Assembly (NCBI RefSeq): GCF_002285435.1
Contig: NZ_NSBT01000037.1
Coordinates: 496,001 to 560,000, forward strand
Reading direction: 5' to 3'
Source: Actibacterium ureilyticum
GTDB taxonomy: Bacteria; Pseudomonadota; Alphaproteobacteria; Rhodobacterales; Rhodobacteraceae
Length of the DNA: 64,000 bases
This document shows positions 1-64,000 of this stretch, in pieces. The notes beneath the pieces are model-generated. The model did not search any database, was not told the DNA's origin, and saw nothing but the letters and a program-made list of their open reading frames with translations. The translations under genes were made by a program, and so were the position numbers. Positions within the stretch are counted from its first letter, which is position 1, and each line of letters opens with the position of its first letter.

Positions 1-1
1 C

Positions 2-145
2 GCCCTGGCTGCCCGCGACAACAGCGCGGCGCTGGTCGTGTGCCCCGCAGCCTGGACCGCAAAACGCGCGCATCTGCAACAGGCCGGGTACAGCGCCGCG
101 CTGAGCTGGCACATCAAGCGCCCGACACCCCCGCCACAGGCTTGA
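2..145 (+). CDS. C-terminal end of an unrecognised protein (cut by window edge)
   Basis: An open frame runs from the first bases to a TGA at 143-145 and encodes the last 47 residues of a protein with Rhodobacteraceae-like codon use. The tail ends in a proline-rich KRPTPPPQA. It lies 53 bp upstream of hisH on the same strand, where a gene of the histidine cluster or a co-transcribed passenger is expected. Too little is present to name a family. Confidence 0.5.
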   Translation, partial: ALAARDNSAALVVCPAAWTAKRAHLQQAGYSAALSWHIKRPTPPPQA

Positions 146-198
146 CCCCGCAGCCAATTCGGGCCAAGTCCGGACCGAACCACCAAAGGACGCAACCG

Positions 199-837
199 AT
201 GCTGACGGCGATCGTCGATTATGAATCCGGCAACCTGCATTCGGCCGAAAAGGCGTTTCAGCGGGTGGCGGCGGAAACCGGTGCGGGCACGGTCACCGTG
301 ACCTCGGACCCCGATGTGGTGCGCCGGGCCGACCGGATCGTGCTGCCGGGCGACGGGGCCTTTCCCGCCTGCCGGCGCGAGCTCTTCGATCACCGTGGCC
401 TGTTCGAGGCGATAGAAGAGGCCGTCATCACCGGCGGGCGCCCCTTTCTGGGCATCTGTATCGGGATGCAGATGATGGCCACGCGCGGGCTGGAATATTC
501 CGAAACGCCCGGCTTCGACTGGATCGGCGGCACGGTGGACCGCATCCACCCCGCCGACCCGGCGCTGAAAGTGCCGCATATGGGCTGGAACGATCTGGTC
601 ATCGACACACCGCACCCTGTCCTGTCAGGGCTGGATACGGGCGAGCATGCCTATTTCGTCCACTCCTATCACTTCCTGGTCGACGATCCTGCGCATCTGC
701 TGGCCCATTGCGACTATGGCACCAAGATCACCGCCATCGTGGGGCGCGACACGATCGTCGGCACCCAGTTCCACCCGGAAAAGAGCCAGGCCGCGGGGCT
801 GCGGCTGATCGGCAATTTCCTGACCTGGACGCCCTGA
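199..837 (+). CDS. hisH: Imidazole glycerol phosphate synthase, glutaminase subunit HisH
   Basis: HisH hydrolyses glutamine and passes ammonia to HisF for imidazole ring closure in histidine synthesis. The 212-residue protein is normal length. The class I amidotransferase nucleophile is in LGICIGMQM (Cys87), and the His/Glu pair is in FHPEKS (His192, Glu194). The ATG at 199 is chosen because MLTAIVDYESGN is the usual start and an AAAGGA ribosome site lies just upstream; the frame stays open back to 40 but that part has no family resemblance. Its partner hisF is 3.7 kb downstream. Confidence 0.97.
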   Translation: MLTAIVDYESGNLHSAEKAFQRVAAETGAGTVTVTSDPDVVRRADRIVLPGDGAFPACRRELFDHRGLFEAIEEAVITGGRPFLGICIGMQMMATRGLEYSETPGFDWIGGTVDRIHPADPALKVPHMGWNDLVIDTPHPVLSGLDTGEHAYFVHSYHFLVDDPAHLLAHCDYGTKITAIVGRDTIVGTQFHPEKSQAAGLRLIGNFLTWTP

Positions 838-866
838 AGTTTTCTTGCGAGGCGCTGCCTCGCGCT

Positions 867-921
867 CCGGAGTATTTATCGAACAATGAACGGCAAATTC
901 ATTGCTCTTCAAATACTCCGG
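867..921. repeat. Long interrupted palindrome after hisH (copy A of a dispersed repeat)
   Basis: An 11-bp perfect inverted repeat (867-877 with 911-921, CCGGAGTATTT/AAATACTCCGG) encloses a second 7-bp perfect repeat (884-890 with 898-904, CAATGAA/TTCATTG). It fills the gap between convergent hisH and the DUF2147 gene. Its right arm closely resembles 30845-30865 and more loosely 4406-4425 and the complement of 10684-10705. It may act as a bidirectional transcription end; there is no clear T-run. Confidence 0.6.
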
Positions 922-925
922 GGGA

Positions 926-958
926 GTCGCCCGAACGGGCGACGGGGGCAGCGCCCCC
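926..958. repeat. Two GC-rich hairpins between convergent genes
   Basis: Directly after the palindrome come GTCGCCC/GGGCGAC (from 926) and GGGGGC/GCCCCC (944-949 with 953-958). Hairpins of the second kind recur beside related repeats at 4434 and 10655. They are plausible terminator stems but have no U-tract on either strand. Confidence 0.4.
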
Positions 959-968
959 CTGGCAGAGG

Positions 969-1352
969 TTACTTCACCCGGCTCCAGGTCTGTTTCTTGC
1001 ACAGCGGCCCGACACAGCCTGACACGTTCAGCGTGTCGCCCGACAGCGCCATCTTCGATTTATAGACCTTGCCGGTCGAGGGCTGCCAGATCTTGCCGCC
1101 CGCGTATTTGCCGCCGCCTGCGGCCTGCATGTCCCAGACCAGCGGCTTGCCGATATTGGGCGATTTGTATTCGCCCTGCCCGTTGAAGGTACGCGCGATC
1201 TTGCCACAGATCGCCGGGCCGCAATTGGCAAATGTGATGTGGGCATAGGATCCGTCGTCGACCTGCGTCTTCCAGGTGCCCAGAACCGGATCGGCCATGG
1301 CCGGACCGGCCAGCGCCAGCGCGATGACCGCGCCTGCAATCGAAGCTTTCAT
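969..1352 (-). CDS. DUF2147 family periplasmic protein
   Basis: A 127-residue exported protein of the DUF2147 family, whose function is unknown. Residues 1-20 form a signal peptide (MKASIAGAVIALALAG, then PAMA before the cut). The mature part has family traits: an early GTWKT, FANCGPAICGKIA with paired cysteines, and a C-terminal CVGPLCKKQTWSRV, suggesting disulfides. The start follows a GGGAGG site; the frame is open further upstream without resemblance. It is antisense to the his genes and divergent from hisA, 137 bp away, so both promoters must lie between. Confidence 0.85.
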   Translation of the reverse strand: MKASIAGAVIALALAGPAMADPVLGTWKTQVDDGSYAHITFANCGPAICGKIARTFNGQGEYKSPNIGKPLVWDMQAAGGGKYAGGKIWQPSTGKVYKSKMALSGDTLNVSGCVGPLCKKQTWSRVK

Positions 1353-1489
1353 GACGTCCTCCCTTTCGCGTCGGGTAAAGGGTGGCCCGCTGACCGCACG
1401 TCTGGCAAGCCTGACGTGGGGTCGCGGGGCCGTTGCATTCCCCGCCCATTGGTGCAACACAGCGCCGAACCAGCAGTCCGGAGGCCCCC

Positions 1490-2212
1490 ATGATCCTGTA
1501 CCCCGCCATCGACCTGAAAGACGGCCAATGCGTGCGCCTTTACAAGGGCGAGATGGATCAGGCGACCGTGTTCAACGACGATCCCGCCGCGCAGGCGCGC
1601 GCGTTCCAGGATGCGGGCTGCGAATGGCTGCATCTTGTCGATCTGAACGGCGCCTTTGCGGGCGCGCCGGTCAATGCCGCCGCGGTCGAGGGGATCCTGG
1701 CCGCCACATCCGTACCCGCGCAATTGGGCGGCGGTATCCGCGACATGGCGACCATCGAGGCCTGGCTGTCCAAGGGGTTGCAGCGCGTTATCCTGGGCAC
1801 CGTGGCGGTGGAAAACCCCGATCTGGTGCGTGAAGCGGCGCGCGCCTTTCCCGGCCATGTGGCTGTGGGCATCGACGCCCGCGACGGGCGCGTGGCGACC
1901 AAGGGCTGGGCCGAGGAAACCGATGTACTGGTCACCGACCTGGCGCGCAGCTTCGAGGACGCGGGCGTGGCCGCCATCATCTATACCGACATCAACCGCG
2001 ACGGCGCGATGCAGGGCCCCAATGTGCGCGCGACCGCCGATCTGGCCAATGCGGTCGCGATCCCGGTGATCGCCTCGGGCGGGGTCAGCTCGCTGGACGA
2101 TCTGCGCGCGCTGAAAGCCTGTGGCGCGCCGCTGGACGGGGCGATCTCGGGCCGGGCGCTTTACGACGGGGCGATCGACCTGGCCGAGGCGTTGCAGGTC
2201 CTGAAGGCCTGA
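1490..2212 (+). CDS. hisA: Phosphoribosylformimino-5-aminoimidazole carboxamide ribotide isomerase HisA
   Basis: HisA catalyses the Amadori isomerisation of ProFAR to PRFAR, the step before HisH/HisF. The 240-residue (beta/alpha)8 barrel starts [12 protein letters not shown] with catalytic Asp8. A second Asp lies in [10 protein letters not shown], and phosphate-binding loops are visible in GGGIRD and IASGGVSS. The start at 1490 follows a GGAGG. Upstream is the divergent DUF2147 gene; downstream the cluster is broken by about 2.3 kb of unrelated genes before hisF, so hisA is likely transcribed from its own promoter. Confidence 0.97.
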
Positions 2213-2232
2213 TCCCCCCGCAAATTCTCATG

Positions 2233-2269
2233 AAAAAACCGCAGGTCCCTGCTGGAAGGGGACCTGCGG
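2233..2269 (-). terminator. Rho-independent terminator on the minus strand
   Basis: A perfect 11-bp stem (2239-2249 with 2259-2269, CCGCAGGTCCC/GGGACCTGCGG) has a 9-nt loop. An A6 run at 2233-2238 becomes a U6 tract on the minus strand. It should end transcription of the small reverse gene at 2419-2586, and its stem may also slow transcription leaving hisA. Confidence 0.85.
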
Positions 2270-2311
2270 CTGCGTATCGCGGTCACGCAAAGCGCGTGTG
2301 TGCGATCAAGG

Positions 2312-2384
2312 GCCGGGCCGCACCAGTTCCAACTTGGGGGTCCGGGGAATTGGCACGGCCCGGTGGGTGGTTGACCTGAAGTGT
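2312..2384. other. Extended imperfect hairpin between terminator and small gene
   Basis: Within this stretch CCGGGCCG pairs with CGGCCCGG, and inside it CCAGTTCC pairs with GGAATTGG with one wobble, giving a long interrupted stem. It lies in the 3' untranslated region of the small membrane-protein gene. It may be an RNA stability element or the remains of a repeat; no function is assigned and the borders are approximate. Confidence 0.35.
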
Positions 2385-2418
2385 GAGTGGATAGGAACGG
2401 ATCAGGTCAACGGCGGTC

Positions 2419-2586
2419 TCAGAAAAGACAGAAGATCAACAGCGTCCAAAGAGCGGCCCCAGTGAGCAGGGAGGGCCCGATCCAGGAAGCATTCTGCTGG
2501 TCCTGCATCCACCGATCCGGGAGGGACGGATCGGCTCTGGATGCAGAACCCGATACGTCGCGATACTGAGCTGCGCTGCCTTCCAT
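2419..2586 (-). CDS. Small tail-anchored membrane protein, 55 residues (unrecognised)
   Basis: A 55-residue frame with an ATG at 2586, preceded by AGAGG nine bases upstream, and a TGA at 2419-2421. The first 34 residues are polar (MEGSAAQYRDVSG, then PDRWMQDQQNAS). The last 20 form one hydrophobic helix (GPSLLTGAALWTLLIFCLF) ending at the C-terminus, typical of a tail anchor. A strong terminator follows on the same strand. I do not recognise the family. Two longer frames overlap it but read as low-complexity basic shadows; this one has the ribosome site and a sensible membrane topology. Confidence 0.6.
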   Translation of the reverse strand: MEGSAAQYRDVSGSASRADPSLPDRWMQDQQNASWIGPSLLTGAALWTLLIFCLF

Positions 2587-2675
2587 GTCTTTTCGCCTCT
2601 AGCCGTTTTGTGGTCTTCATGCATTTGTTCTAGCATGTGTTTTCAGACCGCGCCGCAGCGTCGAGGGATAGGGAA

Positions 2676-2715
2676 AGGGCCTGCTCGGACAGGCCCCTAT
2701 CCGTTCGGATAGGGG
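2676..2715. terminator. Tandem hairpins downstream of the DUF302 gene
   Basis: Two stems sit back to back: GGGCCTG/CAGGCCC near 2676-2695, and CCCCTATCC/GGATAGGGG at about 2694-2715 with a GTTC-type tetraloop. They lie just past the stop of the reverse DUF302 gene. On the minus strand they are followed by a weak pyrimidine stretch, so they probably end that transcript. Confidence 0.5.
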
Positions 2716-2720
2716 CGCGC

Positions 2721-3170
2721 CTAGCCCCCGGCCGCCGCCGCCGTCAGCTTGCCCAGCGCACCGGTCATCATCTTCACCACCTCGGCATCGGCGGGCACGT
2801 CAAGATCCGCGAACATGTCGCCGGGATCCTCATAGGCCAGCCAGACCTGACCGTCGCCATCGGCATAGACCAGCACCTTGAGCGGCAGGAAAAGCCCCGC
2901 CAGCGGATCGGCCTGCATCGCGGGCGTGCCGAGCTTGGGGTTGCCGAAGATCAGAAGCTGGCTGTCGGCCAGATCCATCCCCACACCCCGCGCCCCACCG
3001 GCATGATCAACGCGGGCAAACACCGTCGCCCCCGCACCCGTCACGGCGGCTTGCAACGCGTCCATGGTCGATGCGACATCTTGAGCAGAGGGCACCTGCA
3101 TCAGATCGGGTTCTGCGGATGAAGGCGACGCCGCCAGTCCCAGCAAGGCCGCCACAAACAGAGCTTTCAT
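2721..3170 (-). CDS. DUF302 family exported protein
   Basis: A 149-residue protein with a signal peptide (MKALFVAALLGLAASPSSA) and a DUF302 domain. The domain is shown by FGNPKLGTPAMQ, GLFLPLKVLVY and VWLAYEDP. DUF302 proteins are small and of unknown role, often near redox or envelope genes. The start at 3170 has an AGGAGG site; the longer open frame upstream runs through the intergenic region and is not coding. It is divergent from the sulfotransferase-like gene and sits inside the his cluster on the opposite strand. Confidence 0.85.
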   Translation of the reverse strand: MKALFVAALLGLAASPSSAEPDLMQVPSAQDVASTMDALQAAVTGAGATVFARVDHAGGARGVGMDLADSQLLIFGNPKLGTPAMQADPLAGLFLPLKVLVYADGDGQVWLAYEDPGDMFADLDVPADAEVVKMMTGALGKLTAAAAGG

Positions 3171-3291
3171 ATCTTCCTCCTGTTGACAGATACGTGACCA
3201 ACCAACTGGCATCCGCAGATATTTGTCGATAAACAATGCCGTGAAATGCAAGAACGGGCGCAATCCCGAGCGGACAAAGGACTCCCGGAAA

Positions 3292-4398
3292 GTGACAACC
3301 AAGCGACTGATCATGCATATCGGGCATCCGAAAACAGGATCCACGACGCTGCAGGACGCGCTGAAAGCGGCCTCCAAGACGCTCAGGAAGAACGGCGTTT
3401 TCTATCCGCTGATCGGCGCGGACAACAATCACAAGCGATTGCAACCCTATCTTAACGCGCTGTCGGGTACCGAAACCAAATCGGCTGACAGCGCCAGAAA
3501 CTTGGGTACGCCGGAAGAATCCCAATCCCATTGGGAACGCATTTTCACCGATATGTGCGCCGAAGATATCGAGACCGTGATCCTCAGCTACGAAGGGTTC
3601 TATAGCGCTCTGAATTCCAAACGAGTTCAGTTTTCCGCCCCGTTTTTGAATGAGCATTTCGGCGAAATAGATGTCTGCGGGTATGTGCGCGATCCATCCG
3701 GCCACTTTCTGTCTGCCGCGCAACAAGGCACCAAGCACGGGCGCAATTTTCCAGTCTTCCCGTGCAGTTTTCGGCGCAATACGCTTGAAGCAGCGGCAGG
3801 GGCCGGTTTCCATCGGCTCGTCGTCCGGCCGTTCGACAGGCGCGAACTGATCGGTGAGAGCATCGTTACAGACTTTGCCCACCATTGCCTTCCCAAAGAG
3901 CTTCAAACTGTCGTTCAGGACCCTCCGCCATCGAACACCTCCATTTCGGCCGAGGCGATGATGCTGTTGCAAAAGCTCCATCGCGGCGATGACAGCCTTC
4001 CGTTCGATATCGCCGCGCTCGCACCTTTGGCCCCTCTGCCCTATCGCGTGATCGAGGCGGTGGATCGCCACACCCCGGGTCAGAACCGGCCCGTGCTCCT
4101 GCCCCAGGCGCGGCAGCTTGCCTTCGACATGGCCGATGACCTCGACTGGCTGGCCGATACCCACGCGATCCGTTTTCCCAATCGCCCCGATCGCGTCCAT
4201 GAACCGGCCGCCGCGCAAGAGCGGCTGTCGCGCCTGACAGACGTGGCCCAGATCTGCCCCGTCGATCAGGACCGCTACCAGCTGCTTTGTCAGAATGTGC
4301 ACCAGGTGGTGCGCCCCCGCCGCAACTTTTTCGGGCGCCCGAAGAACCCGAGCCTGAAGGCGCGCATTGCAAAATACCTGCCCGCGCGCAACTCCTGA
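3292..4398 (+). CDS. Sulfotransferase-like protein (P-loop, PAPS-type)
   Basis: The N-terminus has the 5'-phosphosulfate binding loop IGHPKTGSTTLQDAL. A later YVRDPSGHFLSAAQQ fits the 3'-phosphate binding Arg/Ser motif of PAPS-dependent sulfotransferases, which decorate polysaccharides or small metabolites. The start is uncertain: GTG at 3292 follows AAAGGA at good distance, ATG at 3313 sits right before the P-loop, and a TTG at 3223 is also in frame. The first two thirds are clearly poorer in GC than the neighbours, while the last third (from about 4020) is native-like. It interrupts the his cluster and may be a transferred or chimeric gene. Confidence 0.7.
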   Translation: MTTKRLIMHIGHPKTGSTTLQDALKAASKTLRKNGVFYPLIGADNNHKRLQPYLNALSGTETKSADSARNLGTPEESQSHWERIFTDMCAEDIETVILSYEGFYSALNSKRVQFSAPFLNEHFGEIDVCGYVRDPSGHFLSAAQQGTKHGRNFPVFPCSFRRNTLEAAAGAGFHRLVVRPFDRRELIGESIVTDFAHHCLPKELQTVVQDPPPSNTSISAEAMMLLQKLHRGDDSLPFDIAALAPLAPLPYRVIEAVDRHTPGQNRPVLLPQARQLAFDMADDLDWLADTHAIRFPNRPDRVHEPAAAQERLSRLTDVAQICPVDQDRYQLLCQNVHQVVRPRRNFFGRPKNPSLKARIAKYLPARNS

Positions 4399-4405
4399 CC
4401 CTGCC

Positions 4406-4455
4406 TTCTTCTTGGTCCAAATACTTAATCTTTGTCCGGGGGCCCGCCCCCGGAC
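4406..4455. repeat. Repeat copy B plus GC hairpin before hisF
   Basis: 4406-4425 (TTCTTCTTGGTCCAAATACT) resembles the repeat arm at 898-918 and the complement of 10684-10705. It is followed by a 9-bp perfect stem, GTCCGGGGG (4434-4442) with CCCCCGGAC (4447-4455) around a CCCG loop. The element lies right after the sulfotransferase stop and may end that transcript, which would leave hisF on its own promoter. Confidence 0.5.
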
Positions 4456-4504
4456 AGTCGCTTGCCACTTGCGCATGGCCCGCCGGACAGGATAACTGGC
4501 GCCC

Positions 4505-5263
4505 ATGTTGAAAACCCGCATCATCCCGTGTCTGGACGTGGCCGATGGCCGTGTGGTCAAGGGCGTGAATTTCGTCGATCTGGTGGATGCCGGCGACCCG
4601 GTCGAGGCGGCCAAGGCCTATGACGCCGCGGGCGCGGACGAGCTGTGTTTCCTCGATATCCACGCCACCCATGAAAACCGCGGCACCATGTTCGATCTGG
4701 TCCGGCGCACGGCCGAGCAGTGCTTCATGCCGCTCACCGTCGGCGGCGGCGTGCGCACGGTCGAAGACGTGCGCGCCCTCCTGCTGGCGGGCGCCGACAA
4801 GGTCAGCTTCAATTCCGCCGCCGTGGCCAATCCCGATGTGGTGCGCGCGGCCGCCGATCAGTTCGGCAGCCAATGCATCGTGGTGGCCATCGACGCCAAG
4901 ACCGTCTCCCCCGGCAAGTGGGAGATCTTTACCCATGGCGGGCGCAAACCCACCGGGATCGACGCGGTCGAATTCGCCAGGCTGGTGGTCGAAAAAGGCG
5001 CGGGCGAGATCCTGTTGACCAGCATGGACCGCGACGGCACCCGCGCGGGGTTCAACCTGCCGCTGACCCGCGCCATTTCCGATGCGGTCGACGTGCCGGT
5101 GATCGCCAGCGGTGGCGTCGGCAACCTCGATCACCTGGTCGAAGGCGTGACCAAGGGCGGCGCCAGCGCGGTGCTGGCGGCCTCGATCTTTCATTTCGGC
5201 GAATACACGATCGGCGAGGCCAAGGCGCATATGGCGGAGGCGGGCATTCCCGTAAGGCTGTGA
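4505..5263 (+). CDS. hisF: Imidazole glycerol phosphate synthase, cyclase subunit HisF
   Basis: HisF uses ammonia from HisH to convert PRFAR to imidazole glycerol phosphate and AICAR. The 252-residue barrel carries both catalytic aspartates: Asp11 in IIPCLDV and Asp130 in VVAIDAKT. Phosphate-binding loops [10 protein letters not shown] and [11 protein letters not shown] are intact. The stop at 5261-5263 overlaps the GTG start of the next gene by 4 nt, so translation is probably coupled to the nucleotidyltransferase and through it to hisE. Confidence 0.97.
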
Positions 5264-6090
5264 CCCCCCCCGTCAGCGATACCTATCGCCGCACGATCCG
5301 CGACCAGTTGACCGCCATCGCCCGCGAAGAAAACGCGACGATCCTGTTTGCGATTGAATCGGGCAGCCGCGCCTGGGGATTTCATTCCCCCGACAGCGAT
5401 TACGACGTGCGTTTCATCTATACCCGGCCCATCGACTGGCATCTGAGTGTGGTACCGGGGCGCGATGTGATCGAACGCCCGATCTCGGACGAACTGGATC
5501 TGTCGGGCTGGGACCTGCGCAAGACGCTGGCGCTGATCCTGGGGTCGAACGCGGTGGCGCTGGAATGGCTGCAATCGCCGATCACCTATATCGAAGCACC
5601 CGGCTTTCGTGATGCGATGACGGCCTTCGCCCGGCAGAGCCTGCGCCGCGTCCCGGTGATGTGGCATTATCGGCGCCTGGCCGAGCGCCAGATGGAACGA
5701 CAGACCAACCCCGATGGCAGCCTGCGGCTCAAACGGTATTTCTATACGATCCGCCCGATCCTTGCCCTGCGTTGGCTGCGGCTTCGTCCCGATGCTGCAA
5801 CGCCGCCGATGGATATGGCCCGGCTTATGGCAGAATGCGACCTGCCGGAGGATGTGCACGCCGCCATCCTGAACCTGATCGAACAGAAAAAGGCGCTGAG
5901 CGAGGCCGGCATTCTGATGCAGCCACCCGCGCTTACCGACCAGTTGATCGCGGATGAATTGCAGCAGGCGGTGAACGAGCTTGCCACCGCGACCGAAGAT
6001 CACCGCCCGGATACACGCGACCAGGCCGACGCGCTGTTGGCCGAATGGACGCGCAAATACGACCCGACCGCAAAGGAGTTCGCCCCATGA
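5260..6090 (+). CDS. RlaP/YcgL-type predicted nucleotidyltransferase
   Basis: A 276-residue protein starting at a GTG that overlaps the hisF stop. The polymerase-beta nucleotidyltransferase signature is at residues 35-50: GSRAWGF, then [10 protein letters not shown], giving Gly35-Ser36 and the metal-binding pair Asp47/Asp49. A helical C-terminal half follows ([24 protein letters not shown]). This matches the PF10127 family, predicted to act in RNA repair or tRNA-related nucleotidyl transfer; the substrate is not known. It overlaps the hisE start by 4 nt, so it is a true operon member. The longer frame back to 4720 is only a shadow of hisF. Confidence 0.85.
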
Positions 6091-6401
6091 CAGCGCTGGA
6101 CCGCCTGGCCGCCACCATCGCGGCCCGCAAGGGGGCCGATCCCGAAAGCTCGTGGACGGCCAAGCTGCTGGCCAAGGGCCCCGAGAAATGCGCCGAGAAA
6201 TTCGGGGAAGAGGCCATCGAGGCGATCATCGAGGCCGTCAAGGGCGACCGCGACCGCCTGACATCCGAGGCCGCCGATGTGCTCTATCACCTGCTGGTCA
6301 TGCTGGCGGCGCGCGACGTGACGCTGGACGATGTGCTGGCCGAGCTGGAACGCCGCGAGGGGACCAGCGGCATCGCCGAGAAACAGGCGCGCGGCTCATA
6401 G
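6087..6401 (+). CDS. hisE: Phosphoribosyl-ATP pyrophosphatase HisE
   Basis: HisE removes pyrophosphate from phosphoribosyl-ATP, the second step of histidine synthesis. The 104-residue protein shows the MazG-like helices [15 protein letters not shown] and [14 protein letters not shown], whose acidic residues bind Mg2+. The ATG at 6087 overlaps the upstream stop (ATGA). A standalone HisE implies a separate HisI elsewhere. The last 6 bp overlap the convergent GNAT gene. Confidence 0.95.
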
Positions 6402-6998
6402 TTCGCAATACATCACGTCGGACCGGCGAAACCCATAGATCCAGTGCAGCGGCCAGATATCCTCGACCCGCGCGACCTGGAACCCCTGCCGCAGGTAAAG
6501 CGCCCGCGCCTTTGGGTTGGTGTCGACCACGTTCAGCTGGATACGCAGACAATTCAGACCCCGCGCGCGGATCTTGACCGCGTCCAGCAGGGCGCTGCCG
6601 ATCCCGTGACCCCGCCAGGACGCATCAACGCAGATCCCGTCCATCATCATCACGCCCGGTTCCAGCTCGCGCTCGAAAACCGACAGAAGCGCCCCCCGCC
6701 AGACCCCGCCGAACCGGCCATAGACCTTGTGCAAATCGTGCAACCCGCCCGACACGAACGCGCCTTGCCGGGTCTTGTACCCCGCCAGGCCGATCACCTG
6801 CCCCGTCCGGTCCAGCGCGACGATGGCATGTTCCGGCGAGATCTGCATTTTCAGGAAGACAAGCGCCCGGTGCCGCGGCCACATCGGCAGGTGCAGCTTG
6901 CGGCGAAAGGCCTGCCAGAACAACGCGGCGGCAGCGTCCCGCTGGGCCGCGGTCAGGCCTTCGCGGATCACAAAGGGCTTTGTTTCCGAAACATCCAT
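6396..6998 (-). CDS. GNAT family N-acetyltransferase
   Basis: A 200-residue single-domain GNAT protein. The acetyl-CoA pyrophosphate loop is visible as [20 protein letters not shown], followed by [22 protein letters not shown], the usual motif B region. An N-terminal helical part ([16 protein letters not shown]) precedes the acetyltransferase core. The substrate cannot be inferred. It is convergent with hisE with a 6-bp overlap. Confidence 0.88.
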
Positions 6999-7056
6999 AA
7001 GAAATCAGGTCTTGCAATATGTCGCAGGATACCCAATTTCGGCCGTTTCAACAAGC

Positions 7057-7536
7057 TTACGACAATCTCGACGAGATCACGCCGGTGGCGAAACCGCCCA
7101 TGCGCAACTCGCCGAAAAGCCGCTGATATTCGATTTTCGGGCAACGGTTCTGGATCACGGTGATGCCCCGCCCTTCGGCCAGGCTGGCGGCCTGGGGATG
7201 TTCCACGCCAATCTGCATCCAGATGGTTTTCAGCTCTGGCAGCTCGGCCAGCGCCTGTTCGACGATCGGGGGCACGTGTTCGGACCGGCGAAAGATGTCC
7301 ACCATGTCGACCCGCGCGTCCTTCGGGATCGCGGCCAGATCGGGATAGACCGTTTCCCCCAACAGGGTCTGGCCCGCATGGCCGGGGTTGACCCGGATCA
7401 CGCGATACCCCTTTAGCCCCAGATAGCGCGCCACGTAATAGCTGGGCCGCACCGGGTTGGTCGATACGCCCACCACGGCGATCACCTTGGTCGACCGCAA
7501 CAGTTTGCGCAGCATGTCATCGGAATGATCTGTCAT
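7057..7536 (-). CDS. CoA-binding domain protein (YccU-like)
   Basis: A 159-residue protein made of a single CoA-binding Rossmann domain. IAVVGVSTNPVRPSYYVARY forms the nucleotide loop, VNPGHAGQTLLGETVYP and DMVDIFRRSEHVP follow, and IWMQIGVEHPQAA with VIQNRCPKIEY closes the fold. Homologues bind CoA, but no enzymatic role is established. It lies between the YHS gene terminator and the GNAT gene and probably has its own promoter. Confidence 0.9.
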   Translation of the reverse strand: MTDHSDDMLRKLLRSTKVIAVVGVSTNPVRPSYYVARYLGLKGYRVIRVNPGHAGQTLLGETVYPDLAAIPKDARVDMVDIFRRSEHVPPIVEQALAELPELKTIWMQIGVEHPQAASLAEGRGITVIQNRCPKIEYQRLFGELRMGGFATGVISSRLS

Positions 7537-7553
7537 GTCCCGGACCTAGCCAC

Positions 7554-7585
7554 AAAAAAGCGCCCGGGCCAAGAGGTCCGGGCGC
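7554..7585 (-). terminator. Rho-independent terminator downstream of the YHS gene
   Basis: An 11-bp stem with one wobble pair (7560-7570 with 7575-7585) closes an AAGA tetraloop. A6 at 7554-7559 gives a U6 run on the minus strand. It ends the reverse transcript of the YHS gene and separates it from the CoA-binding gene. Confidence 0.85.
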
Positions 7586-7713
7586 AAGTCACGGAACGAG
7601 GGACAGTGAATGGAAGCGCGGCAGTTCCGGTGCCGCCTTCCTGTTAAACAGATAGGAAGCCCGACCCGGCATTTCCAGTGATGGTAAAATACCTGTGATC
7701 GGATTTCCGCCGC

Positions 7714-8172
7714 TCATTCGCCCAGAACGGTGGGCCAGTTGGCGTCGGCCTTGGAAATATTGCCCGGAACATCCTCGGACCAGATGCCCTGCACGGTCTT
7801 GTTCAGGTTCAGGTACAGCTTGCCGTCGACCACCCGCCAGGCGTCGGGCGATGTGGTGGCGGTGCCGCCCAGCGACACGGCATAGGCGCAATAGCCGCCA
7901 TATTGTGGGGCATAGGCGGTCGGGTCAGCCTCGAACGCGGATTTGTTCTCGGCGCTGGAAAACCGCCAGGTGGCGCCGTTCCAGTCGACCGTGTGATCGG
8001 CGCTGCCCTCGACCGGGGCGGATTGGGTGAAATAGGCGACGGGGTCATAGCCGTTGATGGCAACGCCATCGGTGGCAAAGATCTCCGGCTCCGCCGCGCG
8101 GGCGGGCAGGCTCAGCGCCAGGACGATCGGGGTGGCGGCGACGGCGGCAATCAGGGTGCGACGGTTCAGCAT
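7714..8172 (-). CDS. YHS domain periplasmic protein
   Basis: A 152-residue secreted protein. The N-terminus MLNRRTLIAAVAATPIVLAL with a twin arginine suggests a Tat or Sec signal, cut after LPARA. The YHS domain follows: INGYDPVAYF, WNGATWRFSS, PQYGGYCAYAVSLG and DGKLYLN, with the conserved Tyr-Gly-Gly-Tyr-Cys. YHS proteins of this type are thought to bind metal. The start at 8172 follows AAAGGA; the upstream in-frame ATG at 8232 is less likely. Confidence 0.88.
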   Translation of the reverse strand: MLNRRTLIAAVAATPIVLALSLPARAAEPEIFATDGVAINGYDPVAYFTQSAPVEGSADHTVDWNGATWRFSSAENKSAFEADPTAYAPQYGGYCAYAVSLGGTATTSPDAWRVVDGKLYLNLNKTVQGIWSEDVPGNISKADANWPTVLGE

Positions 8173-8268
8173 GGACGTTCCTTTCTGCATGCAGGTCCGC
8201 AGAAGATGCGTCTTCGCAGGCGGTCTGAACATCCCGTGTCGCGCAGGCGTGATCGCCCGTGAAAGCGT

Positions 8269-8562
8269 TCAGTCGAACAGGTCCTCCAGATCGTCGAAAA
8301 ACTCGGCAATCTCGTGCATCACATGGCGCAGCCCGCGCCGTTTCCGGGGGCGGCGCACCGGGCGGTCGGGGCGTGCGGGCCGGATGGGGCGCGCGGGCAC
8401 CGGGTCGGGGCGCGGCTCGGCCAGCTTGAGCATCTTCAGCCTGTGCAGCGGCGCGCCGCAGCTGGCACAGGCCAGCTCATGCCGGTCCTTGCCGCGCAGC
8501 ACCAGCGCGGCCCGGGTCCCGCAATAGCAGCAGGTGGCGATCTTGGTGACCGGCCCGCCCAT
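8269..8562 (-). CDS. Small zinc-ribbon protein, conserved hypothetical
   Basis: A 97-residue protein with two CxxC-type knuckles (CCYCGTRAAL and LACASCGAPLHRL) that should bind one zinc. A proline/arginine-rich linker and an acidic tail (EIAEFFDDLEDLFD) follow. Its ATG overlaps the rlmB stop by one base (TGATG), so it is translationally coupled to rlmB. The basic linker suggests nucleic-acid contact, but no function is known to me. Confidence 0.75.
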   Translation of the reverse strand: MGGPVTKIATCCYCGTRAALVLRGKDRHELACASCGAPLHRLKMLKLAEPRPDPVPARPIRPARPDRPVRRPRKRRGLRHVMHEIAEFFDDLEDLFD

Positions 8563-9356
8563 CAGCCGCCCTGCCCCGCGCGCCCCGCCGCATAAAGCGA
8601 TACCGCCGCCGCGTTCGACACGTTGAGCGATCCGAAATCGCTGGCAAAGGGGATCTTCACCAGCCGGTCACAGGTCTCGCGCGTGCGCTCGCGCAGGCCC
8701 GGCCCCTCGGCCCCCAGCACCAGGCCCAGCGGCTGATCGCCCGCCTCGGCCAGCGCGGTGGCCAGATCGATCTCCGCTTCGCCGTCCAGCCCCAGCAGGA
8801 CATAGCCCATCTTGCGCAGCTCCAGCATCGCGTCGCCCAGATTGCCCACCCGCAGATAGGGCTGGCGTTCCAGCGCGCCCGATGCGGTCTTGGCCAGCGC
8901 CCCGGTTTCGGGCGCCGAATGACGGCGCGGGGCGATGACCGCGCGGGCGCCGAACACCTCGGCCGAGCGCAGAATCGCGCCCACGTTATGCGGATCGCTG
9001 ACCCGGTCCAGCAGCACCACGACCGGCGCCGGGGCGCCGGGCTCTGCCGCGCACCGCTCGCGCAGCCCGCCCCAGTTCAGCGGCTTGACCTCCAATGCCG
9101 CGCCCTGGTGCACCGATCCGGGATCGAGCGGAACCGGGAAGCGGCGCGGATCGGCGACCTCGGGCTCGATGCCCGAGTCGGCGATTGCCCCCGCCAGCTT
9201 GTCGGCGGCGTTTTTCGTCACCACCAGCCGCAGCTTTTCGCGCGCGGGATTCATCAGCGCATCGCGCACCGCGTGCAGCCCGAAAAGCCACACGGTTTCA
9301 ACCGCCGCCGCGCGTTTCGCGCGCTCTTTCTCGACGATCCATGTGGGTTTTTTCAT
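8562..9356 (-). CDS. rlmB: 23S rRNA 2'-O-ribose methyltransferase, TrmH/RlmB type
   Basis: A 264-residue SPOUT methyltransferase, likely modifying G2251 of 23S rRNA. It has an N-terminal substrate-binding domain (VWLFGLHAVRDAL) and the three SpoU motifs: LDRVSDPHNVGAILRSAEVF, LVLGAEGPGLRE and IPFASDFGSLNVSNAAAVSL. The start MKKPTWIVEKER at 9356 is chosen; the frame open to 9587 merely reads tRNA-Tyr backwards. It is coupled to the zinc-ribbon gene. Exact rRNA position and gene name rest on family similarity. Confidence 0.9.
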   Translation of the reverse strand: MKKPTWIVEKERAKRAAAVETVWLFGLHAVRDALMNPAREKLRLVVTKNAADKLAGAIADSGIEPEVADPRRFPVPLDPGSVHQGAALEVKPLNWGGLRERCAAEPGAPAPVVVLLDRVSDPHNVGAILRSAEVFGARAVIAPRRHSAPETGALAKTASGALERQPYLRVGNLGDAMLELRKMGYVLLGLDGEAEIDLATALAEAGDQPLGLVLGAEGPGLRERTRETCDRLVKIPFASDFGSLNVSNAAAVSLYAAGRAGQGG

Positions 9357-9469
9357 CGGTCGGACCCCTTGCGCCAGTTCGGCGCGGACCATGCGCGCAA
9401 GACCGTCCGGGCGCAAGGGATTTTCCTGTTGACGCCCCCCCACACGACCGATAGACACCGCGCTACGTT

Positions 9470-9553
9470 GGGCGACAGGCCGCAAGGTGTGGCAGGGGAC
9501 TGTAACTCCCTCGCGGAGACGCACGCCTGGTTCGATTCCAGGGTCGCCCACCA
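9470..9553 (+). tRNA. tRNA-Tyr (anticodon GTA)
   Basis: An 84-nt cloverleaf. The acceptor arm is GGGCGAC with GTCGCCC, the anticodon loop CTGTAAC carries GTA at 9502-9504, and the T arm is CCTGGTTCGATTCCAGG. A long variable arm between about 9511 and 9523 is typical of bacterial tRNA-Tyr. Discriminator A and CCA are encoded (9550-9553). Confidence 0.95.
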
Positions 9554-9652
9554 ACTCCCCCCCCCCCTTTCCGCAGGCATCTTGCAAGCATCTGTCGCCG
9601 CGCCGCGCGGCGGGCTATAGTGCGGCGAAAATCAACCAACGGGCAGCAGCGC

Positions 9653-10651
9653 ATGGCCACCGGCGCGGGGCAGAGTTTCAATATCGTCATCATCGGCCAG
9701 GCCGGCCGGCTGCAATACGAAGCCGCGCTGTTCGCGGCCTCGCTCAGGCAATCCGATCCGGGATTCGCAGGCCGTCTGCTGGTGGCCGAGCCGCAGCCGG
9801 GGCCGAAATGGCCGAAAGATCCGCGCATGGACAACCCCGACATCCGGGCGCTGCTGGGCGATCTGGGGGCCGAGATCGTCCCGTTCGAGAACCGCCATTT
9901 CGGCGCGGATTACCCGCAAGGCAACAAGATCGAGGCGCTGGCCGCCCTGCCCGAAGGCGCGCCATTCGTCTTTTTCGACAGCGACACGCTGATCACCGGG
10001 CCGCTGAGTGAAATCCCGTTCGATTTCAACCGCCCCAGCGCGTCGATGCGGCGCGAGGGGACCTGGCCGCAGATCGAGCTCTATGGTCCCGGCTACGCGG
10101 AAATCTGGCGGTCGCTCTACGACAAGTTCGGGCTGGCGTTTGACCCCAGCCTGGATCTGTCGCAGCCCGACGAATATTGGCAGCGCTACCTTTATTTCAA
10201 CGCGGGCTGGTTTTTTGGCCCCTGCCCCGTGGCCTTTGGCGCCCGGTTCACCGAATACGCCACCGCGATCCGCGACGACCCGCCCGAGGCGCTGGTCTGT
10301 CAGGAGCTTTTCCCCTGGCTCGACCAGATCGCGCTGCCGCTGGTGATCAGCGCCTTTGGTGGTGGACGGCCCGGGCCGGAGCTGTCGGGGCTGGATGGCG
10401 ATGTCAGCTGTCACTGGCGCATCCTGCCGCTGATGTATGCGCGCGAATCCGACCGGGTGATCGAGGTTCTGGAAACCGTCACCGCGCCCAACCGGATCAA
10501 GAAGGTGCTGAAGCAATACGACCCCTTCAAGCGGATGATCTATCAAAAACGCGGCCAGAAGGTGCGCGCGCTGTTTGATCGCGATGCCTTGCCCCGCCGC
10601 GAGCAGGCGATCCGCAACCGCATCAAATCCGAAGGGTTCTGGATGCGCTAG
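9653..10651 (+). CDS. Putative GT-A type glycosyltransferase
   Basis: A 332-residue protein with an N-terminal nucleotide-sugar fold (NIVIIGQAGRLQYEAALFAAS) and a DxD metal-binding motif in PFVFFDSDTL (Asp109/Asp111). YLYFNAGWFFGPCPVAFG and VCQELFPWLDQIALPL resemble glycosyltransferases that hold an acceptor sugar. No signal peptide or membrane helix is seen, so it is cytosolic or peripheral. The ATG at 9653 is preferred to 9620. The donor and acceptor are unknown. Confidence 0.65.
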   Translation: MATGAGQSFNIVIIGQAGRLQYEAALFAASLRQSDPGFAGRLLVAEPQPGPKWPKDPRMDNPDIRALLGDLGAEIVPFENRHFGADYPQGNKIEALAALPEGAPFVFFDSDTLITGPLSEIPFDFNRPSASMRREGTWPQIELYGPGYAEIWRSLYDKFGLAFDPSLDLSQPDEYWQRYLYFNAGWFFGPCPVAFGARFTEYATAIRDDPPEALVCQELFPWLDQIALPLVISAFGGGRPGPELSGLDGDVSCHWRILPLMYARESDRVIEVLETVTAPNRIKKVLKQYDPFKRMIYQKRGQKVRALFDRDALPRREQAIRNRIKSEGFWMR

Positions 10652-10654
10652 GCG

Positions 10655-10705
10655 CCGGGGGCTGCGCGCCCCCGGACCCCCGCGAGGTATTTTCGCCAAG
10701 ATGAA
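10655..10705. repeat. GC hairpin plus repeat copy C after the glycosyltransferase
   Basis: An 8-bp stem CCGGGGGC (10655-10662)/GCCCCCGG (10668-10675) is followed at 10684-10705 by GAGGTATTTTCGCCAAGATG and two more bases. The complement of this second part matches the dispersed repeat seen near 4406 and 898. The hairpin probably ends the glycosyltransferase transcript. Confidence 0.5.
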
Positions 10706-10711
10706 GGGGCG

Positions 10712-10740
10712 TTGTGGGGGCGTGGGCTTTGCCCTAGGCT
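10712..10740 (+). promoter_or_regulatory. Candidate sigma-70 promoter of the sulfhydrylase gene
   Basis: TTGTGG (10712-10717) and TAGGCT (10735-10740) are separated by 17 bp and lie 30 bp before the ATG. An AAAGGGAGGG ribosome site follows. No SAM-II riboswitch could be recognised between promoter and start. Confidence 0.45.
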
Positions 10741-10769
10741 CTGGCCAGTTATTTCAAAGGGAGGGTGCC

Positions 10770-12062
10770 ATGAGCGATGGCCCAGGCTATGGTTTCGACA
10801 CGTTGCAGGTGCATGCGGGCGCGCGGCCCGATCCAACCACCGGTGCGCGGCAGACGCCGATTTACCAATCAACCGCTTTCGTCTTTCGCGATGCCGATCA
10901 TGCGGCCGCATTGTTCAATCTGCAGGAGGTCGGCTTCATCTATTCCCGGCTGACCAACCCCACGGTGGCGGTCTTGCAGGAGCGCATTGCGACGCTGGAG
11001 GGCGGGGTTGGCGCGGTGTGCTGTTCGTCGGGCCATGCGGCGCAGATCATGGCGCTGTTTCCGCTGATGGGTCCGGGGCGGAACGTCGTCGCCTCGAGCC
11101 GGCTTTATGGCGGGACGATCACCCAGTTCAGCCAGACGATCAAACGCTTCGGCTGGTCGGCGAAATTTGTCGATTTCGACGATCTGGACGCGGTCAAGGC
11201 GGCCATCGACGACGATACGCGCGCGGTTTTCTGCGAATCCATCGCCAATCCGGGCGGCTATATCACCGACATTCCGGCGGTGGCTGCGGTTGCCGACGCG
11301 GCGGGCGTGCCCCTGATTGCCGACAACACATCGGCCACGCCCTACCTGTGCCGCCCGATCGAGCTGGGCGCGACTCTGGTGGTGCATTCCACGACCAAAT
11401 ACCTGACCGGCAATGGCACGGTCACGGGCGGTGCGGTGGTGGATTCGGGGCGTTTCGACTGGCGGGCCAGCGACAAGTTCCCGTCGCTGAGCGCGCCCGA
11501 GCCCGCCTATCACGGGATGACCTTTGCCGAGACTTTCGGCCCGCTGGCCTTTACCTTTCACAGCATTGCGGTGGGGCTGCGCGATCTGGGCATGACGATG
11601 AACCCGCAGGGCGCGCATTATACGCTGATGGGGATCGAAACGCTGTCCTTGCGGATGCAGCGCCATGTGGAAAACGCGGTCAAGGTGGCAAGCTGGCTGG
11701 AGAACGACCCGCGCGTGGATTTCGTGACCTATGCCGGGCTGCCCTCGTCGCCCTATCACGACCGGATCGCCAGCGTGTGTCCCAAGGGCGCGGGCGGGCT
11801 GTTCACCTTTGCGCTGAAGGGCGGGTACGAGGCCTGCGTGCGCTTCGTCGACGCGGTGGAGCTGTTCAGCCATGTCGCGAACCTGGGCGATGCGCGGTCG
11901 CTGGTGATCCATTCGGCCTCGACCACGCACCGGCAGCTGACGCCCGAGCAGCAGAAGGCCGCGGGCGCCGCGCCGAATGTGGTGCGGGTGTCGATCGGGA
12001 TCGAGGACGCCGATGACCTGATCGCCGATCTGGATCAGGCGCTGGCCAAGGCCACGGCCTGA
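10770..12062 (+). CDS. metY: O-acetylhomoserine aminocarboxypropyltransferase (sulfhydrylase)
   Basis: A 430-residue PLP enzyme of the Cys/Met metabolism family that makes homocysteine (or methionine) from O-acetylhomoserine and sulfide (or methanethiol). The PLP lysine is Lys210 in STTKYLTGNG. Other family parts are TPIYQSTAFVFRDADHAA, YSRLTNPTV, ADNTSATPYLCRP and the C-terminal LVIHSASTTHRQL. The length fits the MetY branch rather than shorter cystathionine enzymes. The start has a strong AAAGGGAGG site. Confidence 0.9.
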   Translation: MSDGPGYGFDTLQVHAGARPDPTTGARQTPIYQSTAFVFRDADHAAALFNLQEVGFIYSRLTNPTVAVLQERIATLEGGVGAVCCSSGHAAQIMALFPLMGPGRNVVASSRLYGGTITQFSQTIKRFGWSAKFVDFDDLDAVKAAIDDDTRAVFCESIANPGGYITDIPAVAAVADAAGVPLIADNTSATPYLCRPIELGATLVVHSTTKYLTGNGTVTGGAVVDSGRFDWRASDKFPSLSAPEPAYHGMTFAETFGPLAFTFHSIAVGLRDLGMTMNPQGAHYTLMGIETLSLRMQRHVENAVKVASWLENDPRVDFVTYAGLPSSPYHDRIASVCPKGAGGLFTFALKGGYEACVRFVDAVELFSHVANLGDARSLVIHSASTTHRQLTPEQQKAAGAAPNVVRVSIGIEDADDLIADLDQALAKATA

Positions 12063-12070
12063 GGGATTGC

Positions 12071-12095
12071 GGGGCGCCCTTGTCGGGGGCGCCCC
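12071..12095. terminator. Bidirectional hairpin between convergent metY and SIMPL genes
   Basis: A 9-bp perfect stem GGGGCGCCC (12071-12079)/GGGCGCCCC (12087-12095) lies in the 39-bp gap between two convergent stops. There is no U-run on either side, so it may be a roadblock or stability stem rather than a classical terminator. Confidence 0.5.
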
Positions 12096-12101
12096 ATCGC
12101 G

Positions 12102-12797
12102 TCAGTCGGCGATGGCATAGACCAGCGTGACCTGGGCGTTCAGACCGACCTCTCCCTGGGCCACGGGGACCGAGGCGCGGGCCATTTCCATCACCTCGAG
12201 CTGGACGGGCTGTACCGCGCCGCCGTTTTCGCGGATCTGTTGCAGCGGCCCCAGCGTGACGCCCGCGGCTTCGGCGTAAAGCGCGGCCTTGTGGCGGGCA
12301 TTCGCGACCGCATTGCGCCGGGCCTCGTCCGTCAGCGGATCGGGGTCCTGCAGGCCGAATTGCAGGCCGCGAAAGCTGTTGGCGCCGGCCTGAAGCACCG
12401 CGTCCAGCACGCTGCCCAGGCTGTCCAGATCGCGCACCCGAACGCTGACCGTGTTGCGGGCCACAAAACCCACCACGGCGGGCGGCTGTCCGGTCTGGGC
12501 GCGGTTGTGGTCCCATTGCGGATCCAGCGCCAGATCGCTGGTCTGCATGTCGCGGCTGGCAACGCCCGCCTCGGCCAGGGTGTTCAGCATCGCCGCCGTC
12601 GCGTCCGAGGTCGCCGCCATCGCCGCCTGGGCGGTGCGGGCCTGATGCACGACGCCCAGCGTGATCGTCGCCATGTCGGGCGCGGCCTGAACCTGTCCCT
12701 GGCCGGTCACCGTGATGGTGCGCGGCGGTGTCGTTTCGGCCAGCCCCGCCAGGGCCGAGCTCAGCAGCAGCGCAAGCGCCAGAATAAGGGGTCGCAT
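12102..12797 (-). CDS. SIMPL domain (DUF541) periplasmic protein
   Basis: A 231-residue exported protein. Residues 1-20 (MRPLILALALLLSSALAGLA) are a signal peptide. The mature part begins TITVTGQGQVQAAPDMATIT, the classic DUF541 opening, and contains RNTVSVRVRDLDSLGSVLDA and the internal GLQFGLQDPDPLTDEARR. SIMPL proteins such as E. coli YggE are linked to oxidative stress by genetics; the biochemical role is unclear. It is convergent with metY and divergent from the large gene at 12960. Confidence 0.88.
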   Translation of the reverse strand: MRPLILALALLLSSALAGLAETTPPRTITVTGQGQVQAAPDMATITLGVVHQARTAQAAMAATSDATAAMLNTLAEAGVASRDMQTSDLALDPQWDHNRAQTGQPPAVVGFVARNTVSVRVRDLDSLGSVLDAVLQAGANSFRGLQFGLQDPDPLTDEARRNAVANARHKAALYAEAAGVTLGPLQQIRENGGAVQPVQLEVMEMARASVPVAQGEVGLNAQVTLVYAIAD

Positions 12798-12959
12798 CGG
12801 AATCCTTCCTGTGTTCGTTTCAACCGGACCTTAAACTTTGACGTGACAGAAAGGGAAATCCTTGGCAGGTGTTCTCTTGCCCGGCGAAATCCTGCTATAA
12901 TTGCGGCAAAACTTGTCAGGCACCTGCGCCGGCCCGTCCGGCCCGTTAAGAAGTAGGTC

Positions 12960-15500
12960 ATGAAACCGCGTTTTGCCCTGAATCTGTCTCTCGATGGTAT
13001 CGGACTGCTGCATCGCGCCAAACGGGGGTGGAACCTCGTGGGCGAAGCATCGCTGGACGATGCCGACCTGTCCCAGACCCTGCATATGCTGCGGGAAACC
13101 GCCAGCGCGCTGGAAGCCGGCGGGGTGCGCAGCAAGCTGATCATTCCCGACAGTCAGATCCTGTACACCACCCTGCCCCCCGCGCCCGCGGGCGTTCCGG
13201 TCGACGACCACATCCGCAAGGGGCTGGAGGGGCTGACGCCCTATGATGTCAGCGATCTGGTCTATGACTGGACCGACGGGGCGGACGGGATTCGCCTGGC
13301 GGTGGTCGCGCGCGAGACGTTGGGCGAGGCCGAGGGCTTTGCCGCCGAACACCGGTTCAACCCGGTCAGTTTCGTGGCCCGCCCGCAAGAGGGCCAGTTC
13401 CCGGGCGAGCCGTTCTTTGGTCCGACCGCGCTGGCCGAAACCCTGATCGACAGCGCCGAGACATTGGAGCCCGACACCGAGGCGGTGGCGATCCATGGCC
13501 GCAGCACCCTGCCCAAGACGATGCCGGAACCGGACGCGCCCGTGGTGGCACCGGCGCTGGCGCTGGCCGCCACGGATCTGGTCGACCCGGAACCGCAGGA
13601 TGAAGCGGCGCCCGCAGAGGTGGACACGCCCGAGCCGGCGCACACCCCCGATCTGGCGCCCCCGCCCGATCTGGCGGCCGCACCAGAACCGGCAGATGCG
13701 CCGGATCCGGCCCCGGTTGTCGCGCCCGTCCTTGCCGCCCCGCCTGTCCCGCCGACACCCCCCGCCCCGACCGAGACTTCGGCGCTGGCCCTGGCGGTGC
13801 AGGACGACCCGATCGTGTCCGACCCCGAGGCCGAGGCCGCCTTGCGCGCCGCACTGTCCGATCCCGAAGACACCGACGAAACCGTCGCGGCCGATCCCGT
13901 CGACATTCCCGCCGAACTGGCCCACCTGCCGCTGCCCACCGATCCGGGCGGCGCCAGCGCGCCGGGGATGCTGGATGTTCTGGCCAGCAAATCCGAACGG
14001 CTTCAGGCGCTGGAAACCGGGCGCGAGATGACCCCGCCGCAGCCGCTGCTGGTGTCCCCGGCCGCACCAGAAACCGGCGCCCCGCGCGCGCCCCATGTGC
14101 CGCCCGCCCCCGCCGCCATCGCCGAACCGTCGGTCTTTGGCGGATCCGCGACACCGGTCACGACCGGGGGCAAGGGTGGCGTGCTGGGCTGGGTTCTGGC
14201 GATGATCGTCCTGCTGATGATCGCGGCGGCGGCGCTGTGGGCGGTGCTGGGCCTGGGCGGCGACACGGTCGAGGCGCCCGATGGCGACATCACCCAGATC
14301 CAGACCACCGCCCTGTCGCCGCAGGGCCCCGAGACACCGGTCCTGCCCGGCGATCCGGCAGGCGCCGCGCCGCAAGCCCCGCGCCCGGCCGAGATCCGCG
14401 CGCCCGACCCGGTGGCCGAGACACCGGCGCCGGAACCGCAAGCCCCTGTCGAGCAGTCAGAGACGCCCGCGCCCGCCGCCGAACCGGCCGCGCCGCCCGC
14501 CAATGACGCTCTGGACACCGCAGAACCCGCCCAGCCGGGGGCCGAGGATTTCCCGCAGGTCGAGCTTTCGGCGCTGGACAGCGGCCGCATCACCGGCGAT
14601 CTGGCCGCCCCGCCGCAGCGCCCCGACACAGAGCGTGCCTTTGTCCCGCCCCTGCCCGATCCGGTGGAACCCACGGCCGAGGGCGCGCTGTCCTATCGCG
14701 GCGTGCTGGTCTATGCCGGGCGCCCGCCGGGGGTGGTCGCGCCGCGCCCGCAAACCGCCGCACCGGCCACCGCGCCCGAAGCGCCGCAGGATGCCGCGCC
14801 GGTGGAACAGCCCAACCCGCAACTGGCGCGGTTCCGTCCGGTTGCGCGCCCCGCCGGGACCGCCCCCGCCGATGCCGCGCCGGACGATGCCCCCGAAACC
14901 GCACCGGTAACCGAGGCCGCGCCGCAGCCCGACACCGCGCCCGAGGATGCGACCCGGAACGGGAATATCGGCGGCATCAACTGGGCCGCGCTGCAACAGT
15001 TCCGCCCCCAAAGCCGCCCCGCCGCAACCCCGGCGGCGCTGGCGCTGGTGGCGCCCGACGCGCCCACGACCGAAACCGTCCAGGAAGACCCCGCCGCCCC
15101 GGTCTCGCGCCTGGCGCTGGCGGCCTCGCCCATGCCCGTGGCACGGCCGCGCAACTTCTCTCAGGCGGTGCAGCGCGCCCTGAAACAGGTCCAGCCCGAG
15201 GTCCCGCTGGCCAAACCCGTGCCCGCCGCCGCCGCGCTGACGCCGCGCAATCCCACGGTCAAATCCGTGGCCAACCAAGCGACCGAGGCGAACGCGATCC
15301 GGCTGAACCGGCTGAACCTGATCGGGGTCTATGGCTCGACCAGCGACCGCCGCGCGCTAGTGCGGCTGCCATCGGGCCGATACGTCAAGCTGAAGATCGG
15401 CGACCGGCTGGATGGCGGCAAGGTGGCGGCGATCGACGAGCGCGAGCTGCACTATATCAAGGGCGGCCGCAGCATCGTGCTGAGCATGCCCAAGGGCTGA
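12960..15500 (+). CDS. Large one-TM protein with pilus/secretion-assembly-like ends
   Basis: An 846-residue protein in three parts. Residues 1-160 are a cytosolic domain (SLDGIGLLHRAKRGWNLVGE, LIIPDSQILYTTLPPAP, GLEGLTPYDVSDLVYDW) whose layout recalls PilM/GspL-type assembly proteins. A proline/alanine-rich stretch leads to one membrane helix at about 403-427 (VLGWVLAMIVLLMIAAAALW). A long Pro/Ala-rich, presumably periplasmic region then ends in a compact C-terminal domain (about 763-846: LNLIGVYGSTSDRRALVRLP, KLKIGDRLDGGKVAAI) that resembles the PilP/GspC homology region. Automatic annotations sometimes mislabel such proteins as initiation factors because of their composition. Function is inferred from layout only. 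Confidence 0.7.
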   Translation: MKPRFALNLSLDGIGLLHRAKRGWNLVGEASLDDADLSQTLHMLRETASALEAGGVRSKLIIPDSQILYTTLPPAPAGVPVDDHIRKGLEGLTPYDVSDLVYDWTDGADGIRLAVVARETLGEAEGFAAEHRFNPVSFVARPQEGQFPGEPFFGPTALAETLIDSAETLEPDTEAVAIHGRSTLPKTMPEPDAPVVAPALALAATDLVDPEPQDEAAPAEVDTPEPAHTPDLAPPPDLAAAPEPADAPDPAPVVAPVLAAPPVPPTPPAPTETSALALAVQDDPIVSDPEAEAALRAALSDPEDTDETVAADPVDIPAELAHLPLPTDPGGASAPGMLDVLASKSERLQALETGREMTPPQPLLVSPAAPETGAPRAPHVPPAPAAIAEPSVFGGSATPVTTGGKGGVLGWVLAMIVLLMIAAAALWAVLGLGGDTVEAPDGDITQIQTTALSPQGPETPVLPGDPAGAAPQAPRPAEIRAPDPVAETPAPEPQAPVEQSETPAPAAEPAAPPANDALDTAEPAQPGAEDFPQVELSALDSGRITGDLAAPPQRPDTERAFVPPLPDPVEPTAEGALSYRGVLVYAGRPPGVVAPRPQTAAPATAPEAPQDAAPVEQPNPQLARFRPVARPAGTAPADAAPDDAPETAPVTEAAPQPDTAPEDATRNGNIGGINWAALQQFRPQSRPAATPAALALVAPDAPTTETVQEDPAAPVSRLALAASPMPVARPRNFSQAVQRALKQVQPEVPLAKPVPAAAALTPRNPTVKSVANQATEANAIRLNRLNLIGVYGSTSDRRALVRLPSGRYVKLKIGDRLDGGKVAAIDERELHYIKGGRSIVLSMPKG

Positions 15501-15682
15501 CAACCCCGCGCCTGAACAGGTTTTGCGCAAACCACCGCAGCACCGCCGGTTTTTCGCAAATTCCCGCGAAAAACTTGCGCCCGGCGCCGGTGGGCAACTG
15601 TTCAGCGCCCCCCGCGATGCACTAGATTGAAGATCAGGGAGGGCGGCTGGAACCGCTCTGACAAGACCAGAGGGCGACCCGC

Positions 15683-17629
15683 ATGGCGGAATTCTTGTTA
15701 CAGGCGACCATCTATCTGACCGCGGCGGTGATCGCGGTGCCGTTAGCGGCGCGCCTGGGGCTTGGGTCGGTGCTGGGCTATCTGCTGGCGGGCATCGCCA
15801 TCGGACCGGTTTTGAACCTGGTGGGCGGCGGCGAAGAGATGGCCGACCTGCAGCATTTCGCCGAATTCGGCGTGGTGATGATGCTGTTCCTGATCGGGCT
15901 GGAGCTGGACCCGCGGGCGCTTTGGAACATGCGCAACCGGCTGCTGGGGCTGGGGGGCATGCAGATCGTCGCCACCACCGGGCTGGTGATGTTCGGGGCG
16001 ATGCAGCTGGGGCTGCAAACGCCGACCGCGCTGGCCGTGGGGCTGGTGCTGGCGCTTTCGTCGACCGCGATCGTGTTGCAAACGCTGAGCGAAAAGAACC
16101 TGATGCGCACCCCCGGCGGGCGGTCCAGCTTTTCGGTGCTGCTGACACAGGATATCGCGGTGATCCCGATGCTGGCGCTGCTGCCGCTTCTGGCGGTGGG
16201 GGCCAGCCCGTCACTGGGTCCGGACGGGTCCGTGCAGCGCCCCGCCACCCTGGCCGAGGGGGCCGAACATGACGCGCTGTCGCTGGTGCAGGGGCTGCCG
16301 GGCTGGGCGGTCACGCTGATCACGCTGGGCGCTGTCGCGGCGATCATCGTGGGCGGTCATTACCTGTTCCGGCCGCTCTTTCGGTTCATCCACGCCTCGC
16401 GCCTGCGCGAGATGTTCACCGCCGTTGCCCTGTTGATCGTGGTGGGGATCGCGATCCTGATGATCATGGTCGGCGTGTCGCCCGCGCTGGGGACATTCCT
16501 GGCCGGTGTGGTGCTGGCCAATTCCGAATTCCGGCATGAGCTGGAGGCCAGTATCGAGCCGTTCAAGGGCCTGTTGCTGGGCCTGTTTTTCATGACGGTC
16601 GGCGCCAGCATGAATTTCGCGCTGCTGTTTGCCAACCCGATGCCGATCATCGGCCTGACCCTGGCGCTGATGCTGATCAAGGGGCTGGTGCTGCTGGCGC
16701 TGACATTCGCGTTCCGGCTGCGGGGGCGCGACCGCTGGCTGTTCACGCTGGGGCTGGCGCAGGCCGGGGAGTTCGGTTTCGTGCTGATCAGCTTTGCCTT
16801 GCAGACCCACGTCTTCGATGCCGGGCTGGGACAGCGACTGTTGCTGATCGTGGCGCTGTCGATGCTGCTGACGCCGCTGGCGTTCATCTTCTACGAGATC
16901 ATGTCGAAACGGCTGAAGGAAAGCCAGGCCAGCGGCGACACCCCCGATGCCGATGAGATCGACGAGCAGCATTCGATCATCATCGCCGGGATCGGGCGCT
17001 TCGGGCAGGTCACGAACCGGATGCTGCAAATGTCGGGCTATCGCGCAACGGTGCTGGATCACGACCTGAAAACCGTGCAGCTGATGCGGACCTTCGGGAT
17101 CAAGAGCTTCTACGGCGACCCCACCCGCCCCGAGCTGTTGCATGCCGCCGGGTTGAAAGAGGCCAAGGTGCTGGTGGCCACGCTGGACGACAAGGATGCC
17201 AATACCCGGCTGGTGCGCTTTGCCCGGCTGGAACGGCCCGACCTGCATATCGTGGCGCGGGCGCGCGACCGGATCCATGTCTATGAGCTGTACCGCGCCG
17301 GGGCGGACGATATCGTGCGCGAGATGTTCGACAGCTCGTTGCGGGCGGCGCGCTATGTGCTGGAGAATGTGGGCCTGTCGGATTTCGAGGCCAACGAGAT
17401 GGAGGTCGCCTTTTACAAGCACGACCGGAAATCCCTGCGCGAACTGGCCGAGCTGTGGGACCCCGACATTCCGCTGGACCAGAACGAGCCCTATATGGAA
17501 CGGGCCCGGGCGATGAACAAGGAACTGGAAACCGCGCTGGCCTCGCAGGATGCCAAGACCGAGGCCGAGCCGCCCGCGCCCGAGGCGACCGCCCCCGACC
17601 TGCCGATCCCCAAGGCCGCAAACGAATGA
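15683..17629 (+). CDS. Kef-type monovalent cation:proton antiporter (CPA2)
   Basis: A 648-residue inner-membrane transporter. Residues 1-410 contain about twelve membrane helices with typical CPA2 stretches (GSVLGYLLAGIAIGPVLNLV, EFGVVMMLFLIGLELDP, GTFLAGVVLANSEF). From residue 430 a TrkA-N/RCK nucleotide-binding domain follows (HSIIIAGIGRFGQVTNRML, LDHDLKTVQ), then an acidic Ala/Pro tail. Such proteins exchange K+ (or Na+) for H+ and are gated by nucleotides or glutathione adducts. The family resembles KefB/KefC, but which ion is moved cannot be read from sequence. Confidence 0.9.
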   Translation: MAEFLLQATIYLTAAVIAVPLAARLGLGSVLGYLLAGIAIGPVLNLVGGGEEMADLQHFAEFGVVMMLFLIGLELDPRALWNMRNRLLGLGGMQIVATTGLVMFGAMQLGLQTPTALAVGLVLALSSTAIVLQTLSEKNLMRTPGGRSSFSVLLTQDIAVIPMLALLPLLAVGASPSLGPDGSVQRPATLAEGAEHDALSLVQGLPGWAVTLITLGAVAAIIVGGHYLFRPLFRFIHASRLREMFTAVALLIVVGIAILMIMVGVSPALGTFLAGVVLANSEFRHELEASIEPFKGLLLGLFFMTVGASMNFALLFANPMPIIGLTLALMLIKGLVLLALTFAFRLRGRDRWLFTLGLAQAGEFGFVLISFALQTHVFDAGLGQRLLLIVALSMLLTPLAFIFYEIMSKRLKESQASGDTPDADEIDEQHSIIIAGIGRFGQVTNRMLQMSGYRATVLDHDLKTVQLMRTFGIKSFYGDPTRPELLHAAGLKEAKVLVATLDDKDANTRLVRFARLERPDLHIVARARDRIHVYELYRAGADDIVREMFDSSLRAARYVLENVGLSDFEANEMEVAFYKHDRKSLRELAELWDPDIPLDQNEPYMERARAMNKELETALASQDAKTEAEPPAPEATAPDLPIPKAANE

Positions 17630-17632
17630 AAA

Positions 17633-17654
17633 CCGCGGCCCAGGTGGGCCGCGG
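17633..17654. terminator. Bidirectional terminator between kef and carD
   Basis: A 9-bp perfect stem (17633-17641/17646-17654, CCGCGGCCC/GGGCCGCGG) has an AGGT loop. It begins 4 bp after the Kef stop, is preceded by AAAA and followed by CTTTGCGTTT, so it can end both convergent transcripts. Confidence 0.75.
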
Positions 17655-17681
17655 CTTTGCGTTTCAGGTTTTCAGGTTGGA

Positions 17682-18191
17682 TCAGGCCGCGCGCGAAACC
17701 AGCACGTCATCGACATGCTGCTGCGCCTTGACCTCGTCCAGGCCGCTGACGGCGGCCACTTCGCGCGTCAGGCGTTCCAGCGCCGCTTCGTACAGCTGAC
17801 GTTCGGAATAGCTCTGCTCGCGCTGATCATCCGTGCGGTGCAGGTCGCGCACCACTTCGGCGATCGAGATCAGGTCGCCGGAATTGATCTTCTGTTCGTA
17901 TTCCTGGGCCCGGCGCGACCACATCGCGCGCTTGACCTTCGCCTTGCCCTTCAGCGTGGTCATCGCCTTGTCGACGATATCGGGCGAGGACAGGGACCGC
18001 ATTCCAACCTCTTCGGCCTTGTTCGTCGGCACGCGCAAGGTCATCTTGTCCTTCTCGAACGAGATCACGAACAGTTCCAGCGCGATGCCGGCGATTTCCT
18101 GTTCTTCGATCGAGACGATCTGCCCCACACCATGGGCCGGGTACACAACATAGTCGTTCGGACGGAATTCGGTTTTCTTCGTCTTGCTCAT
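17682..18191 (-). CDS. carD: CarD/CdnL family RNA polymerase-binding regulator
   Basis: A 169-residue CarD-type protein. The N-terminal RNA polymerase interaction domain is clear (FRPNDYVVYPAHGVGQIVSI, ELFVISFEKDKMTLRVP). The C-terminal helical DNA-binding domain includes KAKVKRAMWSRRAQEYEQKI and EVVRDLHR. In alphaproteobacteria such proteins stabilise open promoter complexes at growth-related promoters. The start has a GAGGAAG-like site. It lies in a conserved-looking run with fdxA, the S4 protein and the helicase. Confidence 0.93.
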   Translation of the reverse strand: MSKTKKTEFRPNDYVVYPAHGVGQIVSIEEQEIAGIALELFVISFEKDKMTLRVPTNKAEEVGMRSLSSPDIVDKAMTTLKGKAKVKRAMWSRRAQEYEQKINSGDLISIAEVVRDLHRTDDQREQSYSERQLYEAALERLTREVAAVSGLDEVKAQQHVDDVLVSRAA

Positions 18192-18374
18192 GCAGTCGCT
18201 TCCTCTAGAGGCACGCTAGCGGCACAGATATCCTGTCGATCGGAGTAGCACTCTCGGCCCCACACGGAAATCTGGCGCTAAAAAGCCACACCGCAGGCGT
18301 TCAACCATGCGCGTGACCGTCAGTTTCACATTTGTTTATCACCATAACATAGCAAAAAACGGCACCATTTTAAA

Positions 18375-18396
18375 GCACCGCGCCACGGAACGGTGC
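18375..18396 (-). terminator. Candidate terminator for fdxA
   Basis: GCACCG (18375-18380) pairs with CGGTGC (18391-18396), and TTTTAAA upstream on the plus strand gives a U-containing tail on the minus strand. The surrounding 288-bp gap between fdxA and carD is visibly AT-richer than the genes and shows no coding frame I trust; it must hold the carD promoter. Confidence 0.45.
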
Positions 18397-18479
18397 GTTC
18401 TCCCTTAATTATCAGGGAAAATTTGCCGTTTCTGCGGGATCGAACCGGTCGGTTCAGCCCGTTCGGGGCACCGAATCGC

Positions 18480-18818
18480 TCAGCCGCCCTCGCCCGGCGC
18501 TTCCGAGAAGTACTTGTCCAGCTTGCCGGTCTCGCCATCGCGGTCCTCGGCCTCGGGGAGCGGATCCTTCTTGGACACGATCACCGGCCACAGCTCGGAA
18601 TACTTGCGGTTGAATTCGACCCATTTTTCCATGTCCGGTTCGGTATCGGGCCGGATCGCATCGGCGGGGCATTCGGGTTCGCAGACGCCGCAATCGATGC
18701 ATTCGTCCGGGTGAATGACCAGCATGTTCTCGCCCTCGTAGAAACAATCGACGGGGCAGACCTCGACACAATCGGTGTATTTGCAGGCGATGCAGTTATC
18801 GAGAACGACATAAGTCAT
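18480..18818 (-). CDS. fdxA: Seven-iron ferredoxin FdxA
   Basis: A 112-residue ferredoxin carrying a 3Fe-4S and a 4Fe-4S cluster. The cysteine pattern in [20 protein letters not shown] and [19 protein letters not shown] is complete. The extra C-terminal stretch ([16 protein letters not shown]) is typical of the FdxA group in alphaproteobacteria. It acts as a soluble low-potential electron carrier; the partner is unknown. The next gene upstream is the S4 protein, 126 bp away. Confidence 0.95.
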
Positions 18819-18944
18819 TTGCAGATCTCTCTTCTTCGGACTTCTGGCTTGCTAGACCAGCCGTCTGGATCATTCAAGCATGGCGATGGCGAAAAGGGTA
18901 ATCTGACGCAGCGCGTGGTCCACAGGCCAGCCCCCGACCACGGA

Positions 18945-19247
18945 TCAGCCGCCAGCCGGAACGCTGTCCTGCGCGGGCGCCAGATCCTCGTACAGCGTTT
19001 GCGCCTCGGTCGCGGGGCCACGGCGGGTGCCGGGCGCCAGGATGCGGATCACGCGAATCCCGCCGCCCTGCGGAAAGGTCAGCGTGTCGCCGGGGCCGAC
19101 CCGGTGGGCGGTCTTGCGCACCTTGTCGGCATTCACCCGGACATGCCCGCCCGCGACCAGCCGCGCCGCCACCGCGCGCGATTTGCAGAAACGCGCCTGC
19201 CACAGCCATTTGTCCAGCCGGATCTGCGGGCGCGTCTGCTGGGTCAT
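18945..19247 (-). CDS. S4 domain RNA-binding protein (Hsp15/HslR-like)
   Basis: A 100-residue protein consisting of an S4 RNA-binding domain: IRLDKWLWQARFCKSRAVAA, LVAGGHVRVNADKVRKTAHR, VGPGDTLTF. Relatives such as Hsp15 rescue stalled 50S subunits carrying peptidyl-tRNA. The short acidic C-terminus differs from E. coli Hsp15. The ATG follows the helicase stop after a single base, so both are probably translated from one message. Confidence 0.88.
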   Translation of the reverse strand: MTQQTRPQIRLDKWLWQARFCKSRAVAARLVAGGHVRVNADKVRKTAHRVGPGDTLTFPQGGGIRVIRILAPGTRRGPATEAQTLYEDLAPAQDSVPAGG

Positions 19248-19248
19248 G

Positions 19249-22047
<2,799 letters not shown>

Positions 22048-22070
22048 GTCGGTGAACTTTCCGCTTGGTG

Positions 22071-22631
22071 TCAGATCTGATCGCCAGACACGGCCCGTTC
22101 GAGCCGCTTCACCGCATCTTGTAATTCCGGTTTGTGGGGATGTACAGCCGCGGCCGCCTGATACGCGCCCAGCGCGCGGTCCTCCTCGCCGATCTCTTCC
22201 AGGATCGTGCCCAGCCCCGAAAGCGCGCCGAAATGGCGCGGGTTCAGCGTCAGGACGGTGCGGATATCGGCCAGCGAGGGGCCATAGAATCCCATCCGGT
22301 AATAGGCGGTGGCGCGGGCGTTGAACCCTTCGGCGAAATCGGGCGCGTGATCGGTCAGCGCGGTCAGGTGTTCGACCGCGCGCGGGAAATCGCCCGATTC
22401 CATCGCCGCGCGTCCGCGTTCCAGCAACAGGTCCATCGCCGCCGAGCCCGATTTCGACCATTCCAGCCAGATCTCGTCCTCGATCACCTGCCAGTTCGGC
22501 AGATTGTCCTGCGCCAGCAGGTCGAACAGGTCGTCGACGCGTTTCTCGTCGGCCTGCACGGCGCCGGAAAGACAGCATATGGCGAAAATTGCCGCCACGA
22601 TACGATTGTGAATGTTGGCCACTGCGCTCAT
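22071..22631 (-). CDS. Exported TPR-repeat protein
   Basis: A 186-residue protein with a signal peptide (RIVAAIFAICCLSGAVQA) and tetratricopeptide repeats: ALTDHAPDFAEGFNARATAY, GPSLADIRTVLTLNPRHFGA and GAYQAAAAVHPHKPELQDAV. TPRs make protein contacts in periplasmic assemblies. It ends 23 bp before the helicase start on the same strand, so the two may share a transcript. It is divergent from the SCP2 gene with a 70-bp gap. Confidence 0.85.
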   Translation of the reverse strand: MSAVANIHNRIVAAIFAICCLSGAVQADEKRVDDLFDLLAQDNLPNWQVIEDEIWLEWSKSGSAAMDLLLERGRAAMESGDFPRAVEHLTALTDHAPDFAEGFNARATAYYRMGFYGPSLADIRTVLTLNPRHFGALSGLGTILEEIGEEDRALGAYQAAAAVHPHKPELQDAVKRLERAVSGDQI

Positions 22632-22701
22632 AACACCTAGAAGTGTAATCCATTGGCGGGAAAAAGCGATACACCGCCTTTCACATTTTGGAGGATGTCT
22701 C

Positions 22702-22992
22702 ATGAGTGACGTGATCGATGCCGCTGTGGCCGCGCTGAGCGAGAAACTGGATGGCGGGCTGGACGGCGGCACCGCGAAATTCCAGATCGAGGGCGAAGGC
22801 GGGATCATCATCGACGGCGACGGCGTGCGCGCGGGCGAGGACGAGGCCGATGTCACCCTGACCGCCGATGCCGAGACGTTCAAATCCATGCTGGACGGCT
22901 CGCTGAACCCCACCGCCGCCTTCATGACCGGTAAGCTCAGCGTCGATGGCGACATGGGGCTGGCGATGAAACTGGGCGCCGCCCTGGGCTGA
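22702..22992 (+). CDS. SCP2 sterol-binding domain protein
   Basis: A 96-residue protein consisting of a SCP2 lipid-binding fold: KFQIEGEGGIIIDGDGV, ADVTLTADAETFKSMLDGSL, NPTAAFMTGKLSVDGDMGLA. Such domains bind lipids in a hydrophobic pocket; the bacterial ligand is unknown. The start follows GGAGG. The lysophospholipase-like gene begins 6 bp after its stop, so the pair is an operon with a lipid theme. Confidence 0.92.
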   Translation: MSDVIDAAVAALSEKLDGGLDGGTAKFQIEGEGGIIIDGDGVRAGEDEADVTLTADAETFKSMLDGSLNPTAAFMTGKLSVDGDMGLAMKLGAALG

Positions 22993-22998
22993 GCCCCG

Positions 22999-23961
22999 AT
23001 GGAAACCGCACCGCTTTACAGCGACCTTGCCGACGGCCCCGATGACGGGGCCGCCTTCTGGCTGCGCGCACAGGACGGGGTGCGGATCCGCATCGGCGTC
23101 TGGGGTACGGGCGACCGGGGCACGGTTCTGCTGTTTCCCGGACGCACCGAATATATCGAGAAATACGGCCGCGCGGCGCGCGATCTGCGCCAGCGCGGCT
23201 TTGCGACCGTGGCCATCGATTGGCGCGGTCAGGGGCTGGCCGACCGGCTGTTGCCCGACCCGGCGGTGGGCCATGTAGGCGCCTTTGCCGATTACCAGCT
23301 GGACGTGGCCGCCGTGATGGCCGCCCGGCCCGGTTTGGCCCTGCCGCAGCCGCTGTTCCTGATCGGTCATTCGATGGGCGGCTGCATCGGGCTGCGCGCG
23401 GCGATGAACGGGCTACCGGTGCGGGCGGTCAGCTTCAGCGGGCCGATGTGGGGCATACGCATGCATCCCGCGACCCGGCCCGCCGCCTGGGCGCTGACCT
23501 GTGCCGCGCGGGTGCTGGGGATGGGCGCGCGCTATGTGCCCGGGACCACGGGCCAGGACAGCTATGTCGCCACAGCGCCCTTCGATGGCAACGAACTGAC
23601 CACCGACCCCGAGATGTTCGCCTATATGCGCGGGCATCTGGCGGCGCGGCCCGAACTGGCCCTGGGCGGGCCCAGCCTGCATTGGGTGAACGAGGCGCTG
23701 CGCGAAATGAAGGCGCTGGAGCGTCTGCGATCGCCCGCGCTGCCCTGCCTGACCGCGCTTGGCACCGACGAGACCATCGTGTCGCCCGCCGCCATTCACC
23801 GTCGCATGGCGCGTTGGCCCGGCGGCACGCTGGATCTGATCGACACCGCCCGGCACGAGGTGATGATGGAGGCCCCGGCGATCCGCGCCCGTTACTTCGA
23901 CGCGGTGGCCGCGCTGTTCGGCGACGCCCCGGCGATCCCGCACCAAGCCGTCAGCGCCTGA
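22999..23961 (+). CDS. Alpha/beta hydrolase, lysophospholipase-like
   Basis: A 320-residue hydrolase of the PldB-like serine lipase group. The nucleophile elbow GHSMGG places Ser125, LFPGRTEYIEKYGRAARDL gives the oxyanion region, and the C-terminal LTALGTDETIVSPAAIHRR and DTARHEVMMEAPAIR supply Asp and His. It lacks a signal peptide. It probably cleaves an acyl ester, perhaps of lysophospholipids or monoacylglycerol. The stop abuts the convergent FAH stop with no gap. Confidence 0.88.
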   Translation: METAPLYSDLADGPDDGAAFWLRAQDGVRIRIGVWGTGDRGTVLLFPGRTEYIEKYGRAARDLRQRGFATVAIDWRGQGLADRLLPDPAVGHVGAFADYQLDVAAVMAARPGLALPQPLFLIGHSMGGCIGLRAAMNGLPVRAVSFSGPMWGIRMHPATRPAAWALTCAARVLGMGARYVPGTTGQDSYVATAPFDGNELTTDPEMFAYMRGHLAARPELALGGPSLHWVNEALREMKALERLRSPALPCLTALGTDETIVSPAAIHRRMARWPGGTLDLIDTARHEVMMEAPAIRARYFDAVAALFGDAPAIPHQAVSA

Positions 23962-24789
23962 TCAATCCGCCACCACAAGCTGGCGCTGGGTGCCCAGGCC
24001 CGCCACGCGCAATTCCATCACGTCGCCATCGGTCAGATAGCGCGGCGGCGACAGGCCCATACCCACGCCCGGCGGCGTGCCGGTGGCGATGATATCGCCG
24101 GGATGCAGCGACATCATCTGGCTGAGATAGCTGATCACATGCGCCACGCCAAAGATCATGCGCCCGGTATTGCCGGCCTGCATCAGCGTGCCGTTCAGCG
24201 TCAGCGACAGGTCCAGATCCTGCGGATCGGCGATCTCGTCCGGCGTCACCAGCCACGGCCCCACCGGCGCGAAACTGTCGCAGCTTTTGCCCTTGGTCCA
24301 CTGCCCGCCCCGGTCCAGCTGAAACCCGCGTTCGGACACGTCGTTCACGATGGTATAGCCCGCGACATGGTCCAGCGCCTCGGCCTCGGACAGGTATTTT
24401 CCGGGCTTGCCGATCACCACGCCCAGTTCGACCTCCCAATCCCCGCGCACCGATCCGCGCGGCAGATGCACCCGGTCATTGGGTCCGGTCAGCGCGGATG
24501 TGGCCTTCATGAACACGATGGGCTCTTCGGGGATCGGCATCCCGGTCTCGGCCGCGTGATCGGAATAGTTCAGCCCGATACAGACGATCTTGCCCACCCC
24601 CGCCACCGGCACACCCAATCGCGGCGTGCCATCGACCCGCGGCAGGGTTTCGGGATCGACCCGCGGCAGATCGGCCAGCACCGCACCGGCCAGATCCGGC
24701 ACCACCCCCGACAGATCGCGGATATGGCCCGCCGCATCCAGAACCCCGGGCCGTTCCTGCCCGGCCTTGCCGAAACGTATGAATTTCAT
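23962..24789 (-). CDS. Fumarylacetoacetate hydrolase family protein
   Basis: A 275-residue FAH-fold enzyme. The core motifs are present: CIGLNYSDHAAETGMP, PIVFMKATSALTGPND, the metal-binding DWEVELGVVIGKPGKYLSEA, and TGTPPGVGMGLSPPRYL. Members hydrolyse or decarboxylate ring-cleavage products, or open-chain keto acids; the true substrate is open. The start MKFIRFG at 24789 has a GGGAAGG site. Confidence 0.9.
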   Translation of the reverse strand: MKFIRFGKAGQERPGVLDAAGHIRDLSGVVPDLAGAVLADLPRVDPETLPRVDGTPRLGVPVAGVGKIVCIGLNYSDHAAETGMPIPEEPIVFMKATSALTGPNDRVHLPRGSVRGDWEVELGVVIGKPGKYLSEAEALDHVAGYTIVNDVSERGFQLDRGGQWTKGKSCDSFAPVGPWLVTPDEIADPQDLDLSLTLNGTLMQAGNTGRMIFGVAHVISYLSQMMSLHPGDIIATGTPPGVGMGLSPPRYLTDGDVMELRVAGLGTQRQLVVAD

Positions 24790-24909
24790 GCGCTTGCCTT
24801 CCCTTTGTCGCGTCACAGATCATCATCCACGGCGCGGGGCGTCAACTGACACCTTGAAGCCCCGCCCCCGGGACGCTTAAGTCAGGTCAAACAGACAAAG
24901 AGGATGCTC

Positions 24910-26736
24910 ATGCGTTTTTCCGCCCCCCGCCCCGTTTTCGATGCCGCCGCGACCGGCGCAGGATCGTTGGGCGATCTGCCCGACTGGGACCTGAGCGACC
25001 TGTACCCGGCCGAAGACGCGCCGGAACTGGCACGCGACATGGACTGGCTGGAAAGCGCCTGCGCCGATTTCGCCGACGATTATCAGGGGCGGCTGGCGGA
25101 TCTGGATGCCGCCGGCCTTCTGGATTGCGTCAAACGCTATGAGAAGATCGAGAATGTCGCCGGCCGCGTCATGTCCTTCGCGGGCCTGCGCTATTACCAG
25201 AACACCACCGATGGCGGGCGGGCCAAGTTCTTCAGCGACTGTCAGGACAAGATCACCGGCTTCACCACGCCGCTGGTTTTCTATGCGCTGGAAATCAACC
25301 GTATCCCCGATGACCGGATCGACGACCATTTCGCCGCGAACGCCGATCTGGCGCGCTACAAGCCCGTCTTCGACCGGCTGCGCGCCATGCGCCCCTATCA
25401 GCTTTCGGACGAGCTGGAACAGTTCCTGCACGATCAGTCCGTCGTGGGCGCCGCCGCCTGGAACAAGCTGTTCGACGAGACCATGGCAGGCCTGGAATTC
25501 ACCATCGATGGCGAGGTTCTGGGGATCGAGGCGACACTGAACTTCCTGACCGACACCGACCGCGACAAGCGCGAAGCGGCAGCGCGCGAGCTGGCCCGTG
25601 TCCTGACCGAGAACGTCAAGCTCTTCGCCCGCGTCCACAACACGCTGGCCAAGGAAAAACAGGTCGAGGACAAGTGGCGCAAGATGCCCACGCCGCAGAC
25701 CGGGCGGCACCTGTCGAACCATGTCGAACCCGACGTGGTCGAGGCGCTGCGCAACGCGGTGGTGGCGGCCTATCCCAAGCTGTCGCACCGGTATTACGCG
25801 CTGAAAGCGAAATGGCTGGGGCTGGACAAGCTGCAAAGCTGGGACCGCAACGCCCCCCTGCCCGAAAGCGATGATGCGGTCGTCGACTGGGCCCAGGCGC
25901 GCGACACCGTGCTGTCGGCCTATGCCGATTTCGACCCGGAAATGGCCAAGCTGGCCGAGCCCTTCTTCGACAAGGGCTGGATCGACGCGGGCGTGAAACC
26001 CGGCAAGGCGCCTGGCGCCTTCGCTCATCCGACCGTCACCAACGTCCACCCCTATGTGATGCTGAACTATCTGGGCAAGCCGCGCGACGTGATGACCCTA
26101 GCGCACGAGCTGGGCCATGGCGTGCACCAGGTTCTGGCCGCGGGTCAGGGCGAGCTTCTGGCATCGACCCCGCTGACGCTGGCCGAAACCGCGTCGGTCT
26201 TTGGCGAGATGCTGACCTTCCGCAAGCTTCTGGACGCGACCGAGACACAGGCCCAGCGCAAAGCGATGCTGGCGCAGAAGGTCGAGGATATGATCAACAC
26301 CGTCGTGCGGCAGATCGCGTTTTACGATTTCGAATGCAAGCTGCACGCGGCCCGCGCGGCGGGCGAGCTGACACCCGAACAGATCGGCGAAATCTGGATG
26401 GAGGTCACGACCGAAAGCCTGGGCCCGGCCTTTGAATACGGCATTGAGGGGTTCGAGAATTTCTGGGCCTATATCCCGCATTTCGTGCATTCGCCCTTCT
26501 ATGTCTATGCCTATGCCTTCGGCGACGGGTTGGTGAACGCGCTCTATGCGGTCTACGAAGAGGGCGATCCGGGCTTCCAGCAGAAGTATTTCGAGATGCT
26601 GAAAGCCGGCGGCTCGAAACATCACAAAGAGCTTCTGGCGCCCTTCGGGCTGGATGCCAGCGACCCAAAATTCTGGGACAAGGGGCTTGGCATGATCTCG
26701 GGTATGATCGACGAGCTGGAGGCGATGGAGGGCTGA
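24910..26736 (+). CDS. pepF: M3 family oligoendopeptidase F
   Basis: A 608-residue zinc metallopeptidase that degrades oligopeptides in the cytosol. The zinc motif HELGHGVHQ (His399, Glu400, His403) and the third ligand region LAETASVFGEML are intact. DLSDLYPAEDAPEL at the N-terminus and NFWAYIPHFVHSPFYVYAYA near the end are typical of the PepF/M3B branch. The second ATG (24910) is preferred because the first at 24904 is too close to the AAAGAGG ribosome site. Confidence 0.93.
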   Translation: MRFSAPRPVFDAAATGAGSLGDLPDWDLSDLYPAEDAPELARDMDWLESACADFADDYQGRLADLDAAGLLDCVKRYEKIENVAGRVMSFAGLRYYQNTTDGGRAKFFSDCQDKITGFTTPLVFYALEINRIPDDRIDDHFAANADLARYKPVFDRLRAMRPYQLSDELEQFLHDQSVVGAAAWNKLFDETMAGLEFTIDGEVLGIEATLNFLTDTDRDKREAAARELARVLTENVKLFARVHNTLAKEKQVEDKWRKMPTPQTGRHLSNHVEPDVVEALRNAVVAAYPKLSHRYYALKAKWLGLDKLQSWDRNAPLPESDDAVVDWAQARDTVLSAYADFDPEMAKLAEPFFDKGWIDAGVKPGKAPGAFAHPTVTNVHPYVMLNYLGKPRDVMTLAHELGHGVHQVLAAGQGELLASTPLTLAETASVFGEMLTFRKLLDATETQAQRKAMLAQKVEDMINTVVRQIAFYDFECKLHAARAAGELTPEQIGEIWMEVTTESLGPAFEYGIEGFENFWAYIPHFVHSPFYVYAYAFGDGLVNALYAVYEEGDPGFQQKYFEMLKAGGSKHHKELLAPFGLDASDPKFWDKGLGMISGMIDELEAMEG

Positions 26737-26743
26737 GGACCCG

Positions 26744-26977
26744 ATGGCTCGCCGCCGCCCGCTGCTGCCCTATAAGCTGCGCAAGCGGTTGGTCCGGTTC
26801 CGCGAAAAGGTCCGCCGTCACGTGCCCCCCGGCCTGCGCTTCATCCTGGGTCTGACGCTGATCTTTGGCGGTATCCTGGGTTTTCTGCCGATACTGGGGT
26901 TCTGGATGATCCCACTGGGCCTGATGATCGCCGCGCTGGATCTGAAATGGATCCGGCGCTGGTGGCGACGCGGCTAG
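26744..26977 (+). CDS. Small membrane protein, possibly PGPGW-like
   Basis: A 77-residue protein with a very basic N-terminus (MARRRPLLPYKLRKRLVRFR) and two short hydrophobic stretches around GLTLIFGGILGFLPILGFW and MIPLGLMIAALDL. A basic end WIRRWWRRG follows. The layout resembles the PGPGW family of small transmembrane proteins. It starts 7 bp after pepF and is likely co-transcribed. No function known. Confidence 0.65.
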   Translation: MARRRPLLPYKLRKRLVRFREKVRRHVPPGLRFILGLTLIFGGILGFLPILGFWMIPLGLMIAALDLKWIRRWWRRG

Positions 26978-27355
26978 ACTATTTCAGCTGACTGTCCTTC
27001 GAGCCGCGCCGGTGAATGCCGGGGCGCGGCGCCCAGCCAACTGAGGCAGCGGAGTTCCTGGCCCTCTACTTGTGGGGCGAATGGCCGGAGTGCGGACAAA
27101 TCGGTCATTGGCTTGCAGCCGCGTGGTGCCCGACCGCGGGGGGGCGTCGATCCGGTTGAGCGGTGCACTTTATGGTGCCAAACACGTCTTCACTCAAAGG
27201 TCAGCGCGCCGGTGAAAGGCGCCCGCCCGGGGGGCGGTCGGGCGCCGCGCGGCGGGGCTGACGCCCCTTGATTCCGCGCAAAAGCGCGTATGACCTTTGT
27301 CCGGTAAAGGCTCTAACCAGCCATTCTCTGCACCCCAAGTTGGCCCTTCCCCGGT
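26978..27355. other. Gene-free 378-bp stretch with hairpins
   Basis: No convincing coding frame is seen here; a 64-codon reverse frame is rich in Arg/Pro and looks like a shadow. The stretch contains GC-rich palindromes, the clearest at 27218-27246, and may be decayed intergenic repeat material. It holds the 3' ends of two convergent transcripts. Confidence 0.5.
27218..27246. repeat. GC-rich palindrome related to one at 35743
   Basis: GGCGCCCG (27218-27225) pairs with CGGGCGCC (27239-27246). The interior and right arm (CCCGGGGGGCGGTCGGGCG) are nearly the same as the element at 35743-35770 (CCCGGGGGGAGGGTCGGGCG), suggesting two copies of one dispersed repeat. Confidence 0.5.
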
Positions 27356-28321
27356 CTAACCAGCCGCTGCGAAGGCCCGGTCGATCACCGCCTGCGTGCC
27401 TCGGGCATCCTCCAGCCGCCAGGGATAGGGATCGCCCGTGCGCAGGCTGTGGCAGAAGGCTTCGACCTGGTTCACATAGTGATTGGCCGCCGGAAAGCGT
27501 TCCTCGCGGATGGCCAGCCCCGGCTGGTGCAGTTCGATCCGCGCCTGACCGAAGACCTGCGGGTTGAACGGCGCAGTCAGACGCAACAGCCCCGCATCGC
27601 CGTGAAAGTTCATCTCTTGCCGGGGGTGCATCCGCATCGACACCATGCAGTTATAGCTGAACCCCGGAAACCGCGCGATCACGCGCGAGGTCACATCGAC
27701 CCCGTTTTCCCAAGCGATGTCGGCCTCGACCGTTTCAGGCTCCTGCCCGGTGGCAAAACGCGCCGAACCCAGCGTATAGACCCCGATATCGGGCAGAGCC
27801 CCGCCCCCGGTTTCCGGCTTGTTGCGGATATTGCCGGTATCGGCCCGGTTGTCATAGCTGAACGTGCCATCCACATGGATCAGGTTGCCGATCGCCCCGT
27901 CGGCGATCAGGTGCTTCGCGCGCTGCCATTGCGGGTGATGCACGATCATATACGCCTCGGCCGCCAGCAGCCCGGTTTCATCGCGCAGCGCGATCAGCGC
28001 GTCGATCTGATCGGCCTGCATCGCAATCGGCTTTTCACACAGCACATGTTTGCCCGCCCGCAGCGCTTTTTGCGTCCATTCCACATGCAGATGGTTCGGC
28101 AAGGGGATGTACAGCGCGTCAATTTCGGGTGCCGCCAACAGATCGTCATAGCTGGAATAGACTTGAATATCGGGGCAGAACGCGCTGAACCCATTGGCTT
28201 TTTCCGCGCTGGACGTGGCCAGCGCCGCCAGCCGCGCCCCCCGGGCCATATTGATCGCCGGCGCCATATGCTCGCGCGCGAATTTCGCCGCCCCCAGGAT
28301 CCCCCAATTCACCACATCCAT
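27356..28321 (-). CDS. Gfo/Idh/MocA family oxidoreductase
   Basis: A 321-residue NAD(P)-dependent sugar or cyclitol dehydrogenase of the Gfo/Idh/MocA group. The Rossmann start VNWGILGAAKFAREHMAPAI, IPLPNHLHVEWTQKALRAGK and the signature CEKPIAM are present. The C-terminal domain contains TFSYDNRADTGNIRNKPETG and GGALPDIGVYTLGSARFA with the conserved Asp and Tyr. The ATG at 28321 is preferred because the one at 28327 touches the AGGAGG site. Its substrate is unknown. Confidence 0.9.
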   Translation of the reverse strand: MDVVNWGILGAAKFAREHMAPAINMARGARLAALATSSAEKANGFSAFCPDIQVYSSYDDLLAAPEIDALYIPLPNHLHVEWTQKALRAGKHVLCEKPIAMQADQIDALIALRDETGLLAAEAYMIVHHPQWQRAKHLIADGAIGNLIHVDGTFSYDNRADTGNIRNKPETGGGALPDIGVYTLGSARFATGQEPETVEADIAWENGVDVTSRVIARFPGFSYNCMVSMRMHPRQEMNFHGDAGLLRLTAPFNPQVFGQARIELHQPGLAIREERFPAANHYVNQVEAFCHSLRTGDPYPWRLEDARGTQAVIDRAFAAAG

Positions 28322-28383
28322 CGCCATCCTCCTGCCGTTGCCCATAGCCTAGCGGCAAAGGCCGGCGGGCAAAACGCCAAAAG

Positions 28384-28413
28384 AAAACCCCGGCAGGAAA
28401 CTCCCTGCCGGGG
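28384..28413 (-). terminator. Rho-independent terminator of rpoH
   Basis: A 10-bp perfect stem (CCCCGGCAGG 28388-28397/CCTGCCGGGG 28404-28413) has an AAACTC loop. The A-rich run just below 28388 gives a TTTTCTTTT tail on the minus strand. It sits 30 bp past the rpoH stop. Confidence 0.88.
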
Positions 28414-28442
28414 CATTTTCACGTGTGACGGGGGCTGGCGGA

Positions 28443-29339
28443 TCAGACCGTGCTCAGCACACCCTGGGACCGCGCCAGTTCCTTCATCCGCTTTTGCAGC
28501 TTCTCGAACGCCCGCACCTCGATCTGGCGGATGCGCTCGCGGCTGACATCGTATTGGCCGGACAGTTCCTCCAGCGTGACGGCCTGCTCTTGCAGACGGC
28601 GCTGGATCAGGATGTCCTTCTCGCGCTCGTTCAGCACGTCCATCGCCTCCATCAGCATCTCGCGGCGGTTTTCCAGCTCGTCCTTCTCGGCATAGGCCTC
28701 GGCCTGGTTGGCGTCCTCGTCTTCCAGCCAGTCCTGCCATTGCGCGCTGCCGTCATCATCGCTGCCGACCGTGGCGTTCAGCGACGCATCGCCGCCCGAC
28801 AGCCGCCGGTTCATCGAGATCACCTCATCCTCGGTCACGTTCAGATCATGCGCGATCTTTTCCACGTGCTCGGGGCGCAGGTCACCCTCTTCCAGCGCGC
28901 CGATGCGCGCCTTGGCCTTGCGCAGGTTGAAAAACAGCTTCTTCTGCGCGCTGGTTGTGCCCAGTTTCACCAGGCTCCACGACCGCAGGATGTATTCCTG
29001 AATGCTGGCGCGGATCCACCACATGGCATAGGTCGCCAGACGGAACCCCTTTTCCGGGTCGAACCGCTTCACGGCCTGCATCAGGCCCACATTGGCTTCC
29101 GAGATCACCTCGGCCTGCGGCAGGCCATAGCCGCGATAGCCCATGGCGATCTTGGCGGCCAGGCGCAGGTGGCTGGTGACCATCTTGTGGGCCGCTTCGC
29201 TGTCTTCGCGTTCGACCCAGGCCTTGGCCAGCATGTATTCCTCTTCGGGTTCCAGCAGGGGAAACTTGCGGATCTCCTGCAGATAGCGGTTCAACCCCTG
29301 TTCGGGGCTGGGCGCCGGCAGATTTGCATAATTGCTCAT
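28443..29339 (-). CDS. rpoH: RNA polymerase sigma-32 factor RpoH
   Basis: A 298-residue heat-shock sigma factor. Region 2 includes HLRLAAKIAMGYRGYGLPQA and LATYAMWWIRASIQEYILRS; the RpoH box region AQKKLFFNLRKAKARI is next; region 4.2 is [20 protein letters not shown]. It directs RNA polymerase to heat and oxidative stress promoters. Rhodobacteraceae often carry two RpoH paralogues; which one this is cannot be told. A candidate heat-shock promoter lies upstream and a strong terminator downstream, so it is a single-gene unit. Confidence 0.95.
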   Translation of the reverse strand: MSNYANLPAPSPEQGLNRYLQEIRKFPLLEPEEEYMLAKAWVEREDSEAAHKMVTSHLRLAAKIAMGYRGYGLPQAEVISEANVGLMQAVKRFDPEKGFRLATYAMWWIRASIQEYILRSWSLVKLGTTSAQKKLFFNLRKAKARIGALEEGDLRPEHVEKIAHDLNVTEDEVISMNRRLSGGDASLNATVGSDDDGSAQWQDWLEDEDANQAEAYAEKDELENRREMLMEAMDVLNEREKDILIQRRLQEQAVTLEELSGQYDVSRERIRQIEVRAFEKLQKRMKELARSQGVLSTV

Positions 29340-29372
29340 TTATGTCCTCGTGGTCCCTGTGACTTACATCAA

Positions 29373-29401
29373 AGATAGGGATCTGAACCGCTCGGTTCAA
29401 G
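29373..29401 (-). promoter_or_regulatory. Candidate sigma-32 promoter and inverted repeat upstream of rpoH
   Basis: On the minus strand CTTGAA (29401-29396) and CCCTATCT (29380-29373) are spaced by 15 bp, close to the sigma-32 consensus. The spacer and -35 are covered by a perfect inverted repeat TGAACCG-CT-CGGTTCA at 29384-29399. The start of rpoH is 34 bp further on. This suggests self-activation plus repressor control, which is inference. Confidence 0.55.
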
Positions 29402-29495
29402 TTTTCGCCCTACCTCCGTTATGCACGGGACATGTGCAGAAATCTGTCACTTTTCCATGAATCTGTCAGCATTTCACGCCCTTGTGCACAGTGTT

Positions 29496-30524
29496 TCAAC
29501 CCCGCAAAGCCGCGATCAGTTCCGCCATATCTGCCGGTAAATCGGCCTGAAACGCCATTTTTTCACCGGAAACCGGGTGAATGAAGCCCAAAGTCGCCGC
29601 ATGCAGCGCCTGGCGCGGGAAATCGGCGGCGGCCTGCGCGCCTGTCGCCCCCAGCGCCTTTTCCGACAGTTTGCGCCGCCCGCCATAGACCGGATCGCCC
29701 ACCAGCCCGAACCCGGCATAGGCCATGTGCACCCGGATCTGATGCGTGCGCCCGGTTTCCAGCCAGCAATCGACCAGCGCCGCCACCCCAGGTGTGCCAA
29801 AGGCTTCGACGACACGCGCCCGCGTCACCGCATGACGCCCGCCCGCCCAGACCACCGCCTGTTTCTGCCGATCCGTGCGATGGCGCGCCAGCTGCGTGGT
29901 GATCTTCAGGATATTGCCGCCCTCGAACCCAACCCCGCGCAACCCCACCAGACGCGGATCGCCCGCATCGGGCACACCATGCACCACGGCGCGGTAATGA
30001 CGCTCGACGCTGTGCGCCTCGAACTGCGCCGCCAGGCCGGTATGCGCCTGGTCGGTCTTGGCCGCGACCAGCAGCCCGCTTGTGTCCTTGTCGATCCGGT
30101 GCACGATGCCCGGCCGCTTCTCGCCCCCGATGCCCGACAGGCTGTCGCCGCAATGGTGCAGCAACGCATTGACCAGCGTGCCGCCCGGACTGCCCGGCGC
30201 GGGGTGCACCACCATGCCCACCGGCTTGTTGATGACGATCAGCGCGTCATCCTCGTAAACCACATCCAGCGGGATCGCCTCGGGCCGGGTTTCGACCTCC
30301 TCGGCCTCCGCAAAGCTCAGCTCCAGCACATCGCCCTCGGCCACGGCGGCGCGCGGATTGTCCAGCACAACGCCCGCCCGCGACACGCCCCCCGCCGCGA
30401 TCAGCTTGACCAGGCGCGAGCGTGACAGCCCCGCCCCCTCTGGCACGTCGCGCGAAAGCGCCTTATCAAGACGGCCGGGGGGATTGGCCCCGATAACCAC
30501 CGAAAGGCGGCGGATGATGGACAT
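29496..30524 (-). CDS. RluA/RluD family 23S rRNA pseudouridine synthase
   Basis: A 342-residue enzyme with an N-terminal S4-type RNA-binding part (GRLDKALSRDVPEGAGLSRS) and the catalytic domain. The active-site Asp is in HRIDKDTSGLLVAAKT, with INKPVGMVVHPAPGSPGGTL before and ETGRTHQIRVHMAYAGF after. Most similar to RluD, which modifies helix 69 of 23S rRNA, but RluA/RluC functions cannot be excluded. The start MSIIRRLSVV at 30524 follows AGAGG and overlaps the divergent gene by 11 bp. Confidence 0.9.
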   Translation of the reverse strand: MSIIRRLSVVIGANPPGRLDKALSRDVPEGAGLSRSRLVKLIAAGGVSRAGVVLDNPRAAVAEGDVLELSFAEAEEVETRPEAIPLDVVYEDDALIVINKPVGMVVHPAPGSPGGTLVNALLHHCGDSLSGIGGEKRPGIVHRIDKDTSGLLVAAKTDQAHTGLAAQFEAHSVERHYRAVVHGVPDAGDPRLVGLRGVGFEGGNILKITTQLARHRTDRQKQAVVWAGGRHAVTRARVVEAFGTPGVAALVDCWLETGRTHQIRVHMAYAGFGLVGDPVYGGRRKLSEKALGATGAQAAADFPRQALHAATLGFIHPVSGEKMAFQADLPADMAELIAALRG

Positions 30525-30831
30525 GGACGATGCCTCTGCTGATGTGGCCGAACCGGCGAACCTGCGCTTTCTGCGCCGGCTGGTGACGGTCCTGACCGCG
30601 GTGATGATCCTGGGCGTTGTAATTCTGATCGGCCTGCTTGTCATCCGCCTGAACACACCGCGCAGCCTGCCCCTGCCCGCGGAAATCGCCCTGCCCGACG
30701 GCGCCACGGCCACGGCGTTTACCCGCGGCCCGGACTGGCTGGCCGTGGTGACCGCCGATGACCGTATCCTGATCCTGGATGCCGCCACCGGCGCCCTGCG
30801 GCAAGAGGTGCAGATCACCCGCCCCGACTAG
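30514..30831 (+). CDS. Small single-TM protein, DUF6476-like
   Basis: A 105-residue protein. A cytosolic acidic N-terminus (MMDMDDASADVAEPANLRFL) leads to one membrane helix (LVTVLTAVMILGVVILIGLL). A periplasmic domain of about 50 residues follows, with beta-rich repeats (DWLAVVTADDRILILDAATG). It resembles a family limited to Rhodobacteraceae and of unknown function. The first ATG (30514) or the next in-frame one (30523) could serve. Its 5' end overlaps the divergent pseudouridine synthase start. Confidence 0.7.
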   Translation: MMDMDDASADVAEPANLRFLRRLVTVLTAVMILGVVILIGLLVIRLNTPRSLPLPAEIALPDGATATAFTRGPDWLAVVTADDRILILDAATGALRQEVQITRPD

Positions 30832-30844
30832 GGCGCCCGGCCCT

Positions 30845-30865
30845 TTCATTGCTCCATAAATACTC
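30845..30865. repeat. Repeat copy D
   Basis: TTCATTGCTCCATAAATACT (30845-30864) matches 898-917 in copy A at 17 of 20 positions. It sits in the 63-bp gap between convergent genes, as copy A does. Confidence 0.5.
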
Positions 30866-30894
30866 ACGGCGCAACCGCGCCACAAAGCACCGCG

Positions 30895-31503
30895 TCAGCC
30901 GGGAAACACCCGCCGCGCCAACAGCACCCGCGATCCGGCGGTCAGGAAACATACCCCCCCAAACCCCCAGGCCAGCGGCGCAAACCACGCGGGCCACAGG
31001 CAGAGCGCCACGAAAAACGCGATGGTCTCGGTCCCCTCCAGCAAGCCGCCGGTGAAATAAAGCGATTTCACACCGCGCGCATCGGTCGACATCTGTTTCT
31101 TTTCCGCCAGGATCGCAAAGCCTAGGAAGCTGGCCCCATTGGCATAGAAACTGGCCAGCAGGAACGCGCCCGCCGCCCCGTTTGCGGATGGGGCGAGCCA
31201 GACAAAGCCCAGCGGGATCGCGCCGTAAAAGACGAAATCGCAGGTGATATCCAGATAGCCGCCGAAATCGGTCTTGTGGCTGGCGCGTGCCACGGCGCCG
31301 TCCAGCCCGTCGGCCAACCGGCTGGCCAGCAGCGGCAGCAAAGCCCAGCCCGGCGCCCCCAGCGCGATCGCGCCAGCGGCCATCAAACCCAGAACCAGCC
31401 CCGCCAGGGTCACCGCATCGGCACCGATTCCCGCCGCGGCGACATGGCGCCCCAGCCGGTCCAGCGGCGGATCGATCAGTTTCCGGGCGACCCCGTCCAG
31501 CAT
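30895..31503 (-). CDS. CDP-alcohol phosphatidyltransferase family membrane protein
   Basis: A 202-residue integral membrane enzyme with several helices. The CDP-alcohol signature D..DG.VAR....G..LD...D is complete in LADGLDGAVARASHKTDFGG and YLDITCDFVFYG. Such enzymes join a CDP-activated lipid or alcohol to an acceptor in phospholipid or osmolyte synthesis. The specific product is not predictable. The start at 31503 follows a GAGGTG site; tRNA-His is immediately upstream. Confidence 0.88.
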   Translation of the reverse strand: MLDGVARKLIDPPLDRLGRHVAAAGIGADAVTLAGLVLGLMAAGAIALGAPGWALLPLLASRLADGLDGAVARASHKTDFGGYLDITCDFVFYGAIPLGFVWLAPSANGAAGAFLLASFYANGASFLGFAILAEKKQMSTDARGVKSLYFTGGLLEGTETIAFFVALCLWPAWFAPLAWGFGGVCFLTAGSRVLLARRVFPG

Positions 31504-31595
31504 GCGCACCTCACTTGTAAGCCGGATGATTTGCGCCCGGTCCGGGGGCAAAGGCAAGCCGCCTCACGCCGATGTGTTGGTGTTGTGTCGGATGA

Positions 31596-31672
31596 TGGTA
31601 CCACCTCCCCGGCTCGAACGGGGGACCTCCTGATCCACAATCAGGCGCTCTAACCAACTGAGCTAAGGCGGC
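31596..31672 (-). tRNA. tRNA-His (anticodon GTG)
   Basis: A 77-nt cloverleaf read on the minus strand, CCA included. The acceptor is GCCGCCT with AGGTGGT, the anticodon loop TTGTGGA carries GTG (31638-31636), and the T arm is CCCCGTTCGAGCCGGGG. The discriminator base is A and the base before position 1 is T, so the usual G-1:C73 identity pair of tRNA-His is missing. That is the known condition in many alphaproteobacteria. Confidence 0.92.
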
Positions 31673-31726
31673 ACTGGCAGGGGATTTAGCGCCGCGCGCC
31701 GGTGAATGCAAGGGCCAGATCGCCGG

Positions 31727-32098
31727 TTAAAGGTCGATCTGCCAATTCTGTTCGACCAGCGGCTGGCCGAAATTATGGACCGCGCGGGAATCGGTCAGCC
31801 GAAACCCGTGCCCGCGATAAAGCGCACAGGCCGCGCGGTGGCTTTCATGGGTCCACAACACCAACCGGTCATAGCCGCGCGCCCAGGCATAGTCGGTACA
31901 CAGGGTCAACAGACGGTGGCCCAGCCCCAGCCCGCGCGCCGCCGGCACCAGCAGAAACAGCCGCAGCTTCGCCTCGCCCGGGGTCGCGCCCCGGACGCAG
32001 AAGATCGAGCCAAGCCGCTCTGCCCCGCGATGCGCGATCCAGGCGCGCTCGCAGTCCGGATCGCGGTTGCGGATGAAATCGGCCAGGATCTCGGCCAC
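31727..32098 (-). CDS. GNAT acetyltransferase with probably damaged 5' end
   Basis: A 123-codon frame from a GTG at 32098. It encodes a good GNAT core (RLGSIFCVRG, LFLLVPAARGLGLGHRLLTL, LWTHESHRAACALYRGHGF) that ends NFGQPLVEQNWQIDL. The same frame continues upstream as WLIQQHAELYAANDGFDASF, which looks like authentic family sequence, but it has no start codon and meets a stop. An ATG at 32193 opens MTTDVAMRAG in another frame and then stops. A small out-of-frame deletion seems likely. Either the gene now starts at 32098 as a shortened protein or it is a pseudogene. Confidence 0.65.
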   Translation of the reverse strand: MAEILADFIRNRDPDCERAWIAHRGAERLGSIFCVRGATPGEAKLRLFLLVPAARGLGLGHRLLTLCTDYAWARGYDRLVLWTHESHRAACALYRGHGFRLTDSRAVHNFGQPLVEQNWQIDL

Positions 32099-32292
32099 CA
32101 GCGCCTCGAAACTGGCGTCGAACCCGTCATTTGCGGCATAAAGCTCGGCATGCTGCTGGATCAGCCAGCCCGCATCGCCACATCCGTTGTCATGGCGCCA
32201 TCAAATGCGCCCCGCCCGGCGTCGTCAAGGATGCTTGCCTTGCGCAGGCCAAAGCCCTATGTCGATTGCTCGAACGACAAGGGGCCAGCACC

Positions 32293-32490
32293 ATGGGCAT
32301 CGACAAGGAAAGCGACATCTCCGCCAATCTGCAGATCGGGCCGACCAGCATCGGCATGGTGCGGATCTATATCGAGGCCGACGGCGTCGAGCTGCCGATG
32401 GATTTCGACCCCGAAGAGGCCGAGGAAATCGCCGAGGAAATCCGCGCCGCCGCTGCCCGCGCCCGCGCGATGACCACCAAGAAGGGCTAA
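32293..32490 (+). CDS. Small acidic protein, DUF6324-like
   Basis: A 65-residue protein: MGIDKESDISANLQIGPTSI, then VRIYIEADGVELPMDFDPEE and a charged helix EEIAEEIRAAAARARAM. It resembles a short protein family widespread in Rhodobacteraceae. No function is known. It ends 11 bp before the convergent GMC oxidoreductase. Confidence 0.75.
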   Translation: MGIDKESDISANLQIGPTSIGMVRIYIEADGVELPMDFDPEEAEEIAEEIRAAAARARAMTTKKG

Positions 32491-32501
32491 GCGCGGCCCC
32501 G

Positions 32502-34109
32502 TTACCCCGCCGACCTGCCCCGGATCATATCCGCCGCCTTTTCCGCGATCATGATAGTCGGTGCATTGGTGTTGCCCGATGTGATGCGCGGCATGACCGA
32601 GGCATCGACAACCCGCAGCCCCCCGATCCCATTGACCCTCAACGCCCCGTCGACCACCGCGCCGGGATCTGTGCCCATGCGCGCCGTACCGACGGGGTGA
32701 AAGATCGTCGACGCGATCTGGCCCGCCCCTTCGATCAGTTCTGGCTCGGTCCGGTATTGCGGGCCGGGCTTGAATTCCTGCGGGTTGAATGGCGCCAGCG
32801 CGGGCTGCGCCATGATCCGCCGCGTCAGCCGAATGGCATGGGCCGCGACCGCACGGTCGCGCGCGGCCGACAGGTAATTGGGTTGGATTTGCGGCGGGCG
32901 CATCGGATCGGCCGAGGTGATGCGCACATGCCCCCGGCTGTCGGGGCGCAGGTCGCAGACGCTGGCGGTGATGGCCGGGAAATCATGCGGCGGCTCGCCA
33001 AAGGCATCCAGCGTGACCGGCTGCACGTGGTATTCCAGATCCGGCGTCGCGACATCGGGGGTCGACCGGGCAAAGGCCCCAAGCTGGCTGGGCGCCATCG
33101 ACATCGGGCCGGACCGGGTCAGCAGGTATTCCAGCCCGATCCGCGCCTTGCCCATCAGCGAATTGGCCATCGTGTTCAGGGTGCGGGCGTTTTCCACCCG
33201 ATAGGCACAGCGGATCTGCAGGTGATCCTGCAGGTTGCCGCCGACCTCGGGCTGGTCCAGCACCACGTCCAGCCCCAGCCCGCGCAGATGCGCCGCCGGG
33301 CCGATCCCGGACAGTTGCAGGAGTTGCGGCGACCCGACCGCGCCGGAGGACAGAATGACCTCGGCCCTGGCCGTCGCCTGTGCCGGCAAGTCGTGACGAC
33401 GAAACCGGATGCCGGTGGCGCGGCGGCCATCGAACAGGATCCGCTCGGCCTGGGCATGGGTCAGGACCGTCAGGTTCGACCGCCGCCGGGCCGGGCGCAG
33501 AAAGCCCTTGGCCGTGCTCCACCGCCAGCCATTGCGCTGGTTGACCTTGAAATAGCCGACACCGGAATTGTCGCCGCGATTGAAATCGGGGGTTTCGGGG
33601 ATGCCCGCCTCGACCGCCGCGGCCTTCCAGGCGTCCAGAATGTCCCAATGCAGGCGCTGCCCCTCGACCCGCCATTCGCCGCCCGCGCCATGAGCGTCAT
33701 CCGCACCGGCATAGTAATCCTCGGACTTGCGGAAATAGGGCAGCACATCCGCCCAGCCCCAGCCGTCCAGCCCCATCTGGCGCCAGCCATCGTAATCCGC
33801 CGCCTGCCCGCGCAGGTAAAGCATGCCGTTGATCGACGAACAACCGCCCAGCACCCGGCCCCGGGGATAAAGCAGCGACCGCCCGCCCAACCCGTCGCAG
33901 GCCTGTGTCCGGTAGCCCCAATCGGTGCGCGGATTGCCGATGCAGTACAGATAACCCACCGGGATGTGGATCCAGTGATAGGCATCGCTGCCGCCCGCCT
34001 CCAGCAGCAGAACGCGCGTGCCGGGGTCCTCGCTCAGCCGGTTGGCCAGCACACATCCCGCGCTGCCGGCGCCGACGATGATGTAGTCGAATTGCCCGTG
34101 ATCATGCAT
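32502..34109 (-). CDS. GMC family FAD-dependent oxidoreductase (choline/alcohol dehydrogenase-like)
   Basis: A 535-residue flavoenzyme. The FAD loop [17 protein letters not shown] (from residue 12), [20 protein letters not shown] and the C-terminal [20 protein letters not shown] with [17 protein letters not shown] are standard GMC motifs. The best guess is an alcohol dehydrogenase similar to BetA, but choline specificity is not shown. The ATG at 34109 starts [13 protein letters not shown]; the frame open to 34223 crosses the promoter region. It is divergent from a LysR regulator that probably controls it. Confidence 0.9.
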
Positions 34110-34234
34110 GCCGCGCCGCCTCCTCCGGTTTGTGGCAGGGCCATATAACGCGGGCCGCGCACCCGGCGGGGGTAACGAATTTGCACACCCCTTGCCCGTT
34201 TTCGTGCATAACGGCCCCGACAAAGGGGGCGCCC

Positions 34235-35215
34235 GTGACCGAATCTTCGCTGGACTGGAACGATGTCCGCTTCTTTCTGGAAACCGCGCGCGCCGGGCGG
34301 ATAAGCCGCGCGGGCAAGCGGCTGGGCGTCAGCCACACCACCGTGGCCCGCCACATCGCCCGGATCGAGTCCGCGCTGCGCAACCGCCTGTTCGAGCCGG
34401 GAAGCGACGGGCTGACCCCGACCGAGGCCGGGCGCGCCCTGATCCCCCTGGCCGAAGAGATGGAGGCGCGCGCCGTCGCGATCCGCGACCTGCTGCAACG
34501 GCCCGGCGGGCTGCGCGGGCGGGTCCGGGTCGGCGCGCCCGACGGGTTCGGCAATGCGGTTCTGTCGCGCATGTTGCCGGAGCTCTGCGCGCAAGAACCC
34601 GATCTGACGCTGGAACTGGTGCCGGTGCCTGCGATGCACAAGCTGTGGAACCGCGAGGTCGACATCGCCGTCAGCCTGGAACGCCCCGAGACCGGGCGGG
34701 TGGTCATGCAGCGCCTGACCGACTACGACCTGCGCCTTTATGCGGCGCCCGGGTTCATCGACCGGCACGGGCGGCCCGACGCCCGCGCGGATCTGGCCGC
34801 CCTGCCCTTTGTCGGCTATGTCGATGCGCTGCTTTACACGCGCGAGCTGGATTTCAACCGCCTGATCCACCCCGATATCGTGACCCGGTACAAGGCCGCG
34901 ACCGTTCAGGCGCAGCTGGATGCGGTGCGCGCCGGTGCGGGCCTGGGGGTGCTGCCCTGTTTCATGGCCGCGCAAAGCGGGCTGGTGCCGGTTCTGCCGG
35001 ATACGGTCGCGTTTCGCCGCGCCTATTGGCTGCTTTACAGCGAGGACGAGCGCGACAACCCGCGCATTCGCCGCGTGGCCGGGTTCATCCGCGCCGCGAC
35101 ACAGGATCGCGCGGCGCTGTTCCGTTTCACCCCTGACGCAACAGGCCGCCCGGCTCGGGATCCCGCAGCGCCTGAAGGCGCAGCGCGGCGTGGCGGGCGA
35201 ATTTCCGGGTCATGA
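34235..35215 (+). CDS. LysR family transcriptional regulator
   Basis: A 326-residue LysR protein. The winged HTH spans about residues 8-66 ([40 protein letters not shown]), and the effector domain starts near residue 95 ([20 protein letters not shown]). The start is GTG at 34235 after AAAGGGGGC. It is divergent from the GMC oxidoreductase gene (125-bp gap), the classic LysR arrangement. Its C-terminal tail past FRFTPDA is basic and overlaps the convergent mmcB gene by 89 bp. Confidence 0.9.
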
Positions 35216-35579
35216 CCTTGCGCCGCGCGGCGGGCAGCTTGTCCTCGGGGCCCATGCGCAGGATCTCGGCGTCATAGGCATCGGCAATGATCAGACCGGT
35301 TTCCATCGGCAACAGCTCGGACGGGAAATCGGCATCCACTGCCCAGAAGAACCGGTCGCACCAGTCCAGATAGCCCTGCCATTTGCTGTCGGACATATAG
35401 TCGGCCCGGCTGGATTTGCATTCCACCACCCAGATTTCGCCCCTGGGACCCAGCGCCATGACATCGACACGCAGCCCGGTCGCAGGCACCAGTTCCTCGA
35501 CCGTCACGAAGTCGTGGCTGCGCAGATGGCGGCAGACGCCACGGGCCAGAAGCTGTCCGGGTTGAAGCAGATCGTCCAT
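35127..35579 (-). CDS. mmcB: MmcB family DNA repair protein
   Basis: A 150-residue protein of the MmcB family (PF06319), LexA-regulated in Caulobacter and linked to mitomycin C resistance. A PD-(D/E)XK nuclease-like core is visible: GLRVDVMALGPRGEIWVVEC followed by KSSRADYMSDSKWQGYLDWC. The C-terminal half continues LLPMETGLIIADAYDAEILR. The 3' end overlaps the LysR gene. No clear LexA box was identified by eye upstream. Confidence 0.88.
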   Translation of the reverse strand: MDDLLQPGQLLARGVCRHLRSHDFVTVEELVPATGLRVDVMALGPRGEIWVVECKSSRADYMSDSKWQGYLDWCDRFFWAVDADFPSELLPMETGLIIADAYDAEILRMGPEDKLPAARRKVMTRKFARHAALRLQALRDPEPGGLLRQG

Positions 35580-35742
35580 GGGGCGAATATGAACAATAGG
35601 TGAACATCTGGCAAGGTGGGATTGCGGGTGCCTTGGTCCAAAGTGCCGCGGCCGACCCTGGGTGGGCGCGCCACACCGGTTGTGGTCTGCGGTTTATCCC
35701 AAAGCCCCGAACGCGGTTTGAACGGCAAAAGAGGTCGCCAAT

Positions 35743-35796
35743 GCGCCCTCCCGGGGGGAGGGTCGGGCGCGGCACGGGTTGGCCACCCGTGCCGGG
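35743..35796. repeat. Two palindromes before the arsR promoter
   Basis: GCGCCCTCCCGGGGGGAGGG with TCGGGCGC (35743-35770) resembles the element at 27218. It is followed by GGCACGGGT/ACCCGTGCC (35771-35793), a 9-bp stem. Together with flanking sequence this 329-bp gap between mmcB and arsR has no trusted gene. Confidence 0.5.
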
Positions 35797-35844
35797 TACT
35801 GGCGGCGGGCGCGACGCATAAAACCGACCCCATTGCGAATCCAC

Positions 35845-35893
35845 TTGACATGATACCTTTGGGTATCACACAAAAGAGATACCAAAAGGTATC
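35845..35893 (+). promoter_or_regulatory. arsR promoter with two palindromic operators
   Basis: A consensus -35 TTGACA at 35845-35850 is followed by GATACCTTTGGGTATC (35852-35867) and GATACCAAAAGGTATC (35878-35893). Both share the inverted arms GATACC/GGTATC around a 4-nt centre and are 26 bp apart centre to centre. They occupy the promoter and leader just before the ArsR start, consistent with autorepression. Confidence 0.75.
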
Positions 35894-35908
35894 CAATAAG
35901 GCCCGCAC

Positions 35909-36235
35909 ATGACCGCCCTGACCCAGGATTGCTTCCGCGCCCTTGCCGATCCGACCCGCCGCGAAATCCTGTCGCTGCTGTCGCGACAGGACATGACCAT
36001 CGCCCAGGTGGCCGGGCATTTCGACATGACCCGCGCGGCGGTGAAAAAGCACCTGACCGTGCTGGAACAGGCCGGCCTGATCCAAACCCATGCCGAAGGG
36101 CGCGAACGGATCAACAGCTTTGCGCCACAGGGCCTGCGCCCGGCGGTCGACTGGCTGGGGCATTTCGATGCCTTCTGGGATGACCGCCTGACTGCCCTCA
36201 AATCCGCCATTGAACAGGACCAGACCGATGCATGA
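35909..36235 (+). CDS. ArsR family transcriptional repressor
   Basis: A 108-residue winged-helix protein: FRALADPTRREILSLLSRQD, TIAQVAGHFDMTRAAVKKHL, TVLEQAGLIQTHAEGRERIN. No metal-binding cysteines are present, so it is of the non-metal type often paired with SRPBCC proteins. The SRPBCC gene starts inside its end (8-bp overlap). Two palindromes at the promoter probably are its operators. Confidence 0.93.
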   Translation: MTALTQDCFRALADPTRREILSLLSRQDMTIAQVAGHFDMTRAAVKKHLTVLEQAGLIQTHAEGRERINSFAPQGLRPAVDWLGHFDAFWDDRLTALKSAIEQDQTDA

Positions 36236-36656
36236 CACCGCGACACGGACCGACACGACCATCCGCAAATCCATCTTTCTGCCCGCCGACAAGCCCACTG
36301 TCTGGCGCTATCTGACCGATGCCGAATGGCTTGCCCGCTGGTTCCACCCCGCCGACAGGGATCTGGCACCGGGGCAGGATTACCTGCTGACAAACCAGGC
36401 GGATGGCGACCGCATGTGCTGGGGCACGGTCGACGAGATGCGCCCGCATGACTATATGCGCTGGTCCTTCACCGTGGGGCCGCTGGACGGGCGGATGAGC
36501 TGCGTGGAATGGCGGCTGGAGGACGCCCCCGGCGGCACAAGGCTCAGCCTGGAACATAGCGGCCTGCCCGAGGATTCCGAAGGCTTCGGCCTGGTGCTGG
36601 CGCTGGACAAGGGCTGGCACGGGTTTCTGGGCAATCTGCGCCAGATCACGGGCTGA
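36228..36656 (+). CDS. SRPBCC/AHSA1-like domain protein
   Basis: A 142-residue START-like fold protein with the opening IRKSIFLPADKPTVWRYLTD, AEWLARWFHPADRDL, and the end HGFLGNLRQITG. AHSA1-like proteins of this size bind small hydrophobic molecules. It is coupled to the ArsR repressor by an 8-bp overlap; such pairs typically respond to an unknown stress or compound. Confidence 0.9.
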   Translation: MHDTATRTDTTIRKSIFLPADKPTVWRYLTDAEWLARWFHPADRDLAPGQDYLLTNQADGDRMCWGTVDEMRPHDYMRWSFTVGPLDGRMSCVEWRLEDAPGGTRLSLEHSGLPEDSEGFGLVLALDKGWHGFLGNLRQITG

Positions 36657-36690
36657 ACCGCAAATCGAAGAAATGCGGTCAGCCGCCCCC

Positions 36691-36719
36691 TTGCAACACC
36701 GCCCGGCGCGCCCTAGTTA
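36691..36719 (+). promoter_or_regulatory. Candidate sigma-70 promoter of an untranslated RNA
   Basis: TTGCAA (36691-36696) and TAGTTA (36714-36719) have an exact 17-bp spacer. The predicted first base, near 36726, coincides with the outer stem of the candidate RNA. Confidence 0.5.
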
Positions 36720-36725
36720 AGCCCT

Positions 36726-36890
36726 TGGCGGGTACTGCCCTTCGCGTCACTTATGGCAAAATTCCGGTGGCCTTAAACACTTCCGAGGGAGCTGGCTCTG
36801 TTCGGATCCTGGTCCGGTTACCCGGCGCCCACCTGTACACACAGGTCCTCGGGAATGCTTTGCCCCGACGGTCGCGGTGGTCCCGCCACA
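36726..36890 (+). ncRNA. Candidate structured RNA of about 165 nt (6S-like shape)
   Basis: The predicted transcript closes with a 7-bp perfect helix between its ends (TGGCGGG 36726-36732/CCCGCCA 36882-36888). Inside it lies a large asymmetric bubble, then an 11-position helix with one mismatch (36778-36788 with 36847-36857), and a perfect hairpin ACCTGT/ACAGGT (36831-36836/36841-36846). Length, paired ends and central bubble recall 6S RNA. No homology was tested, and SRP RNA or tmRNA motifs were not found. Protein-coding frames here are poor. Confidence 0.4.
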
Positions 36891-36909
36891 TTTCCCTGAT
36901 CTGCGGGTG

Positions 36910-37221
36910 TCAGCCCCGGTCGCTCCGCACCGGGATCAGTGCAGGTTCGACCACGGGCTCGGCCACAAGCCGCTGCGACTTGCCGCCCGAGCCATCGCTG
37001 TCCTCGCCCATCCGCATGATCGAAATCCCGAACTGCACGCCGGAAAAGACGATCCCGTTGAACATGAACAGCATGAAAAGCGCCAGATAGCCCATCGGCG
37101 ACGACGTCACCAGATGCGCCAAGTTGGCCACATTGGTCCACAGCAGCAACGCAACGAACCCCGCCGACAGGGCGAAGCCGATCAATGTCTGACGAATGTA
37201 AAGCGATACGAGTTTGGGCAT
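36910..37221 (-). CDS. Two-TM membrane protein, unrecognised
   Basis: A 103-residue protein. MPKLVSLYIRQTLIGFALSA, followed by GFVALLLWTNVANL, forms the first helix, and GYLALFMLFMFNGIVFSGVQ the second. A polar tail ends it. The start at 37221 has an AAGGA site. I recognise no family. It is convergent with the candidate RNA. Confidence 0.65.
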   Translation of the reverse strand: MPKLVSLYIRQTLIGFALSAGFVALLLWTNVANLAHLVTSSPMGYLALFMLFMFNGIVFSGVQFGISIMRMGEDSDGSGGKSQRLVAEPVVEPALIPVRSDRG

Positions 37222-37299
37222 GGCAAATATCCTTGTATGCTTGCGCATAACCTAGGCCGCATCCCCGCGCATTTCCAATGCCCGATTGTCGCAGCCCCG

Positions 37300-37935
37300 T
37301 CAGCGGAAGCGGCGGAAAAGGCGGCGGTTGGCGGCCACGAAATCCGCCAGAAGCGCCGATGGGCCGCCCAGTTCGCGCCCCTTGAGATAGAAAAACCCAA
37401 CGACCGCCCCCGCGCAGGCCCCGATCATGTCGACGATCAGATCCCACATCGTGTCGATCAACCCGCTTTTCTGCATGTTCAGGCCAAAGCTCTGGTCCAT
37501 CGCGAACTCGAACACCTCCCACACCGCGCCGATGCTGACAGCAAAGGCGAATGCGATCAGCGACAGCGCCCAGGCGGGGGCGGCGTAACGGTCGCCCTCG
37601 AACAGGAACAGTGCGAACAGCACCCCGATCAGGCCGAACCCCATCGCGGACCCGCCATGCAGAACGACATCCCACCACCAGTATCGCTCATAGAAATCAA
37701 AGACTTCACCCAGAAAGATCGTGGAGAACACGAAGACCGTGATCAGCGCGAAAAAGCTCAGCGGCAGATGCACGCCGAACCGCCGCACCAGCACGCCGGG
37801 CGCCAGCGACAAAAACAGCGTGGCGACCGACACAAAGGCCAGCGACCAGCGGCCGGTGACCAACGCCACAAGCATCGCAACGGCCAGCACCGCCCAGATC
37901 AGTTTCACCACGATGGGCTGCTCTCGCAGGATCAT
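37300..37935 (-). CDS. Integral membrane protein, YjdF/DUF2238-like
   Basis: A 211-residue protein with about six hydrophobic helices. The conserved run DVVLHGGSAMGFGLIGVLFA, then SIGAVWEVFEFAMDQSFGLN and GLIDTMWDLIVDMIGACAGA, is typical of YjdF-type proteins, whose function is unknown. The ATG at 37935 is chosen because upstream frame sequence is low complexity; the ribosome site is weak, so this start is uncertain. Confidence 0.7.
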   Translation of the reverse strand: MILREQPIVVKLIWAVLAVAMLVALVTGRWSLAFVSVATLFLSLAPGVLVRRFGVHLPLSFFALITVFVFSTIFLGEVFDFYERYWWWDVVLHGGSAMGFGLIGVLFALFLFEGDRYAAPAWALSLIAFAFAVSIGAVWEVFEFAMDQSFGLNMQKSGLIDTMWDLIVDMIGACAGAVVGFFYLKGRELGGPSALLADFVAANRRLFRRFR

Positions 37936-38013
37936 GGGGCCAATATGGACCCCGCGCGGCCCCGCGACAATGGCAGCGTTGGCATCCGTGCCGCCCGCCC
38001 CCATATCTGGGGG

Positions 38014-38748
38014 ATGACAGATCAACCGCTGCGCGTGGCCAGCTATAACATCCGCAAATGTATCGGGCTGGACCGGCGCCGCCGCCCGGACCGGATCGCT
38101 GAAGTGATCGCCGGGCTGGGCGCCGATATCGTCGCCTTGCAAGAGGCCGACCGCCGCCTGGGCGCGCGGCCCGCCGCGCTGACGCCTGCGCATCTGGATG
38201 GCAGCGGGCTGCAGGCGCTGCCGATTGCCCGCAACGGTGTCAGCCTGGGCTGGCACGGCAATGCCATTCTGGTGCGGCGGGGGATTGCGATGACGGATCT
38301 GCACCGGCTGGATCTGCCGGGGCTGGAGCCGCGCGGCGCGGTGATTGCCGATCTGGCCGGGCCCGGCGGGCCGTTGCGCGTGGTGGCGACCCATCTGGGC
38401 CTGACCCGGCGGCACCGTCGCCAGCAACTGGATCGGATCACGGGCGTGGTGAACGGCCTGTCGCCGCTGCCGACGATCATCCTGGGGGATTTCAACGAAT
38501 GGGCGTCCCTGCGCGGGCTGGAGCCGCTATCGGCGGGCTATACCGTGCTGGCGCCGGGCCACAGCTTTCACGCCGCGCGGCCCATCGCCCCGCTGGACCG
38601 GATCGCGCATTGCGCGCAGCTAACCCTGACCGATGCGGGGGTGGTGGAAACCCCGCTCAGCGCGCGGGCGTCGGACCACCTGCCGATCTGGGCGGAGATC
38701 CGGCTGACGGATCAGAACGCCTCGGGCTTGGCCTCGCGCGCCATGTGA
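38014..38748 (+). CDS. Endonuclease/exonuclease/phosphatase family protein
   Basis: A 244-residue hydrolase of the EEP superfamily. Catalytic motifs are in order: VASYNIRKCIG, ALQEADRRLG, ATHLGLTRRHRRQQL, ILGDFNEWAS and ASDHLPIWAE with the final Asp-His. Members cleave phosphodiester bonds in DNA, lipids or nucleotides; the substrate here is unknown. Its end overlaps the nusB gene by 37 bp (convergent). Confidence 0.9.
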   Translation: MTDQPLRVASYNIRKCIGLDRRRRPDRIAEVIAGLGADIVALQEADRRLGARPAALTPAHLDGSGLQALPIARNGVSLGWHGNAILVRRGIAMTDLHRLDLPGLEPRGAVIADLAGPGGPLRVVATHLGLTRRHRRQQLDRITGVVNGLSPLPTIILGDFNEWASLRGLEPLSAGYTVLAPGHSFHAARPIAPLDRIAHCAQLTLTDAGVVETPLSARASDHLPIWAEIRLTDQNASGLASRAM

Positions 38749-39179
38749 TCCAGCACGGCGTTGACGAATTTCGGCTCGCGCCCCTCGGGGAAGAACGCCT
38801 TGGCCACGTCGACATATTCGGTGATCACCACCTTGGGCGGCGCCTTGTCGTCCAGCAGCTCGGCCCCCGCCGCACGAAACAGCGCCCGCAGCGTGGGGTC
38901 GATCCGGTCGATGGGCCATTTCGCCACCAGCGCGCGGTCGGTCATCTGGTCGATCCTGGCTTGCAGGTTGACGGCCGTGTCCAGCACCCGGCGGAACAGG
39001 TTCACATCGCCCTCGGCCATCTCGTCGCCGTCGTAATCGGCGCCGAAACGATGGGTCTCGAACTCGTCACGGACCGCATCGACGGTCTGGCCGGAATGCT
39101 CCATCTGAAACAGCGCCTGCACCGCATAAAGCCGCGAGGCCGATTTCATCTGGCGTTTGTCTTTGGTGTTGGCGCTCAT
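38712..39179 (-). CDS. nusB: Transcription antitermination factor NusB
   Basis: A 155-residue all-helical protein that with NusE (S10) binds boxA RNA in rRNA operons. SASRLYAVQALFQMEHSGQT and PPKVVITEYVDVAKAFFPEG, EPKFVNAVLDHMAR are typical. The ATG at 39179 overlaps the ribH stop by 4 nt (ATGA), so nusB is translated as part of the riboflavin operon. Confidence 0.95.
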   Translation of the reverse strand: MSANTKDKRQMKSASRLYAVQALFQMEHSGQTVDAVRDEFETHRFGADYDGDEMAEGDVNLFRRVLDTAVNLQARIDQMTDRALVAKWPIDRIDPTLRALFRAAGAELLDDKAPPKVVITEYVDVAKAFFPEGREPKFVNAVLDHMAREAKPEAF

Positions 39180-39727
39180 GCCGTGGCCGGTCCTTCGTTG
39201 TCGCCCGCAATGCGGAAACTTTCCGAGGCGGGTTTGAACCCCACCCCCTTGGTTGCGCCGCCCCATTTACGCGCCAGCGCGATCAGGTGCAATGCCGCCT
39301 CGGCCGCGCCGCCGCCCTTGTTCTGGCCCTGTGCATCGGCGCGCACCACGGCCTGATCGCGGTTTTCCACGGTCAGGATGCCATTGCCCAGGCATGCGCC
39401 CTGCAATCCCAACAGGGTCAGCCCGCGCGAGCTGTCGTTGCAGACGGTCTCGTAATGGGTGGTTTCCCCCCGGATCACGCAGCCCAGCGCGACATAGCCG
39501 TCATAGTTCGACATCCGGTGCGCCAGCGCGATGGCCGACGGGATTTCCAGCGCGCCCGGCACCTCGACCGTTTCATGGGTGCCGCCGGCGGCCTCGATCG
39601 CCGCACGGGCGCCCGCCAGCAGGTTGTCGGCGATGTCCTTGTAATAGGGCGCCACGACGATCAGCAGCTTGACCGGCTTGTCGAAGCGCGGCGTGGGCAG
39701 GGTGTGATGGGTTTCCGATCCGGCCAT
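39176..39727 (-). CDS. ribH: 6,7-dimethyl-8-ribityllumazine synthase RibH
   Basis: A 183-residue lumazine synthase that condenses the pyrimidine with dihydroxybutanone phosphate. The phosphate/pyrimidine sites are visible in VEVPGALEIPSAIALAHR and ALGCVIRGETTHYETVCND with the catalytic His. The length is slightly above the usual 150-160, through an N-terminal extension. It begins one base after the ribBX stop and overlaps nusB. Confidence 0.96.
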   Translation of the reverse strand: MAGSETHHTLPTPRFDKPVKLLIVVAPYYKDIADNLLAGARAAIEAAGGTHETVEVPGALEIPSAIALAHRMSNYDGYVALGCVIRGETTHYETVCNDSSRGLTLLGLQGACLGNGILTVENRDQAVVRADAQGQNKGGGAAEAALHLIALARKWGGATKGVGFKPASESFRIAGDNEGPATA

Positions 39728-39728
39728 G

Positions 39729-40850
39729 TTACTTTCCTGGAATGGGTTTGGTGCCGACGATGCTCAGGCCATAGCCGTCCAGCCCGACAATCTTGGGTTG
39801 GGGCGAGTTCGTCAGCAAGATCAGTTCATGCAGGCCCAGCGACGACAGGATCTGCGCGCCCAGCCCGTATTGCCGCAGCTTGGTGGGCGACACGCCATCC
39901 TCGGGCTGCAGCTTCATCTCGACATCGCGCAACAACACGACCACGCCGCGCCCCTCGGCCTCGACCAGGCGCATCGCGTCGCGGAATTCATCCGCGCGGC
40001 CCGGCCCGCCGGTGCCGATCACGTCCAGCATCGGGTTCAGCGCATGCATCCGCACCAGCACCGGCTCGGGCGTGGTGACATCGCCCTTGGTCAGGACGAT
40101 ATGTTCCGACCCTTGGGTTTCGTCGGTATAGATGCGCATCATCCAGTCGCCGCCGAACTCTGAAGTAATGGCCGTAACCGATTGTTCTCGAACCAAATTA
40201 TCGTGACGACGACGATAGGCGATCAGGTCGCTGATCGTGCCGATCTTCAGCCCGTGTTTCTGAGAGAACGCCACCAGATCGGGCAGCCGCGCCATGCTGC
40301 CATCTTCGTTCATGATCTCGCAAATCACGCCCGACGGGTTCAGACCGGCCAGGCGCGACACGTCCACCGCTGCCTCGGTATGGCCCGCGCGGACCAGCAC
40401 GCCGCCATCGCGGGCGCGCAGCGGAAAGATATGGCCCGGCGTGGCGATATCGGCCGCGCCCTTGCCCCGGTCGATGGCCACCGCCACGGTGCGTGCGCGG
40501 TCATGGGCGGAAATGCCGGTGGTCACACCCTCGCGCGCCTCGATCGACACGGTAAAGGCGGTTTCGTGGCGCGACGAGTTATAGGACGCCATCAGCGGCA
40601 GGCCCAGCGCGTCGATCCGCTCGCCCGGCAGGCTCAGGCAGATCAGCCCGCGCCCGTGGGTGGCCATGAAGTTGATCGCCTCGGGCGTGGCCATCTGCGC
40701 GGGGATCACCAGATCGCCCTCGTTCTCGCGGTCCTCGTGGTCGATCAGGATGAACATCCGCCCGTTGCGGGCATCGTTGATGATCTCCTCGACCGACGAG
40801 ATCGCGTCGCGCCAGTTTTCCTCGACCGGGCCGGGTTTTTCAAAGCTCAT
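39729..40850 (-). CDS. ribB: RibB with a degenerate RibA-like domain (RibBX type)
   Basis: A 373-residue fusion. The N-terminal dihydroxybutanone phosphate synthase domain is intact: DHEDRENEGDLVIPAQ (residues 37-52), HGRGLICLSLPGERID and GVTTGISAHDRARTV. The C-terminal half has the fold of GTP cyclohydrolase II but lacks the zinc cysteines (normally CDCG-type) and the catalytic RQEGRG motif, which here reads VLLRDVEMKL. It is therefore unlikely to open GTP; a similar variant, RibBX, is described in proteobacteria. A true RibA should be elsewhere. It overlaps the unknown gene upstream (ATGA). Confidence 0.93.
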   Translation of the reverse strand: MSFEKPGPVEENWRDAISSVEEIINDARNGRMFILIDHEDRENEGDLVIPAQMATPEAINFMATHGRGLICLSLPGERIDALGLPLMASYNSSRHETAFTVSIEAREGVTTGISAHDRARTVAVAIDRGKGAADIATPGHIFPLRARDGGVLVRAGHTEAAVDVSRLAGLNPSGVICEIMNEDGSMARLPDLVAFSQKHGLKIGTISDLIAYRRRHDNLVREQSVTAITSEFGGDWMMRIYTDETQGSEHIVLTKGDVTTPEPVLVRMHALNPMLDVIGTGGPGRADEFRDAMRLVEAEGRGVVVLLRDVEMKLQPEDGVSPTKLRQYGLGAQILSSLGLHELILLTNSPQPKIVGLDGYGLSIVGTKPIPGK

Positions 40851-41419
40851 CTGGCCGCTCCTGCAAAGAAGGTTTCAGCGGGCACGTAACCCGCCAGCCG
40901 GCCCGCCTGGGCCCATGTGCGTTCCAATGCGGTGTCGCCCACCAGCAGCACCGCGCTGGCCGGGGCCTGTGCCAGCCGTGTGGCATGGGCGATGCGGGTG
41001 CGGGTGGCGTCCCAGCCGTGGATAAAGAGCGGCGCGGGGCTTGCGCCCTCCAGCACCGCATCATGCGCTTGGGCCACCAGATCCGCGTCCAGCGGCGGCT
41101 GCACCACCGCGATGCGGGCGCAATTGCGCATGACCGAAAGCTGTTCCCGGCGGTCTTCGGGCATATGCAGGTTGCGGTTCAGCATCCTGAGCGCATTGGT
41201 GGAAAACAGGAACCCGATCACGTCGCGGCCCGTCCCGGCGCGGATCCCGGCATAGGTCTTGTAGTCCAGCCCCAGTTCACGCGCGCGGTTGATCCGCAGG
41301 CGCACAACCTCGATCGGCAGTTTCGGCATCAGCTCGGCCCGCGCCTTGCCCCAGGCGTGGCGGCGCCAGCCGAAGCCCGGCTCCATCGTGGGTCCCTGAT
41401 TGTGGCCGATACCGCTCAT
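40847..41419 (-). CDS. Unknown protein inside the riboflavin operon
   Basis: A 190-residue cytosolic protein starting MSGIGHNQGPTMEPGFGWRR. It has a helical middle (VVRLRINRARELGLDYKTYA), then LFSTNALRMLNR and AVLLVGDTALERTWAQAGRL. Its ATG overlaps the ribE stop and its stop overlaps the ribBX start, each by 4 nt, so it is tightly coupled to riboflavin enzymes. I do not recognise a catalytic motif. It may assist or regulate flavin synthesis, inferred from position only. Confidence 0.8.
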   Translation of the reverse strand: MSGIGHNQGPTMEPGFGWRRHAWGKARAELMPKLPIEVVRLRINRARELGLDYKTYAGIRAGTGRDVIGFLFSTNALRMLNRNLHMPEDRREQLSVMRNCARIAVVQPPLDADLVAQAHDAVLEGASPAPLFIHGWDATRTRIAHATRLAQAPASAVLLVGDTALERTWAQAGRLAGYVPAETFFAGAAR

Positions 41420-42024
41420 GCGTTCCAATCCTGCAGGCGCGCGACATAGCGCGCCAGCGTGTCGATCTCAAGGTTCACGGCATCCCCCACCGCAACGTCA
41501 CCCCAGGTGGTGACCTGCTTGGTATGGGGGATGAAATTGACCCCGAAATCGCGGCCATTCACTTCGTTCACGGTCAGCGAGGTGCCATTGAGCGCCACCG
41601 AGCCCTTGGGCGCCACGAACCGCGCCAGATCCTCGGGCGCGCGGAAGGTGACGCGCGTGCTGTCGCCCTCGTCCGCCATCGCCACGACCTGGGCCACGCC
41701 ATCGACATGGCCCGACACGATATGCCCGCCCAGCTCGTCGCCCACTTTCAGCGCGCGTTCCAGGTTGATCCGCTTGCCGACCGACCAGCCGTTGCGGCCG
41801 ATATTGGTCTTGGACACGGTCTCGGCCGAGATATCGACATCGAACCATGTCCCCTGCCCGTCTGCCCCGAAATCCGTGACAGTCAGGCAGACGCCGTTGC
41901 ACGCGATCGACGCGCCCAGCGCGATGCTGTCCGCGTCATAGCCCGTGCCGATCCGCGCGGTCAGATCGCCGCGCTGATCCAGTTTCCGAACGGTCCCGAT
42001 ATCGGTGATGATCCCAGTGAACAT
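41416..42024 (-). CDS. ribE: Riboflavin synthase alpha chain RibE
   Basis: A 202-residue dismutase that makes riboflavin from two lumazines. It shows the internal duplication of the family: MFTGIITDIGTVRKLDQRGD and SIACNGVCLTVTDFGADGQG in the first half, GGHIVSGHVDGVAQVVAMAD and SVALNGTSLTVNEVNGRDFG in the second. The start at 42024 has AAAGGA. No FMN riboswitch is recognisable in the 141-bp gap upstream, which it shares with the divergent kpsS gene. Confidence 0.96.
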   Translation of the reverse strand: MFTGIITDIGTVRKLDQRGDLTARIGTGYDADSIALGASIACNGVCLTVTDFGADGQGTWFDVDISAETVSKTNIGRNGWSVGKRINLERALKVGDELGGHIVSGHVDGVAQVVAMADEGDSTRVTFRAPEDLARFVAPKGSVALNGTSLTVNEVNGRDFGVNFIPHTKQVTTWGDVAVGDAVNLEIDTLARYVARLQDWNA

Positions 42025-42165
42025 GGCAATGATCCTTTCGATTTCTGACCTAGCCCGTGGCGCGACCAAGGGCAACCCGCAGCACCCCTGCACAAGGCCG
42101 CAGGGCGGCGCCCCAAAATTGCCCTGTTGGCCTGCGACGGTACATGGATGTAAACCGGCCCCAGA

Positions 42166-43467
42166 ATGACACAGACCACCGACCGACGTTTTTTGTTCCT
42201 GCAAGGCCCGCATGGGCCGTTCTTCGACCGCGCGGGCGCCATGCTGCGCCGGGCGGGGGCGCGGACCCTGCGGGTGGGGTTCAACCGGGGCGATGCGGCG
42301 TTCTGGTCCGACCGGGACAGCTATCGCGCCTATACCGGCACGCCAGAGGATTGGCCGGGCTGGTGCGACGCGCTGATGGCCGATGCCGGGGTGACCGATC
42401 TGGTGGTCTATGGCGACACGCGCCCGATCCACGCTGCCGCCATAGCCCTGGCCCGGGCGCGCGGGCTGACCGTGCATGTGTTCGAGGAAGGCTATCTGCG
42501 CCCCTATTGGGTGAGCTACGAGCGTGACGGGGCAAATGGCCATTCCCGGCTGATGGATCTGAGCGTCGCGCAGATGCGCGCCGCCCTGCCCGCCAGCGAC
42601 CACACCCACACTGCCGCCCCCGCGACCTGGGGCGCGCTGCGCCAGCATGTGTTTTACGGCGCGCTTTACCATTTCCACGTTCTGGCGCGGAACGGTCCCT
42701 ATGCGCATTTCCGTCCGCACCGGGCGCTTAGCGTGCGGCAGGAGTTCCGCCTGCATCTGCGCCGGCTGCTGTGGATGCCGGCGCGACGGGTGGGCCGGTT
42801 CGTGGCAACGCGCCGGATCCGGCGGGGCGGCTATCCCTATCATCTGGTGCTGTTGCAACTGGCCCATGACACCAGCTTTCTGGACCATAGCCCCTTTGGC
42901 GACATGTCGGAATTCATCGACCTGTGCATCAGCGCCTTTGCCCGTGGCGCGCCCGCCCATCACCATCTGGTGTTCAAATCCCACCCGCTGGAGGACGACC
43001 GCTTTCCGCTAAGCCGCGCGATTCGCCACGCCGCACGGCGCCACGGGATCGCCACGCGGGTGCATCTGGTTTCGGGCGGGAAACTGGCGCGGCTGCTGGA
43101 CGAGGCGCAAAGCGCGGTGACCGTGAATTCCACCGCCGGGCAACAGGTGCTGTGGCGCGGGCTGCCGCTCAAGGCCTTCGGGCGCGCGGTCTATGACAAG
43201 CCGGAATTCGTCTCGGCCCAACCGCTGGAGGCCTTTTTCGCCGACCCCCAGCCGCCGGACCGCCAGGCCTATGTCGACTATCGTCGCTTTCTGGTCGAAA
43301 CCTCGCAGGTGCCCGGCAGCTTCTATTCCCGGCGCGGGCGGCAGCAGCTGCTGCGCCGGATCGCCGATCTGATGCTGGCCGCGCGCGATCCTTATGACGC
43401 GGTGCTGAACCCCGACGCGGCACAGAGGCAACAGTCCGTCAGGTTGCGAATTGCACCGGATCGGTGA
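42166..43467 (+). CDS. kpsS: Capsular polysaccharide export protein KpsS (beta-Kdo transferase)
   Basis: A 433-residue KpsS-type protein that adds the first Kdo residues of the lipid linker on which group 2-type capsules are built. Family marks are FLFLQGPHGPFFDRAGAMLR, VFEEGYLRPYWVSYERDGAN and the late GGKLARLLDEAQSAVTVNST. It is the first gene of a three-gene capsule block inserted between ribE and ribD. Transport genes kpsM/T/E are not in the window. Confidence 0.9.
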   Translation: MTQTTDRRFLFLQGPHGPFFDRAGAMLRRAGARTLRVGFNRGDAAFWSDRDSYRAYTGTPEDWPGWCDALMADAGVTDLVVYGDTRPIHAAAIALARARGLTVHVFEEGYLRPYWVSYERDGANGHSRLMDLSVAQMRAALPASDHTHTAAPATWGALRQHVFYGALYHFHVLARNGPYAHFRPHRALSVRQEFRLHLRRLLWMPARRVGRFVATRRIRRGGYPYHLVLLQLAHDTSFLDHSPFGDMSEFIDLCISAFARGAPAHHHLVFKSHPLEDDRFPLSRAIRHAARRHGIATRVHLVSGGKLARLLDEAQSAVTVNSTAGQQVLWRGLPLKAFGRAVYDKPEFVSAQPLEAFFADPQPPDRQAYVDYRRFLVETSQVPGSFYSRRGRQQLLRRIADLMLAARDPYDAVLNPDAAQRQQSVRLRIAPDR

Positions 43468-43542
43468 AACTTTCCTTTCAACACCACCCCCGATAGATTA
43501 TCCCGACATGATCGGCATCAATGCAGGTCAGGGAGCTGGACA

Positions 43543-44679
43543 GTGAACCTTATCTTATCTCGTGTCGTCCGGGCGGTATCGCTCTGTGTGGTTGCCGGAT
43601 CGCTGGCCGCCTGCGGATTGCCGCGCTCGGGCCCCAACAAATCCGAGATCTATTCCGGTTCGGTCCAGAAACAGGGCAATGCCTTTGTCGTCGGTGTGAA
43701 TGACCGCGTGACCCGCGCGACCGCCGTTGCGCCGGGCCTGGGCTTTTCAGCCGGGTTCCGCAACGCCAGCGTGCTGGGGTCCGACACGATCAATCCCGGC
43801 GACACGCTGGGCCTGACGATCTATGAAAACGTCGATGACGGGCTGCTGTCGAACCAAGGCGTGAATGCCAGCGTTCTGGAGGAGGTTCAGGTCGACGGCG
43901 CGGGCTATATCTTTATCCCCTATGCCGGTCGCATCCGCGCGGCGGGCAATTCGCCCGAACGGCTGCGCCAGATCATCACCGAGAAACTGGACACCCAGAC
44001 CCCCGATCCGCAGGTGATCGTGCGCCGTCTGGCCGGGGACGGGGCCACCGTTTCGGTCGCGGGCACCATCGCCCAACAGGGTGTCTTCCCGATCGAACGC
44101 CCCACCCGCACGCTCAGCTCGATGCTGGCGGCGGCGGGCGGCATCACGATCTCGCCCGAGATCGCCCAGGTCACCGTGATCCGCGGTGGCCATCGCGGCA
44201 AGATCTGGTTCCAGGATCTTTACGTCAATCCCGGTGCCGATATCGCCCTGCGCGGCGGCGACCGCATCCTGGTCGAGGAAGACAGCCGCGCCTTTACCGC
44301 GCTTGGCGCCACCGGCGCGCAAAGCCGGGTTCAGTTCGAAACCCAGACCCTGTCGGCGCTGGAAGCCATCGCCCAGGTCGGCGGGCTGAGCACCAATCTG
44401 GCCGATCCCAAGGGTGTGTTCATCCTGCGCGATGAACCCTCGGCCGTTGCCAACAGCGTGCTGGGCCGCAGCGACCTGCAGGGCGATCAGCGCATGGTCT
44501 ATGTGCTGGACCTGACCGAGCCCAACGGCATGTTCATGGCCCGCGATTTCGTGATCCGCGACGGCGACACCGTTTATGTGACCGAAGCGCCGTTCGTCCA
44601 ATGGTCGAAGACTCTGGGCGCAATCACCGGCTCGCTGACCGCCGCGAATTCTGTGGAACAGCTGTCCACTGGGAACTGA
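43543..44679 (+). CDS. Polysaccharide export lipoprotein, KpsD/Wza-like
   Basis: A 378-residue outer-membrane export protein. The lipobox is LAAC with Cys24 after a basic/hydrophobic signal. A poly-export domain follows (INPGDTLGLTIYENVDDGLL, VQVDGAGYIFIPYAGRIRAA) and then two SLBB-like domains (VSVAGTIAQQGVFPIERPTR and RVQFETQTLSALEAIAQVGG). It should form the outer-membrane channel for capsule. Start is GTG at 43543 with CAGGGAG upstream. It begins 75 bp after kpsS and ends 7 bp before kpsC. Confidence 0.88.
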   Translation: MNLILSRVVRAVSLCVVAGSLAACGLPRSGPNKSEIYSGSVQKQGNAFVVGVNDRVTRATAVAPGLGFSAGFRNASVLGSDTINPGDTLGLTIYENVDDGLLSNQGVNASVLEEVQVDGAGYIFIPYAGRIRAAGNSPERLRQIITEKLDTQTPDPQVIVRRLAGDGATVSVAGTIAQQGVFPIERPTRTLSSMLAAAGGITISPEIAQVTVIRGGHRGKIWFQDLYVNPGADIALRGGDRILVEEDSRAFTALGATGAQSRVQFETQTLSALEAIAQVGGLSTNLADPKGVFILRDEPSAVANSVLGRSDLQGDQRMVYVLDLTEPNGMFMARDFVIRDGDTVYVTEAPFVQWSKTLGAITGSLTAANSVEQLSTGN

Positions 44680-44686
44680 GGCCGGC

Positions 44687-46681
44687 ATGACCGGCCCCGG
44701 CGCCCCGGCGCAGCGGCTTTTCGTCTATAATGGCGGTTTTCTGACCCAGACGCGTATCCGGCGCATTCTGGAACTGGCGGGCTATCAGATCCGGCTGGGC
44801 GCGCCGGGGCCGGATGACCTTGTGGGCGTCTGGGGGCAATCCGCCACAGCGCCCAGGGGCGAGGCCGTGGCCGATTGGCGCGACACCCCGGTTCTGCGGG
44901 TCGAGGATGCGTTCCTGCGCTCGGTCCTGCCGGGGCGCGACGGTGCGCCGCCGCTGGGGCTGCTGCTGGACCGGTCGGGCGTGCATTTCGATCCCGCCCG
45001 CCCGTCCGATCTGGAAACCCTGCTGGCCACCCATCCGCTGGACGATCACGCGCTGCTGGAACGCGCGCGCGTGGCCGCCACCCGGCTGCGCGATCTGCAC
45101 CTGTCGAAATACTGCAATTTCGACCCGGCCCTGCCGGTGCCCGATCCGGGCTATGTGCTGGTGATCGACCAGACGCAGGGCGATGCCTCGGTCACCGCCA
45201 GCGGCGCGACGCTGGCCACGTTCCGCGAGATGCTGGCCTTTGCCGAGATCGAAAACCCCGGCGCGCGCATCCTGATCAAGACCCATCCCGAAACCCGTGG
45301 CGGCCACCGCCCGGGCTATTTCACCGCCGAACAGGTGGCCGGGCGCGCCACGCTGATCGACGATCCGGTCTCGCCCTGGGCGCTGATGGAAGGCGCGGTC
45401 GCGGTCTATACCGTGTCCTCGCAGCTGGGATTCGAGGCGATCATGGCGGGCCACAAGCCGCGCGTCTTTGGCCAGCCGTTCTATGGCGGCTGGGGTCTGA
45501 CGCAGGACGAAAACCCGGTGCCGCGCCGCGAACGCACCCTGACCCGCGCCCAGCTTTTCGCCGCCGCGATGATCCTGGCGCCCACCTGGTACGACCCCTG
45601 CCGCGACCGGCTGTGTACCTTGGAACAGGTGATCGACCAGCTTGCGGCCCAGACCCGCGCCTGGCGCGAAGATCGCACCGGCTGGCAGGCCAGCGGTATG
45701 CGCCTGTGGAAGCGCCCGCATATCCAGAAATTCTTCGGCGCGGTCGCGCCCGTGCGCTTTGCCGATACACCGCCACAGGACAACCGCCGCCAGATGGTCT
45801 GGGCCAGCCGGGCCGAGGTGGCTCACGATGCCGTGCGGGTCGAGGATGGCTTCCTGCGCTCGCGCGGGTTGGGCGCGGCGCTCACCCCGCCGCTGTCGCT
45901 CGTGTGTGACGATCTGGGGATTTATTACGACCCGACCCGCGAAAGCCGGTTGGAGCAGCTGATCACCGCCGCCGCCAACCTGCGCCCCGATCAGATCCGC
46001 CGGGCCGAGCGGCTGATCGCGCGGGTCACGGATGCAGGCCTGTCGAAATACAATCAGGGCACCCCGCCGCCCGAGCTACCCGAAGGGCGGCGGATATTGG
46101 TACCGGGACAGGTCGAGGACGATGCCTCGATCCGCCTTGGCTGTGGCGATATCCGCACCAATCTGGCCCTGCTGGAGCGGGTCCGCGCGGAAAACCCCGA
46201 TGCGCTGGTGATCTATAAACCCCATCCGGATGTCGTGGCGGGCCTGCGCCCCGGGGCGGTGGCCCCCGACGCGGCATTGGCCCATGCCGATCTGATCGTG
46301 ACCGGCACCGATCCCGCCGCCCTGCTGCCCCAGGTCGATGCGATCTGGACCCTGACCTCGCTTCTGGGGTTCGAGGCGCTGTTGCGCGGTCGGACCGTCA
46401 CCTGTCTGGGGATGCCGTTCTATGCCGGCTGGGGGCTGACCCGCGATCTTATGCCCGCGCCCGACCGGCGACAGGCCCGGCCCGGCCTGGCCGGTCTGGT
46501 CCATGCCACGCTGATCGGCTATCCGCGCTATTTCGACCCGATCAGCGGCCAGCCCTGCCCGGTCGAGGTCGTGGTCGACCGTCTGGCCAGCGGCACCGAC
46601 CTGCCCCGCGCGCCGGGGTTGCGGGTATTGTCGAAGCTACAGGGGCTTTTCGCCGGGGCCGCGCCTTTCTGGCGGGGATAG
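44687..46681 (+). CDS. kpsC: Capsular polysaccharide export protein KpsC (two-domain beta-Kdo transferase)
   Basis: A 664-residue KpsC with two similar halves, each a Kdo transferase. The repeated pieces are TPVLRVEDAFLRS/AVRVEDGFLRSRG, LLLDRSGVHFDP/LVCDDLGIYYDP, RIRRILELAGYQIR near the start and RPHIQKFFGAVAP in the middle, and QPFYGGWGLTQDENP/MPFYAGWGLTRDLMP. KpsC extends the Kdo linker begun by KpsS. It follows the KpsD-like gene closely (7 bp), completing the block. Confidence 0.93.
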   Translation: MTGPGAPAQRLFVYNGGFLTQTRIRRILELAGYQIRLGAPGPDDLVGVWGQSATAPRGEAVADWRDTPVLRVEDAFLRSVLPGRDGAPPLGLLLDRSGVHFDPARPSDLETLLATHPLDDHALLERARVAATRLRDLHLSKYCNFDPALPVPDPGYVLVIDQTQGDASVTASGATLATFREMLAFAEIENPGARILIKTHPETRGGHRPGYFTAEQVAGRATLIDDPVSPWALMEGAVAVYTVSSQLGFEAIMAGHKPRVFGQPFYGGWGLTQDENPVPRRERTLTRAQLFAAAMILAPTWYDPCRDRLCTLEQVIDQLAAQTRAWREDRTGWQASGMRLWKRPHIQKFFGAVAPVRFADTPPQDNRRQMVWASRAEVAHDAVRVEDGFLRSRGLGAALTPPLSLVCDDLGIYYDPTRESRLEQLITAAANLRPDQIRRAERLIARVTDAGLSKYNQGTPPPELPEGRRILVPGQVEDDASIRLGCGDIRTNLALLERVRAENPDALVIYKPHPDVVAGLRPGAVAPDAALAHADLIVTGTDPAALLPQVDAIWTLTSLLGFEALLRGRTVTCLGMPFYAGWGLTRDLMPAPDRRQARPGLAGLVHATLIGYPRYFDPISGQPCPVEVVVDRLASGTDLPRAPGLRVLSKLQGLFAGAAPFWRG

Positions 46682-46713
46682 CGTGCAGAGAAGGGCTGGT
46701 TTGAGCGCATTAT

Positions 46714-47607
46714 TCATGATTTCTGCACCGCGGCCAAAGTCGGCTTTGTCGATACTGGCTTCGATCTCAGCGCGTATTGACCAACGAACACGCTCAGGAG
46801 GACGACAATCACTCCAATGCTTTGCGGAACACTCAGTGTTTCATTGAGAAAGAACCAACCGAGCAAAGCCGCACTCATTGGACTTAAAAGGCCCAGTATC
46901 GAAGCCGCAGTTGGTTGGATGATACGGATGCCGCGCAACCAAATAATGTATGTCAGGGCCGCGCCGATAAAGCCCAGATAGGCTAGTCCCAAGACGTTCG
47001 TTCCGCTGATGGTCGACCAATTTGTTGGCGCAAAAAGTGCGAAGGGCACTAAGAGCAAACCGCCAGCCGTCAATTGCCAACTCGTAAAGGTCAGAGCGCT
47101 GACTGGCGGCTGCCATTTTCGGCTCAGCACGCTGCCGAAGGCCATGGACGCAGACCCAGCAATACCGGCAACAACCCCCCACATATCCAGCTTTGCTGCG
47201 GGTGTAAGGACGAGGAGTGCGACCCCGACAACGCCCGCAGCGACTGCAAACAGTGAAAGCACTTTGACTGGTGATCCAAGCAAGAAACGAGATGCGAAGA
47301 TAACCACAAACGGCTGCAATGCCCCCATCACGGCTGCGACGCCCCCGGGCAAACGATAAGCGGCAAAGAAAAGCAGCGACCAAAATATCGCGAAATTTAA
47401 CGCACCCAAAACGAACATCTTCCAGACCCAGTGACCATGAGGGACTTGGCGAACCAGACACAGTAATAGCAGGCCTGCTGGCAGAGCGCGCAGGACGGAC
47501 ACGGTCAGCGGATCAAGGTTGGGCAAGAACTGTGTGGTGACGATGTAACTGCTCCCCCACACAAGCGGGGCCAGTGCCGTGAGGGCGAGGTCATAGGGGC
47601 GGGACAT
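46714..47607 (-). CDS. EamA family transporter (DMT superfamily)
   Basis: A 297-residue protein with about ten membrane helices and two EamA halves (LTALAPLVWGSSYIVTTQFL at the start; GLAYLGFIGAALTYIIWLRG and LGLLSPMSAALLGWFFLNET in the second). Such carriers export amino acids, metabolites or drugs. Base composition is clearly less GC-rich than the surroundings. The start at 47607 is preferred over the open frame to 47646. It is divergent from a MarR gene with shared operator-like repeats, so the MarR protein probably controls it. Confidence 0.88.
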   Translation of the reverse strand: MSRPYDLALTALAPLVWGSSYIVTTQFLPNLDPLTVSVLRALPAGLLLLCLVRQVPHGHWVWKMFVLGALNFAIFWSLLFFAAYRLPGGVAAVMGALQPFVVIFASRFLLGSPVKVLSLFAVAAGVVGVALLVLTPAAKLDMWGVVAGIAGSASMAFGSVLSRKWQPPVSALTFTSWQLTAGGLLLVPFALFAPTNWSTISGTNVLGLAYLGFIGAALTYIIWLRGIRIIQPTAASILGLLSPMSAALLGWFFLNETLSVPQSIGVIVVLLSVFVGQYALRSKPVSTKPTLAAVQKS

Positions 47608-47620
47608 GGGGGTCTCCAAT

Positions 47621-47668
47621 TTATCTTGATGTAGAGATAAATGCATTTAACTTGACGTCAAGATAAAA
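47621..47668. promoter_or_regulatory. Operator-like inverted repeats between eamA and marR
   Basis: A perfect 12-bp palindrome CTTGACGTCAAG (47651-47662) lies in the wider near-palindrome TTTAACTTGACGTCAAGATA (47647-47666). A related imperfect one, ATCTTGATGTAGAGAT, is at 47623-47638. They fill the 80-bp gap between the divergent starts and are good candidates for MarR binding. Confidence 0.65.
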
Positions 47669-47687
47669 ACCTATTCTGTGTTTCAGC

Positions 47688-48176
47688 ATGTTCGATATTG
47701 AAGACATCAGAGCGCAATGGGCCAAACAGCGGCCAGATATAGACACAGGGCCAATGGGCTTGATTGGCAGGGTGGTCAGATTGTCGACGCTTTACAGCGA
47801 ACAGATGGGCAAGACCTTTGCAAAACACGGGCTGACCGCAGCGAGTTTTGATGTGTTGGCCACGCTCCTAAGGTCGGGACCGCCCCATGCGTTGTCGCCG
47901 AACCAACTACTGGCGACGATGATGGTAACGTCAGGCACAATGACTAACCGCATTGACCAACTTGAAAAGGATGGTTTCGTGGCGCGTGTGCCGAACCCTC
48001 AGGACAAGCGCAGTGTCCATGTGAAGCTCACAGCGAGCGGGATCAGGAAGATTGATGCCGCCGTGTCAGATCACGTCGTTGTTCAGAAACGACTGGTCGA
48101 AGGGCTGTCCGAATTGGATCAGTCTGAGCTGAACACCATACTGGACAAATGCCTTTCGTCCTTCGCGGATAGGTAA
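47688..48176 (+). CDS. MarR family transcriptional regulator
   Basis: A 162-residue MarR protein with the winged HTH GLTAASFDVLATLLRSGPPH, SPNQLLATMMVTSGTMTNRI, DQLEKDGFVARVPNPQDKRS. A C-terminal dimer helix follows. Its codon use is lower in GC than nearby genes, as is the divergent EamA transporter, so the pair probably arrived together. It likely represses eamA and itself. Confidence 0.92.
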   Translation: MFDIEDIRAQWAKQRPDIDTGPMGLIGRVVRLSTLYSEQMGKTFAKHGLTAASFDVLATLLRSGPPHALSPNQLLATMMVTSGTMTNRIDQLEKDGFVARVPNPQDKRSVHVKLTASGIRKIDAAVSDHVVVQKRLVEGLSELDQSELNTILDKCLSSFADR

Positions 48177-48275
48177 AAAGCAGACATTACTAGCTCTTCA
48201 TCGAACGGCAACAAAGTCCCGCGAAGCGGCCTTTTGGCCACATCACTTCCAAGCCTAGCCGCGTAGGGTGGGTTT

Positions 48276-49391
48276 TCAACCCACCGCCCCGGACCGCTCC
48301 CACCGGTGCAACACGTCATTGCCGATGGCGCGCGCCTCGACCAGGTGGAACCGGTGCGCATCCGCCAGCCGTTCCAGCCCCATCACCCCCAGCGCGGGCG
48401 TGCCTTCGGCGCCGATGGCCAGCCCGGCGGTAAAGCCCACCAGCTCGTCCACCAGCCCCGCGTTCAGAAGCGAGGCCGCGAACGCCCCGCCCCCCTCGCA
48501 GAAGACCCGGGTCAGGCCGGTTTCGCCCAACGCGCGCAGCATCGCGGCGGGCTCGATCTGGCGCGTGGTGCCGGTGTCCACCGGGATCAGCCGCGCGCCC
48601 AGCTCGGCCCAGGCCGCGCAACGCTCTGCCGGGGCATCCGGCCCGTGCAACAGCCAGACCGGCACATCGCGCGCGGTGCGGGCCAGCTTGCCATCAAGCG
48701 GCAGGTCCAGCCGACGGCTGCAAACGATCCGCACCGGTTGCCGCGCCACGCCGATATCGCGCACGGTCAGCGACGGATCATCGGCCCGCGCCGTTCCCGC
48801 GCCAACCATCACCGCATCGTGCCGCGCACGCAGCGCATGCACGTATCGCCGTGCCTCGGGGCCCGTGATCCACTGACTTTCGCCGGTGGCCAGCGCAATG
48901 CGCCCGTCAAAGGATCCCGCCAGTTTCAGGGTGACCATCGGGCGCCCGGCACGGCGGGCCAACAGAAAGCCGCGATGGGCGCGCTCGGCCCGGTCGGCCA
49001 GAACACCGGTCTCGACCGCAATGCCCGCCGCGCGCAACATCGCGTGTCCGCCGCCATCGACACGCGGATCGGGGTCCTGCAATGCGGTGACCACCCGCGC
49101 CACACCCGCTGCGATCAGCGCCGAGGCACAAGGCGGCGTCTGGCCGGTATGGGCGCAAGGCTCCAGCGTGACATAGGCGGTGGCGCCGCGCGCGGCCTCA
49201 GCGGCCTTGGCCAGCGCGACGACCTCGGCATGAGGACGCCCGCCGGGCTGGGTCCAGCCGCGCCCGACGATCCGGCCATCCCGCACGATCACGCAGCCCA
49301 CCGCCGGGTTGGGCCAGCATTGCCCCATCCCGCGCGCGCCCAGCGACAGCGCAAGCGCCATGAACCGGGCATCCTGGCCTTTCTGGCTCAC
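48276..49391 (-). CDS. ribD: Bifunctional deaminase/reductase RibD
   Basis: A 371-residue enzyme for two steps of riboflavin synthesis. The deaminase zinc site is HAEVVAL (His54, Glu56) with [11 protein letters not shown] (Cys79, Cys88). The reductase half has [20 protein letters not shown] and [20 protein letters not shown], and near the end [20 protein letters not shown]. Its ATG overlaps the nrdR stop by 4 nt. In the usual gene order ribE would follow; here it is 6.3 kb away behind the capsule block. Confidence 0.95.
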
Positions 49392-49855
49392 TCTTCCGGC
49401 GGGGTGGGCGGACGCAGCTCGTGGACGAAATCCTCGAAATCGTCTGCGGCCTGGAAGTTCTTGTAAACGCTGGCAAACCGCACATAGGCCACGGTGTCGA
49501 TCCGCGCCAGCGCCTCCATCACGATCTCGCCGATGGTCTTCGACGGGATGTCGGTTTCGCCCATGCTTTCCAGCCGCCGCACGATGCCCGAAATCATCTG
49601 GTCCATCCGTTCGGGGTCGACGGGGCGTTTCTGCAACGCGATGCGGATCGAGCGTTCAAGCTTGTCGCGGTCGAAATCCTCGCGCCGGCCATTGGATTTG
49701 ACCACCACCAGATCGCGCAGCTGCACCCGTTCATAGGTGGTGAACCGTCCGCCGCAGGCCGGGCAGAACCGCCGCCGCCGGATTGCGACGTGATCCTCGG
49801 CCGGGCGCGAATCCTTCACCTGTGTGTCGATATTTCCGCAAAACGGACAGCGCAT
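49388..49855 (-). CDS. nrdR: Transcriptional repressor NrdR
   Basis: A 155-residue NrdR that senses ATP/dATP and represses ribonucleotide reductase genes. The zinc ribbon has Cys3, Cys6, Cys31 and Cys34. The ATP-cone follows ([20 protein letters not shown]). The tail (RPPTPPEE) is typical of alphaproteobacterial versions. It is co-translated with ribD. Confidence 0.96.
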
Positions 49856-49882
49856 GACCTCTCCCTCGGCCTCTTACCCCAG

Positions 49883-49891
49883 TTATCCACA
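49883..49891. promoter_or_regulatory. DnaA-box-like site upstream of nrdR
   Basis: TTATCCACA is an exact match to the strict DnaA box and lies 28 bp before the nrdR start. It is a single site, so it is not an origin; it could let DnaA affect nrdR-ribD expression, or be chance. Confidence 0.4.
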
Positions 49892-49973
49892 GCCACTATA
49901 TGGCGCCCGCGAGGGATTGGGTAGACGGAAATTGACACCACCAGATGCAGATTGCGGCCCTCCGTTGCGCCGG

Positions 49974-50402
49974 TCACCGCAGAAGATGCGCCGCCACCTG
50001 ACGCTGATGCGGGGCATCGCGATGTTCGAACAGATAGATCCCCTGCCACGTGCCCAGCACGGGCCGCCCGTCCGCCACGGGCACCTGCAGGCTGACCGGC
50101 AGCAGCGCGGCCTTGATATGGGCGGGCATGTCGTCCGGCCCCTCGTAGGTGTGGGTCAGATAGGACATGGATGGATCGGTCGTGGGCGGCACCAGCCGTT
50201 GAAAGAAATTGCGCAGATCCGTCCGCACCTCGGGGTCGGCGTTTTCCTGGATCAGCAGGCTGCACGAGGTATGGCGCACGAAGAGCGTCAACAGCCCATC
50301 GCCGCCCTGCCCGGCCACCCAGGCCGTCACCTCGCGGGTGAATTCATAAAGACCCTGCCCCCGGGTCGCGATGGTGAAACTGCGCTGCACCGGTCCCGTC
50401 AA
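49974..50402 (-). CDS. yjbQ: YjbQ family protein (secondary thiamine-phosphate synthase-like)
   Basis: A 142-residue YjbQ fold protein: GLYEFTREVTAWVAGQGGDG, LLTLFVRHTSCSLLIQENAD, the metal-binding YLTHTYEGPDDMPAHIKAAL and LGTWQGIYLFEHRDAPHQR. Members have weak thiamine-phosphate synthase activity in vitro; the true role is open. The best start is TTG at 50402, overlapping the stop of the upstream lipoprotein gene (TTGA). It probably depends on translation of that gene. Confidence 0.9.
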   Translation of the reverse strand: MTGPVQRSFTIATRGQGLYEFTREVTAWVAGQGGDGLLTLFVRHTSCSLLIQENADPEVRTDLRNFFQRLVPPTTDPSMSYLTHTYEGPDDMPAHIKAALLPVSLQVPVADGRPVLGTWQGIYLFEHRDAPHQRQVAAHLLR

Positions 50403-50860
50403 AGCCCCTCGGGATCCCAGAAATAGGGCAGGATCCGCATGCAGGCCGACGCGCCGTCTGCCGCGCGGAAACTGTCGCCCGGGCGCGCCACGCTGCGCTG
50501 ATAATCCCCGCGCAACCCCTCGGCGGCATCCAGCGTTTCGGCGCCGGGGCGGATGGTGAACAGCACGCCGCGTTCTCCCGCCCCCCTGGGCCGCACGACA
50601 TAGATGCGCGTGGCCGGGTCCTGGCCCAGCGTCGTCTTCACATAGTCGCCCGCCGAACACATGAATTCTTCGGTCCAGTCACCGGGCCGCGCGATCACCT
50701 CGAACGTGCCGGGGCTTTCGGAATGGCCGACGATCCGGTTGCCGATCGGGCTGCGGTCATCGGGCAGGATATCGGGCAAGGGGCGCGGGGCGGTCACGCA
50801 GGCGCCCAGCGTCAGCGCCACGCCCAACAGGCCAAGTCCGGAATGCGTTTTGTGTTTCAT
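50399..50860 (-). CDS. Small predicted lipoprotein, unrecognised
   Basis: A 153-residue protein with the lipobox LGAC at the end of a 21-residue signal (MKHKTHSGLGLLGVALTLGA). The mature part contains PGTFEVIARPGDWTEEFMCS and RIYVVRPRGAGERGVLFTIR, and ends CMRILPYFWDPEGL with two more cysteines. I know no family. It is coupled to yjbQ by a 4-nt overlap. Confidence 0.75.
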   Translation of the reverse strand: MKHKTHSGLGLLGVALTLGACVTAPRPLPDILPDDRSPIGNRIVGHSESPGTFEVIARPGDWTEEFMCSAGDYVKTTLGQDPATRIYVVRPRGAGERGVLFTIRPGAETLDAAEGLRGDYQRSVARPGDSFRAADGASACMRILPYFWDPEGL

Positions 50861-51173
50861 GAGCCATCCTTGCATAGGGGACCGCAAAAGTGTCTGTGAC
50901 ACATCGATGCTGCGCTGTACCAGCGCGCGGCCGGGTTTTCGGCCACCAGCACGGAACGTCGCGCATGCAAGCATACAGGCCCCAACCCCGGATCGCGATG
51001 GCGAAACGTCGGTGCAGCTACCCTTTACACCCATGCCGCTATCCACCCCGGATCCACCGCCGTGGTCGACAACGCAATGAACAACATGTGTGCTGCACAG
51101 ACCTTGTCGAATTCCACAGGTGCGTTAATGAATATCGGGCCACCCTGCCGGAACATCACTGGAAGTCAAGAAA
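50861..51173. other. Gene-free 313-bp stretch between divergent genes
   Basis: No reliable gene is seen. It must contain the promoters of the lipoprotein gene (minus) and of the glycosyltransferase (plus). Base composition is a little poorer in GC than the neighbours toward the right end. Confidence 0.5.
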
Positions 51174-52196
51174 TTGGAGATCGCATTGCCTGCCTTGAAC
51201 GGGATTGTCGGGATCGCGACGATCAAGAACGAGGCCGACATCATCGAACCGATGATCCGACATAACCTGCGCTTTCTCGACAGCCTTGTGGTTGTCGACA
51301 ATTGCAGCAGCGACCAAAGCCTGGCCACCGTTCTTGCCATGCGCGAAGAGTTTCCAGGGCGGCTGATCGTGCGGCGGGACGCCCGCATGGGGCATGTGCA
51401 GCGGCAGATCTTGAATGATCTGGCCATCGAACTGGCGGCGCAGGGTGACATCGCTTGCCTTGTTCCGCTGGATGCGGACGAGCTGATCCGCGCCGACCGT
51501 TCACTGTTCCGGCAAACGCTGCTGCAGGAAATCCGACCGGTGCGCATGCCATGGGTGACCTATGTGCCGACCCCCTTGGATGAGCAGGACGAGAAGAACC
51601 CCATCTGCAGGATCACGCGCCGGCGTCAGCAAGAGCCGAAGCAATGGTTCAAAACGACCTTTCCGATCCATCTTGTCGGCCAGGCAGAGCTGAGCCCCGG
51701 CAATCACCGACTGATTGGGAAAGGCCATACGCCAATGCGTCTGCGCGGATTTCGGCCCAGACCGCCGAAACCGGATCTGGCAGCGCGCACGGTCGCGGGG
51801 CTAAGCCTTGCGCATTATCCCGTGCGCAGCAGGGAACAGCTTTTCACAAAGGTCGTGATCGGTGCGTTGAACATGCGCCTGCGCACAGGTGGAAAGACGC
51901 GTGAAGGTTTCCATTGGCACGAGGCGGCAAGGACGTTCATTGAAAATCGCGGCATGAGCGATGCGGAATTCTATGACACCGCCCGGCGCTATGCGGTCAC
52001 TTACCCTGTTGCCCTGGTCGAGGACCCGCTGGATTTGCACGATGCGGATCGACCCCTGCGCTTCCCGGTCGAGGATCAGGCGCAGCTCGTGCTCAAGCTG
52101 CTGGGGTTCGCGCAGGAATGTGTCGATGCCTTTGGCACGCCCCCTCGCGGCGTCCGTCAAAGATGGACCAAGGGGCGGCGGCACCCGGCAGCTTGA
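51174..52196 (+). CDS. Glycosyltransferase family 2-like protein
   Basis: A protein of up to 340 residues with a GT-A core: GIATIKNEADIIEPMIRHNL, RFLDSLVVVDNCSSDQSLAT, and the DxD motif in LVPLDADELIRAD. The rest lacks membrane helices. The start is uncertain; TTG at 51174 has GGAAG upstream and TTG at 51186 follows a GGAG. It resembles stand-alone glycosyltransferases that act on cell-surface sugars. The substrate is not predictable. Confidence 0.75.
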   Translation: MEIALPALNGIVGIATIKNEADIIEPMIRHNLRFLDSLVVVDNCSSDQSLATVLAMREEFPGRLIVRRDARMGHVQRQILNDLAIELAAQGDIACLVPLDADELIRADRSLFRQTLLQEIRPVRMPWVTYVPTPLDEQDEKNPICRITRRRQQEPKQWFKTTFPIHLVGQAELSPGNHRLIGKGHTPMRLRGFRPRPPKPDLAARTVAGLSLAHYPVRSREQLFTKVVIGALNMRLRTGGKTREGFHWHEAARTFIENRGMSDAEFYDTARRYAVTYPVALVEDPLDLHDADRPLRFPVEDQAQLVLKLLGFAQECVDAFGTPPRGVRQRWTKGRRHPAA

Positions 52197-52231
52197 GGTT
52201 CAGGGCTGCAAGGCGCGCCATACAAACGAAA

Positions 52232-52251
52232 ACGGCGCCCGCAGGCGCCGT
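52232..52251 (-). terminator. Terminator of rpoD
   Basis: A perfect 8-bp stem ACGGCGCC (52232-52239)/GGCGCCGT (52244-52251) with a CGCA loop. The A-rich run before it gives a TTTTCGTTT tail on the minus strand. It begins 4 bp past the rpoD stop. Confidence 0.85.
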
Positions 52252-52255
52252 CCCA

Positions 52256-54250
52256 TCACTGATCCAGGAAGCTGCGCAGCTTGCGCGAGCGGCTGGGGTG
52301 TTTGAGTTTCCGCAGCGCCTTGGCTTCGATCTGGCGGATACGTTCGCGGGTCACGCTGAACTGCTGGCCGACTTCCTCCAGCGTATGGTCGGTGTTCATG
52401 CCGATGCCGAAGCGCATCCTCAGTACCCGTTCCTCGCGCGGGGTCAGGCTGGCCAGAACGCGGGTCGTGGTGTCCTTCAGGTTCTCCTGAATGGCCGAAT
52501 CCAGCGGCAGGACGGCGTTCTTGTCCTCGATGAAATCGCCGAGCTGGCTGTCTTCTTCGTCGCCGATCGGGGTTTCCAGCGAAATCGGTTCCTTGGCGAT
52601 CTTCATCACCTTGCGGACCTTTTCCAGCGGCATCTGCAGCTTTTCGGCCAGTTCCTCGGGCGTGGGTTCGCGGCCGATCTCGTGCAGCATCTGGCGGCCG
52701 GTGCGGACCAGCTTGTTGATCGTCTCGATCATGTGGACCGGGATACGGATCGTGCGGGCCTGGTCGGCAATCGACCGGGTGATGGCCTGACGAATCCACC
52801 AGGTCGCATAGGTCGAGAATTTATAGCCGCGGCGGTATTCGAATTTATCGACCGCCTTCATCAGGCCAATGTTGCCTTCCTGGATCAGGTCCAGGAATTG
52901 CAGGCCGCGATTGGTGTATTTCTTGGCGATCGAGATCACCAGGCGCAGGTTGGCCTCGACCATTTCCTTCTTGGCCTGGCGCGCCTCTTTCTCGCCCTTC
53001 TGGACCTGCTGGACGATGCGGCGGAATTCGCTGATGTCGACGCCGACATATTGGCCGACGCGGGCCATCTCGCCGCGCAGTTCCTCGACCTTGCTGCCCG
53101 AGCGTTCGCAGAACGCCTGCCAGCCGCGACCGGCTTTCTCGTTCATCCGCTCCATCCAGGCGGGGTCCAGTTCGGACCCGCGATAGGCGTCGATGAATTC
53201 GCGGCGGTTGATGCGGGCTTGGTCGGCCAGTTTCACCATCGACCCGTCGATCTGCATGATCTTGCGGTTGATGCCGTAAAGCTGGTCGATCAGCGCCTCG
53301 ATCCGGTTGTTGTGCAGGTGCAGCTCGTTCACCAGCAGCACGATCTCGGACCGCAGCTTCTGATACGCGGCCTCTTCCTTGACCGAGAAACTGTTATCCT
53401 CGTTCAGGGTGGCCGACATGCGCATGTCCTGCATGTCCGACAGCTTGGCATAGTCGCGCGCGATCAGGTCGAGCGTTTCCAGAACCTGCGGCTTCAGCGC
53501 GGCTTCCATCGCCGCAAGCGACATGTTGGCCTGTTCGTCGTCATCCTCGTCGTCATCGTCGCTGGCAATCGGGTTGCCGTCGGCGTCCAGCTCGGGCTGG
53601 TCGTCCTTTTTCTGCGCGGTGGCAGAGGCATCGACATTCAGATTGCCGACAACGGGTTCGCTTTCTTCGCCATCGTCGTCCATCGACTGGCCGAACGTGG
53701 TTTCCAGGTCGATCACGTCGCGCAGCAGGATGTCTTCGTTCAGAAGCTCGTCGCGCCAGATCGTGATCGCCTGAAAGGTCAGCGGGCTTTCGCAGAGCCC
53801 CAGGATCATGGTGTTGCGCCCGGCCTCGATCCGCTTGGCGATGGCGATCTCGCCCTCGCGGCTCAGCAGTTCGACCGATCCCATCTCGCGCAGGTACATG
53901 CGCACCGGGTCATCGGTGCGGTCCAGCTTCTCGGTCTCGGTTTGGGCGACGGCCACCTCGCGCGAGGTCGAGGTTTCGACAACCTCGGTCGAGCCCTTGG
54001 AATCGTCGTCCTCGGCCTCTTCCTCCTCGATGATGTTGATGCCCATCTCGGACAGCATCGACATCACATCCTCGATCTGCTCGGACGACACCTGATCGGG
54101 CGGCAGAACCTGGTTCAGCTGATCATAGGTGATATAGCCACGCTCGCGCGCCTCGGCGATCATCTTCTTGACCGCCGCCTGGCTCATATCAAGCGAATGC
54201 TCCTGGTCCTGGTCGTCCTGTTTGCGATCATCGGTGTCTTTTGCAGCCAT
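52256..54250 (-). CDS. rpoD: RNA polymerase primary sigma factor RpoD
   Basis: A 664-residue sigma-70. Region 1.1 is at the N-terminus and a large acidic non-conserved insert lies around residues 175-225. Region 2 contains [20 protein letters not shown] and [20 protein letters not shown], region 3 [19 protein letters not shown], and region 4.2 [20 protein letters not shown]. It is the housekeeping sigma factor. The gene lies downstream of dnaG in the common macromolecular-synthesis order. Its upstream region carries an unusual nest of GANTC palindromes. Confidence 0.97.
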
Positions 54251-54268
54251 GCCATGCTCCTTGCAGGG

Positions 54269-54318
54269 GCGCTGATTCGCTTTGTGATGTGATTCGAATC
54301 AATAACCCGAATCAGCGC
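54269..54318. promoter_or_regulatory. Nested palindromes with four GANTC sites upstream of rpoD
   Basis: A perfect 11-bp inverted repeat GCGCTGATTCG (54269-54279)/CGAATCAGCGC (54308-54318) encloses the 12-bp palindrome TGATTCGAATCA (54290-54301). Together they give four GANTC methylation sites (at 54274, 54291, 54296 and 54309) within 40 bp. The element begins 18 bp before the rpoD ATG, in its leader or promoter. Confidence 0.75.
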
Positions 54319-54368
54319 GATGCACACCCGTTTAGCCTTAACTTTGTTATTACCCCGTCACCGGAACG

Positions 54369-56324
54369 TCACGATGCATCCGGTTCCTTTGTTCCATACC
54401 CGATCTGGGCCAGCAGGCTTTCGAACGCCCCACGTTCGTCGCGGCTGATCCGCGCGCCATTCGGCCCGATATCGTATTCACCCCGATCCTCGTTGTCGGA
54501 TTTGCCCGCCCGGTTGCGTGCCTCGGCCGCCTGGCCCAGCCGCCAGGTCAGGCCTTCGTCGGCCAGCCCGTCCATATCCTGAAGCGCGTCTTCGATTTCC
54601 TGTGCCGCGCCGCGCGTCGCTGTCAGCTTGGCCACTTCCTCGGCCAGACACAGCGCGGCTTTCTCGGCATCCTGCGGGTTGGCGACGGATGGACAAATCT
54701 GGACATGGCGCAGTGCGAACAGGTTTTCAAGGGGCGCGGGCCCGATGGTGCCGGAAATCGCGGCCCGCAGCGCGGCGGGGTCGGTTTCATCGGCATGGGT
54801 CAGCAGCGCGCCCTGCAACCGGCGATGATCGTCGCTGGTGCAATCCAGCCGTTCCAGCGCATCCAGCGCCCCGTGCAACAGGCCGGGATGGGTGATCAGC
54901 GTGGCCAGGATCACCGCCTCGTGCAGGTAATCCTCGAACCCCTGCCCGGCCGATACCAGCGCCGAGGATTTGGTGGCCGACAGCGCAGGCTGCGGCGCTT
55001 TGCGGCCGCGCCAGGGTTTGCGCGCGCCCCCTTCGCGCCGGGGATTGAAGAGCTGCCAGCGCAGGTTCTTGATCTCGTCCCCGTAATGCCGCTTGATCGA
55101 CGGGTCCTTGATCCGGCCGATGACCGCGCGCAGGTCCTTGTCCAGCGCGGCCTTGCGTTCGGGGCTGTCGAAGGATTTGCCCTCGGTCTCGCGCTGCCAC
55201 AGCAGCTGAACCATCGGCTGGGCCTGCTCCAGCAGCTTGTCCATCGCGCCGGCGCCGCCGGTGCGGATCACATCGTCCGGGTCCTGCCCCTGCGGCATCA
55301 GCGCAAAGCGCAGGCTGTGCCCGGCTTCCAAAAGCGGCAGCGCCAGGTCGATCACCCGCAGCGCGGCGCGTATCCCCGCCGCATCGCCATCCAGCGCAAT
55401 GACCGGCTCGGGGTCGATCCGCCAGGCCAGCCGCAGCTGATCCTCGGTGATCGCGGTGCCCAGCGGCGCGACCGCCGCGCCGAACCCCGCATCAGACAGC
55501 GCGATCACGTCCATATACCCCTCGGCCAGGATCAGCGTCTTGCCCTTGCCCGCGGCCTCGCGCGCGGGACCGTGGTTGTAAAGCGTATGGCCCTTGTCGA
55601 ACAAAAGCGTCTCGGGCGAGTTCAGGTATTTCGCCTTGTCCTCGGGGTCCATCGCGCGGCCGCCAAAAGCGATCGCCCGGCCCCGCGCATCACGGATCGG
55701 GAACATGATCCGGTCGCGGAACGTGTCATAGGGCTTGCCGCCCTTGCTGCTGGGCTTGGCCAGCCCCGCGTCCAGGATCATGTCCTCGGCCACGCCCTTG
55801 CCGCGCAGATGGTCCCAAAGCCCCTGCCAGCCATCGGGGGCAAAGCCGATTTCCCAGCGGTCCAGCCGCGCGCCGGTCATGCCCCGCCCGGCCAGATAGT
55901 CGCGCGCCGCCGCGCCCCCGGCGGTCTTCAGTTGCAGGCGGAAGAACTGCACCGCCTGTTCCATCACCGCGATCAGCTCGCTGCGGCGGTCGGCGCGTTC
56001 CTGGGCCTTGGGGTCGCGGGCGGGCATCTGCATGCCAGCCTCGGTCGCCAGGATCTCGACCGCCTCCATGAAGCTCACATTCTCGGTCTCGCGCACAAAG
56101 GAAATCGCGTCACCCTTGGCGTGGCACCCGAAGCAATAGTAATAGCCCTTGCGGTCGTCGACGTGGAAACTGGCGGTCTTTTCCTGATGGAACGGGCACG
56201 GCGCCCACATGTCGCCCTTGCCCTGGTTCGATTTGCGCGGATCCCACATGACCTTGCGCCCGACAACCTGGCTCAGGCTCAGGCGGGTGCGCAGTTCATC
56301 CAAGAATCCGGGGGGCAGGCTCAT
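54369..56324 (-). CDS. dnaG: DNA primase DnaG
   Basis: A 651-residue primase. The zinc-binding domain has Cys43, His46, Cys64 and Cys67 (PCPFHQEKTASFHVD, YYYCFGCHAKGDA). The TOPRIM core follows: LILAEGYMDVIALSDAG and VIALDGDAAGIRAALRV. The C-terminal helicase-binding part ends SLLAQIGYGTKEPDAS. It makes RNA primers at replication forks. It lies 118 bp upstream of rpoD on the same strand, so the two may be partly co-transcribed. Confidence 0.97.
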   Translation of the reverse strand: MSLPPGFLDELRTRLSLSQVVGRKVMWDPRKSNQGKGDMWAPCPFHQEKTASFHVDDRKGYYYCFGCHAKGDAISFVRETENVSFMEAVEILATEAGMQMPARDPKAQERADRRSELIAVMEQAVQFFRLQLKTAGGAAARDYLAGRGMTGARLDRWEIGFAPDGWQGLWDHLRGKGVAEDMILDAGLAKPSSKGGKPYDTFRDRIMFPIRDARGRAIAFGGRAMDPEDKAKYLNSPETLLFDKGHTLYNHGPAREAAGKGKTLILAEGYMDVIALSDAGFGAAVAPLGTAITEDQLRLAWRIDPEPVIALDGDAAGIRAALRVIDLALPLLEAGHSLRFALMPQGQDPDDVIRTGGAGAMDKLLEQAQPMVQLLWQRETEGKSFDSPERKAALDKDLRAVIGRIKDPSIKRHYGDEIKNLRWQLFNPRREGGARKPWRGRKAPQPALSATKSSALVSAGQGFEDYLHEAVILATLITHPGLLHGALDALERLDCTSDDHRRLQGALLTHADETDPAALRAAISGTIGPAPLENLFALRHVQICPSVANPQDAEKAALCLAEEVAKLTATRGAAQEIEDALQDMDGLADEGLTWRLGQAAEARNRAGKSDNEDRGEYDIGPNGARISRDERGAFESLLAQIGYGTKEPDAS

Positions 56325-56457
56325 GTCTCTTCATATCGGTCGCGGGCCAAGCCTGTCCAGAACCCCACCGCCAAAGCCGCGCGAATTTCGTCAATTCACG
56401 CCACCGGCATCACCACAGGCGCAACCGCGCGGGCCGCATGGCCCGCGCCCGGCCCAA

Positions 56458-56491
56458 CCGAAAGCCGTGCATGCACATGCACCGCTTTCGG
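56458..56491. terminator. Strong hairpin downstream of gdh
   Basis: CCGAAAGC (56458-56465) pairs with GCTTTCGG (56484-56491), and TGCAT (56468-56472) with ATGCA (56477-56481) around a GCAC loop; the two middle positions are unpaired. It lies in the 245-bp gap between gdh and dnaG with other GC palindromes (GCGGGCC.. and GGCCCGC near 56428-56446). No U-run, so its terminator role is uncertain. No gene is seen in the gap. Confidence 0.45.
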
Positions 56492-56569
56492 GCGGGAGCC
56501 CCCGGCACATGGGGCAAAACGGTTCCGGGCGGGCGGTTGGCCGACGCCCCGAACGCGGCGCGCGGGCGT

Positions 56570-58000
56570 CTAGAGCCCCTTCGCGCGATAGCTGTCGGCC
56601 ACCCGGCCGATCGCCACGATATAGGCCGCCGTCCGCAGATCCTCGACATCGTCGCGCCGGTGCCAGGTTTCGCTCATCGACTGATAGGCGATCCGCATCG
56701 TGTCATCGAGGCCCGAGCGCACCAGTTCCAGCTCGTCCGCCCCGCGCAGGTATTTTTCCTTGAAGTTCGGGGTCATCGACCAGGCATCGCCCAGATGCTC
56801 GTCCAGCCGCTGCAACTCGTCCACGATCAGTTGGTGGCGCGCCTCTTCCTGGCGGCGCTGCATCCGGCCGAACCGGATATGACTCAGGTTCTTGACCCAT
56901 TCGAAATAGGACACCGTGACGCCGCCCGCGTTGGCATACATGTCGGGGATGATCACGACGCCCATCTTGCGCAGAACCTCGTCGGCGCCTGCCGTGACGG
57001 GGCCATTGGCGGCCTCGATGATCAGGGGCGCCTTGATCCGCGCGGCGTTTTCCAGGTTGATCACCCCTTCGATGGCGGCCGGGATCAGGATATCGCAATC
57101 CTCCTCCAGCAGCTTGGCGCCATCGGGGACGAAACTGCCTTCGGGGCAACCCTGCACGCCGCCATTCTGCGCCACCCAGTCGCGTACCGCGTCGACATCC
57201 ATGCCCTTGGGGTTCACCAACCCGCCATCGCGCTCGACGATTCCGGTGATCTTCGCGCCGTCCTCGGTGCTCAGGAAATGCGCGGCGTGATAGCCCACAT
57301 TGCCCAGCCCCTGCACGATCACGCGCTTGCCGTCCAACTTGCCCGACAGCCCCGTCCTGGCCACATCGTCGGGATGGCGAAAGAACTCGCGCAGCGCGTA
57401 TTGCACGCCGCGGCCCGTCGCCTCGACCCGGCCCTGGATACCGCCCGCATGGGCCGGTTTGCCGGTGACACAGGCATTGGCGTTGATATCGGTGGTATTC
57501 ATCCGCCGGTACTGATCGGCAATCCAGGCCATCTCGCGCTCGCCCGTGCCCATGTCGGGGGCGGGCACGTTCTGGCTGGGGTGTATCAGGTCGCGCTTGG
57601 CCAGCTCGTATGCAAAGCGGCGCGTGATCTGTTCCAGCTCGTGCTCTTCATATTCGCGCGGGTCGATCCGCAATCCGCCCTTGGACCCGCCAAAAGGCGT
57701 TTCCACCAACGCGCATTTATAGGTCATCAGCGCGGCCAGCGCCTCGACCTCGTCTTGGTTCACGCCCATCGCAAAGCGGATGCCGCCCTTGACCGGTTCC
57801 ATATGTTCCGAATGCACGCTGCGATAGCCGGTGAAGGTCTGGATGCTGCCGCGCAATCGGACCCCGAACCGCACCGTATAGGTCGCGTTGCAGACCTTGA
57901 TCTTTTCCTCCAGCCCCGGCGGCAGGTCCATCAGACGGACCGCCCTGTCGAACATCAGATCGACGGACTCGCGAAAACTCGGCTCAATGACACCAGTCAT
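56570..58000 (-). CDS. Glu/Leu/Phe/Val dehydrogenase (glutamate dehydrogenase-like)
   Basis: A 476-residue NAD(P)-dependent amino-acid dehydrogenase. The dinucleotide loop is VIVQGLGNVGYHAAHFL. The substrate-binding Lys and catalytic Lys lie in VKGGIRFAMGVNQDEVEALA and LMTYKCALVETPFGGSKGGL; QNVPAPDMGTGEREMAWIAD follows. The length fits hexameric glutamate dehydrogenase (GdhA) best. The start at 58000 is followed by MTGVIEPSFRESVDLMF. Confidence 0.92.
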   Translation of the reverse strand: MTGVIEPSFRESVDLMFDRAVRLMDLPPGLEEKIKVCNATYTVRFGVRLRGSIQTFTGYRSVHSEHMEPVKGGIRFAMGVNQDEVEALAALMTYKCALVETPFGGSKGGLRIDPREYEEHELEQITRRFAYELAKRDLIHPSQNVPAPDMGTGEREMAWIADQYRRMNTTDINANACVTGKPAHAGGIQGRVEATGRGVQYALREFFRHPDDVARTGLSGKLDGKRVIVQGLGNVGYHAAHFLSTEDGAKITGIVERDGGLVNPKGMDVDAVRDWVAQNGGVQGCPEGSFVPDGAKLLEEDCDILIPAAIEGVINLENAARIKAPLIIEAANGPVTAGADEVLRKMGVVIIPDMYANAGGVTVSYFEWVKNLSHIRFGRMQRRQEEARHQLIVDELQRLDEHLGDAWSMTPNFKEKYLRGADELELVRSGLDDTMRIAYQSMSETWHRRDDVEDLRTAAYIVAIGRVADSYRAKGL

Positions 58001-58020
58001 GGCTTTCTCCCTCCTGAAGA

Positions 58021-58051
58021 CGAGTCGGTTGACATTGTTCTTGACGACTCG
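58021..58051 (-). promoter_or_regulatory. Inverted repeat with two GANTC sites upstream of gdh
   Basis: CGAGTCG (58021-58027) and CGACTCG (58045-58051) form a 7-bp inverted repeat with a 17-bp spacer, each arm containing a GANTC site. It lies 20-50 bp before the gdh start. Confidence 0.45.
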
Positions 58052-58238
58052 ATCCTAACAAAAGCTTGGCGCGGTTGGCTGTCGCCGTCCATGACATTCG
58101 CGCCCTGCCCACGCAGGGCCCAAAACGCGGCGATTGTTTCTGAGCAGTAACCAATCCGGAAATAAGCGCAATTCTGACGCGACTTACCATTATTTCCCCC
58201 CGTCTTCTGCCCTAATACTGCCTAAATTACCGATCAGT

Positions 58239-58253
58239 TTAAGCTCCAGTTAA
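58239..58253 (+). promoter_or_regulatory. CtrA-type binding site TTAA-N7-TTAA
   Basis: TTAA (58239-58242) and TTAA (58250-58253) are separated by exactly 7 bp, the full consensus for the response regulator CtrA. It lies 72 bp before the first gene of the Tad-like operon. The whole 325-bp gap (58001-58325) is AT-richer and otherwise contains no gene. Confidence 0.65.
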
Positions 58254-58325
58254 TTCTATCGCGCGGAATCTGCTTGCGCGTGCAGCGTCTGTTTGGGGAC
58301 GGCGCGGGGACAAAGGGTTGGTACT

Positions 58326-60140
58326 ATGCGGCGTATGACTGGGCGTGAGCCCCGGAAGATTTCTTTTGCCATGGCGCGGGATCGTGCGCGGGCCTCGGTT
58401 GCGGGTTTTCATAGCGACGAACGCGGTGCGCTGATCGTGTTTGGCCTGGTGCTGCTGATCATGATGTTCATGATCGCGGGTCTCGCCATCGACGTCATCC
58501 GGCTGGAGGTGACCCGCACCCGCATCCAGAACACGCTGGACCGCGCCGTTCTGGCCGCCGCCGACCTTCAGAACGCCGAAGACGCCAAGGAAGTGGTAAA
58601 CGACTATTTCAAGAAGGCTGATCTGGGCCAGTACATGAGCGACGACCAGATCGACGTCGATTACTCGCAGAACGGCTCGCAGCTGACCTATCGGATGGTC
58701 GAGGCGACATCACAGGCCAATGTGAAAACGATGTTCATGCACATGATGGGCATCGAAACCCTGGTCGCGGCAGGCAAATCCGTGGCGGAAGAAGGCATCT
58801 CGGAAACCGAAGTATCGCTTGTGGTGGACGTGTCCGGCTCGATGGATTGGGACGCGCATGACGAAGATGACAGAGTGATCGGAACAAAGATCGAGATCCT
58901 GCAGGAAGCCGCAAAGGATTTCGTCTACTTCCTGCAATGCGACAGCGCCTCGGAACGTCCCGATCTGCTGGAAAACTACAGCTCCGAAGACTGCACGGTC
59001 ACGCCGGACAAGGTGTCGATTTCGCTGATCCCCTATTCGGAACAGGTGGTCGCCGGGTCGCGCATGTTCGAGGAAATGGTGACGACCGCCGATCACAACT
59101 ATGCCCATTGCCTGGAATTCACGCCCGAAGAGTTCGAAACGGCCACGATCATCGCGACCGATCCGAACAACCCCGCCAGACAGGCCGGTTATTTCCGCGA
59201 CTATCCCAGCGGCTGGAATTATGGCGAGAACTGGAACTGCCGCCCGGAAAACTGGCGCCAGATCCGGCCCTTCATGGATGATTACGGCGTCGCGGCCACG
59301 CGGATCGACCAGCTCGAGGCCGGCGGCAGTACCTCGATCGACTATGGCGTGAAATGGGGTGCGGCGATGCTGCATGAAAGCTTCCGCCCCGTGATCGCGG
59401 GCCTGGCAGAGACCAGCGACAACGGCAGCGCGGCGATCGTGAACCCTGCCTTTGCGTCGCGCCCCTATGGCGCACAGCCGATGAACGCGATCAAGGCGCT
59501 GGTTCTGATGACCGACGGTGTGAACGACGTGCAGCGCATGCTGAAAGACGGCTATCGCTCTGGCCCCTCGGCCTTCTGGCGGAATGTCGACAACCCGAAC
59601 GATGCCAGCGACACGGTCCAGACCGAGCGGCTGTCCGTCTATCATCAGCAGCGCGACGACAACGGTCAGGATCCCTATTACTACCCGCATGACGGCAGCT
59701 GGAATGCCGTGCCCTATGGCGATGCCGCAGGCTATGAGACCACGCGCGTGCGCAGATGTAACCGTTACGGCTGCTGGTACGAGAACCAGACCGAATGGGT
59801 CGAGCAGCCGGGCGTTGCCGAAAACATCCCCTTCCCGGTGCTGTGGAAGGACTATGACATCGACAGCACCTATAACAACAGCAACTATTCCTGGCTGGGC
59901 GACCCGCTGGTGGCCTATGCGAATGCCGAAAAGGTAGAGCACACCAAGGACGTCTGCGAAGCCGCGAAAAACAACGGCATCGTGGTCTATACCATCGGGC
60001 TGGAGGTCGAAGACGGCCTGGATGTGCTGAAGGAATGCGCCACCACCGAAGGGCATTTCTTCAAGGCAACTGGCGAAAACCTGAGCGACGTGTTCTTCGC
60101 GATCGCAAGCTCGATCGACAAGCTAAGGCTGACCCAATGA
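58326..60140 (+). CDS. TadG-like pilus assembly protein with von Willebrand domain
   Basis: A 604-residue membrane-anchored protein. A TadE/G-type N-terminus has one helix (ALIVFGLVLLIMMFMIAGLA, residues 35-54). The MIDAS motif DVSGS (Asp168, Ser170, Ser172) opens the von Willebrand A domain, later completed by MTDGVND. The middle holds Tyr/Asn/Asp-rich inserts (DPNNPARQAGYFRDYPSGW, YYYPHDGSWNAVPYGD). It is exported and likely part of, or bound to, Flp/Tad pili or an adhesion complex. Start at 58326 follows AAAGGG. The stop overlaps the next start. Confidence 0.88.
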   Translation: MRRMTGREPRKISFAMARDRARASVAGFHSDERGALIVFGLVLLIMMFMIAGLAIDVIRLEVTRTRIQNTLDRAVLAAADLQNAEDAKEVVNDYFKKADLGQYMSDDQIDVDYSQNGSQLTYRMVEATSQANVKTMFMHMMGIETLVAAGKSVAEEGISETEVSLVVDVSGSMDWDAHDEDDRVIGTKIEILQEAAKDFVYFLQCDSASERPDLLENYSSEDCTVTPDKVSISLIPYSEQVVAGSRMFEEMVTTADHNYAHCLEFTPEEFETATIIATDPNNPARQAGYFRDYPSGWNYGENWNCRPENWRQIRPFMDDYGVAATRIDQLEAGGSTSIDYGVKWGAAMLHESFRPVIAGLAETSDNGSAAIVNPAFASRPYGAQPMNAIKALVLMTDGVNDVQRMLKDGYRSGPSAFWRNVDNPNDASDTVQTERLSVYHQQRDDNGQDPYYYPHDGSWNAVPYGDAAGYETTRVRRCNRYGCWYENQTEWVEQPGVAENIPFPVLWKDYDIDSTYNNSNYSWLGDPLVAYANAEKVEHTKDVCEAAKNNGIVVYTIGLEVEDGLDVLKECATTEGHFFKATGENLSDVFFAIASSIDKLRLTQ

Positions 60141-60706
60141 TCCCTGTGCTGACCCCGGCAGCCCGCAGATTGCGGCGCCTGCACCGTGACGAGGGCGGGA
60201 TCGCGGCGCTGGAATTTGCGATCCTGCTGCCGATCTTCATCACGCTGTTCGTGTCGGCTTTCGAGCTGGCGATGTGGATGAACCGCCAGGTGATGCTGGA
60301 TCGCGCCGTCGACCTGACCGTGCGGGATCTGCGTCTGGGCACATGGCCGAACCTGAGCGGGGAGAACGGCGTCGGTATCCTGAAGGAATCGATCTGCAGC
60401 CGGGTGGGCGATTTCGTGCCCGATTGCGAGAACCAGATCCTGCTGGAACTGTACCCGATGCCGAAACCCGACTGGCCCCTGCCCGATCCGGCCGCGCGCT
60501 GCGTCGACCGGGGCAGCGCCGAGAAACCGATCGTGAATTTCAACGACGGGCCGGAAAACGAAATGATGCTGGTACGCGCCTGTGTGATGATCGACCCGTT
60601 CTTCCCGGGCACCGGTCTGGCGCTTTATCTGCAGGACAATATCGGTGACGGGTTCGCGATGGTGTCGACATCGGCCTATGTGAACGAACCGCGGCCGGGG
60701 AGCTGA
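60137..60706 (+). CDS. TadE-like minor pilin protein
   Basis: A 189-residue protein with the TadE N-terminus: a basic leader, DEGGIAALEFAILLPIFITL (residues 18-37) and a conserved Glu. The outside part has four cysteines (SICSRVGDFVPDCEN, ARCVDRG, RACVMIDPFF). TadE pseudopilins are processed at a Gly/Ala site before the helix. The start overlaps the previous stop (ATGA at 60137). Confidence 0.85.
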   Translation: MIPVLTPAARRLRRLHRDEGGIAALEFAILLPIFITLFVSAFELAMWMNRQVMLDRAVDLTVRDLRLGTWPNLSGENGVGILKESICSRVGDFVPDCENQILLELYPMPKPDWPLPDPAARCVDRGSAEKPIVNFNDGPENEMMLVRACVMIDPFFPGTGLALYLQDNIGDGFAMVSTSAYVNEPRPGS

Positions 60707-60709
60707 TCC

Positions 60710-61300
60710 ATGACCAATGTCTTTACCCGCATCCTGCGCCGTTTCGCCAAAGAGGAAAAGGGAACCCTGACCGTCGAGGCGGTGATGATCCTGCCGATCC
60801 TGGTCTGGTGGTGGGTGGCCAGCCTGGTGTTCTTCGACGCCTATCAGGCGCTGAACGTCAACCAGAAGGCGGCCTATACTGTCAGCGACATGATCAGCCG
60901 GGAAATGGGCGACGAGCCGGTGAACGCCACCTATATGGACGGAATGGGCGCCGTGTTCGGGTATCTGACCGCCGGGCATGGCACCAATTCCGCGATCCGC
61001 GTGACCGAGATCTATTGCGAGGACGATTGCGATCTGGACAACCCCAACCGCGTGATCCGCACCGACTGGTCCTATTCGACCGACAGCCGCCCTGCCCTGG
61101 ATGACGATACGATCGTGAATTTCGAGGATCAGATTCCGATCATGACCAAGCAGGACCGCGCGATCATGGTCGAGACCTTCATGGACTATACCTCGGCCTT
61201 CAATGTGGGCCTGGATGACGGGAACTATCAGAACCTGGTGGTCACGCGCCTGCGCTTTGCGCCAAAGCTGTGCTGGAACGCCTGCGACGAGAACAGCTGA
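60710..61300 (+). CDS. TadE/TadG-like pilus-associated protein
   Basis: A 196-residue protein with the same type of N-terminus (EEKGTLTVEAVMILPILVWW) and one membrane helix. The outer part carries two Cys pairs (EIYCEDDCDLDN and KLCWNACDENS). It begins 3 bp after the previous stop. Together with the two upstream genes it forms a three-gene unit. Confidence 0.85.
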   Translation: MTNVFTRILRRFAKEEKGTLTVEAVMILPILVWWWVASLVFFDAYQALNVNQKAAYTVSDMISREMGDEPVNATYMDGMGAVFGYLTAGHGTNSAIRVTEIYCEDDCDLDNPNRVIRTDWSYSTDSRPALDDDTIVNFEDQIPIMTKQDRAIMVETFMDYTSAFNVGLDDGNYQNLVVTRLRFAPKLCWNACDENS

Positions 61301-61306
61301 TCCGGC

Positions 61307-61783
61307 TCAGGACCCGTCGCGTTCGGCCAGCCGCGCGATCAGAATCTCTGACATGAACTTGGTCTGGGCGGCCACCGTAACGCCGCCCACGCCCACCCGC
61401 CGGCCCAGCCGCCACCACAGCCCCGGCGCCCAGGCCGATTTGCCCCCGGATTTCAGCCGCACCACGAAGCCGTTCGACGGCTTCATCGCGAACACACCCC
61501 GATCCACGCCCGTGATCTGATCCATCGGCGCCAGAACCGTACCGTCGCTGCTGACCAGCCCCGCCTCGGTCAGGATGACCGAGGCCAGCGTCGCGCGGCG
61601 GAACGTTTCGGCCTGCCACAGCACCACGCCCCCGAAGCCCAGCAGGAACAGCTGCCAGAGCCGTTCGGCCGGCGGCTGGGCCAGCGCGATATAGATCACC
61701 CCGCCCCCCAGCAACAACAGCACCGACAGCCCGAACAGGCGGCGGATCTTCGACGGGGACACGGTGGCAAGCGGTTCGGTCAT
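61307..61783 (-). CDS. Two-TM membrane protein, unrecognised
   Basis: A 158-residue protein. Two adjacent helices (LFGLSVLLLLGGGVIYIALA and RLWQLFLLGFGGVVLWQAET) are followed by a beta-rich soluble domain (LTEAGLVSSDGTVLAPMDQI, GFVVRLKSGGKSAWAPGLWW). It resembles small Rhodobacteraceae membrane proteins of no known role. The start is ATG 61783 after a GGAG; the longer upstream frame is not coding. Confidence 0.7.
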   Translation of the reverse strand: MTEPLATVSPSKIRRLFGLSVLLLLGGGVIYIALAQPPAERLWQLFLLGFGGVVLWQAETFRRATLASVILTEAGLVSSDGTVLAPMDQITGVDRGVFAMKPSNGFVVRLKSGGKSAWAPGLWWRLGRRVGVGGVTVAAQTKFMSEILIARLAERDGS

Positions 61784-61931
61784 TGTGGCTCCATGATGGT
61801 GGCGCATCCTTACAGCGCTTGCCGCGAAAGTGCGAGGGGGGCTTTGCATCTGTGTGTTTGCGCGCCATCCCTGCGCGTTGCCCTGCCCCACGGGCGACCC
61901 TAGATAAGGTCGGAACCAAGGGAGATCGCGC

Positions 61932-62843
61932 ATGTCCATCCGACCGATCCGCGAGCAATCGCACGCCATTCCGACGCTTGAAGGCGCCGGTGTCAAACTG
62001 CACCGCGCCTTCGGCTTTCAGGATCCGACCGATCTGGATCCGTTCCTGCTGTTCGACGATTTCCGCAATGAACGCCCCGAGGATTTCCTGCGCGGATTTC
62101 CCTGGCATCCCCATCGCGGGATCGAAACCATCACCTATGTCCTGAGCGGCACGGTGGAACACGGGGATTCGCTGGGCAACCAGGGCGTTCTGGGCGCGGG
62201 CGATGTGCAATGGATGACCGCCGGGTCGGGCATCCTGCATCAGGAGATGCCGCAGGGCAACGCCCAGGGGCAGATGCACGGCTTCCAGCTGTGGGCGAAC
62301 CTGCCCGCGGCACAGAAGATGACCGCGCCGCGTTACCAGGACGTGACCGGCAACGACATCCCCGAAATCATCGACGATGACGGCACGCGGGTGAAAGTGA
62401 TCGTCGGCACGTTCTGGGGCCAGACCGGCCCGGTGGACGGCATTGCCGCCGATCCGCAATATCTGGACATCTATGTCCCGCCGGGGGTAAAAAAGTCATT
62501 TCCCGTCGACACTTACAAGCGCGCCTTCGCCTATGTCTTCGACGGTGCGGGGCAGTTTGCCGATGCCTCGAACCCCACTGGCGTGCTGCTGGAGAAAGAG
62601 GTCATGGGCCAGGAGGTCAACATCCGCGACATGTCGGGCAACCGCACCCTGATCCGGTTCGGCACCGGCGATACGGTCACGGTTCAGGCCGGGCCCGAAG
62701 GCATCCGGTTCCTGCTGATCTCGGGCGCGCCGATCCAGGAACCCGTGGCTTGGCACGGCCCCATCGTGATGAACACCCAGGCCGAGCTGCGCCAGGCCAT
62801 GGCCGAACTGCGCAACGGCACCTTCATCCGTCCCGCGCACTGA
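61932..62843 (+). CDS. Pirin family protein
   Basis: A 303-residue bicupin. The N-terminal metal site is present: FPWHPHRGIETITYVLSGTV with two His, and SGILHQEMPQG with His and Glu. Pirins bind iron and some oxidise quercetin; the role in bacteria is unclear. The C-terminal cupin is degenerate as usual. A GGGAG ribosome site precedes the ATG. Confidence 0.93.
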   Translation: MSIRPIREQSHAIPTLEGAGVKLHRAFGFQDPTDLDPFLLFDDFRNERPEDFLRGFPWHPHRGIETITYVLSGTVEHGDSLGNQGVLGAGDVQWMTAGSGILHQEMPQGNAQGQMHGFQLWANLPAAQKMTAPRYQDVTGNDIPEIIDDDGTRVKVIVGTFWGQTGPVDGIAADPQYLDIYVPPGVKKSFPVDTYKRAFAYVFDGAGQFADASNPTGVLLEKEVMGQEVNIRDMSGNRTLIRFGTGDTVTVQAGPEGIRFLLISGAPIQEPVAWHGPIVMNTQAELRQAMAELRNGTFIRPAH

Positions 62844-62851
62844 AAACCGAC

Positions 62852-62876
62852 GCGTCAGGCGCCCGCCGCCTGACGC
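62852..62876. terminator. Bidirectional hairpin overlapping the tetR stop
   Basis: GCGTCAGGCG (62852-62861) pairs with CGCCTGACGC (62867-62876), a 10-bp perfect stem with a 5-nt loop. It includes the last codons of the TetR gene and lies 9 bp after the convergent pirin stop, so it can serve both transcripts. Confidence 0.65.
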
Positions 62877-63442
62877 ACCATATCCCAATAGATATCCGCG
62901 ACCTGCCCCCGGCCCAGCCGCCCGTCGTCGCGGTACCAGGTCGACACCCCATTCAGCATCGCCAGAATCGCCATCGTCGCCAGCCGCAGATCGGGCAGCC
63001 GGAACACCCCCGCCTGCTGTCCGTCGCGCAGGATCGCACCCAGAGCGGCCTCGTATTCCGTGCGCAGCCCCTCGACCCGGTCATAGTTTTCGGGGCTGAG
63101 GTTCCGCAGCTCCATATTGGCGATGAACATGGTTTCGGGCCGGTCGAAATGGAACCGCACGTGAAACCGCGCGAACGCCTCCAGCGCGTCCAGCGGCCCG
63201 GTGCCTTTGGGGGTCGCGCGCCAGCCCGCCAAAGCCTCCTCCAGATGCGTGCTCAGGATCTGAAACAGCAGATCCTGCTTGTTGGGGGTATAGGAATAAA
63301 GCGCGCCCGCCTGCACGCCGACCTCGGTCGCGATCTGGCGCATCGACACGGCCGCATAGCCGTGGCGCGCGAACAGCCGCTGGGCCGCCGCGCGGACCAG
63401 CGGGCCGGTGACCTCGGACGATGATCCCGCTTTGCGCGCCAT
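62855..63442 (-). CDS. TetR family transcriptional regulator
   Basis: A 195-residue TetR protein. The HTH is at residues about 17-57: AQRLFARHGYAAVSMRQIAT and EVGVQAGALYSYTPNKQDLL. The C-terminal domain (FHVRFHFDRPETMFIANMEL) looks like regulators of fatty-acid degradation genes, but no target is adjacent apart from pirin. The HTH is complete. Confidence 0.93.
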   Translation of the reverse strand: MARKAGSSSEVTGPLVRAAAQRLFARHGYAAVSMRQIATEVGVQAGALYSYTPNKQDLLFQILSTHLEEALAGWRATPKGTGPLDALEAFARFHVRFHFDRPETMFIANMELRNLSPENYDRVEGLRTEYEAALGAILRDGQQAGVFRLPDLRLATMAILAMLNGVSTWYRDDGRLGRGQVADIYWDMVRQAAGA

Positions 63443-63540
63443 GACGGCCAGCCTAGCCCAATCGCCCCCCCGTGCAAGCGGTGACTTGCGGATGACCGGA
63501 CCGACGCCCTATGGTGCGCACAGGTTGCGGAAAGGGTGAC

Positions 63541-63840
63541 ATGGCGATGCGGCATTGGGCGATGATCCTGGCGTTGGGGCTTTTGCCCGGCTGCGCCGAC
63601 TTCCCCGAGGTGGAGGCCGCATTGGCGGCCGAGGGCACGCCCAGCGCGTTCCCGGCGCTGTTGCCCATGGACACGCTTCTGGACCGCGCCGACAGCGTGA
63701 CCATATCCGCCGATATCGGCGCGGGCGTGTCGGACCGGGTGGCCGCATTGCGCCGCAAGGCCGACCGGCTGCGCGGCCCGGTGCTCAGCCGCAGCGAACG
63801 CCGCCGCCTGCAACAGGCCGCCGCCCGCCACGCGCAATAG
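63541..63840 (+). CDS. Small predicted lipoprotein
   Basis: A 99-residue protein (or 97 from the second ATG) with a short hydrophobic leader and lipobox LLPGC (MAMRHWAMILALGLLPGC). The mature part is Ala-rich with a basic end (RRKADRLRGPVLSRSERRRL). No family recognised. It precedes hom by 82 bp on the same strand. Confidence 0.65.
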   Translation: MAMRHWAMILALGLLPGCADFPEVEAALAAEGTPSAFPALLPMDTLLDRADSVTISADIGAGVSDRVAALRRKADRLRGPVLSRSERRRLQQAAARHAQ

Positions 63841-63922
63841 CGCCCCCCGCGCGTTGCATGCCCCGGCACAACGCGCTAACAGTCCCGCGATCAAGGCTCT
63901 CAAACAGGTTCGGAGACCCCCT

Positions 63923-64000
63923 ATGAGCACCCCTTTGCGCCTGGGCATCGCCGGGCTTGGCACCGTCGGTGCCGGCGTTGTGAAAATCATCCAACAGCGG
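63923..64000 (+). CDS. hom: Homoserine dehydrogenase, N-terminal part (cut by window edge)
   Basis: The first 26 residues, MSTPLRLGIAGLGTVGAGVV followed by KIIQQR, show the NAD(P)-binding GxGTVG loop with the usual opening of homoserine dehydrogenase. The enzyme reduces aspartate semialdehyde to homoserine, which feeds methionine and threonine synthesis. The call rests on 26 residues only. Confidence 0.8.
   Translation, partial: MSTPLRLGIAGLGTVGAGVVKIIQQR

Follow-up and report, generated by a model that had tools for sequence, protein, structure and literature searches.

A conserved array of GANTC sites before rpoD in Rhodobacteraceae suggests GcrA/CcrM-dependent control of the primary sigma factor gene

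Why does Actibacterium ureilyticum, in a genome that is poor in the pentamer GANTC, carry four copies of it directly before the gene of its primary sigma factor? In the window, i.e. the whole stretch of 64,000 nucleotides analysed, the order on the minus strand is dnaG, a gap of 118 bp (54251-54368) and rpoD, the dnaG stop codon ending at 54369 and the rpoD ATG lying at 54250. The four GANTC sites of this gap start at 54274, 54291, 54296 and 54309, and every one of them reads TGATTCG or CGAATCA and fits the extended form YGAKTCK. Two inverted-repeat arms, GCGCTGATTCG at 54269-54279 and CGAATCAGCGC at 54308-54318, are 100% complementary, lie 28 nt apart and enclose a 12-bp palindrome, TGATTCGAATCA, at 54290-54301. 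The description given in an earlier note on this DNA, four GANTC in 40 bp with an 11-bp repeat around a 12-bp palindrome before rpoD, is confirmed by the site positions, by the complementary arms and by the profile matches of both genes. The features are the following:

54369..56324, minus strand: dnaG, DNA primase, the upstream gene (profile match)
54299..54326, minus strand: putative weak sigma-70 promoter, TGTGCA (54326-54321), 16-bp spacer, TATTGA (54304-54299), from column conservation
54309..54313, minus strand: GATTC site 1, 13 bp before the core site (tandem spacing)
54296..54300, minus strand: GATTC core site, overlapping the putative -10
54291..54295, minus strand: GAATC site abutting the core, forming a palindrome together with it
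54274..54278, minus strand: GAATC site 22 bp downstream of the core and 24 bp upstream of the rpoD start codon
54269..54318, no strand: nested inverted-repeat element, 11-bp arms around the 12-bp palindrome
52256..54250, minus strand: rpoD, primary sigma factor, the downstream gene (profile match)

The rarity of the site was measured on the window and on C30, the contig of 1,287,567 bp that bears rpoD and represents 31% of the 4.145-Mb genome. The window contains 54 GANTC for 255 expected from shuffles, a strong avoidance, and C30 contains 943 for 4182 expected from base composition. TGATTCG is present in 16 copies in C30, four of these inside 42 bp of the rpoD gap, and GATTCGAATC has a single location in the whole 4.145-Mb genome. 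Stretches of 60 bp with at least three GANTC number four in C30, and the one with at least four lies in the rpoD gap. Intergenic DNA of C30 is 2.6 times denser in GANTC (1.64 vs 0.63 per kb), an enrichment that has been published for alphaproteobacteria (PMC3973325). With a crude gene model, the rpoD gap ranks joint fifth by GANTC count (4) among the 832 intergenic gaps of C30; the gaps above it carry 18, 8, 6 and 5 GANTC in lengths of 784-9263 bp, and none of the other seven gaps with at least four is as short. This ranking does not bear out the concern that such clusters might simply be common in intergenic DNA, and the earlier judgement that the density is unlikely by chance is supported by the uniqueness of the 60-bp stretch in C30 and by the avoidance of GANTC in window and contig.

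Small GANTC clusters are nevertheless not unique to rpoD genome-wide, because the own ccrM gene, outside C30, is preceded by a 39-bp stretch with three GANTC, at 55-93 bp from the start codon (L124:423-461), one of the three being of YGAKTCK type. The ten proteins encoded beside some of the other TGATTCG sites of C30 belong to assorted genes. An inverted TGATTCG pair 16 bp apart lies between converging genes of the crude gene model (C30:1072413-1072435, in L192), where it may serve as a terminator hairpin or as a site of another kind. A CGAATCA at L161:6785 is situated within a DivIC-like septum gene, 16 bp from its predicted start, and about 60 bp before an oppositely directed AidB-like gene.

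The upstream regions of rpoD were then compared within the family. An rpoD match was obtained in 97 of 100 family genomes, and 95 upstream regions were counted besides that of A. ureilyticum, leaving out G069, whose match is cut by a contig end, and G021, G033 and G059, which gave no rpoD match; G040 was counted without its second sigma match (L122, 0 sites). Within 120 bp before rpoD, these 95 regions exhibit no GANTC in four cases, one in two, two in eight, three in 33, four in 38 and five to seven in 10. Sites of the YGAKTCK type number at least two in 88/95 and at least three in 78/95 over the same distance, and the GANTC density amounts to 28 per kb before rpoD vs 1.1 per kb elsewhere in the same loci. 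Relatives with four or five GANTC include Rhodovulum euryhalinum, Litoreibacter ascidiaceicola and Gemmobacter caeni. In the same way, the loci L002-L015 (14 of 21) present 3-5 GANTC within 120 bp in ten cases, two in L011 and L012, and none in L013 and L015. Additionally, a class-wide sample of 66 genomes besides our own was examined over the 150 bp before rpoD, with start codons set by script. The single genome of the same family in this sample has four YGAKTCK sites. Of the 65 that belong to other alphaproteobacterial families, 59 have no such site within the 150 bp, six have one and none has two, while three have two GANTC of any kind. The rpoD GANTC array is, within the sample taken, particular to Rhodobacteraceae.

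It is the sites, with two preferred spacings, that the relatives keep, and not the palindrome. The comparison of relatives proposed in the earlier note therefore upholds the cluster of sites, at least two YGAKTCK in 88/95 regions, and does not uphold the inverted repeat, which is missing in them; the nested symmetry can no longer be taken as the key feature. As a functional unit the nested palindrome was rejected, since among the upstream regions compared a similar one is found only in L074 and, partly, in L098. L074 has a GAATC abutting the core at this position too, as does L098, whose core is GAGTC.

The form of the sites is as constrained as their number. TGATTCG accounts for 221/322 of the GANTC sites before rpoD (69%) vs 5% of 172 elsewhere in the loci, and among the 16 palindromic pentamer types of the upstream regions GANTC occurs 323 times, the next type 86. 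Every single-base variant of TGATTCG was counted against a first-order expectation in the 95 upstream regions. The variants CGATTCG (25x), TGAGTCG (7x), TGATTCT (7x), TGATTCC (3x) and GGATTCG (2.4x) are enriched, AGATTCG stands at 1.6x, and the 12 variants that destroy GANTC remain at background level (0-1.9x). Apart from TGATTCC and GGATTCG, the enriched variants match the published GcrA motif, the GcrA-activated methylated sites being described by TGATTCG and more broadly by YGAKTCK (PMC7987155). YGAKTCK is not a universal mark of GcrA, because the GcrA-activated promoters of Brevundimonas, in the same paper, showed no extended motif (PMC7987155).

Among the site pairs, 42 are opposed at a distance of 21 bp and 21 are in tandem at 13 bp; these are the commonest arrangements, and the A. 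ureilyticum window carries the second. With a tolerance of 1 bp, the opposed pair occurs in 55/95 regions, the tandem pair (12-14 bp) in 26/95 and either of them in 73/95. In contrast, 300 random placements, made over 100 bp for real regions of 140 bp, gave either pair in 11 regions on average and in 20 at most. Immediately ahead of the first site there is another conserved stretch, GGGTAAACGGGTG (e.g. in L036, L038 and L041), and TAAACGGG is present in 22/95 upstream regions.

The proteins that could read such an array are encoded in the genome. A. ureilyticum has its own GcrA, with a Pfam score of 163.7 bits vs a cut-off of 26.9, and its own CcrM-like methylase with N6_N4_Mtase and RAMA domains, both below the NCBIfam equivalog cut-offs (168.5 vs 280 bits for GcrA and 638.7 vs 830 for CcrM). 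GcrA was found in 100/100 family genomes, and the RAMA-domain methylase in 95/100 of them and in 385/395 genomes that are at least 97% complete. The reading of GANTC as the CcrM motif, made in the earlier note together with its emphasis on the palindrome, gains from the family-wide conservation, from a substitution pattern matching the GcrA/CcrM motif and from the presence of gcrA and ccrM; the emphasis on the palindrome is what falls away.

As to the position of the sites, column conservation points to a weak promoter in the window, TGTGCA-16-TATTGA (54326-54299); sites would then fall within its spacer, on its -10 element and beyond it on the downstream side. The core site is preceded by TAWT in most aligned rows (66/96 sequences, selected for fitting the core, so that the core columns of the logo are conserved by construction). 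A consensus promoter scan of the rpoD upstream region found no promoter, a result that would be in keeping with dependence on a cofactor.

From these features of the DNA, we consider with a probability of about 0.7 that the dnaG-rpoD gap holds a GcrA/CcrM-dependent rpoD promoter typical of Rhodobacteraceae. CcrM would methylate the GANTC sites before rpoD, of which most family members have three or four, and, once methylated, the YGAKTCK-type sites overlapping and flanking the weak -10 and -35 elements would be bound by GcrA. Bound GcrA would help the sigma-70 RNA polymerase to initiate at rpoD, and the promoter would sense the change from full to half methylation as the replication fork passes. 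Methylation in vivo, GcrA binding, the promoter position and cell-cycle timing at rpoD are what we infer here. GcrA is a cofactor of sigma-70; since it works through sigma-70, the sigma-70 gene would be placed under its own cofactor, in a feedback loop. The alternatives offered by the earlier note, a protein operator or a methylation-controlled promoter, coincide if GcrA is the reader. The Caulobacter GcrA associates with RNA polymerase and binds GANTC when it is methylated (PMC3667746); activation at 40-60 minutes has been described for those cell-cycle start sites of this bacterium that have GANTC between -35 and -10 (PMC4287350).

Instead, GcrA or another regulator with TGATTCG as its recognition sequence could read the array as an operator that needs no methylation, the CcrM motif being incidental. 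We hold this to be unlikely; the genomes that lack CcrM bear on it. Eleven genomes have no RAMA match or a weak one; ten of them, in six genera, are without a whole-CcrM match at E 1e-20, and the other, G249, has a contig-split CcrM. In the rpoD loci of the ten CcrM-less genomes (L136-L146) the observed/expected ratio of GANTC is 0.69-1.68, compared to 0.61 pooled over 29 loci (L026-L054), where the highest single locus reaches 1.09. Where CcrM is missing, the avoidance of GANTC tends to be lost, and it is therefore tied to the enzyme. The sixth CcrM-less genus, g60, was left out as its rpoD start could not be set, and in the five others the cluster is kept in two and lost in three. Three and four YGAKTCK sites precede rpoD in g169 (L136 and L137), in the usual arrangement, and three are kept in g108 (L140); g30 has none in L115/L138 and one in L139, g176 none in L143 and one in L144, and g15 (L118/L141) one GANTC and no YGAKTCK site. 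An RpoD tree, used only here and built on 133 columns and 102 rows with several long branches, no outgroup and support below 80 for 56/99 inner branches, places L136/L137 near L034 and the A. ureilyticum genome.

An array kept, with GANTC avoidance gone, in two of five measurable CcrM-less genera, and in g169 in the usual arrangement, speaks for reading without methylation, as does GcrA, which is kept in all three CcrM-less genomes searched. The losses in three of the five genera speak against it, and so do the match of the sites to the published methyl-dependent motif (PMC7987155) and the 12 GANTC-destroying substitutions, which stay at background while the N and the flanks vary. The invariant GANTC core is not decisive, because an ordinary regulator could have an invariant core too. 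The mixed result means either that methylation is dispensable in some lineages or that the loss of sites lags behind.

At most one YGAKTCK site precedes rpoD in G014 and G029, the two CcrM-less genomes among the 95 family regions; in 88 of the remaining 93 there are at least two, one of these 88 being G096, a genome 77% complete without a RAMA match, and five that bear CcrM have fewer than two (G042, G008, G017, G083 and G004). The tie of the rpoD array to CcrM is a tendency. In G014, G029 and G059, all at least 97% complete, no CcrM was found and GcrA is present; GcrA can therefore outlive CcrM.

The GcrA/CcrM-dependent promoter that we prefer could also work as a brake, with GcrA on the fully methylated rpoD promoter holding the polymerase back until the passage of the fork relieves it. 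On the fully methylated ctrA P1, GcrA covers -35 to +7, and interference with the polymerase has been raised by the authors (PMC3667746); the rpoD sites likewise lie over and beyond the putative -10. The extended motif has been described for activation (PMC7987155), which counts against a brake. We regard the brake as improbable, a minor share that is contained in the 0.7 and not additional to it, and, if control by GcrA is right, its effect on rpoD is, with fair probability, activation rather than repression.

A role of the repeats in RNA, as a dnaG terminator or as a hairpin of the rpoD leader, could draw on the perfect 11-bp inverted repeat within the gap, and is very improbable: the inverted repeat is not conserved, and the site orientations vary among the relatives. 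An intrinsic terminator or a known RNA element was rejected, as there is no stem-loop with a T run, no match to an Rfam family and only a weak fold (z-score of -1.5, with 16/200 shuffles equally good). Chance, or the general GANTC richness of intergenic DNA noted above for C30, is the least credible explanation of all in view of the 28 GANTC per kb before rpoD across 95 genomes, the specific flanks, the preferred spacings and the absence of the array from the other families sampled.

Sites of other regulators were considered as well. A CtrA site was rejected, its motif form TTAA-N7-TTAA being found in 0/95 rpoD upstream regions, and so was a DnaA site, with its motif form TTATNCACA in 0/95. 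LexA operators, GTTC-N7-GTTC, are similar in letters, are conserved near promoters and can overlap GANTC (PMC7987155), but this form is present in 1/95 rpoD upstream regions, and a LexA operator was rejected too.

The closest known systems are the GcrA/CcrM promoters of Caulobacter crescentus (ctrA P1, mipZ, podJ and others), with the same extended GANTC, TGATTCG or YGAKTCK, and with gcrA and ccrM in the genome. In contrast to these, the putative target here is rpoD, usually with three or four sites at preferred spacings. Of the 96 cell-cycle start sites of Caulobacter that had GANTC within 50 bp upstream, 11 had two or more (PMC4287350). The binding of CtrA to the rpoD promoter of B. abortus (PMC2877005) is likewise a case of an alphaproteobacterial cell-cycle regulator at rpoD, but the regulator proposed here is GcrA and not CtrA, whose motif is missing from the 95 regions. 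In the excerpts of the GcrA, CcrM and GANTC literature covered, no report of a GANTC array at rpoD was found (PMC7987155, PMC2877005, PMC4287350, PMC8116508, PMC3973325, PMC3667746, PMC9836097, PMC6473078). The kind of promoter is already known; rpoD as its proposed target and the array of sites are new.

We put forward, tentatively and with more doubt than belief, a wider proposal, in which, in Rhodobacteraceae, the circuit of GcrA and CcrM has come to act on the gene of the primary sigma factor, GcrA's partner, the phased array reports the passage of the fork and couples transcription capacity to replication in a closed loop, and the CcrM-less genera that keep the array have a GcrA that reads the unmethylated motif.

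In two comparative studies, the few GANTC at ctrA have led to the suggestion that control coupled to methylation may not be of major importance in Rhodobacterales, or that replication and ctrA are uncoupled there (PMC8116508, PMC9836097). The rpoD array argues otherwise, at rpoD, than the ctrA-based view of a minor role of methylation. Rhodobacteraceae keep on their primary sigma factor gene a GANTC array that is, in A. ureilyticum, the densest GANTC cluster of contig C30. If GcrA acts at rpoD, the primary sigma factor would be controlled by its own cofactor, and the role of GcrA and CcrM in a large environmental family would become testable at one promoter. The array suggests that CcrM and GcrA control the amount of the main sigma factor that is made.
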